Assembly (NCBI GenBank): GCA_017577285.1
Contig: PITV01000002.1
Location: forward strand, 1 to 37,205
Source of the DNA: Clostridiales bacterium
GTDB lineage: Bacteria > Bacillota > Clostridia > Christensenellales > Aristaeellaceae
Direction: 5' to 3'
Length of the DNA stretch: 37,205 nucleotides
Shown: positions 1-37,205 of the stretch, one piece after another
Position numbering within the stretch: position 1 is the first letter of the stretch
Layout: each line of letters starts with the position of its first letter
Made by a program: the position numbers and the translations under genes
The notes under the pieces: model-generated
What the model saw: only the letters and a program-made list of their open reading frames with translations
Database searches by the model: none
What the model was told of the DNA's origin: nothing

Positions 1-23
1 CAACCAGAGTAAACGACAACGTG

Positions 24-740
24 TTAGCTCACGGCAAGGCAGAGGGGTGTAAAGGAGACAGCCTCCGCTGTGCCCCTTCTCCCCGCGGAAGCATGGTAAA
101 AAGGCGATACGGCGCCTGAATTGGAGGGCACGAGGATATAGGCGATGACCGCCAGCGCGATGCACAGGGGGATCGCGATCCATCTGACGCCCTTTCTATC
201 CCTGCACAGCATCAGCATCAGGCCCGCCATAACGGGAACGGCGTATACCAGCGTGTGTCTGTCTCCCCCGCTCAGCAGCGCGGCCGCCGTCAGCAGGCCC
301 ACCGACAGGGCCGCGCAGGATCCTGTCGCGCCCTGCAGGGCAAAGAAGGTGATCAGCATCGAAACGGTATAGGAAAAGGCGCAGACGATCTGGGGCGTAT
401 AGAATCCGAATACGCCCTCGTCCCCCCTCACCCGCAGGATGACGGCGCGGAACAGCTGTTCAAGGGCGAAAAACAGGCCCTTCTGAAAAAAGAAAAGGAT
501 CACCTGGGAAATGAAAAGACCGGCCAGCAGAAGCGCGCCCTTTTTCTTCATCATAACGGCGCACCACACGGTGAGCGCGCCGGAAAAGCACCACAAAAGA
601 CAGGCGCCGGCTGAGAACACGCCGGTCATCGCCTTCAGGCCGCACAGGGAAAGACCGCACGCCATCAGCAGGGCGGTGAGCATATCTCTCAGGCGGAACC
701 TCGCGTCCGCCCGCGTCCATCCATCAGTTAGGCGTGACAT
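24..740 (-). CDS. Multi-pass membrane protein, N-terminal part of a transglutaminase-like (TgpA/DUF3488-type) protein, apparently truncated near the window edge
   Basis: ORF with several hydrophobic segments; ATG at 740 with GGAGGTG RBS, overlapping the end of the DUF58 gene; MoxR-DUF58-transglutaminase is a common gene order. No transglutaminase domain before the stop at 24. Confidence 0.55.
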   Translation of the reverse strand: MSRLTDGWTRADARFRLRDMLTALLMACGLSLCGLKAMTGVFSAGACLLWCFSGALTVWCAVMMKKKGALLLAGLFISQVILFFFQKGLFFALEQLFRAVILRVRGDEGVFGFYTPQIVCAFSYTVSMLITFFALQGATGSCAALSVGLLTAAALLSGGDRHTLVYAVPVMAGLMLMLCRDRKGVRWIAIPLCIALAVIAYILVPSNSGAVSPFYHASAGRRGTAEAVSFTPLCLAVS

Positions 741-1866
741 AACACACCTCCACCAGATGATGCTGCAGCCGGGCCACGCAATCCTGCACATCCCCGGCAT
801 CAAAGGTGCAAAGATACAGCCGGGCGGAGGGCCCCATCCGGCGGATCGCAGATACGGCGTCCACGATCTTCGCGTCCAGCCTTGTGGTGATGATCATGAC
901 AGCGCCGGTGCGCCGCATGCGTCTGAGCTCCATCATCAGCACAGCGGAAAAATCCTCTGTTCCGTCAAAGGGCTGCATGGCCAGGATCTCCTGGAGCTGG
1001 TGCAGCCCGAAGGCGTTATCCGAGGCAAATTCCGTGGCGTTTTTTCCGTACACGGGCAGACGCACAGGGGATGAATCCCGCATCTGCAGGTCGGCACAGG
1101 CAACAGCCGTTTCGCAAAGGGCGTCCCTCAGCCTTTCCGTGCCGTCCTCCTCCGCTTCTCCCCCCGCGGGCAGGGCACAGTCCAGCAGGATCAGGGTATC
1201 CGGCGGTGACGGCATCTCATAGCGCCGCACCACCAGTTCGCGGCGGCGGGAGGAAAGCTTCCAGTGCACGCGCTTCATGGCATCGCCGGGACGGTAGGGA
1301 CGGGTATCCTCGGGGCTGGTATAATCCTCGCTGCTGCGGGAAAGAGGCCTGCTTCCCTCATCCCCGGCGATAAAATGCGGCTTTTCGATCTCAAAGGGCC
1401 GGGGCATGGAAAGCACAGCCCGCTCCCCTTCCCCCTTTTTCTTTCTGACAAAAAAGGAGAACATATCGCGGATCTCAACGCTCTTTACCCCGCACAGATA
1501 CGATCCCACATGGCGGGCCGTTCCCTTCACCTGCCTGCTGACATCCGAAAAAGCCCGGACGGGAAGGTCGATCTCCCCTTCTTCTCCGGGCAGGGCATAG
1601 CGCACCGTCACGCTCCCCGCCGGCAGCAGGCAGGTGTGGCGCACCAAGATATTGAGCAGTATATCCTCACCCCGCAAAAGCTGGGTGCCGGAAAACTCGC
1701 CCCTGCATTTCATAACGGCTGACGTCCACAGAACGCAGGCCAGCGAAAGCACAAGAAGGATGAACAGCAGGATGGCGATATAGTAAAACAGCAGTATTCC
1801 TGTTGAAAAAGCGGTGATCAGACAGCCCAGCAGGCAGAAAATCGCCGCCGCGGCACGCTTTGTCAT
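724..1866 (-). CDS. DUF58 domain-containing protein
   Basis: Motif SEDYTSPEDTRPYRPGDAMKRVHWKLSSRRRELVVRRYE plus two N-terminal TM segments; ATGA overlap with the upstream MoxR gene. Confidence 0.9.
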   Translation of the reverse strand: MTKRAAAAIFCLLGCLITAFSTGILLFYYIAILLFILLVLSLACVLWTSAVMKCRGEFSGTQLLRGEDILLNILVRHTCLLPAGSVTVRYALPGEEGEIDLPVRAFSDVSRQVKGTARHVGSYLCGVKSVEIRDMFSFFVRKKKGEGERAVLSMPRPFEIEKPHFIAGDEGSRPLSRSSEDYTSPEDTRPYRPGDAMKRVHWKLSSRRRELVVRRYEMPSPPDTLILLDCALPAGGEAEEDGTERLRDALCETAVACADLQMRDSSPVRLPVYGKNATEFASDNAFGLHQLQEILAMQPFDGTEDFSAVLMMELRRMRRTGAVMIITTRLDAKIVDAVSAIRRMGPSARLYLCTFDAGDVQDCVARLQHHLVEVCYVTPN

Positions 1867-2813
1867 GGCACGGGCACCCTGTTCACGATCTCATTCAGCA
1901 CACGGCCGGGCTGGATGCCCTTCATGCGGGCCTCGGGCGTCACGATCAGGCGGTGCGCCAGCACAGGATGCACCATGTGCCGCACATCATCTGGAATGAT
2001 ATAGTCACGGCCGGAAAGCAGGGCGCAGGCCTGCGCCGCGCGCACCAGCGCGATGGAGCCGCGGGGGGATACGCCCAGCTGCAGATCAGGGCAGCGCCGG
2101 GTGGCATCCGCGATCACGGCAACATACTTGCGCACCTCGGGAGCGCAGTAGATGCCGCCAATCTGCTCCTGCATGGCACAGATCTGGGAGGCGTCGCACA
2201 CGGGACCCAGCGTCTGCATGGGCGTGACACGGCCGGTATAGCGCTCCAGCACATCCGTTTCCTCCTCAACGGAGGGATAGCCGATATTGATGCACAGGAA
2301 AAAGCGGTCCATCTGGGCCTCCGGCAGCGGATAGGTGCCCACGAAGTCCACGGGATTCTGGGTCGCCATGACCATGAAGGGGCTGGGCAGCTTGCGGGTC
2401 ACGCCGTCCACCGTCACCTGTCCCTCCTCCATCACCTCCAGAAGGGAGGACTGGGTCTTGGGGGATGTGCGGTTGATCTCATCCGCCAGGATGATCTGAC
2501 TCATGACGGCGCCGGGCTTGAATTCCATCTCCCCTGTCTGCATGTTCACCATGGTGAAGCCCGTCACATCGGATGGCGTCACATCGGGGGTGAACTGGAT
2601 GCGCTTGAAGGAGCACTGAAGGCTTTTCGCCAGGGCGGAGGCCAGGGTGGTCTTACCCACACCGGGCACATCCTCGATCAGCACATGACCGCGGCAGAGC
2701 AGGGCGATGAGCATCAGCTCAATGGCCTCATCCTTTCCCACGATCACACGTCGGATATTCTGCTGAAGGGCATTGATCAAAGGCCGCGGCTGCGCCGCTG
2801 TATTCAAAGACAT
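1863..2813 (-). CDS. MoxR-family AAA ATPase
   Basis: Walker A EDVPGVGKTTLASALAK, RIQFTPDVTPSDVTGF, ILADEINRTSPKTQSSLLEVMEE. Confidence 0.95.
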   Translation of the reverse strand: MSLNTAAQPRPLINALQQNIRRVIVGKDEAIELMLIALLCRGHVLIEDVPGVGKTTLASALAKSLQCSFKRIQFTPDVTPSDVTGFTMVNMQTGEMEFKPGAVMSQIILADEINRTSPKTQSSLLEVMEEGQVTVDGVTRKLPSPFMVMATQNPVDFVGTYPLPEAQMDRFFLCINIGYPSVEEETDVLERYTGRVTPMQTLGPVCDASQICAMQEQIGGIYCAPEVRKYVAVIADATRRCPDLQLGVSPRGSIALVRAAQACALLSGRDYIIPDDVRHMVHPVLAHRLIVTPEARMKGIQPGRVLNEIVNRVPVP

Positions 2814-3113
2814 ACGGTTTCTCTCCTGTATCCTGTCAGTGTATCGGTCACCGGATCCCGTCCCGGAAAAGCGTGCTTTCCGCGCGGTCAGCGCCGGGTG
2901 CCGGAAGCTTTATATGCAAGGTCACAGCCGGAAGATCACTTTTCCGGCAGGCACATGACCAGTATACCAATACCCCGGTGAAAACGCAAATCCTTTTGAA
3001 CCGTTTCGTAAGATTTCCGTCACAATTTACATTCTATCCCGTCTTTCCGCCCGGTCCGCCTTTCCGGCAGGAAGAATATGGTTCTGATCCACAGCCTTAA
3101 AAAAACACAAAAT

Positions 3114-3144
3114 AAGGCGCATCCGCATTTTTCGGATACGCCTT
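3114..3144 (-). terminator. Intrinsic terminator downstream of the 3143-3625 gene
   Basis: Minus-strand stem AAGGCGTATCCG/CGGATGCGCCTT followed by ATTTTGTGTTTTTTT. Confidence 0.7.
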
Positions 3145-3625
3145 ACTCATCCCGTCCGGCAGCGCGCCACTGAAGGGTGCGGAGCACGTAGCTTTTATAT
3201 CCGGCCCGGGCGATATACTCCCACGCCTTGTCCTTTTCACCGTTTGCCCTGGTCACTTTATAACTGCGGAGCCGGTACCTTTTCGGATCCCTCAGATCGG
3301 GGATCTCATTGGACAGGAGCTGCACCATCGACCACAGCTTTCCCTTGTCCATAAACCGCATGTGCCTGTCGCTTAAACTGAAGCGGCACAGCACTTCCGG
3401 GGGATTCATGCCCTTGAAGATGATCTGATCCCGCTCGATCAGTATCTGATCCAGCGCGCGGTGCCTCACATAGCGCACATAGGGGGACAATTCCCGGTAG
3501 AAGGGGCTCCCTTTCAGCTTCTGGACCCTCATCAATTCCTTCTGCTTTCGCCGGCTGGAGACCGCCAGCAGCGCTACCGCCCCGATCCCCACGGCAATGC
3601 AGATCAACAGTACCCAAATTTTCAT
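3143..3625 (-). CDS. Hypothetical protein with one N-terminal TM segment
   Basis: Start MKIWVLLICIAVGIGAVALLAVSSRRKQ chosen over the longer ORF because of GAGGT RBS just upstream; a promoter lies at 3659-3687. Confidence 0.7.
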   Translation of the reverse strand: MKIWVLLICIAVGIGAVALLAVSSRRKQKELMRVQKLKGSPFYRELSPYVRYVRHRALDQILIERDQIIFKGMNPPEVLCRFSLSDRHMRFMDKGKLWSMVQLLSNEIPDLRDPKRYRLRSYKVTRANGEKDKAWEYIARAGYKSYVLRTLQWRAAGRDE

Positions 3626-3658
3626 GGGCGCAGACCTCGCATCCACAATATATAGTGT

Positions 3659-3687
3659 ATTGTAACACACCAAAACTTCATCTTCAA
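3659..3687 (-). promoter_or_regulatory. Sigma-A-type promoter TTGAAG-N17-TACAAT
   Basis: -35 at 3682-3687, -10 at 3659-3664, spacer 17. Confidence 0.6.
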
Positions 3688-3700
3688 CCGTCATTCATAT

Positions 3701-3720
3701 ATTTTATCGAATTGTAATAT
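3701..3720 (-). promoter_or_regulatory. Candidate regulator box ATATTACAATTCGATAAAAT
   Basis: Minus-strand 20-mer matching the box at 5904-5923 at 19/20 positions, 13 nt upstream of the -35. Confidence 0.5.
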
Positions 3721-4118
3721 TTGTTCATGATTGCACAAAATAGTGTATCCCTCTCTGCTCCGTTCACAGCGTTCCGGCGCGCTGTTTTCTTTCTTTTGGG
3801 GAGGCTCTAACACTTTCTTCACGCCCTGTCTGCGATTGTATCAGACCGGCGGAACGCCCTTTCATCCTCATCCTTCTTGTCTCCCAAAAAAAAGAAAAGC
3901 GCCATGCCCGGTCATGATCCGGCATGACGCACGGCCCTGAAAAAAGTTCCGCTTTGTCCTTCCGCTTTCCGCCCCATCCTTCCCGGGGTCCGGTCCGCAA
4001 CCGGTCCATCCCGCTCCTGAATCGTTCCCGCGCCGGCCTGTCCCTCTGTCCGGGATCAGAGCCCTGCACCAAAGCCGGCGTCCGCGCATCAGCAGCGGCG
4101 GAAAGGAACAAAAAAAGA

Positions 4119-4140
4119 GAGGCACCCTTGCGGATGCCTC
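4119..4140 (-). terminator. Intrinsic terminator of the 5'-nucleotidase gene
   Basis: Stem GAGGCATCC / GGGTGCCTC with GCAA tetraloop followed by TCTTTTTTT on the minus strand. Confidence 0.8.
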
Positions 4141-4157
4141 CCCTTTATGAAGCTTTA

Positions 4158-5810
4158 TTACGGAGCTTCGGTAATGACGATGATACGATCCTGGCCCCAC
4201 AGATCGGCGTATTCTTCGCCGACGCTGCCGCCGAGGGTATCAACGATGTAGTCGATCACGGTCTCATAGTCATACTTGACTTCGTCGAGCAGAACGGTAT
4301 CGCCGATGAACATGCAGGTGCCGTCGCCGCCGGACTTGAGCATATAGTTATGAGAAGCCACGGTGTAGATCCTTTCGGGATCCAGAGGCTCGCCGTTGAT
4401 CATGACGTTCTTTACACGGTATTCGCCGGTAACAGCCACGAACATGCCGTTCTCATCCTTCTCGCAGGTGGAGGGCAGATAAGAATGGATCTCATAGGTG
4501 AGGCCGCTGACCTGCAGGAAGCCGCCGTTTTCACCGGGCACAGCGCGGCTGGTCCACTCCAGAGCGTCCAGGATCTGCTGACCGGTCGCTTCGACCATGC
4601 ACAGCATGTTGCCGAAGGGATGGCAGGCCTTGATCTGGTTCAGGGTGATATCGCCGGCAGCGATGGTGGCACGGATGCCGCCGCCGTTTACCAGAGCCAC
4701 ATCGGCGCCGGTAGCGTCACGGTAGGCATCGGCGACCAGGTCGCCCAGGTTGGATTCGCAGCAGCGGATGATGCGGGCGCCGGTGGTGGGATCATTGATG
4801 ATCAGATCCACATCGGTATGGGCGACCACTTCAGCCAGCTTGGCATTCACAGCATCGGTCTGTTCAGCCATGATGGGGCTGAATTCGTTGGTGAGGCCGG
4901 TCAGGCCAACGATGCCGTCAGCCAGGGTCCACTGATACAGGCCGGTGGAAACCTTGCCGTCAGTGGAGATGCGGCAGTAGCCGATAGCCTGCAGCTTGGT
5001 GCCGCAAGCGGTCAGCAGAACAGGCTCGCCGTCCTTGTTGAGGACTTCTTCCTGCGCCATGATGGAATGGCTGTGGCCGTCCAGCATCGCGTCGATGCCG
5101 TTGGTGGCGGCAATGACCTGAGTGCTCATCCAGGGAGAGGAAGCTTCGTCGATTCCCAGGTGAGCCAGCGCGATGACATACTGGGCGCCTTCAGCGCGGG
5201 CAGCGTCAACAGCGGTCTGAACAGCGGCATACAGTTTCTCGCCGGTCAGATCCTGGCAGAAGCCGTACACATAGTTGCCTTCGCCGTCCTGGAAGAAGGT
5301 GGGGGTGGACTTGGTGAAGGTTTCGGGAGTGGAGATACCCACGAAAGCGATCTTCACGCCGTCATAGTCCTTGATGATGTAGGGGGCGAGAACGGGCTCG
5401 TCCATGTAGGTGAAGTTGCAGCTGATGTAGGGGAACTGAGCCTGATTTTCCACGATGTCCATGAAGCGGTCCATGCCGTAGTCGAACTCATGGTTGCCGG
5501 GGATGGCAATGTCATATCCCAGCGCGTTCATCAGGTTGATGTCCACTTCGCCCTTGGTGATGGCGCCCAGCGCTTCACCCTGGATGGAGTCGCCGTCATC
5601 CACCAGCATGACGTAGTTGGAAGCAGACAGCTGCTGCTTGATGCCGTACAGACCGGTATAGGACCAGCCCTGATCCACACCGCAGTGCACATCGCTGGTA
5701 TACAGGATCACCAGATCCTTGGCCAGAGCGGGGGCAGCGGCTTCCTCAGCAAAGGCGCATACGCTGAACAGCATGACCAGCGCCAGAGCGAGGGCAAGAA
5801 GCTTTTTCAT
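4158..5810 (-). CDS. Secreted 5'-nucleotidase / UDP-sugar hydrolase-type metallophosphoesterase
   Basis: Signal peptide; ILYTSDVHCG, VDDGDSIQG, IPGNHEFDYG metallophosphatase motifs; C-terminal 5'-nucleotidase domain (VALVNGGGIRATI, NPFGN-like HPFGNML). Confidence 0.92.
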   Translation of the reverse strand: MKKLLALALALVMLFSVCAFAEEAAAPALAKDLVILYTSDVHCGVDQGWSYTGLYGIKQQLSASNYVMLVDDGDSIQGEALGAITKGEVDINLMNALGYDIAIPGNHEFDYGMDRFMDIVENQAQFPYISCNFTYMDEPVLAPYIIKDYDGVKIAFVGISTPETFTKSTPTFFQDGEGNYVYGFCQDLTGEKLYAAVQTAVDAARAEGAQYVIALAHLGIDEASSPWMSTQVIAATNGIDAMLDGHSHSIMAQEEVLNKDGEPVLLTACGTKLQAIGYCRISTDGKVSTGLYQWTLADGIVGLTGLTNEFSPIMAEQTDAVNAKLAEVVAHTDVDLIINDPTTGARIIRCCESNLGDLVADAYRDATGADVALVNGGGIRATIAAGDITLNQIKACHPFGNMLCMVEATGQQILDALEWTSRAVPGENGGFLQVSGLTYEIHSYLPSTCEKDENGMFVAVTGEYRVKNVMINGEPLDPERIYTVASHNYMLKSGGDGTCMFIGDTVLLDEVKYDYETVIDYIVDTLGGSVGEEYADLWGQDRIIVITEAP

Positions 5811-5860
5811 AAGAAATCTCCTCCTTGTGATAGTTTTTCCGGAAATTGTTCCTAAATTGT

Positions 5861-5889
5861 ATTATATCAACAAGCACGGCCCATTTCAA
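5861..5889 (-). promoter_or_regulatory. Sigma-A promoter TTGAAA-N17-TATAAT of the 5'-nucleotidase gene
   Basis: -35 at 5884-5889, -10 at 5861-5866, spacer 17. Confidence 0.75.
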
Positions 5890-5903
5890 TATGAACAGGC
5901 CCG

Positions 5904-5923
5904 ATTTAATCGAATTGTAATAT
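5904..5923 (-). promoter_or_regulatory. Candidate regulator box ATATTACAATTCGATTAAAT
   Basis: 19/20 match to the box at 3701-3720, 14 nt upstream of the -35. Confidence 0.5.
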
Positions 5924-5974
5924 GAAAAAGGCCGCTTTCACCGGCATCCGCGCCCCCGGCGGGGCAAGCAAAAA

Positions 5975-5992
5975 GGCGTCCCGCGGGACGCC
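5975..5992 (-). terminator. Intrinsic terminator of the NCS2 permease gene
   Basis: Perfect palindrome GGCGTCCCGCGGGACGCC followed by TTTTTG on the minus strand. Confidence 0.75.
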
Positions 5993-6028
5993 CTGAAAAC
6001 CGTTTTGCGGATCTGTCTGCTCTTTGGA

Positions 6029-7477
6029 TCAGTGGGTGAAAAACAGCGTCAGCAGGAACAGCACGCTGATGACGATGCTGCTCGCCTTGATCTCCTTCGC
6101 CCGGCCGGACAGCAGCAGGATGACCACATGAGAAATGAGGCCGAACGCGATGCCGAAGGACACGTTATAGGTGAAAGGGATCAGCGCGACCGTCAGGAAC
6201 GCCGGCACGGAACAGGAGATATCCGTCCAGTCGATGCCCTTGACGCCCTGCATCATCAGCACGCCCACATACACCAGCACGGCGGAGGTGGCGCAGCCGG
6301 GGATCAGCTGGGCCAGAGGGCTGAAGAACATGGCGATGACGAACAGGAGCCCCGTCACCACACTGGCGAAACCGGTGCGGGCGCCGGCGGCAATACCGGA
6401 GGCGCTCTCCACAAAGGTGCTGACCGTGCTGGTGCCGCAGACAGAACCGCCCACCGTGGCGATGGCGTCGGCGATCATGCCGCGGTCCATGCTCTTTTCG
6501 ATGCCCTTCTCCTTCAGCAGGCCTCCCCTGTCGCAGGCGGCGTACATGGTGCCCAGCGTATCGAACATATCCAGCATGCACATGGCCAGCACACTGGTGA
6601 TGAGGGTGATGGCAAGGTTTCCGGCGCCGTGGGCGCTGATATAGGCGGAAAAGTCAAAGCCCTCGCGGAACACCGCGCCGAAGCTCTCCTGCCCGAACTG
6701 TCTGAAGGAATCCAGCGGATTGGAAAAGGAAACGCTCACAACGGGCTCGGCGCCGGTATAGAAGCCCTTCACCGTGAGCCCCAGCAGGTAGTACAGCGCC
6801 GCGCCGCCCAGCATGCCCAGCAGCGCCGCGCCCTTCACCTTCCTGTGATCCAGCACCGCGATCAGCAGCAGCGTCATCACGCATACGATGATGGGCATGA
6901 TATCCCCCCAGCTGTTGCTGATCAGGTTCAGGCTGTGCAGGGACACGCAGGTGGACGGATCGGCGATCACCATTTTGCTGCTCTCCAGGCCGATCAGGGC
7001 GATGAACAGGCCGATGCCCACCGAAATGGCGCTGCGCACAGCGGGCGGGATGGCGCTGACGATGATCCTGCGCCCGCCGGTGACCGTAAGGATGAAGAAC
7101 ACGATGCCGTCAAACAGCACCGCCACCAGCGCGTTGGCGTAAGTGAATCCCATCTGCATGCAGAAGGTATACACAAAGTAGGCGTTCAGGCCCATGGCGC
7201 TGGCCTGGGCCAGCGGCAGGTTGGCCAGCAGTCCCGTCAGAACAGTGCCCAGAATGGCGCTGACGGCGGTGGCCACATAGATGGCGCCATAGGATACGCC
7301 CAGCTGGCTGAGCATATTGGAATTGACCATCAGGATATAGACCATGGCAAAGAAGGTGGTCATACCGCCGCCGATCTCCCGGCGGATATCGCTTCCCCGC
7401 TCGGTGATGCGGAACTTTCTGTCCAGAAAGCCGCTCAGCGCGCCGCCCTCCCGGCTCTGTTTCGAATTTTCACTCAT
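6029..7477 (-). CDS. NCS2-family (AzgA-like) purine permease
   Basis: GGGMTTFFAMVYILMVNSNML, ASAMGLNAYFVYTFCM, GTSTVSTFVESASGIAAGARTGF motifs; many TM segments. Confidence 0.93.
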   Translation of the reverse strand: MSENSKQSREGGALSGFLDRKFRITERGSDIRREIGGGMTTFFAMVYILMVNSNMLSQLGVSYGAIYVATAVSAILGTVLTGLLANLPLAQASAMGLNAYFVYTFCMQMGFTYANALVAVLFDGIVFFILTVTGGRRIIVSAIPPAVRSAISVGIGLFIALIGLESSKMVIADPSTCVSLHSLNLISNSWGDIMPIIVCVMTLLLIAVLDHRKVKGAALLGMLGGAALYYLLGLTVKGFYTGAEPVVSVSFSNPLDSFRQFGQESFGAVFREGFDFSAYISAHGAGNLAITLITSVLAMCMLDMFDTLGTMYAACDRGGLLKEKGIEKSMDRGMIADAIATVGGSVCGTSTVSTFVESASGIAAGARTGFASVVTGLLFVIAMFFSPLAQLIPGCATSAVLVYVGVLMMQGVKGIDWTDISCSVPAFLTVALIPFTYNVSFGIAFGLISHVVILLLSGRAKEIKASSIVISVLFLLTLFFTH

Positions 7478-7538
7478 TTCGTTTCTCCGGTCTGCTTTCG
7501 TTTATTCTGTCAGTCTTCCATCCGTTTCAGGGATCAGA

Positions 7539-8249
7539 TCACAGGATGGGCGTATACTCCACGCAGGTCACATTTTCCGCTTTTTCCATCAGTTCATCCA
7601 CCTGCTTGTAGGTGATGGGGATGCGGCTGCGGATCATGATATCGCAGTCATACATATTTTCCGGCAGGAACTTCTCCTTGCGCTCAAAAACATGCGCCTT
7701 GTGTTCATCCAGAAATTTCCCCATTTCCTCCCGGAAGGCGGGGATATTCCTGACAGTGAAGTGAAGATGCGAACTGGCATAGCCGTCCATGCCCACGGGG
7801 AAGCGGTGCATGAGCACCTGCAGCACCACCACCAGCGCGGTGCCCATGATGCCCAGGATGTACATGCCGGCCCCCACAGCCAGGCCGATGCCGGCGGTGA
7901 TCCAGATGCCCGCCGCGGTGGTCAGGCCGCGGATACCGCCCTCCTGCTTGTAGATGACACCGGCACCCAGGAAGCTGACGCCCGTCACCACCTGCGCGGC
8001 GATACGGGCGGCATCGGCGCCCCGGATCCCCTCGTCGTTCGCCGTGATGTCGAAGAAAGCGTATTTGCTCACGATCATCATCAGCGCGGCGGCACAGCAT
8101 ACCAGAAAATGGGTACGAATGCCGGCGCCCTTGCTCCTTTTGCCGCGCTCATAGCCGATAGCAGCGCCGAACAGGCTGGCGATCAGCAGACGGACAAAGA
8201 ACTCCAGATATAAAAGACTGCCCGTTTCTTTTCCGAACAATGAAAACAT
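7539..8249 (-). CDS. MgtC/SapB family protein
   Basis: ASLFGAAIGYERGKRSKGAGIRTHFLVCCAAALMM and LGAGVIYKQEGGIRGLTTAAGIW. Confidence 0.93.
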   Translation of the reverse strand: MFSLFGKETGSLLYLEFFVRLLIASLFGAAIGYERGKRSKGAGIRTHFLVCCAAALMMIVSKYAFFDITANDEGIRGADAARIAAQVVTGVSFLGAGVIYKQEGGIRGLTTAAGIWITAGIGLAVGAGMYILGIMGTALVVVLQVLMHRFPVGMDGYASSHLHFTVRNIPAFREEMGKFLDEHKAHVFERKEKFLPENMYDCDIMIRSRIPITYKQVDELMEKAENVTCVEYTPIL

Positions 8250-8374
8250 ATGTGATTCCTCCTTTGAGTCAACCTGTATTTTATCACATAAATCAATGTT
8301 TGTCTATCCCTTTCCGCTTCGCCTGTCCGCATTCATGTTTTAATTGAAAACAGCCGGAAAACGGCATGAAAAAA

Positions 8375-8398
8375 GATCCCGGGCGCGTGTCCGGGATC
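8375..8398 (-). terminator. Intrinsic terminator
   Basis: Stem GATCCCGG/CCGGGATC followed by TTTTTTC on the minus strand. Confidence 0.75.
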
Positions 8399-8416
8399 CG
8401 GGTCATATACGGCCGG

Positions 8417-9410
8417 TCATCTGAGATAGCTCTCGAAGATCTCCTCAAAGATGCCTTCCTCTGTAATGGTATCGATGCGCTCGCCGACGGCATAATCCTG
8501 CCCCACCATATAGCTGCGGGGATAGCCGTTGACATGGAACAGTTCCACCAGGCCGGGGCTGTCCTCCGCCATGATGAAGGTGTATCCCATCTCCTTCTTG
8601 AAGGCCGCGATCTCATCATTGTTATCCTGCGAGGAAAACGCCACCACGGCGATGCGGTCCCTGTACTCATCATAGGCCTTCCCCATGAATTCATCCTGCA
8701 CCACACACCAGTTGCAGCCGATAAAGAAGAAATTGATCAATACGGCATCATACTGCTGCAGCAGACCGCTCAGCGTATACACATCCCCGTCGCAGGAAAC
8801 GAACAGGAAATCATCCAGCACCGTTCCCGGGGCAATGGATACACGGGCATCGAAAAGATCATAGCGATTGCTCATTTCAAAGAAATTGGTCAGCTCGGGA
8901 TCTCTTTCGGGTGCGCTTGCAAGACCGGTCAGATCACTGACGGCATACACTGCGCTTTCCTTGACATCGGGTTTTCCGTCCCCTTCCTGCAGCTGCAGTT
9001 CGTATGTGACCTGAACTTCAAACCCGTTGCCGCGATCAAAGAAATAGTACGAGGTCTCAATGCCCCTGTTCTGTGTGCATACGCACATGCCCAGCGAGTT
9101 CCCGCCGTATTCAAAGGCAACGCCGCCGGTAAAGGGGATATCTCCCAGCCACTGCGCTTTCCCGTCCATGAACTCATAGACCTTCAGCACGGCATCCGTC
9201 TGCCTGTCTCCGCAGCAGACGAGCAGATCGGGGATATCATCCCTGTTTATATATCCCATTGTATAATCCACGGCATCCGCCGGCAGCTCACTGCCCTGCA
9301 GGAACGCCCTGTACACCGTCTGCCACTCCTCTTCCGCGGCGGCAGATACACAGCCGGCCAGCAGCACGGCGGCCAGCAGAATACACAATACATTCTTCAT
9401 ACGCTTCATC
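8417..9410 (-). CDS. Lipoprotein with novel N-terminal domain fused to a thioredoxin/TlpA-like redoxin domain
   Basis: Start at MKRMKNVLC behind AAGGAGG; lipobox LLAGC; C-terminal LINFFFIGCNWCVVQDEFM...FIMAEDSPGLVELFHVNGYPRSYMV thioredoxin-like with CNWC. Confidence 0.8.
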
Positions 9411-9563
9411 AGCAGCCTCCTTATCGGTCTTTCTTTCATCTGTTCTGTTGTTTCCGGATTTCCAGCTGACCTCATTATACGGCACATCAGAGCTTTTGTC
9501 GACAGGAAAAAACGCGTTCCCCGCGAAAAAGGAAAAAAATCTCACCGCATTTTCAAAGAAAAA

Positions 9564-9587
9564 GACCCCGGACATGCATCCGGGATC
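9564..9587 (-). terminator. Intrinsic terminator
   Basis: Stem GATCCCGG/CCGGGGTC followed by TTTTTCTTTG on the minus strand. Confidence 0.7.
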
Positions 9588-9604
9588 CTGTCATCAGTTC
9601 CGTG

Positions 9605-10564
9605 TTACTTCAGGTAGCCCTCAAAGATCCCCTCGAATACGCCTTCCTCCAGCACGGTGGTGATCTTTTCGCTGACAGCGGAATCACTGCCGATCATATA
9701 GCTGGTGGGGAACCCGTCCACGCTGAAAAAATCGCTCAGGCCGGGTGCGTCATACGCCATGATGAAGGTGTAGCCCATCTCCTTTTTGAAGGCGGCGATA
9801 TCGCTGTTGCTGTCATAGGGAGAGAAAGCGACCACCGCGATGCGGTCCGCGTACTTCTCATAAGCGGCCTCCATGTACACATCCTGGCGCTCGCACCAGA
9901 TGCAGCCGATAAAGAAGAAGTTGAGCAGCACGGCATCATACTGCTTCAGCAGGCCCGACAGGGAATAGGTGATCCCGTCACTGGCGGTGAAGGAGAAATC
10001 ATCTATGACCGTTCCGGGCGCCACCAGGATGCGGGACATGAAAACATCATAATTCGTGTCCTTCACGTCCCTCTCGGGCGCGCTCTTCAGCCCGCTCATA
10101 TCCTTCATTCCGTACATGGGCAGAAGGACATAGGCTTCATAGGCTGCTCCGTCCTTCAGTTCCTTTTTATACTGGGGCCAGCACTGCAGCCCGCCGTCGA
10201 TCACGCAATAATCGAAGGTCTCGATCCCCCCATGGAGGGAAACGATGCCGATCCCGACGATATCCGCGCCGATATGCACCGGATCGCCGAAGGCAAGAGG
10301 CGCCTCGCCGGTAAGCACGGCTTTCCAGCCGGAAACGGTGTATACCTTCAGAACGGCATCCGCTTCATTTTTCCCGCAGCGGATCAGCAGCTCGGGGATA
10401 TCATCCTCATCCACATAGGATACATAATATCCCTGCGCGTCAGCGGGCACACCGTTCCCCTGCAGAAAAGATTTATAAACGCTCTGCCAGCTCTCTTCGG
10501 CCACAGCGCAGCTGCCCAGAAGCAGGGCGGCGATCAGCAGACAGCTCAGGATCCTTTTCATCAT
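9605..10564 (-). CDS. Paralogous secreted/lipoprotein N-terminal domain plus thioredoxin-like redoxin
   Basis: Colinear similarity to the 8417-9410 product over its whole length; CIWC active-site-like motif; start MMKRIL behind GAGGAGGAG. Confidence 0.8.
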   Translation of the reverse strand: MMKRILSCLLIAALLLGSCAVAEESWQSVYKSFLQGNGVPADAQGYYVSYVDEDDIPELLIRCGKNEADAVLKVYTVSGWKAVLTGEAPLAFGDPVHIGADIVGIGIVSLHGGIETFDYCVIDGGLQCWPQYKKELKDGAAYEAYVLLPMYGMKDMSGLKSAPERDVKDTNYDVFMSRILVAPGTVIDDFSFTASDGITYSLSGLLKQYDAVLLNFFFIGCIWCERQDVYMEAAYEKYADRIAVVAFSPYDSNSDIAAFKKEMGYTFIMAYDAPGLSDFFSVDGFPTSYMIGSDSAVSEKITTVLEEGVFEGIFEGYLK

Positions 10565-10703
10565 ACTCTCCTCCTCTTTCCCCGGCCGCATCCGGCCGGC
10601 CCGTCAGTATTTGGATTTACATGTTCATTATATCCCGCCGGAAGCGTTTTGCCAACCCGCAGAACATTTTCCCCTCCGCAGGTCCCAAATGCAGAGGTTT
10701 CCG

Positions 10704-11243
10704 TCACCTTCCGGCAACGAACCACATCTCGCTCAGCATATCGACAGCCAGTTGGATCTCCTCCCCGGAGATCTGTACCGTGGTATCGTTCCTCACCAGC
10801 ATCAGTTCCACAAAGTAGCCCTGATACAGGGTGGAAATGTCCACATATTCATCCTTCTCGCTGTTCTCGTTCAGGATCACCAGCTTGCTGCCGTGGGAGG
10901 TCTCGGCATAGGACAGTTCGGGATCGCTCATATCCACAGCTCCGGGCCCGAACAGCAGGTCCGCCTCCTCCGCGCTCAGATCCTCGTAGGACCTTCCGGC
11001 AAATGAATCGTCATAACTGACATACAGGAACATATACAGCCCGTCTTCACTGCCCGGCAGGAAACGGACCTGACGCAGGGGCACCCCGTCCCCCATATCC
11101 GCAACTTCATAGGTGTATCCCGCGGGCAGGGTCACCTGAATGAGAAAATCAGTGCCGATATCGATATAAGTGCTCTCGGCAAGGGCGCAAAGGCCGGTCA
11201 TCATCAGCACAAGGCAAAGCACAGCAGAACATACTCTTTTCAT
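10704..11243 (-). CDS. Secreted hypothetical protein
   Basis: Signal peptide MKRVCSAVLCLVLMMTGLCALAES; no family recognised. Confidence 0.75.
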   Translation of the reverse strand: MKRVCSAVLCLVLMMTGLCALAESTYIDIGTDFLIQVTLPAGYTYEVADMGDGVPLRQVRFLPGSEDGLYMFLYVSYDDSFAGRSYEDLSAEEADLLFGPGAVDMSDPELSYAETSHGSKLVILNENSEKDEYVDISTLYQGYFVELMLVRNDTTVQISGEEIQLAVDMLSEMWFVAGR

Positions 11244-11299
11244 ATCCTATCCTCCGTATCATCTTTTGTCGCGGTCCGTCCCGGTTCCGTCCGTCCGGT

Positions 11300-11965
11300 T
11301 CAGTACTGTCCGATATTGATGCTCACGCCGTATCCCAGATCCCGGATATAGGCGCGGCTGATAAAGCCCACAACGCCTGTCTCGGGATCGTACACCTGCG
11401 CCCAGGAACTGTTCTGGGCGATCACCACCAGCTGACGGTACTGATAGCAGCGCTCGATCACATCCACATCGGTGCTGGGCGCCCAGCGCAGATTGACCCA
11501 TCCGGTAGGCCTGTCAGGATTGGCATACACGGCATAGGGAGTCACCTGCCTGAACGAGGAGAACCCCAGATCAGTCAGCGGCTGTCCGGGCGCCGCGGTG
11601 GGCTGCGGCGTCACATTTCCCCGGGGATTGGTGAAGCTGATGTACTTGCTCATCACATACCCGGTATATGTGTAGCCGTTCTTTGTGTACTGGATCATGG
11701 CCCAGGCGTTGTTATATCCGCCTCCGGCATAGCCCAGAAATACCACCTGGGTACCCCAGGGCAGGGTGGTGATAATATTATTGCTGTATGTACTGGCATC
11801 TCTGCGCACATTCAGCGATCCCTTATTGGCGGTGGCGACATAGGCGATGACCCCGTTCCCGCTCTGGGAAGCTTCCTTTCCGGTCTCGGCGGAAACTGCG
11901 GGCAGCAGGCTCAGCGCCAGGATCAGCGCCAGGGTAAAACTCAGCACGGTCCATCTCTTTTTCAT
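11300..11965 (-). CDS. Secreted protein with SH3-like (SH3b) repeats
   Basis: Signal peptide; GSLNVRRDASTYSNNIITTLPWGTQVVFLG and GWVNLRWAPSTDVDVIERCYQYRQLVVIAQNSSWAQVYDPETGVVGFISRAYI; start MKKRWTV behind AAGGAGG. Confidence 0.85.
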   Translation of the reverse strand: MKKRWTVLSFTLALILALSLLPAVSAETGKEASQSGNGVIAYVATANKGSLNVRRDASTYSNNIITTLPWGTQVVFLGYAGGGYNNAWAMIQYTKNGYTYTGYVMSKYISFTNPRGNVTPQPTAAPGQPLTDLGFSSFRQVTPYAVYANPDRPTGWVNLRWAPSTDVDVIERCYQYRQLVVIAQNSSWAQVYDPETGVVGFISRAYIRDLGYGVSINIGQY

Positions 11966-12103
11966 TCGTTTTCTCCTCCTTCTCATCGGGCATCGCGCAG
12001 ACGCGATACACTTACTTAACGCGGCAGAAAACGCTTTTATTCCCGCGTCTGTTAAAATTTCTTTTCAGTGCGTCCGGGGCAGCATAATACATCCGTATCG
12101 GAT

Positions 12104-12120
12104 TGTAAAAATTCTGTAAT
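12104..12120 (+). promoter_or_regulatory. WalR/PhoP-like direct repeat TGTAAA-N5-TGTAAT
   Basis: Matches the published WalR pattern TGTWAH-N5-TGTWAH; 15 nt upstream of the -35 at 12136. Read on the minus strand it is TTACAG-N5-TTACAA. Confidence 0.5.
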
Positions 12121-12135
12121 ATTTTCGAAATACAG

Positions 12136-12164
12136 TTGTCAAAAACTGTCTTTTCCATTATAAT
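12136..12164 (+). promoter_or_regulatory. Sigma-A promoter TTGTCA-N17-TATAAT of the envelope operon
   Basis: -35 at 12136-12141, -10 at 12159-12164; start codon at 12202. Confidence 0.8.
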
Positions 12165-12201
12165 AACGGAATGTATACGGAAAGAAAGGAGGCTGTCAGT
12201 C

Positions 12202-14472
12202 ATGGGTGTGATCCTGTCTGTTCTTTTCATGCTGGTGTACATGGCCGGCGGCATCCTCATCATCCGCTGCATGCTGCCCCGCGTCCGCTTTCTGGCCCGT
12301 ATCTGGCTCGGGCTCGCGCTGGGCATCATTCTGGAAATGTGGCTTCCCTATCTTTCCGCCTATCTGTGTGAATTTTCCCTGCGGGCGCACCTGTACTCGC
12401 TGCTCCCGCTCCTGATCCTGTGCTGCGTATGCCTGCTGCTGAAGGCGCCGGGCAAAGCCCGCGCATGGGATGAAAAGGAAAAACGCCTGCTGACGGCGCT
12501 TCTGTGCACCGCCCTTCCCCTGACGCTGATCGGCGGATATCTGCAGATTACCCACAATGTCATGCCGGTGGACGGCACCCTGCACGTGGGGCAGAGCACC
12601 TACGGCGATCTGAATCTGCATCTGGGCATCATCACCTCCTTCCGGAACGCGAAAGTGCCCGTGGATTACAGCATCTTTCCGGGAGAACTGCTCTCCTATC
12701 CCTTCCTGACGGACAGCCTGTCCGCCACATTCATGCTCTTCGGCGCCAGTCTTCAGTTTGCCGTGGACTTTCCCGGCATCATCATGATGCTGCTCACCTT
12801 CTCGGGGTTCATCCTTCTGGCGGAGCGCATCGGCGGCAAAAAGAGCGTTGCTGTACTCAGCTGCCTGCTGTTCTTCATCAACGGCGGTCTGGGCTTCTTC
12901 TACAGCCTGGATATGGCCGGGGCAAGGCTGGGCTCGGGCGCGGACAATGAGCTGCAGTCCGGCGCCGGTCTTCTGCAGCGGCTGGAGATCATTCTGGACG
13001 GATGGTACCAGACCCCCGCGAACCACGCCGAATTCGGCACCTACAATCTGCGCTGGAGCAATGTGATCGCGGATATGATGATCCCCCAGCGCACCACGCT
13101 GGGCGGCTGGTGCCAGCTGCTCCCCTGCCTGTACCTGCTGTGGGAGTTCGCCTCCGCGCGCCGTTTTGATGAAGGCCTCCTGCCGGAACCGCAGGAAACC
13201 TCGACCGTGTCCGGCAGATGGACGCCCGCGGATCCGCGTCTGGTGATCCTGCTCGGCGTATGGGGCGGCATGCTGCCCATGGTGCACACCCATTCCTTCC
13301 TGGCTCTGGCCCTCGCCAGTGCCGGCATCCTGCTGTACGATCAGTTCCTGACAGGAGGGAGACAGCGCCTGCGTACAGGGCTGTTCCTGGGTCTGCTGGG
13401 CTGCGTGATCCTGATGGCGCTGCTGAAGAACCGCTCCGTCATCTGCAGGCTGTTTGACAGCCGGAGCGATGCTGAGGATATCGACATACCGCTATTCTGC
13501 TTTTTCATCCCCGCCGGGATAGGCGCCGGCCTGTGCGCGGCAGACATCATCCTGGATCATTCCGGAAGCCGCCTCCGCCGTCTGGCGGAATGGGCCGTCT
13601 ACGGCGCGGCCGCGGCCGTCCTGTGCCTGCCCCAGCTGCTGACCTGGACCTTCAGCCAGACCGCCTCCAGCGATCATTTTCTTTCCCTGCAGTTCAACTG
13701 GGTGAACAACGCCGGCGGGGACGGGATGCGGGACGGCTACCTGTGGTTCTATATCAAGAATATCGGTCTCCCCTTCCTGCTGCTGCTCATCGCGCTGCTG
13801 GAAAAGGATCCGCGCCGGCGCATGCTGGCATGCGGCGCTTTCGCCGTCTTCATTCCCGCGGAATTTATACGGTTCCAGCCCAACGAATATGACAACAACA
13901 AGCTTTTCTATGTGTGGTACATGCTGTGCGCCGTCATCGCGGCGGATTATGCCGTGCAGATCTTCGGGAAGCTGAAGGGTCTGCGGGGGCGCTGGGCGCT
14001 GGCAGTGCTGGCCTGCATCGTTTTCTTCACCACCGGCTCGCTGTCCATCGCAAGGGAATGCAAAAGCGATTTTCAGACCTTCAGCACCTGTCAGGTGGAA
14101 GCGGCGGATTTTATCGAGCACAACACCCCCGAGCACTCCGTATTCATCACCGCCTGGCAGAATCACATCGACCCCGCCTCCGCCCTGGCAGGCCGCACTG
14201 TGGTGTGCGGTCCCGATCTGTGGCTGTACTGGCACGGCTTCGATACACAGCAGCGGCATGATGACATACGCCGCTTCTACGCCGATCCCGCCTCAAACAC
14301 CGATGTGATCGGGAAATACGGTGTGGATTACATCTATGTCGATTTCTATTCCTACGAGTCCGAAGGGCTCATCATCAACGAGGACGCGCTGAACGAAATG
14401 TATGAGCCGGTGTATGAAGGCCGCGGCGAAAACTGGTGGGAGAGGATATGCATCTGGAAGGTCGATCCCTGA
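12202..14472 (+). CDS. Large multi-pass membrane protein, GT-C glycosyltransferase-like
   Basis: About a dozen hydrophobic segments and a C-terminal extracellular domain (HNTPEHSVFITAW...GVDYIYVDFYSYES) typical of GT-C-like proteins; AAAGGAGG RBS before ATG 12202. Confidence 0.65.
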   Translation: MGVILSVLFMLVYMAGGILIIRCMLPRVRFLARIWLGLALGIILEMWLPYLSAYLCEFSLRAHLYSLLPLLILCCVCLLLKAPGKARAWDEKEKRLLTALLCTALPLTLIGGYLQITHNVMPVDGTLHVGQSTYGDLNLHLGIITSFRNAKVPVDYSIFPGELLSYPFLTDSLSATFMLFGASLQFAVDFPGIIMMLLTFSGFILLAERIGGKKSVAVLSCLLFFINGGLGFFYSLDMAGARLGSGADNELQSGAGLLQRLEIILDGWYQTPANHAEFGTYNLRWSNVIADMMIPQRTTLGGWCQLLPCLYLLWEFASARRFDEGLLPEPQETSTVSGRWTPADPRLVILLGVWGGMLPMVHTHSFLALALASAGILLYDQFLTGGRQRLRTGLFLGLLGCVILMALLKNRSVICRLFDSRSDAEDIDIPLFCFFIPAGIGAGLCAADIILDHSGSRLRRLAEWAVYGAAAAVLCLPQLLTWTFSQTASSDHFLSLQFNWVNNAGGDGMRDGYLWFYIKNIGLPFLLLLIALLEKDPRRRMLACGAFAVFIPAEFIRFQPNEYDNNKLFYVWYMLCAVIAADYAVQIFGKLKGLRGRWALAVLACIVFFTTGSLSIARECKSDFQTFSTCQVEAADFIEHNTPEHSVFITAWQNHIDPASALAGRTVVCGPDLWLYWHGFDTQQRHDDIRRFYADPASNTDVIGKYGVDYIYVDFYSYESEGLIINEDALNEMYEPVYEGRGENWWERICIWKVDP

Positions 14473-14535
14473 AAACCGCCCGTTTCCCCGGCGCCGGATC
14501 TCTCCGGTCATCCGTATCAAGAAGGAGCTGATCTT

Positions 14536-14814
14536 TTGACAGAACGCTTCCTGCGCTATTCCCTGACGCACAACCGCCCTGTGCGGATCCTGCACGCCGG
14601 CACCATGAAATTTCAGAATGTCACCGTGGTGGCCATGGACGGGGAAACCTTCAGTTACCTGAGTGCGAAAAACAGGAAGATCCCCGTCACCTGTCCCCTG
14701 TCCGATGTGCTGAGTGCCGGCTATGCCAGAGGCGACAAGGGCGATACCCTGGAAAATTCACTGCGGGAGGAGTCCGTGATCAGAGCGGCTGTCACGGGCG
14801 CAGATCATGAGTAA
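14536..14814 (+). CDS. Small conserved-looking 92-aa protein, possibly a small beta-barrel
   Basis: TTG start with AGGAG RBS; between and co-directional with membrane genes; overlaps the GtrA start. Confidence 0.65.
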   Translation: MTERFLRYSLTHNRPVRILHAGTMKFQNVTVVAMDGETFSYLSAKNRKIPVTCPLSDVLSAGYARGDKGDTLENSLREESVIRAAVTGADHE

Positions 14815-15463
14815 GATCACAAGAGCTGTTGATTCCGTCCTGTCCGGATGCACAGATCTGGCGGAAAAGATACTGAAAAAGATATTCAAGGAAAAAATGC
14901 CCGGCGCCCTGGACAGCCGGGAAAAGATCGCCGAGATCGTCAATTATCTCATCTTCGGCGTGCTCACCACGCTGGTGAGCCTCGTCACCTATTTCATCGC
15001 GGCGTCCGTTCTGGGCGTGCGCAAGGCGGAAACGCCGGAGGGGGATTTCACCCTGTGGCAGCGTCTCGCCGGCGTGCTCTTCGGCGTATGGATCACGCCT
15101 GACAGCGTGCTGCACGGCTCCACCCGCATGATCGTGCTGGGGCTGGTGTGTCAGCTGATCAGCTGGATCTGCGCCGTCCTCTTCGCCTTTGTCACCAACA
15201 AGGTCTTCGTGTTCCGCAGCACCGAGAAGGGCGGGAGGGCCCTCCGGGAACTGGGACGCTTCGCCCTGGCCCGGGTGGTCAGCTTCATCCTGATCGAGCT
15301 GATCGTGTACGCCCTGCTGTTCGTGATCACCGGCCCCGCGGCCGCCAAGATCATTTCCACCGTGCTGGTGGTCATCTTCAACTATTTCGCCAGCAAACTG
15401 GCGGTATTCAGAAAACGCGCGGCCGCGGATACGGACACGCGCGGCGAAAACCGGATCGATTGA
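14807..15463 (+). CDS. GtrA family protein
   Basis: NYLIFGVLTTLVSLVTYFIAASVLG and SWICAVLFAFVTNKVFVFRS. Confidence 0.88.
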   Translation: MSKITRAVDSVLSGCTDLAEKILKKIFKEKMPGALDSREKIAEIVNYLIFGVLTTLVSLVTYFIAASVLGVRKAETPEGDFTLWQRLAGVLFGVWITPDSVLHGSTRMIVLGLVCQLISWICAVLFAFVTNKVFVFRSTEKGGRALRELGRFALARVVSFILIELIVYALLFVITGPAAAKIISTVLVVIFNYFASKLAVFRKRAAADTDTRGENRID

Positions 15464-15505
15464 CCGTTTCTTACCTGAAAATTCCTGTGACCGGAGGTCT
15501 CTGAT

Positions 15506-17227
15506 ATGAAATCAAGTGCAAAAAAAGTCCTTTCGCTGACGGCTCTCATCCTTTCTCTCCTGCTCTGCGCATGCGCTTTGTGCGAGGAAGCGGATGAACC
15601 GCTGCAGTTCTATGAGGTACTGCAGTACGGGGATACCGGCGACGCCGTTCTCGCCCTGCAGACCAGGCTGAAGGAGACCGGCTACTATTCGGGCCCCCTT
15701 TCAGGCAAATATGCCGAGGTGACCCGCTCCGCCGTCAAAAAGGTGCAGCACGTGTACGGGCTGGAAGAGACGGGCATCGCCGATTCCGATACCCAGACCA
15801 TCATCTACGGCCCCTGCTATCTGCCCCTGGCCTACGGTGACAGCGGCGAGTGCGTAAAGCGGCTGCAGAACAGGCTGAAAGAGCTGGGATACTACTCCTA
15901 CAACGTGACCGGCAGCTACTACGGCCACACCCGGGACAGTGTCAAATCCTTCCAGAAGGCATGGAGCCTGGAAGTGACCGGAAAGGCCGATGTGGATACG
16001 CTGGCCCTCCTCTATTCCGATATCGGCGCGCCTCAGGCCGTCACTCCCACGCCGCTCCCCGCCGGCGTCACGCCCGCCCCCGTTACCGCTTTCCCCGGCA
16101 CGCTCGCCTACGGCTCCGAGGGCAAGAATGTGGAACGGGTGCAGCAGCGCCTTCGCGAGCTGGGCTATTTCACTTTCTACAAAAATACTTCCGGGTACTA
16201 TAAGAACACCCAGGCGGCCGTCAAGGAATTCCAGCGGCTCAACGGTCTGAAGCAGACCGGCAGCGTGGACGAGATGACCTGGGAGATCCTGTTCAACGAT
16301 CCCGAGGCCAATCCCGCCTCGGCATCCACTCCCCGTCCCTCTCCCAAGCCCACCCCCACCGCCTACTGGTTCGAGGTGGATGTGGCCAATCAGGTGACAA
16401 AGGTGTGGAAGTACGATAACGAAACAGAAAAGTATGATATCCTGGACCGCGCCTTCCTGTGCGCCACCGGCACCAAGACCTATCCCAGCCCGCTGGGCAC
16501 CTTCACCCTTACCGGACGCCGGGCCAAGTACTGCGAGTTCCCCACCTGGGGCGGCGGACAGGCCCGCTACTGGACCAGGATCAACGCCGAGATCGCCTTC
16601 CACAGCGTGCTGTATTCCGACGCGAGCGATGATTCCACCCTGAAGGTCAACAGCCTGAAGGGGCTGGGCAAGAGGGGCAGCCACGGCTGCATCCGTCTGA
16701 CCGTTGCCGATGCCAAGTGGATCTATGAGCACGCCAAGTCCGGCATGCAGGTGTGGATCCACGATGACGCCCCCGCGGATCCCGAGCTGATCTACGCCAT
16801 CCAGCCCGGCTCCTACGATTCCTCCCGCTACGCGCCCCGGACCACGCCGGCCCCCACGCCCTACCCTGTTTATGACGGCACAAAGATCCCGGAGGGCGAG
16901 ATCAAGACCCTGCAGGTGGGATCCGAAGGCGAGACCGTCTACTGGCTGCAGATGAAGCTGAAGGAAATGGGCTACTATACCGGCACCGTCACAGGCCAGT
17001 TCCGGGAAGGCACCGAAAAGGCCGTAAAGGCCTTCCAGCGGGCCAACGGTCTGGAAGTGACAGGCCGCGCCAACAGATCCACGCTGCAGTGTCTCTACCG
17101 CATCGTGGAGGAGGCGAACGCCACCCCCACACCGGCACCCACCGCCACGCCTTCCCCCGTCCCGACAGCGGCCCCGACAGCCGTGCCCACGGCACGGCCC
17201 GCACCCTCTCCCGTTCCCGAAGGCTGA
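15506..17227 (+). CDS. L,D-transpeptidase (YkuD) with peptidoglycan-binding-like domains
   Basis: Catalytic SHGCIRLTVADAKWIY; three N-terminal and one C-terminal PG_binding_1-like repeats (e.g. GDTGDAVLALQTRLKETGYYSG); Pro/Thr tail; signal peptide. Confidence 0.93.
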   Translation: MKSSAKKVLSLTALILSLLLCACALCEEADEPLQFYEVLQYGDTGDAVLALQTRLKETGYYSGPLSGKYAEVTRSAVKKVQHVYGLEETGIADSDTQTIIYGPCYLPLAYGDSGECVKRLQNRLKELGYYSYNVTGSYYGHTRDSVKSFQKAWSLEVTGKADVDTLALLYSDIGAPQAVTPTPLPAGVTPAPVTAFPGTLAYGSEGKNVERVQQRLRELGYFTFYKNTSGYYKNTQAAVKEFQRLNGLKQTGSVDEMTWEILFNDPEANPASASTPRPSPKPTPTAYWFEVDVANQVTKVWKYDNETEKYDILDRAFLCATGTKTYPSPLGTFTLTGRRAKYCEFPTWGGGQARYWTRINAEIAFHSVLYSDASDDSTLKVNSLKGLGKRGSHGCIRLTVADAKWIYEHAKSGMQVWIHDDAPADPELIYAIQPGSYDSSRYAPRTTPAPTPYPVYDGTKIPEGEIKTLQVGSEGETVYWLQMKLKEMGYYTGTVTGQFREGTEKAVKAFQRANGLEVTGRANRSTLQCLYRIVEEANATPTPAPTATPSPVPTAAPTAVPTARPAPSPVPEG

Positions 17228-17285
17228 GTTCATCCCGGGAGGAATACCTTTCCGTATAAAAACCATATAACAGCAGATATGAAAA

Positions 17286-17311
17286 GACGCCGTCCAAATG
17301 CGGACGGCGTC
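17286..17311. terminator. Bidirectional intrinsic terminator
   Basis: GACGCCGTCC aaatgc GGACGGCGTC between convergent genes, flanked by A-run and CTTTGTT. Confidence 0.8.
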
Positions 17312-17349
17312 CTTTGTTATTCATTCACTTGTCACAGCATACCGCCGGA

Positions 17350-19191
17350 TCACTCGGTCTTTTCCTTCGCAGCCAGGATCTCCATGGCGCGCTCCTCTGT
17401 GAACTGGTTGGTATACAGCTTGTAGTACTCACCCTTCAGCGCGATCAGTTCACGGTGAGTGCCGCTCTCGGCGATCTTACCGTCGCGGATCAGAAGGATC
17501 CGGTCCGCCGTGCGCACGGTGGAAAGACGGTGGGCGATAATGAAGGATGTACGCCCGGTCAGCACCTTGGAAATGGCGTTCTGAATGATCATTTCGGTCT
17601 GAGTATCCACCGAGGAGGTGGCTTCATCCAGCACGAAGATGGCGGGATCCGCCAGGATCGCTCTGGCAAAGGAGATCAGCTGCTTCTCGCCGGTGGACAG
17701 GCGTCCTCCGCCCTCGCCCACCTGGGTCTCATAGCCGTTCTCCATCTTCAGGATGAAGTTCTCGGCGTTCACCATGCGTGCCGCCTCGTGCACCTGTTCA
17801 TCGGTGGCTTCAGGCTTTCCGTAGCGGATGTTGTCGGCAATGGTGCCGGAGAACAGGTGAGGCTCCTGGAGCACATAGCCCAGATGGCTCTGGAGCCACA
17901 GCTGGCTGCGCTGACGGTAATCCACGCCGTCAATGAGGATCTCGCCCGCGGTAGGCTCATAGAACCGGCACAGCAGGTTCACAACGGTGCTCTTTCCGGC
18001 GCCCGTGGGTCCCACCAGCGCGATGGTCTGGCCCTGCTTCACGCTGAGGTTGAAATCTGAAAGGACCTTGTCGCCCTTCTTGTACTGGAAATCCACATGA
18101 CGGAACTCGATGTCACCGTGGAGTTCAGGCCAGTTTTCCTTTTTCGGATGGAAGTTGTCACCGAATACCTCTTCCACTTCTTTGCTGTCCACGATGTCGG
18201 GCTCGGTCTGCAGCAGGGTGATGACGCGCTCCGCGGCAGCCTGGGCGCTCTGCATATCGGCAAAGGTGCCGGCTATATTGCGGATAGGCTCAAACAGCTG
18301 CATGGTATAGCTGACGAACGCCACCAGCGTGCCCACTTCAATGGCCGAGGCAGCCACCATGGAGCCGCCCTTCCACAGCACATAGGCGGTGGCGATGGAG
18401 CCGATGGAGGTGACGATGGGCAGGTACAGGGCGGAGAGGGACGCGGCGCTGACGGAGGAGCGCTTCATGCGGTGGGTGAGCTGTGTGAACTCTTCCATAT
18501 TGCGTTCCTCGCGCACCAGCGTCTTGGTGGTCTTGGCACCCATGATGCCCTCATTGAAGGAGCCGGTGATCTCGCTGTTGGTCTTCCTCACCTTGCGGTA
18601 GGAATGCAGGATCTTCTGCTGAAACTTCCAGCTGATGAGCGCCAGAGGCGGCACCACCAGCAGCACGATGAGCGTGACGCCTGGCAGCAGAATGAACATG
18701 GTGATAAGGCTCAGCACGATCATGACGGCGCCCCATACCAGATCCAGCAGGCTCCAACCGATGGTTTCGGCCAGGCGCTGGGCATCGCTGGTCATCCTGC
18801 TCATCAGGTAGCCCACAGGCATGGTGTCATAGTAGCTGAAGGGCAGTTCCTGAAGCTTCCTGAAGCCCTGTCTGCGGATGGTGTAGCACACGCCGCACTC
18901 GATCTCGCCGCCCAGGTACAGGAAACGGTAGATAAAGAACACTTCCACGGCGATCAGCACGCCGTATCCGAGGCAGAACACCCACAGGTTCTCTGTGGTC
19001 TGTTCCTTGATAAAATGGTCGATGGCATACTTGCTCATCAGGGGAAAGATCACATCGCACACGGCACAGGCCGCCATGCAGAGGATGAGGCGGAGCAGAT
19101 GTCCGTAGTAATCCTTTGCGTAGTGCATGATGTTCTTCCACAGGGATAAACTGAATTTCTGCGTATAATCCTTTTCTTCTGTCTGCTGCAT
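17350..19191 (-). CDS. ABC exporter half-transporter (TM domain + NBD), second subunit of a heterodimer
   Basis: GPTGAGKSTVV, RLSTGEKQLISFARAILADPAIFVLDEATSSVDT; start MQQTEEKDY adjacent to the upstream stop. Confidence 0.92.
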   Translation of the reverse strand: MQQTEEKDYTQKFSLSLWKNIMHYAKDYYGHLLRLILCMAACAVCDVIFPLMSKYAIDHFIKEQTTENLWVFCLGYGVLIAVEVFFIYRFLYLGGEIECGVCYTIRRQGFRKLQELPFSYYDTMPVGYLMSRMTSDAQRLAETIGWSLLDLVWGAVMIVLSLITMFILLPGVTLIVLLVVPPLALISWKFQQKILHSYRKVRKTNSEITGSFNEGIMGAKTTKTLVREERNMEEFTQLTHRMKRSSVSAASLSALYLPIVTSIGSIATAYVLWKGGSMVAASAIEVGTLVAFVSYTMQLFEPIRNIAGTFADMQSAQAAAERVITLLQTEPDIVDSKEVEEVFGDNFHPKKENWPELHGDIEFRHVDFQYKKGDKVLSDFNLSVKQGQTIALVGPTGAGKSTVVNLLCRFYEPTAGEILIDGVDYRQRSQLWLQSHLGYVLQEPHLFSGTIADNIRYGKPEATDEQVHEAARMVNAENFILKMENGYETQVGEGGGRLSTGEKQLISFARAILADPAIFVLDEATSSVDTQTEMIIQNAISKVLTGRTSFIIAHRLSTVRTADRILLIRDGKIAESGTHRELIALKGEYYKLYTNQFTEERAMEILAAKEKTE

Positions 19192-19192
19192 A

Positions 19193-21067
19193 TTACTCAC
19201 CTGCCTTTTCGATCGCAGGGCAGGCGCCGGAAGAAGCGGGGACTTCCATTTGGTTGTCCTCCCTGAACTCATCTTCCAGAGCGCTCTGGATATTAAAGAT
19301 ACGGCTGTACAGGCCGGGAACGCTCATCAGTTCCTCATGCGTTCCCTGCTGTGTGACGCGTCCGTCCTCCATCACCAGGATCAGATCCGCCTGGCTGAGG
19401 GTGACGACGCGGTGAGAGATGATGATGGTGGTGGTATCCTGACTGCGCTGCTTCAGCGCGTGACGGATCTGGGCATCGGTCTCCGTATCGACCGCGGAAA
19501 GAGAGTCATCAAAGATCAGGATATCATTCTCCTTCATGAGCGTTCTGGCAATAGCCACACGCTGCTTCTGCCCGCCGGACAGGGTGACGCCCTTCTCGCC
19601 CACCAGAGTGTCCCAGCCCTTGTCGCTGGAAAGGATGAATTCCTTCGCGGCGGCATCATTGACAGCGGCTTCGATCTCCTGCTCAGAGGGATCGGCGGCG
19701 GCGATGGTCACATTATCCTTCAGGGTGCGGGAGAACAGGAAGGGCTCCTGCAGGATCAGGCCCACGCGGGAGCGCAGCCAGATCCGGTCGATCTGCTGAA
19801 TATCCTCTCCACCGATGGTGATCCTGCCCGACTTGGGCGCGAACAGCCGCTGCAGCAGCTGCACCACAGTGCTTTTTCCGCTGCCGGTGGCGCCCAGGAT
19901 GGCCACGGTTTTGCCCGCGGGGATGGTGAAGGACATGTGAGACAGCACATCTCTGCCCTCTTCATAGCCGAAGGAAACATCGTCAAACACGATATCGCCC
20001 TTCAGGGAGGGTTTCACGGCATCCGGTTCCTCCGGTTCGGCGGGCTCGGTGAGCACCTCGCTGATCCTCTTGAGGGCCACGCCGCTCTTTCCGGCGTCAG
20101 ACAGGATGCGTCCCAGCTGACGGATCGGCCATACCAGTTTCCACACATAGGTGGTGAAGATGGTCACGGTACCCACGGTGATCACGCCCCTGCAGGCGAA
20201 ATACACGCACACCAGCAGGGTGATCATGCTCTGGGTCATGCTGAGCAGGTCTCCGCCCGCCCAGTACACGGCCAGCAGTCTGCAGATCTTGAAGTTCTTT
20301 TTGCGGTAATCGCTGCTGACGCCGTCGAATTTCTCGACCTCGTCCTCCTGTTTTCCGAAAGCGCGCACGACGCGCACACCGGTCAGGTCCTCCTGCAGCA
20401 CATTGCTCATCTTTCCTTCCGCCTCATCGGCATCCTTGAAGGTCTTACTGACCCACTTGAAGAACAGCCAGGCAAAGAAGAACAGTCCGGGCACCATGAT
20501 CATGCTGAAGAGCGCCACGGTAAGATCCTCGCGCACCATATAGAACACGGCAACCGCCACGCTCAGCACGCAGTTGAACACATTGAGCAGCTGGCCAGAG
20601 AGGAAACGGCGCACCGTTTCCACATCGGAGGTGCAGCGCTGGATCAGATCGCCGGTCTCTGCCTTCACATGATAGGAAAAGGGCAGATGCTGCACATGAT
20701 CGTACAGCTGCTCTCTCAGGTGCATGGAGATGTTTTCGCCGGCGACCGCCTGCCAGCGGCCCTTGAAATACGAGAAAAGCCCGCCCAGCACGCTGAGGGC
20801 CACCAGCACAAGTCCCATCATCCACAGATGGGATGACATATAGTCCTTTCCGCCCAGGCCTTCAACGATCTGCTGCATAAATCCGGGCAGATGGGATTTC
20901 GCGTTTTCTCCGGCGGCCCCGATATAAATATCCAGTGTCTCCGCCAGCAGCACAGGGGTGATAAAATCGATCACCACCGCCGCCAGCGTGAAGACCAGGG
21001 CGCCGCCGAAATATCTTTTATTCTTGAAGATCAGCTGCCTCATCAGATGAGGCTTCTTGGAATTCAT
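19193..21067 (-). CDS. ABC exporter half-transporter, first subunit, with FDD in place of the usual DE after Walker B
   Basis: GATGSGKSTVVQLL, LSGGQKQRVAIARTLMKENDILIFDDSLSAVDT. Confidence 0.93.
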   Translation of the reverse strand: MNSKKPHLMRQLIFKNKRYFGGALVFTLAAVVIDFITPVLLAETLDIYIGAAGENAKSHLPGFMQQIVEGLGGKDYMSSHLWMMGLVLVALSVLGGLFSYFKGRWQAVAGENISMHLREQLYDHVQHLPFSYHVKAETGDLIQRCTSDVETVRRFLSGQLLNVFNCVLSVAVAVFYMVREDLTVALFSMIMVPGLFFFAWLFFKWVSKTFKDADEAEGKMSNVLQEDLTGVRVVRAFGKQEDEVEKFDGVSSDYRKKNFKICRLLAVYWAGGDLLSMTQSMITLLVCVYFACRGVITVGTVTIFTTYVWKLVWPIRQLGRILSDAGKSGVALKRISEVLTEPAEPEEPDAVKPSLKGDIVFDDVSFGYEEGRDVLSHMSFTIPAGKTVAILGATGSGKSTVVQLLQRLFAPKSGRITIGGEDIQQIDRIWLRSRVGLILQEPFLFSRTLKDNVTIAAADPSEQEIEAAVNDAAAKEFILSSDKGWDTLVGEKGVTLSGGQKQRVAIARTLMKENDILIFDDSLSAVDTETDAQIRHALKQRSQDTTTIIISHRVVTLSQADLILVMEDGRVTQQGTHEELMSVPGLYSRIFNIQSALEDEFREDNQMEVPASSGACPAIEKAGE

Positions 21068-21188
21068 GACAGTTTTCTCCTTTGTACTATAAAGACAGAT
21101 CAGGCAGATATATCATTTCTCCCCGTCCGCGGGTATTCCCCTCCCCCGCCGGAACACTTCAGACAGGCCGGAATGACCGGAAACAAAA

Positions 21189-21218
21189 GAAACGGCCCGT
21201 CCGCAGACAAGCCGTTTC
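21189..21218 (-). terminator. Intrinsic terminator/attenuator in the ABC exporter leader
   Basis: Minus strand GAAACGGCTTGTC TGCG GACGGGCCGTTTC (13-bp stem including G-U pairs, 4-nt loop) then TTTTGTTT, upstream of the exporter start at 21067. Confidence 0.8.
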
Positions 21219-21244
21219 TCACCGCACAAAAAGATGCGTGCGTA

Positions 21245-21313
21245 TTACAGTCGGCCGCGCGGACATACAGATACCATCTCAACTCGGGCATTCAGAACAG
21301 CGTTCATTTTCAT
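21245..21313 (-). CDS. Candidate 22-aa leader peptide MKMNAVLNARVEMVSVCPRGRL
   Basis: ATG at 21313 preceded by GAAAGGAGGCCGCAAAG; stop TAA at 21245-21247, 26 nt before the attenuator hairpin; not in the ORF track because of its length. Confidence 0.7.
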   Translation of the reverse strand: MKMNAVLNARVEMVSVCPRGRL

Positions 21314-21369
21314 CTTTGCGGCCTCCTTTCTTTCAAATTTTCGTAGTCCCGCCGCGGACCACGCGGATA

Positions 21370-21399
21370 ACTATAGCAGAGGGCATCCCCTTTTGTCAA
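21370..21399 (-). promoter_or_regulatory. Sigma-A promoter TTGACA-N18-TATAGT of the leader/ABC exporter operon
   Basis: -35 at 21394-21399, -10 at 21370-21375. Confidence 0.75.
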
Positions 21400-21473
21400 C
21401 CGCTTTTGTAAAATTTGTTGACACCGGCAGCGGAATGCCGCCGCCGTTCCGTACGGGATCGATCTGCCTTCTC

Positions 21474-22874
21474 TCAGTTTTTCCCGCCGGACAGCGCGCT
21501 GTCCAGCATATCCATCAGCGCCGCCGCGGCTGCCGGATCACTGTCGATCCAGTTCACCGTGAGGCTGCTGATCGCCGCCGTCTGGGTGCCGGTCATGCAG
21601 TTTCCGCTGAAGGAGAGCATCGCCCCGCTTCCCGCCGTTTCATCCGTCAGCCTCAGTTCGCCTGTCATATACAGGGCGGTGGTCCTGCCGGAAGCGCTGT
21701 ACATGTGCAGATCGCAGGTCACTTTCATGCTGTGGATGTCATTCCCGTCCGCGGGAAGGATGCTGAGGCAGAAGCTCACATCCTGCGTCATCTGATCCTT
21801 CGAACGGTCATAGGAAGTGGCGCCGGTCTTCTCCTCCCACACAAAACCGAAAGCGCGTTCCCCGCGGGCGTAAGCACCCTGCCAGCCGGACGCGATCTTT
21901 TGCAAAGTGATCTTCTCGACCTCTCCGGACAGCGGGGTAAGGGTGATATCATATACATCCCCGTCCTTGAGCGGAGTCACTGTCAGGGATACATACCGCA
22001 GCGGTACTCCCTCCGGGAAGGGCAGCTCCGCGTCCAGACGGGTCAGGTTTGCGGCGGTATCATAGGTGCGGATGAGCACCGCGCTCCCGTCGATCTTCAT
22101 GCCCCTCAGATCCAGTTCCTCACTGCCTTCTCCCAGCAGCATATCCCACGCTTCCTGTCCGAGCACAGGCTGCAGGCACAGCGCGGCTTCCTCATCCTGA
22201 CGCAGCTGTTCCAGCACCGCTGCCAGTTCATTGGCAAGGGCCCGGCCGGGCACGGTGTAGATCAGCGTGATCTGGCCGTTTTCCTGTTCCACTCTGCAGT
22301 AATCGGACATCCAGAAGCCCGCTTCCTCGATGACGGCGCCGAGCGCCGCGTCCATGCTGTCATTTCCGGCGGTCGAAAGGACGCGCAGCACCGTCGCGGC
22401 ACCCTCTCCGATGATCCCGGTATTGACCAGCATGCTGATCAGACCGTCCTTTTCAAAGCCCCAGAACTGATCGCTGGTCAGGGATGAACCGAACGCCACC
22501 TGATCGTTGTTGTTCAGGATCCGCAGGGAAAACATTTCCGCTCCGTTATGACCGGTCACCGCGATGCCGGTATCCATATCATAGCAGCTGATCCCGTTCT
22601 TCTTGACGGTGGTGCCCGTCCCGCTCAGGCGGAAATCTGCGCCGTTCCATTCCTTCATCGCGCTGAAAACGCGGTCCAGCGGCCAGCCCATTTCCGCGCC
22701 CCTTACAGTAAAGATGCCCTTTACATCATAAGCCGAGCCGGTGGGCTGCTTCATCAGCTTCTCTGTCAGTTCATAATCCGCCGCGAGGCCCGCGCAGGGG
22801 AGCAGGCATGCCGCCATGCACAGTGCCAGCACAAGAGCCGCGAGGCGCTTTTCCGTATGCTTCATATGCTTCAT
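21474..22874 (-). CDS. Large secreted hypothetical protein
   Basis: Signal peptide; beta-rich appearance; no recognised domain. Confidence 0.75.
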   Translation of the reverse strand: MKHMKHTEKRLAALVLALCMAACLLPCAGLAADYELTEKLMKQPTGSAYDVKGIFTVRGAEMGWPLDRVFSAMKEWNGADFRLSGTGTTVKKNGISCYDMDTGIAVTGHNGAEMFSLRILNNNDQVAFGSSLTSDQFWGFEKDGLISMLVNTGIIGEGAATVLRVLSTAGNDSMDAALGAVIEEAGFWMSDYCRVEQENGQITLIYTVPGRALANELAAVLEQLRQDEEAALCLQPVLGQEAWDMLLGEGSEELDLRGMKIDGSAVLIRTYDTAANLTRLDAELPFPEGVPLRYVSLTVTPLKDGDVYDITLTPLSGEVEKITLQKIASGWQGAYARGERAFGFVWEEKTGATSYDRSKDQMTQDVSFCLSILPADGNDIHSMKVTCDLHMYSASGRTTALYMTGELRLTDETAGSGAMLSFSGNCMTGTQTAAISSLTVNWIDSDPAAAAALMDMLDSALSGGKN

Positions 22875-22942
22875 CTCCTTTTCAGGTGTGAGCCGTATTC
22901 ATTCAGACAGGGGATCCCGGACCGTTTTTCGCCGGGCACCGC

Positions 22943-24352
22943 TTAACGCACAAAGAACGAATCCGCGTCATTCTCTTCCGCGGGCGCTTCCGTCAGGACA
23001 GGCCCCATGGCCATCCAGTCCGCAGTGCGCAGTTCATGGGCCAGCAGCATCCGGTCCTCCTGCGGTTCACCGCTCATAAGGCGGGCAAAGGACCGCAGCA
23101 GCTCCGCGTACACATCCGCCCCGTTCGCGAACACAAGGGAGGCCTCCTCCCTTCCGGGCTCCCGCTCAAAGCCGAAGGTCACAGAAAGATCTGCGCTGAT
23201 ATCGATGGTCTCACCGGTCCGGTGCACCACATCCACGCTTCCGCTCCCCGTGCCGCCGGTATATTTCAGATCCGGCTTGACGGTCAGGGATGTCTCTTTT
23301 CCGTCCTTCGTCTCCGTCCTGCGGATCGTTCCGCTGATGGTTTCCGTGCCGTTCTTCATTTTGTCCGTCAGGCTGAAAGTCATCCCGGTCACGGTCTTCT
23401 CGCTGCCCAGCCGCCATGTGAGATCCTCCCCGCCGGTGCAGGTGACCGTCTGGCCGGAGATCTTCCGCTCCATCCACAGGGTATGCTTGCAATTGTCATT
23501 GCCCGATTTCGCCTTGGACGCGAGAGAGAAGGTCAGCCCGCCGCTGTTCGCCGCCAGGTACATTTTGAAAGCGCGGGGCTTTTCCATATAGGTGACATCG
23601 CCGCTCAGCTCAAATGCCACCGGCGTGCCGTTCCTGTCTTTATAAACAGTGAAGGTCACCTTCTCCGCGAAAACGATCTGCGCGAGGTAATCTCTCGTGA
23701 CCGGGGACGGCGGAAAATCACCGGTCAGTCTCAGCACATAGCTCAGCAGTTCTCCGGCCTGCAGGCCATCCAGCTCATAGACCGCTCTGCTCTTCATGGA
23801 GCCCACATGACTGAAGAAGGTATCCGTTTCCTTTTCGGATGTCTTTTTATAGGCTCTGGCTTTCCGGGCGATCCTGGCCATCAGATGAGGCCAGTCATCC
23901 AAGAAAGAGATATACCCGAAGGTCTCGCCGTATCCGGTATCGATGACCGGCCCGCCGGTGATCAGTTCTCCCCCGTTGACCCGGGTGATCACAGCGTCTC
24001 CCTGCGTTTTCTGTGAAAAGTCGATATATACCGTGTTTCCCTTTTCCAGAGAAAAACCGCTGCCGTCACCGGAGATATAAAGGGTGACGGAGGCATCGGA
24101 GAGCAGCCGGTTCACCAGCGCTTTTCCCTTGTCGGTCAGCGTGCGCAGCCGGCGGAACTGAAAGCCCCTCACCTGCACCGCCAGCCGTTCCCCGGCGGCG
24201 ATCCTTCCGGCAAACTGCTCCGAAAGGCGCGTTTCCTCCTGCGCCGGCAGGGTCTCATCCCCCAGCCCCGGCACAGTCATAATAAGGCACAGGAGCAGAC
24301 AGAGCGCGCTGAACAAAGCCCGTTTTACACTTTTACGCCTGCACTCACCCAT
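22943..24352 (-). CDS. Large secreted hypothetical protein
   Basis: Signal peptide; similar size and orientation to the neighbouring 21474-22874 gene; no recognised domain. Confidence 0.75.
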   Translation of the reverse strand: MGECRRKSVKRALFSALCLLLCLIMTVPGLGDETLPAQEETRLSEQFAGRIAAGERLAVQVRGFQFRRLRTLTDKGKALVNRLLSDASVTLYISGDGSGFSLEKGNTVYIDFSQKTQGDAVITRVNGGELITGGPVIDTGYGETFGYISFLDDWPHLMARIARKARAYKKTSEKETDTFFSHVGSMKSRAVYELDGLQAGELLSYVLRLTGDFPPSPVTRDYLAQIVFAEKVTFTVYKDRNGTPVAFELSGDVTYMEKPRAFKMYLAANSGGLTFSLASKAKSGNDNCKHTLWMERKISGQTVTCTGGEDLTWRLGSEKTVTGMTFSLTDKMKNGTETISGTIRRTETKDGKETSLTVKPDLKYTGGTGSGSVDVVHRTGETIDISADLSVTFGFEREPGREEASLVFANGADVYAELLRSFARLMSGEPQEDRMLLAHELRTADWMAMGPVLTEAPAEENDADSFFVR

Positions 24353-24378
24353 GCCTGCTCCTCCGTCCGCGACCGTTC

Positions 24379-25788
24379 TCAGTCCTTTTTCGTGTCCCCG
24401 TGTTCCTGCATCTGCTCGTTCAGCAGGTTGATATTGCCGCAGCCCATGGTCAGCACCAAATCACCGGGCTGCCAGTGCGCGCGCAGATAGGCCTCTGTAT
24501 CCTCAAAGGTGGGAGTCAGCACCGCGTCGATCCCGTGCTGACGCATCCCGTCCACTACCATCCGGCTGTTGATATCGCCGGGATCGTGCTCTCTGGCTGC
24601 ATAGATATCGGTCACCAGGGTGAAATCCGCTTCCTTCGTGCAGGTGAGATATCCGTCAAACAGCGTCTTCACGCGGGAGTAGGTATGAGGCTGCATCACG
24701 GCCCACAGGCGTTTCGGCTCCTTCATGCGGGACACATGGAGCGCTCCGGCCATTTCGGCGGGGTTGTGTCCGTAATCGTGATACATCTTCACGCCGTCGA
24801 TCATACCGGTATACTCATCCCTGCGGTGAGCGCCGGTGAAATCGCTGAGGGTGGCGCACACCTGCTCCGCGTCCGCCCCGTAAAGGGTGCCGGCGGCAAA
24901 GGCAGCCAGAGCATTGGTGACATTGAACTCTCCGCCCACCTGCAGGTCGATATGCCCCTTCTTTTCGCCGCGGACCATCACATCAAAGGAACCGCAGCCG
25001 TATTCCATCACCAGATCGGCGGGATAGTAGTCATTCTGTTCCCCCATGCCGAAGGTATAGGTCCTGCGGCCCTTCTCCAGCGCGGAGAACAGGCGCAGCA
25101 CCCGCGGGTCCTCGCCCCAACCCAGCGCGATGCCGCCCTCCGGCAGCAGGGACAGGAACTGGCCGAAGGCTTCCTCCACATGCTCGATATCGCCGTAGCA
25201 GTCCAGATGGTCCGCGTCGATATTCAGCACCACCGCCAGGGTGGGGAACATATGCAGGAAGCTCCTGTTGAATTCACAGGCCTCCGCCACAAAAACGTGC
25301 CTGCTGCCCACACGGCTGCCGCCGCCGATGGCATCCAGCCTGCCGCCGATGGACACGGCGGGATCCGCCCCCGCTTCACACAGACACTGGGAGATCATGG
25401 AGGCGGTGGTAGTCTTTCCATGAGCGCCGCACACGCAGATCCTCACATCGTGCCTCTGCATCAGCTGACCCAGTAGCACAGCGCGTTCCATCTGCGGGAT
25501 GCCGAGCCTGGACGCTTCCTCCCGCTCCGGGTTATCCGTCGGAATGGCGGCGGAATAGACCAGCAGATCCGCTCCATGCACATTCTCCGGGAAATGCCCG
25601 ATATGCACGGTAACGCCATTTTCGCGCAGCCTTTCGACCGCGTGAGACAGGGTTTTGTCGCTGCCGGTAACAGTATAGCCTTCCTTTATCAGCATATCAG
25701 CCAGGCCGCTCATGGAAGAGCCGCCGATGCCGATCATGTGGATCCTTTTTCCCTGATAATCCCAGATGGATACCGTATTTTCCGTCAT
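24379..25788 (-). CDS. murC: UDP-N-acetylmuramate--L-alanine ligase
   Basis: HMIGIGGSSMSGLADMLIKEGYTVTGSD, CGAHGKTTTASMIS, EACEFNRSFLHMFPTLAVVLNIDADHLD, YHDYGHNPAEM. Confidence 0.93.
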   Translation of the reverse strand: MTENTVSIWDYQGKRIHMIGIGGSSMSGLADMLIKEGYTVTGSDKTLSHAVERLRENGVTVHIGHFPENVHGADLLVYSAAIPTDNPEREEASRLGIPQMERAVLLGQLMQRHDVRICVCGAHGKTTTASMISQCLCEAGADPAVSIGGRLDAIGGGSRVGSRHVFVAEACEFNRSFLHMFPTLAVVLNIDADHLDCYGDIEHVEEAFGQFLSLLPEGGIALGWGEDPRVLRLFSALEKGRRTYTFGMGEQNDYYPADLVMEYGCGSFDVMVRGEKKGHIDLQVGGEFNVTNALAAFAAGTLYGADAEQVCATLSDFTGAHRRDEYTGMIDGVKMYHDYGHNPAEMAGALHVSRMKEPKRLWAVMQPHTYSRVKTLFDGYLTCTKEADFTLVTDIYAAREHDPGDINSRMVVDGMRQHGIDAVLTPTFEDTEAYLRAHWQPGDLVLTMGCGNINLLNEQMQEHGDTKKD

Positions 25789-25903
25789 ATTTTTCCTCCG
25801 TCGCGCTCCCCGTTTCCCGGCCGGCGCCGTTCAGCCGCAGCCGCGGTTGCAATATCAGTCCATCATCCGCGTCAGAGACGCAAACCTTTCCGTTTACAGT
25901 ATA

Positions 25904-26701
25904 TCACAACTGCCTGATTTTGTCGAATACGCTGTCCGTCACCGGGATCCCGCACGCCCTGACCTCCTCCGGCGCCCGGGGCGACAGGCAGGGATGCCCG
26001 CACAGGTTCAGCATGGCCAGGTCATTGAACTGGTCCCCGAACGCCATGACGGACGCGGGATCAATGCCCGTTTCCCGGCACAGCAGTTTCAGCGCGTCCC
26101 CCTTGTTGACGGGTGTGAAATCCAGCCAGCTCCTCCCCGCCACATCGGCGTGGATCCTGCCCTGCCATTTCTCCTGCAGCGGTTTCGACAGCGGAAGGAT
26201 GTCTCCGTCATAAAAGCCCGATATCTTGATGTATTCTCCGGCATACATGAAGGGATCCTCCGCGATCGCCGCGGTGTTCCGCAGACGGTAGATGATATCA
26301 TCCGTAAAGGACCGGTCTGCGTCCGCGAACATGACAGTGCACTCCGGCAGGCTCATCAGCACCTGCATGCCGGCGTCGCGGATATCACGGATCAGTTCCT
26401 CTGCCATTTGCTTCCCGATCCGGGAGGCGGAAAGTATCTCATCGCCCCTTTTCACCAGGCATCCGTTTTCGCATATAAAGGAGATGTCCCGCCACACGCC
26501 GCTGAACATCCGCCGCATATTGGCGTACTGCCGCCCGGACGCCGCGCAGAAAGCGATGCCCTTCTCCTTCAGCCGCCCGATCTCATCAAACATGCCCTCC
26601 GGAAGAGCGCCCTTTTCATCCAGCAGCGTTCCGTCCAGATCGCTTACCACCATCCTGATACCGTCAGTATCCGTCATCCGTTCATGCCCTGTTCCTTTCA
26701 T
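25904..26701 (-). CDS. Cof-type HAD-IIB family hydrolase
   Basis: VVSDLDGTLLDEKGALP and VMAFGDQFNDLAMLNLCG; an alternative start at 26677 is possible. Confidence 0.92.
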   Translation of the reverse strand: MKGTGHERMTDTDGIRMVVSDLDGTLLDEKGALPEGMFDEIGRLKEKGIAFCAASGRQYANMRRMFSGVWRDISFICENGCLVKRGDEILSASRIGKQMAEELIRDIRDAGMQVLMSLPECTVMFADADRSFTDDIIYRLRNTAAIAEDPFMYAGEYIKISGFYDGDILPLSKPLQEKWQGRIHADVAGRSWLDFTPVNKGDALKLLCRETGIDPASVMAFGDQFNDLAMLNLCGHPCLSPRAPEEVRACGIPVTDSVFDKIRQL

Positions 26702-26763
26702 GAGAGGTGCCGCTCCCGATTATACCACAACTTATCTTCTTTCATAATACCTTTACGGGATGC

Positions 26764-26792
26764 TTTACAACTTTTACGAAAAGGGATAAAAT
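26764..26792 (+). promoter_or_regulatory. Sigma-A promoter TTTACA-N17-TAAAAT of the ACT-PFL operon
   Basis: -35 at 26764-26769, -10 at 26787-26792; start at 26826. Confidence 0.65.
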
Positions 26793-26825
26793 AGACCGCG
26801 TAAATCCGGAAAAGGTGGTAGCGTT

Positions 26826-27107
26826 ATGAGTACACTTTCAAAGGCTGTCGTCACGGTCCTCGGCATCGACTGCAAGGGCATCATCGCCCGTGTCAGCAAT
26901 GTGCTGTGGCAGCATGAAGTCAATATCCTGGATATCAGCCAGACTATCGTGGACGGCTATTTCAATATGATCATGGTGGTGGATGTCACCGCCCCCGACT
27001 GCTCCTTCGAAGGGCTGACGGATTCCCTGAACGCTCTGGGCGAGGAGCTGAAGCTGCAGATCCGCATCCAGCGCAGCGAGATCTTCGAATCCATGCATCA
27101 GATCTGA
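26826..27107 (+). CDS. ACT domain-containing protein (UPF0237)
   Basis: AVVTVLGIDCKGIIARVSNVLWQHEVNILDISQTIV; paired with PFL gene. Confidence 0.93.
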   Translation: MSTLSKAVVTVLGIDCKGIIARVSNVLWQHEVNILDISQTIVDGYFNMIMVVDVTAPDCSFEGLTDSLNALGEELKLQIRIQRSEIFESMHQI

Positions 27108-27119
27108 CGAGGTGCGGCC

Positions 27120-28472
27120 ATGATAAACACAGGTGAGATTTTACAGACTCTGCGGATGATCGACCGCGAAAAGCTGGATGTGCGCACCATCACCATGGGC
27201 ATATCCCTTTTCAACTGCGTCAGCGATGATGAAAAGCGGCTGTGCGACAAGGTGTACGACCGCATCACGAAGCAGGCGGAACATCTGGTGAAGACCGGTC
27301 AGGACATCGAACGGGAGTTCGGCGTCCCCATCGTGAACAAGCGCATCTCCGTCACCCCCGTTTCCCTCATCACAGGCGCCCTCTCCTCTCCCATCGGCGT
27401 GGCGAAAGCGCTGGACCGGGCCGCCAAGGAAGTGGGCGTTGACTTTATCGGCGGGTATACCGCCCTGGTGCCCAAGGGCATGACCGCCGCGGACAGACGG
27501 CTCATCGGGTCTCTTCCCGAAGCTCTTTGCGAGACAGATCTGCTCTGCTCCTCCGTCAATGTGGCCTCCACCCGCGCCGGCATCGATATGGATGCCGTGA
27601 AGCTGTGCGGCGAAAAGATCAGGGAGCTGGCGGAAAAGACAAAGGACACAGACGGTTTCGGCTGCGCCAAACTGGTGGTGTTCGCCAACGCCGTGGAGGA
27701 CAACCCCTTCATGGCGGGCGCCTTCTGGGGCCCCGGCGAGGGCGACTGCGCGGTCAGCGTGGGCGTCAGCGGGCCCGGCGTGGTAAAGACCGCGCTGGAA
27801 AGCGTGAAGGGACAGCCCTTTGATGTGGTAGCTGAGACCATCAAACGCACCGCCTTCCGGGTGACCCGTGTGGGCCAGCTGGTGGCGCAGGAAGCCAGCC
27901 GCCGTCTGAATGTGCCCTTCGGCATTGTGGATCTTTCCCTGGCCCCCACTCCCGCGGTCGGCGACAGCGTGGCGCACATCCTGGAGGAAATGGGGCTTGA
28001 AAAATGCGGTGCTCACGGTACCACCGCGGCGCTTGCCCTGCTGAATGACGCGGTCAAGAAGGGCGGTGTCATGGCCAGCAGCCATGTGGGCGGCCTTTCC
28101 GGCGCCTTCATCCCTGTCAGCGAGGACATCGGCATGATCAACGCCGCCGCCTGCGGCGCCCTGAGCCTCAACAAGCTGGAAGCCATGACCTGCGTATGCT
28201 CCGTGGGCCTCGATATGATCGCCATTCCCGGCGATACCCCCGCCTCCACCATCAGCGCCATCATCGCGGATGAAGCCGCCATCGGCATGATCAACAACAA
28301 GACCACCGCCGTCCGCGTCATTCCCGCTCCCGGCAAGGGCGTGGGCGACACAGTAGAGTTCGGCGGGCTCTTCGGCCGCGCCCCCATCATTCCCGTCTCG
28401 CCCTTCTCCAGTGAGGAGTTCATCGCCCGGGGCGGGCGCATCCCCGCGCCGCTTCATTCCCTGCGCAACTGA
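27120..28472 (+). CDS. PFL family protein (UPF0210/DUF711)
   Basis: [48 protein letters not shown]; conserved pairing with ACT protein. Confidence 0.93.
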
Positions 28473-28588
28473 TCCTCCGCTTAAGATCCGTCTGCCGCGT
28501 CAGAAATATATCGCTCTGTGGATCTCCTGTCCCCGGCGGCCATCCGTGCCTGCCGGGGATATCTCTGTCCGCGGATGGCAAATTGTCA

Positions 28589-28617
28589 TTGAATCAGGCG
28601 GTACACTTTGATATAAT
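28589..28617 (+). promoter_or_regulatory. Sigma-A promoter TTGAAT-N17-TATAAT
   Basis: -35 at 28589-28594, -10 at 28612-28617; start at 28641. Confidence 0.7.
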
Positions 28618-28640
28618 AGTACCGAAAGGCAGGGACCGGC

Positions 28641-29366
28641 ATGGAGAAAACAGAAGACACCTGGGTGCTCCGGGGTCTGAACGCGGATGACCCTTTGCGG
28701 ATCAAAACCGCCGGTGAGGCTCTCGACCTCATCAATGAATGGGGATTTCTGCCGTACTTCCGGGGCAGCGTGCCCGGTTTTTCTCTGGAGGAACGTACTC
28801 TGGCTGAAGACTGGTGGACCGGTGATCCTCAAAGGGATCCCTGGGAATGGCGCCGGGTGATTGCCGACAGCCGGAAGGCCGCCTACGGCAAGTTCTTTCA
28901 GAACAAATCCGCTTTCATCTCTCTGGAGTGGTTTCCCGCCTTCGCCGCCATGCGCAGGAACGGTTTCAGCTTTGATGACCGCTGGGAAGACGGAAAAGCC
29001 TCGTACCGCGAAAAGAGGATCATGGATCTGTTCGCTGAAAGGAATGAATGGCTCGCCCCGCAGCTGAAACAGCGGGCCGGATTCGGCGCGGGCGGCGAAA
29101 AAAATTTCGCCGGCACCGTGACCGGCCTCGAAATGAAGACCTATCTCACCGTCAAGGATTTCCGCCAGCGTCTGAACAGCAAGGGCTTCCCCTTCGGCTG
29201 GCATGTAAGCGTATATGCCACTCCTGAAAGCCTGTGGGGGGAAGAATTCATCACTTCCGCCTGCGATGAAGACCCGGAGGAGATCAAAGAAAAGATCCTT
29301 TCAAAGGCACAGTCTCTTTTCCCGGATGCATCCCGGAAGGAGCTGGAAATACTGCTCATCCGGTAA
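28641..29366 (+). CDS. AlkZ-related protein (winged-helix-like, function uncertain)
   Basis: INEWGFLPYFRGSVPGFSLEE...WWTGDPQRDPWEWRR...AYGKFF resembles proteins annotated AlkZ-related; recalled from family knowledge, not searched. Confidence 0.55.
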   Translation: MEKTEDTWVLRGLNADDPLRIKTAGEALDLINEWGFLPYFRGSVPGFSLEERTLAEDWWTGDPQRDPWEWRRVIADSRKAAYGKFFQNKSAFISLEWFPAFAAMRRNGFSFDDRWEDGKASYREKRIMDLFAERNEWLAPQLKQRAGFGAGGEKNFAGTVTGLEMKTYLTVKDFRQRLNSKGFPFGWHVSVYATPESLWGEEFITSACDEDPEEIKEKILSKAQSLFPDASRKELEILLIR

Positions 29367-29415
29367 CGGATCCTCCTCCGGATCCGTTTATAAACAAAAC
29401 CTCAAGGAGGTCCTC

Positions 29416-29712
29416 ATGAACAAGCCCCTCATTTTCGGCATTGCCGCCGTCATACTGCTGATCACCAATCTCACCTGCTTCCTGCTGATGAAAAAGGACA
29501 AGGAAAGCGCTAAAAAGGGCAAGTGGCGCGTAAAGGAACGCACCCTGTTCATCTCCTGCGCCTGCTTCGGCGGTCTCGGCGGTGTGTTGGGCATGCAGCT
29601 GCTGCGTCACAAGACTCAGCACTGGTATTTCAAGCTGTTCTTCCCCGTGTTCCTCATCCTGCAGATCGCCCTGCTGGGACTGGGCGTGTATCTTCTGCTG
29701 AACGCCGGCTGA
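29416..29712 (+). CDS. DUF1294 domain-containing membrane protein
   Basis: Short membrane protein with WRVKERTLFISCACFGGLGGVLGMQLLRHKTQHWYF; AAGGAGG RBS. Confidence 0.88.
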   Translation: MNKPLIFGIAAVILLITNLTCFLLMKKDKESAKKGKWRVKERTLFISCACFGGLGGVLGMQLLRHKTQHWYFKLFFPVFLILQIALLGLGVYLLLNAG

Positions 29713-29749
29713 CGGCAGGATCATTCCCTCTTTCGAAAGGAGAAATACG

Positions 29750-30367
29750 ATGTCATCCAAGGGCAGATTCGGAAACTTTATCAAAAGCATCCCGAAAAAG
29801 ATCACCATCAACGCCCCCGTTACCCTGGGGTTCATTGCGCTGTGCGTGCTGGTACAGCTGCTGAGCGAGATCATTCCGGGCGACAGCCTCAAAACCGATC
29901 TGTTCGCTGTCCGCAGGGGCAGCTGGGGGGATCCTCTCACCTATCTGCGGCTGTTCACCCATACCGTAGGACACAGAGACTGGTCCCATCTGGCAAACAA
30001 TATGCTGTATATCCTGCTGCTGGGCCCTATTCTGGAGGAAAAGCACGGTAAAAAGAACATCCTTCTGGCCATGCTGATCACAGCGCTGGTCACCGGTCTG
30101 TACGCGGTCATTGTCAACAAGGCAATGTACGGCGCCAGCGGCATCGTGTTCGCGTTTATACTGATGGTCTCTTTCACAGGCATCCGCAAAGAGCATACCA
30201 TCAACCTCACCACTATCCTGGTGATCCTGGTTTACATCGGTGAGCAGATCTATCTGGCCATCACCCAGCCCGACAGCGGCACTGCCTATGGCGCCCATAT
30301 CATCGGCGGTATCGTAGGCGGCATCATCGGCTACCTGCTGGAAACAAAAAAGAAGAGCAGTTGCTGA
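29750..30367 (+). CDS. Rhomboid family intramembrane serine protease
   Basis: GHRDWSHLANNMLYILLLGPILEE, catalytic YGASGIVFA and YGAHIIGGIVGG. Confidence 0.93.
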   Translation: MSSKGRFGNFIKSIPKKITINAPVTLGFIALCVLVQLLSEIIPGDSLKTDLFAVRRGSWGDPLTYLRLFTHTVGHRDWSHLANNMLYILLLGPILEEKHGKKNILLAMLITALVTGLYAVIVNKAMYGASGIVFAFILMVSFTGIRKEHTINLTTILVILVYIGEQIYLAITQPDSGTAYGAHIIGGIVGGIIGYLLETKKKSSC

Positions 30368-30445
30368 TGCGCGGTATTTTTGCCCCGGCAGGTCTGACTC
30401 ATGCCTGTCCGGGGCATTTATTTGAATCAGACCAAGGAGTCCCTG

Positions 30446-31048
30446 ATGAAAGAGATCATTGATTACCTGAAAGAAACCTATCACCCCCGTTCCATCCTGC
30501 TGTACGGCTCATTCGCCGACGGCCTGAATGATGACTTCAGCGATTTTGACTGCATGGTGATCGCGGATAAAAAGGACAGAAAGCACGATGACAGCGTCAT
30601 CGGCGGCGTGCAGCTGGACTGCTTCATCTTCACCCCGGAAGAGACGGAAAAGGAAGAGGACATCGAGGCTTTCCTGACCGCGTATGACGCGAATATCGTG
30701 CTGGATGACGACACCGGCGCCGCACTGAAACAGCGGGTAAAAGAATATGTGACATCTCATTCAAAAACCGATAACGAAGAAAAGCAGTTCATCACCTCCT
30801 GGATCCGGAAAACCATGAAGCGGGCTGAAAAGAACGATGACGAGGGCAGTTACCGCGCCGTCTCCTTCCTGTGGGAAAGCCTGACCGATTACTTCCTGCT
30901 GCGGGATATGTTCTACTTCGGCAGCAAGAAATCCATCCGCTATCTGAAAGAGAATGATCCAGAAGGATATGAACTGTATCATAAAGCGATCACCGGACGC
31001 GAAAACAGGGACATCTCCCTGTGGGCGGAGCATGTGATCTCACGCTGA
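30446..31048 (+). CDS. Nucleotidyltransferase domain-containing protein
   Basis: SILLYGSFADGLNDDFSDFDCMVI (GSx10DxD-type motif); start MKEIIDY behind AAGGAG. Confidence 0.8.
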   Translation: MKEIIDYLKETYHPRSILLYGSFADGLNDDFSDFDCMVIADKKDRKHDDSVIGGVQLDCFIFTPEETEKEEDIEAFLTAYDANIVLDDDTGAALKQRVKEYVTSHSKTDNEEKQFITSWIRKTMKRAEKNDDEGSYRAVSFLWESLTDYFLLRDMFYFGSKKSIRYLKENDPEGYELYHKAITGRENRDISLWAEHVISR

Positions 31049-31070
31049 AAAACAGAGGATAAATAAAAAA

Positions 31071-31607
31071 ATGACAGATGATTCAACGGACATTGTGATC
31101 AAACGCGTTGACAGCAGCAATTTCAATATGGATTCCCTGAGGGATTTCGACCGCTATCAGGTGGTGACGGAAGTGTACCGTCCCGTTGACGGCGAACTGA
31201 AGCTCATTCCCCTGTATTTCACCGAAACCTGGTCGGACGAGCGCAAAAAGGAAAAAGCCGCCGAGATCCTCAGCAGCGAATTCATCGTATACGGCGCTTT
31301 CGACGGAGACCATATCGCGGGCGAAATCATGCTCGTTCCGAAGCTCAACAAAAACCGCCTGATCGTGGACAGTTTTCATGTGTCCCGGGATCAGCGCCGC
31401 CGCGGCATCGGCAGGATGCTGATCGAAACAGTAAAAGAAGAAGCAAAAAAGATGGGCGCCTCCGCCCTCTATATGTCCTGCTGCTCCGCGAAGGAGACCA
31501 TCGATTTCTACACGGCGATGGGCTGCAGGCCTTCCGCCGATCCGATCCGGAAATACGCCGAAGACGAGCCCTGCGATATCCAGATGGAACTGCCGCTCAA
31601 TGACTGA
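31071..31607 (+). CDS. GNAT family N-acetyltransferase
   Basis: VDSFHVSRDQRRRGIGRMLIETVKEEAKKMGASALYMSCCSAKETIDFYTAMGC. Confidence 0.92.
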   Translation: MTDDSTDIVIKRVDSSNFNMDSLRDFDRYQVVTEVYRPVDGELKLIPLYFTETWSDERKKEKAAEILSSEFIVYGAFDGDHIAGEIMLVPKLNKNRLIVDSFHVSRDQRRRGIGRMLIETVKEEAKKMGASALYMSCCSAKETIDFYTAMGCRPSADPIRKYAEDEPCDIQMELPLND

Positions 31608-31638
31608 CACGAAACGAAACATTTTCAGAGGCAAGAAA

Positions 31639-32136
31639 ATGAACAGCGTCAAATCTGTCCTGCTGAACGGTCCCTCCTCCTCCGGGAAATCCTCCATTGC
31701 CCGGAGGATAAGAGAAATGCTTTCCGGCAGAATGACCGTCGGCATCGTCTCCATCGATGATCATTTGAAAATGAGCCCGTCAGAGGAGATCTACGAAGAC
31801 GAGATCTGGGACATCATGCCGTCCATGTGCGCCGCTGTCGCGGCATCCCTGCGGGATAACGACCTGACCGTCATCGACCATGTCATCTCCAGCGAACGCA
31901 TCTGGAATGCCACAATCGAAGCCGCCGGTACCGGTCTGTTCACAGTGCATGTCACATGCGATCCCGGCATACTGCATGAACGGGAAGCCGCCCGCGGCGA
32001 CCGCTGCCCCGGCTCGGCAGCAGCATCTTATCAATATCTGTACCCGCGGGACGGATACGACCTGACCGTAGACAGCGGAAAGCGGCCGGCCGCAGCGTGC
32101 GCGGAAGCGATCCTCACCGCCATCACAAAAGAATGA
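31639..32136 (+). CDS. Chloramphenicol phosphotransferase-like (CPT) P-loop kinase
   Basis: VLLNGPSSSGKSSIARRI and VIDHVISSERIW, VHVTCDPGILHEREAARGDRCPG; longer start at 31600 also possible. Confidence 0.75.
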   Translation: MNSVKSVLLNGPSSSGKSSIARRIREMLSGRMTVGIVSIDDHLKMSPSEEIYEDEIWDIMPSMCAAVAASLRDNDLTVIDHVISSERIWNATIEAAGTGLFTVHVTCDPGILHEREAARGDRCPGSAAASYQYLYPRDGYDLTVDSGKRPAAACAEAILTAITKE

Positions 32137-32161
32137 CAGGCACAGAAGTATGATCACAAAA

Positions 32162-32186
32162 GGAGACCGTCTTCAGAACAGTCTCC
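32162..32186 (+). terminator. Intrinsic terminator
   Basis: GGAGAC...GTCTCC followed by TTTTTT. Confidence 0.7.
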
Positions 32187-32217
32187 TTTTTTCGTGCGTG
32201 TCAGAGCACAGAAAAAA

Positions 32218-32236
32218 CCGCCGGCAGAGCCGGCGG
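32218..32236 (-). terminator. Intrinsic terminator of the rpsF-ssb-rpsR operon
   Basis: CCGCCGGC TCT GCCGGCGG followed by TTTTTT on the minus strand. Confidence 0.8.
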
Positions 32237-32261
32237 CGTAAATCGATCTTCTGGCACGTGA

Positions 32262-32516
32262 TCAGTCTACAGAGTAGGGCAGCAGCGCGATGGCACGGGC
32301 GCGCTTGATGGCCTCACTGAGCTGACGCTGATGCTTTGCGCAAGTGCCGGTCATACGACGGGGCATGATCTTGCCGCGTTCGTTGACAGAACGGCTCAGG
32401 CGGTTGACATCCTTGTAATCGATGTATTCGATCTTGCTTACGCAAAATTCGCAAACCTTGCGGCGGGGCTTCCGTCCGCGAGGACGCATACGCTTTTCAC
32501 CACGATCTTCAGACAT
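32262..32516 (-). CDS. rpsR: 30S ribosomal protein S18
   Basis: [60 protein letters not shown]; start MSEDRGEKR behind AAGGAGG. Confidence 0.96.
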
Positions 32517-32552
32517 GGTCGTTTCCTCCTTCATTTATTCCCCTGATCCTGA

Positions 32553-32963
32553 TCAGAAGGGCAGTTCTTCTTCGTCCACCTGTACATAGCCGGAGCCGGC
32601 AGGCACACTGGCTGCGGGGGCGGGAGCACCTTCAGCGTCATTCCTGGAAGACAGGAATTCCACATTGTCCGCCTGCACTTCAAGGCTGGCGCGGGTCGTT
32701 CCGTCGTTCGCCTGATAGGTACGGACGGAAATGGGACCTACGACGCAGACCTTGCGGCCCTTGGCCAGGAATTTCGCGCAATTCTCGCCCAGCTGACGCC
32801 ACGCGGTGACACGGATGAAATCCGCTTCGGGCTGGCCGGCTTCGGCGCTGCTGCGACGGTTCCTGTTCACCGCGATGGTGAAGGAGCACACAGAATCTCC
32901 GCTGGGAATGGTACGCAGTTCGGGATCACGGGTAAGATTTCCGATAAAAAAGCACTTATTCAT
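32553..32963 (-). CDS. ssb: Single-stranded DNA-binding protein
   Basis: MNKCFFIGNLTRDPELRTIPSGDSVCSFTIAVNR; acidic C-terminus DEEELPF. Confidence 0.96.
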   Translation of the reverse strand: MNKCFFIGNLTRDPELRTIPSGDSVCSFTIAVNRNRRSSAEAGQPEADFIRVTAWRQLGENCAKFLAKGRKVCVVGPISVRTYQANDGTTRASLEVQADNVEFLSSRNDAEGAPAPAASVPAGSGYVQVDEEELPF

Positions 32964-32980
32964 TCTCGGATCCCCCTCGA

Positions 32981-33400
32981 TTACTCGATGACGGGTTCTT
33001 CCTCGGTCTCAACGGGAGCAGCTTCTTCCTGAACGGCTTCAGCTACGGTTTCAACCTTGGCAGGGGTGTACACAGGACGGGGAGCGCGGGGCTTTACATT
33101 GCTGCGCTTGTCCAGTACACGCACGATCTGATAACGGATGCAGGGCTCGGAAATCTGAAGGTTGCGTTCGATTTCACGGGGCAGCTCGCTCTCTGCCTGG
33201 AAGCAAACCAGTACATAGTAGCCTTCGGTCTTGTAGTTGATGGCATACGCCAGACGGCGCTTGCCCCACTCGTCAACCTTGTCTACAGTACCGCCGTTGG
33301 ATGTGATCAGGGCGTTGTAGCGCTCGATCAGTTCCTTACGGGCAGTTTCTTCCACTGCAGGATCGATGATGTAAACCAGTTCGTACTTGTTCATGACCAT
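32981..33400 (-). CDS. rpsF: 30S ribosomal protein S6
   Basis: NKYELVYIIDPAVEE...GGTVDKVDEWGKRRLAYAINYKTEGYYVLVCF. Confidence 0.96.
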   Translation of the reverse strand: MVMNKYELVYIIDPAVEETARKELIERYNALITSNGGTVDKVDEWGKRRLAYAINYKTEGYYVLVCFQAESELPREIERNLQISEPCIRYQIVRVLDKRSNVKPRAPRPVYTPAKVETVAEAVQEEAAPVETEEEPVIE

Positions 33401-33466
33401 TTCACCTCCTCATGGACTTATGGCGTCCTATCCTTGGTGTAGGACGCAAGGATGTGCCGAGTAATG

Positions 33467-33495
33467 ATTATATAAGAAAGTTTTAAAAAATGCAA
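33467..33495 (-). promoter_or_regulatory. Sigma-A promoter TTGCAT-N17-TATAAT of rpsF-ssb-rpsR
   Basis: -35 at 33490-33495, -10 at 33467-33472. Confidence 0.8.
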
Positions 33496-33524
33496 GGCCT
33501 TTCAAAAAAATTTTTAAAAAATAC

Positions 33525-33553
33525 TTGCATTTTATCTGAACACGTGCTAAAAT
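33525..33553 (+). promoter_or_regulatory. Sigma-A promoter TTGCAT-N17-TAAAAT of rpsT
   Basis: -35 at 33525-33530, -10 at 33548-33553. Confidence 0.8.
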
Positions 33554-33601
33554 ACCGAATGCTGATTCGCCAGCGAATGTCTAACCGGGAGGTGAAGGAA
33601 G

Positions 33602-33871
33602 TTGCCTAACATCAAGTCTGCTATCAAGCGCGTTAAGGTGAGCGAAAAGAAGAATCTGCAAAATCGCATGGTAAAGAGTGGAGTCAAGACCTCTGTTAAG
33701 AAGTTTGACGCCGCACTGGCTGAGGACGTTACCGCTGCCAGCGCGCAGCTGAGCGCCACCACCTCCGCTATTGATAAAGCGGCCGCCAAGGGCGTTATCT
33801 CAAAGAACGCCGCGAACCGCAAAAAGGCTCGTCTCTCCAAGGCTCTTAACAAGGCTGAGAAGGCTGAGTAA
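33602..33871 (+). CDS. rpsT: 30S ribosomal protein S20
   Basis: MPNIKSAIKRVKVSEKKNLQNRMVKS...KGVISKNAANRKKARLSKALNK; TTG start behind GGGAGGTGAAGGAAG. Confidence 0.95.
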   Translation: MPNIKSAIKRVKVSEKKNLQNRMVKSGVKTSVKKFDAALAEDVTAASAQLSATTSAIDKAAAKGVISKNAANRKKARLSKALNKAEKAE

Positions 33872-33884
33872 AAAGGCAATAAAG

Positions 33885-33905
33885 ACCGCGGAAATGCTCC
33901 GCGGT
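33885..33905 (+). terminator. Intrinsic terminator of rpsT
   Basis: ACCGCGG AAATGCT CCGCGGT followed by TTTTTG. Confidence 0.85.
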
Positions 33906-33989
33906 TTTTTGTTGCCGTCACGCCGACGCGAAGATCTGCTCCGCACATTTCAGGAATCGTCATATTATAAAAGAAAATCAGCATACACA

Positions 33990-34015
33990 AAAGCCGCCCC
34001 CGGAAGGGCGGCTTT
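33990..34015 (-). terminator. Intrinsic terminator of mscL
   Basis: AAAGCCGCCC TTCCGG GGGCGGCTTT(TGTG) on the minus strand. Confidence 0.7.
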
Positions 34016-34034
34016 ATGTTCAGCTGAAATATCC

Positions 34035-34520
34035 TTACTCCTTGGGCAGCTCGCTGGTGCAATGGGGGCAGCGGGTAGCCTCGATGGCGATCTCACTGCA
34101 GCAGAAGGGGCATTTCTTGGTGGTGGGAGCAGCGGGGGCGGCAGGAGCGGCGGGCTTTTCAGCAGCCTTCTTGGCCTTGTTGATCGCTTTGACGAAGAGG
34201 AAGATGCTCAGAGCGATGAAGAAGAAATCAATGATGGTCTGGATGAAAGTGCCGTAATTCAGGGTGGTGCAGCCGGCTTCCACAGCCTGCTCGATGGTGG
34301 TGAGGCCTTCAGTAGCGACACCGTTGGGGTTCTTGATGATGGCGAACATGCCGGAAACGCTGCCGGCACCGGGGATCAGGCCGATGAGAGGCATGATCAC
34401 ATCAGCGACCAGAGAGGAAACGATCTTGCCGAAGGCACCGCCGATGATAACGCCGATGGCCATATCCAGCACGTTGCCCTTCACAGCAAACTCTTTGAAT
34501 TCCTTAACGAACTTTTTCAT
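34035..34520 (-). CDS. mscL: Large-conductance mechanosensitive channel with C-terminal zinc-ribbon extension
   Basis: KEFKEFAVKGNVLDMAIGVIIGGAFGKIVSSLVADVIMPLIGL; tail KKCPFCCSEIAIEATRCPHCTSELPKE. Confidence 0.95.
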   Translation of the reverse strand: MKKFVKEFKEFAVKGNVLDMAIGVIIGGAFGKIVSSLVADVIMPLIGLIPGAGSVSGMFAIIKNPNGVATEGLTTIEQAVEAGCTTLNYGTFIQTIIDFFFIALSIFLFVKAINKAKKAAEKPAAPAAPAAPTTKKCPFCCSEIAIEATRCPHCTSELPKE

Positions 34521-34701
34521 AGGACATACACTCCTTCAATCATTGGCGCTCTCGCGCTTTTTACCGGTACAGTATACCACGTTTTCTGCCGTGTAACAAG
34601 CAGAAAAAGCGATATTCGGCATGTTTTCCCGCCGGAAAGGAATAAAAAGCTCAAATCTGTGATTTTTACATTTTTCCGCGTCTGTTTCAGCCTCCCCGCC
34701 C

Positions 34702-34730
34702 TTGTGAAAGAGGGGGGAATCTGCTATACT
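34702..34730 (+). promoter_or_regulatory. Sigma-A promoter TTGTGA-N17-TATACT
   Basis: -35 at 34702-34707, -10 at 34725-34730; TTG start at 34766. Confidence 0.65.
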
Positions 34731-34765
34731 GTATGATGGATGATTATCCGAAGGAGGATACCGCC

Positions 34766-37205
34766 TTGAGTGAAAATAATCATAATGATCAGTCTCCCGA
34801 TCTGCGGGGGATCAGATACAGCAATCAGCTGATCAAACGCGTGGATGAGGATGCCCGTCCCAAACGCAATATCATTGCCGGGGAACAGCAGGATGATGAA
34901 AAGAAGCCCGATGCCTCTGCGGAAGGAAAAGCCCCTGCCGGAGAGGATACCGGCCGTCATCTTTTCGGAGGGATCCGCCGGCACAAAAATGAGCAGAAAG
35001 ACGCTCCCCCTGAAGATCCCTATCATCAGGCGGTGACCGGCGCTTCCGCGTCCTCCCCCTATCAGGCTCCGGAAAGTTCCATGGCAAAGTACACCACCCA
35101 GGCCTTTTACCCGCCGGAAAACGCTCCTGCCAGACATATATATCCGGAAGGCACTCCTGCCGGAGCCGTATATACGGATGACACTCCTACCAGACGCATA
35201 GAGCTGGATGAGGTCTCTGCCAGACGCATATATCCGGAAGGCACCCCTGCCGGGGCCGCGGGCTCCGACGGCGCCCCCGCCAGGCGCGTATATCCGGAAT
35301 ACCGTCCCTCCGCTCCGGCAGTGACCCCCGCCGGAACAGCAGCGCAGGTTTCGGACGGTGATACGCTGAAATGGGACGGCATGAAACCGGGCTCCGAAAC
35401 AAGGCGCTTCGAGCGGCCCGCGCAGACCGCGCAACCGGCAGCAGATCCCGCGTGGGATCGTTCCGTACCGGGAGGCGGATATTATTCGCGCAGTGTCCCG
35501 GGCGGTAGCGCGACGCCTCCCGCGCCTCCCACGGATGTTCCCTCCGCCCCCTATCACGATGATCCCGGAGAGGACTTCTATGCCGGCGGGGATTACCGTC
35601 CCAGTCCGTGGCCGAAGATCCTGATCATCCTGCTGGTGCTGATCCTGGTAGCCGCCGGCGTGCTGTTCGTGCTGGGATATATGGGCATCGGCCCCGTCAG
35701 CGATCTGATGAACAAAAAGCCGGGCACGCAGGCCGCGGTCACTTCTCCCACCGCCGCAAACACACCGGCGGCGACAGCGCCGGTCATCGCGGACGACCCG
35801 GTCAAGAGCATCACCTTCAACAGCAACGGCTCCTGCGAGGAACTGGTCGCCATGGATTCCAGAAATCTGCAGTTCAGCGTCAAAACAGCCACCAGCATCG
35901 CGGATATCCGTCTGCAGTATGAAAACGGCACGGCTGTGCCGATGATGGATACCGAGCCTGACAACAAAGAGGACACCACCCAGTGGCAGTGGTACATCAA
36001 TATTCCCTCCTTCCCTGACTCCTATACCGGCAACCTGTATGTGGCATACTGTCTGGAGGAGGGCGGCCCGTGGATCAGGAGCGGAAAATACATTCATGTG
36101 ACCATCGCCGGTTCTTCCGCGCCCGCCACCCGCTCCTATACCGAGCTGGCCGAGATATTCTCCTTTACCATCACCGGCGGCGATGAGGGCGGAAGAGAAC
36201 TGTTCACCTCCTGCCCTGCCATCGTGGATTTCATCATCGTCACAGATCCGCATGCCAGCGATGTGCGCCTGACGGATATCACCAGAAAACCGTTCGACTG
36301 CACTGCACAGCAGATCAGGAAGGACGATTCCACCATCACCTGGTCCTGCACGCTTTCCTTCACAGAGCCCTTCGATGACGGGATCTATGCCGAGGTGGAA
36401 AGCACCGGCTCCAATTACTGGGACCGTCCAGGCGATTTCGTATACCTCAACGTATCCGACGGCACGCAGCTGCCCGTCACCCCGGAAACGCCGGCGCCGA
36501 CAGACGCTCCCGCGCAGAACGGCGGGCTGGTCATCGTCGCCAACAGGACGGCTGTTCCCACCGAGGCGCCGGTAACGCCCGTGCCCGCCAGCCCCACCAC
36601 GCAGACGATCACCATTCCCCCTTCCACACCTGTTCCCACAAAGGCGCCGACCGCCACTCCCGAGCCCACCCCGACGCCGGAGCCCACTCCGACGCCCAAG
36701 CCCATCCTGACTGCCGCGCCGTCGGGCGATACCGATCCCGCCGCCGTCAAAATGGCGCAGGAAGTGTACAAGGGCAACAAGGTGCTGACAGATTACAGCC
36801 GCGAGAACGGCATCTTCGCTCCCGATCCTGAGGATTACACCCACAGCGGGAACGGTATCTTCACCTTCCGCGGCGATAACTTCCGCCGGAATGCCGCCTG
36901 CGGCACAGCCAATATCAGCGAAGGAAAAATGGAGATCGCATGGTCCTTCGATATGGGCAAGCTCCGCATCAAGGACGGCTCCTACCGCTTCGGCACCGGC
37001 TGGGGCAGCCAGCCCGTCGTGATCCAGTGGCCCTCGGATATCCGCGGCATGATGAACCTGTACCCGGCCGCCAAGGAAACCAAGGCCCTCAAGGAAGTGA
37101 TCTTCGCCTCTCAGGACGGCAAGATCTACTTCCTGAACCTGACCACAGGTGAGCAGACCCGCAGCCCCATCGATATCAAGTATCCCATGAAGAGCACCGT
37201 GGCGG
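34766..37205 (+). CDS. Membrane-anchored protein with long disordered N-terminus, single TM, Pro/Thr linkers and start of a PQQ-like beta-propeller (truncated by window end)
   Basis: Open frame from TTG 34766 (AAGGAGG RBS) to the window end: MSENNHNDQSPDLRGIRYSNQLIKRV...WPKILIILLVLILVAAGVLFVLGY...TPTPEPTPTPKP...NGIFTFRGDNFRRNAACG...VIFASQDGKIYFLNLTTGEQT. Absent from the ORF track because no stop is reached. Confidence 0.85.
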   Translation, partial: MSENNHNDQSPDLRGIRYSNQLIKRVDEDARPKRNIIAGEQQDDEKKPDASAEGKAPAGEDTGRHLFGGIRRHKNEQKDAPPEDPYHQAVTGASASSPYQAPESSMAKYTTQAFYPPENAPARHIYPEGTPAGAVYTDDTPTRRIELDEVSARRIYPEGTPAGAAGSDGAPARRVYPEYRPSAPAVTPAGTAAQVSDGDTLKWDGMKPGSETRRFERPAQTAQPAADPAWDRSVPGGGYYSRSVPGGSATPPAPPTDVPSAPYHDDPGEDFYAGGDYRPSPWPKILIILLVLILVAAGVLFVLGYMGIGPVSDLMNKKPGTQAAVTSPTAANTPAATAPVIADDPVKSITFNSNGSCEELVAMDSRNLQFSVKTATSIADIRLQYENGTAVPMMDTEPDNKEDTTQWQWYINIPSFPDSYTGNLYVAYCLEEGGPWIRSGKYIHVTIAGSSAPATRSYTELAEIFSFTITGGDEGGRELFTSCPAIVDFIIVTDPHASDVRLTDITRKPFDCTAQQIRKDDSTITWSCTLSFTEPFDDGIYAEVESTGSNYWDRPGDFVYLNVSDGTQLPVTPETPAPTDAPAQNGGLVIVANRTAVPTEAPVTPVPASPTTQTITIPPSTPVPTKAPTATPEPTPTPEPTPTPKPILTAAPSGDTDPAAVKMAQEVYKGNKVLTDYSRENGIFAPDPEDYTHSGNGIFTFRGDNFRRNAACGTANISEGKMEIAWSFDMGKLRIKDGSYRFGTGWGSQPVVIQWPSDIRGMMNLYPAAKETKALKEVIFASQDGKIYFLNLTTGEQTRSPIDIKYPMKSTVA

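Follow-up and report, generated by a model that had tools for sequence, protein, structure and literature searches.

In this study, we found that the heterodimer-type ABC exporter genes on the minus strand of a 37,205-nucleotide stretch of DNA (the window, one contig of a 75%-complete draft genome) are preceded by a leader that probably acts as a three-state, ribosome-controlled transcription attenuator, triggered by a ribosome held at about codons 1-4 of a small open reading frame (ORF). Sequence comparison with orthologous leaders showed a conserved architecture, three alternative helices, a positioned open frame and conservation of codons 2-4. Modelled folding points to an early stall as the trigger and to a kinetic choice during transcription; drugs would be the signal and drug export the function.

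Read on the minus strand, the leader starts with a sequence match to a promoter of the sigma-A type (TTGACA-N18-TATAGT, 21370..21399), in which TG precedes the -10 element. Region 1 (21318..21329), assigned by its co-varying partner across genera, consists of the leader Shine-Dalgarno (SD) sequence AAAGGAGG at 21329-21322 and a GCCGC spacer; it lies upstream of the leader ATG, and its core GGCCGC (21323-21318) would serve as the 5' strand of an anti-antiterminator. The leader ORF (21245..21313), called from sequence and from the frame of its orthologues, has 22 codons encoding MKMNAVLNARVEMVSVCPRGRL and then a stop. Its codons 1-4 (21302..21313), which read M-K-M-N, are the trigger window predicted by ribosome-walk folding and codon 2-4 conservation. 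Region 2, the anti-SD strand at the ORF end (21249..21263), has a core GCGGCC (21258-21253) that encodes R-G-R and can pair with region 1 or with region 3. A small hairpin between the stop codon and the terminator (about 21220..21242) is predicted by folding to form the apex of the antiterminator. Region 3, the terminator 5' arm and loop (21202..21215), was assigned like region 2 by covariation and folding, and in the folded window it forms the antiterminator with 21247-21259 through 12 bp with interruptions. The intrinsic terminator hairpin (regions 3:4, 21187..21220) lies 24 nt past the leader stop codon and has a stem of 15 pairs, 13 of them in the core, and a T tract to about 21179. The exporter ATG follows at 21067 and is preceded by an SD of its own, AAAGGAG. 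Directly upstream of the leader, 21474-24352 on the minus strand encodes two adjoining proteins (466 and 469 aa) that both begin with a signal-peptide-like sequence and have no match in Pfam or NCBIfam.

The promoter, SD, 22-codon ORF, hairpins, terminator and exporter start all lie where an initial annotation of this DNA had placed them. The central feature of the leader, the mutual exclusion of the pairings made by the SD, the ORF end and the terminator 5' arm, was absent from that annotation. Within the single window, neither the promoter matches (1 found, 0.7 expected) nor the terminator matches (2 found, 1.0 expected) went beyond chance, and the 273-nt leader folded modestly better than shuffles (z = -2.0). 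The leader stands well above chance because its arrangement is conserved upstream of orthologous exporters. The sample comprised 122 upstream regions of subunit 1 orthologues from one family of gut Clostridia, across which subunit 1 is about 47-72% identical. The detector required an SD with at least 6 of 8 matches, a start codon, an ORF of 8-75 codons and a terminator after the ORF, and it was blind to base pairing between the SD and the ORF end. An SD, a short ORF and a terminator were kept in 103 of the 122 upstreams, from 26 genera. A promoter with at least 10 of 12 matches preceded the SD in 90 of the 103 leaders, compared with 1.6% of shuffles. Leader ORFs ranged from 16 to 57 codons, and some leaders had GGGGG-type SDs. 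Among the 122 upstreams, the leader was not found in orthologues of genus g13 and in a few others; at five leaderless g13 loci (L084, L096, L102, L114 and L128) the exporter directly follows a gene with a HAD-type phosphatase-like end.

Region 2 is complementary to region 1 and, alternatively, to region 3, so that the three regions are mutually exclusive partners. The 1:2 pairing was kept despite sequence change, as in the partner sets GGCCGC/GCGGCC, GGCTGC/GCAGCC, GGGTCGC/GCGACCC, GACACAGACAT/ATGTCTGTGGC and GAGACTGCCGTAT/ATACCGGCAGTCT. The pairing of regions 1 and 2 with their own partners was -19.65 kcal/mol, compared with -14.68 kcal/mol when partners were swapped between genera (z = -9.7), and the corresponding values for 2:3 were -19.59 and -16.35 kcal/mol (z = -6.1). 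Column covariation was measured in 40 leaders, aligned by sequence only, and compared with 500 shuffles. None of the 500 shuffles reached the values of 1:2 and 3:4 on any of the five measures, and slid controls were far lower. For 2:3, none of the 500 reached the number of paired cells or the covariation score, and the support was less clear on double-change counts in the 40-leader alignment; 2:3 was supported less strongly than 1:2. Comparison across the 26 genera shows three alternative helices conserved with compensatory changes. The mutual exclusion of terminator and antiterminator has evolutionary support, which is weaker outside the family.

The leader ORF was then considered in relation to these helices, with the positions of region 2 set without reference to the ORF before the frame test. 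Up to region 2, frame 0 contained no stop in 101 of 102 leaders, compared with 10 and 60 for the other frames, and a stop fell within -12 to +24 nt of the region 2 end in 90 of 102 in frame 0 (1 and 15 for the other frames). Frame openness partly follows from the ORF requirement of the detector, whereas stop placement does not. Purifying selection on the whole leader ORF was not found in a synonymous-bias test of 18 close pairs, in which the synonymous fraction was 0.32 against 0.28 expected. On this ground we rejected an arrest that depends on a specific peptide sequence along the ORF. Amino-acid conservation was limited to codons 2-4 (T2 0.24, N3 0.35 and R4 0.26), and none of 500 shuffles reached any of these frequencies. 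Since N3 was spelled with both of its codons and R4 with all six, the constraint acts on the amino acids. N3 occurred in 16 of the 26 genera, is missing from the window leader, and was also enriched outside the family (14/500). This Thr-Asn-Arg preference across the 26 genera recalls, at N3, the M-I-N and M-D-N upstream ORFs (uORFs) of Bacillus vmlR. The ORF as a whole failed the test set in the initial annotation, synonymous-biased conservation, and conservation of amino acids was limited to codons 2-4. That the leader is translated is suggested by its open frame, by the position of the stop and by the conservation at codons 2-4. Together with helix covariation, the open frame and the stop position back the earlier proposal of a translated leader that controls an intrinsic terminator before a heterodimeric ABC exporter, with bmrBCD-like logic.

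We also examined how a ribosome on the leader would affect the helices. When the window leader was folded at full length, the terminator was thermodynamically preferred at nearly every ribosome position, with the exception of codon 4. Because of this preference, the switch would have to be kinetic, and we turned to the nascent transcript as it is before the terminator is complete. Leaders were taken up to the terminator loop and folded with a ribosome placed at each codon, under an assumed footprint of -15 to +15 around the P site. Averaged over genera, the expected number of 2:3 pairs was 8.3-8.5 with the ribosome at codons 1-3, 7.0 at codon 4, 4.0 at codon 6 and 2.5 at codon 8, compared with 2.7 without a ribosome and about 2.3 in middle-shuffled controls. 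The 1:2 pairs behaved inversely along the ribosome walk, so that in silico 1:2 was lost and 2:3 formed with the ribosome at codons 1-4. In the window leader, 2:3 pairs fell from 10.5 at codon 1 to 4.4 at codon 4, 1.5 at codon 5 and 0.0 at codon 20, and numbered 0.6 without a ribosome. The switch was not obtained in 35 of 102 leaders, and only 8 of 102 shuffled controls displayed it. The trigger codons predicted from geometry are the codons with conserved amino acids, and these two lines were obtained independently.

These results are consistent with the following mechanism. A ribosome would load on the strong leader SD during transcription. In normal translation, the ribosome at the stop codon would cover region 2, the terminator 3:4 would form and transcription would stop. 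When no ribosome is present, region 2 would capture the SD in the 1:2 anti-antiterminator, which would also block further initiation, and the terminator would again form. A ribosome held at about codons 1-4 would cover region 1 and leave region 2 free. Free region 2 could then pair with the terminator 5' arm as the 2:3 antiterminator, and RNA polymerase would read through into the exporter genes. Our best guess is that the inducers are early-acting 50S inhibitors, namely lincosamides, pleuromutilins and streptogramin A, and macrolides may possibly induce at MKLR-type starts.

The initial annotation had proposed instead that readthrough is permitted by a stall of the macrolide type at the R-G-R near the end of the peptide (PRGRL, a +X+ motif). 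The motif does exist in the window leader, and +X+ type arrest motifs work in other attenuators, with RYR in TlrB mentioned in PMC9226507. However, R-G-R was present in only 3 of 102 leaders, from 2 genera, and relatives have FCGRL, FLRPP, CAQPP or FACRR at this position. Any +X+ within the last 10 codons occurred in 22 of 102 leaders; late +X+ was rare, and early +X+ was mildly enriched (0.24 compared with 0.14). R-G-R lies inside region 2 and is present because the strand encoding it must match the SD. A ribosome there would hide region 2 and leave the terminator free to form, and in the folding the antiterminator was abolished with the ribosome at codons 19-21. This explanation is very unlikely. 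Another reading, which we consider unlikely, is that the leader works in the manner of a trp attenuator, with its control codon near the start, and responds to starvation for an amino acid such as Asn or Arg at codons 2-4 and not to an antibiotic. Conservation of N3 and R4 at the amino-acid level would fit it, and any early stall would operate the switch geometry. It is opposed by the lack of control-codon runs, by the occurrence of N3 in only 16 of the 26 genera and its absence from the M-K-M-N start in the window, and by the downstream gene, which is of the multidrug exporter type and not biosynthetic.

A ligand- or protein-binding RNA element using SD sequestration and a terminator, with an incidental ORF, would account for the strong structural covariation. 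Yet besides the SD and AUG the leader alignment (A1) had no conserved unpaired motif, no Rfam family corresponds to the element, the frame is open with a positioned stop, and codons 2-4 are retained as amino acids, which makes this reading quite improbable. It is extremely improbable that the leader and terminator are non-regulatory and simply give constant low expression; the chance-level signals in the single window would agree with this, but three competing helices with compensatory changes across 26 genera argue against it.

The distribution of the element beyond the family was examined with a covariance model built from the 40 aligned leaders. The model had one match in the genome of the window, and matches in other Clostridia families lay upstream of homologous exporters (L169, L170, L171 and L172). 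Three weak matches that were not upstream of exporters (L164, L168 and L173) were taken as chance. A class-level set comprised 49 upstream regions of exporters, of which several were limited by the contig or lay within another gene copy, and leaders of about nine families in it had credible 1:2 pairing. At class level, z was -5.1 for 1:2 over 11 families and only -1.6 for 2:3, for which the assignment of some terminators is probably wrong. In a named collection, a joint filter retained 25 of 80 loci, among them the isolate Fervidicella metallireducens AeB, whereas it retained 2 of 240 control windows and none of 80 shuffles. The nearest exporter relatives in this collection were Clostridia metagenome-assembled genomes, mainly from ruminant guts. 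The same SD-capture leader also precedes a second exporter-subunit clade (L159, L165, L166 and L300), so the element has been shared between paralogues or has moved among them. A 41-42% identical exporter paralogue in genera g2 and g15 (L024 and L025) has a different leader about 300 nt upstream, with a promoter, CATCGGAGGGTCGAA without a nearby ATG, a hairpin containing GGATAAGAT and a strong terminator; this leader had no match in Rfam. The element itself had no Rfam match above the gathering score, and permissive thresholds gave chance matches only. No published description of it was found in the literature searched, which covered subscription papers in part.

The genes downstream of the leader encode subunit 1 (624 aa, BmrC/TmrB-like, 19193..21067, minus strand) and subunit 2 (640 aa as called, BmrD/TmrA-like, 17350..19272, minus strand) of an ABC exporter, assigned by domain and structure matches. 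The true start of subunit 2 is probably internal to the called ORF. Both subunits consist of ABC_membrane and ABC_tran domains, and bacterial structure matches include TmrA/TmrB, BmrD/BmrC (YheH/YheI) and TM0288. Subunit 1 has a degenerate site, with the Walker B sequence ILIFDD lacking the catalytic Glu and the signature LSGGQ, and subunit 2 has the Walker B sequence FVLDE and the signature LSTGE. One of the two ATP sites is degenerate and the other canonical, as in known heterodimeric exporters, and by sequence the pair conforms to a heterodimeric multidrug-type exporter of this kind.

We tentatively propose, as a possibility that falls a little short of probable, that the element represents a previously undescribed, Clostridia-wide class of attenuators with the leader's own SD as the switch strand. 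Before the SD is captured by region 2, each nascent transcript would test once for a newly started ribosome held at codons 2-4, in the context of Thr-Asn-Arg. The element would thus sense a failed transition from initiation to elongation and not a particular nascent peptide. The gut Clostridia concerned are known almost only from metagenomes. If the proposal is true, inducible, ribosome-sensed drug efflux would be ancient and conserved in gut Clostridia, largely those of the rumen, and drug-responsive exporters of species that cannot be cultured could be searched for by the RNA signature of the element. The stage of translation blocked by the inducing drugs, the first codons, would also be predictable from sequence alone.

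In the logic described for it, the element is similar to three groups of known attenuators. In bmrB-bmrCD of B. subtilis, leader translation is required and 50S drugs induce; its three structures are all reported to lie within the 53-codon ORF (nt 60-162), with an unclear role for the anti-antiterminator (PMC4191407). Induction by chloramphenicol, erythromycin and lincomycin is characteristic of this type. The element shares with it a leader that is probably translated, a terminator, an antiterminator and an anti-antiterminator, and a BmrC-BmrD type exporter downstream. Unlike in bmrB-bmrCD, the anti-antiterminator strand here is the leader's own SD, the terminator is past the stop codon with stem-loops not confined to the coding region, and the leader of 16-57 codons has little peptide conservation. 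In msrD, ermK and tlrB leaders, a drug-stalled ribosome prevents intrinsic termination before a resistance gene (PMC5418344, PMC9226507), as we propose here. These leaders rely on specific nascent-peptide arrest, such as RYR for tylosin, whereas the peptide here is nearly free past codon 4. In vmlR of B. subtilis, lincomycin or retapamulin causes arrest during initiation on the uORF M-I-N, and the variants MDN, MDK and MRK still function (PMC9226507). Both vmlR and the element have an antiterminator and a terminator, with an anti-antiterminator broken by a ribosome at or near initiation (here in silico). Both tolerate peptide variants, and N, the third uORF residue in vmlR, is the commonest third residue here. 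Features of vmlR alone are its 3-codon uORF in a hairpin bulge, an SD in a single-stranded region, an added NusG pause and an SD-sequestering hairpin, and a product that is an ABC-F protein and not an exporter. The element described here would combine bmrBCD-type cargo and vmlR-type early-stall logic with a feature of its own, the SD as the switching strand.
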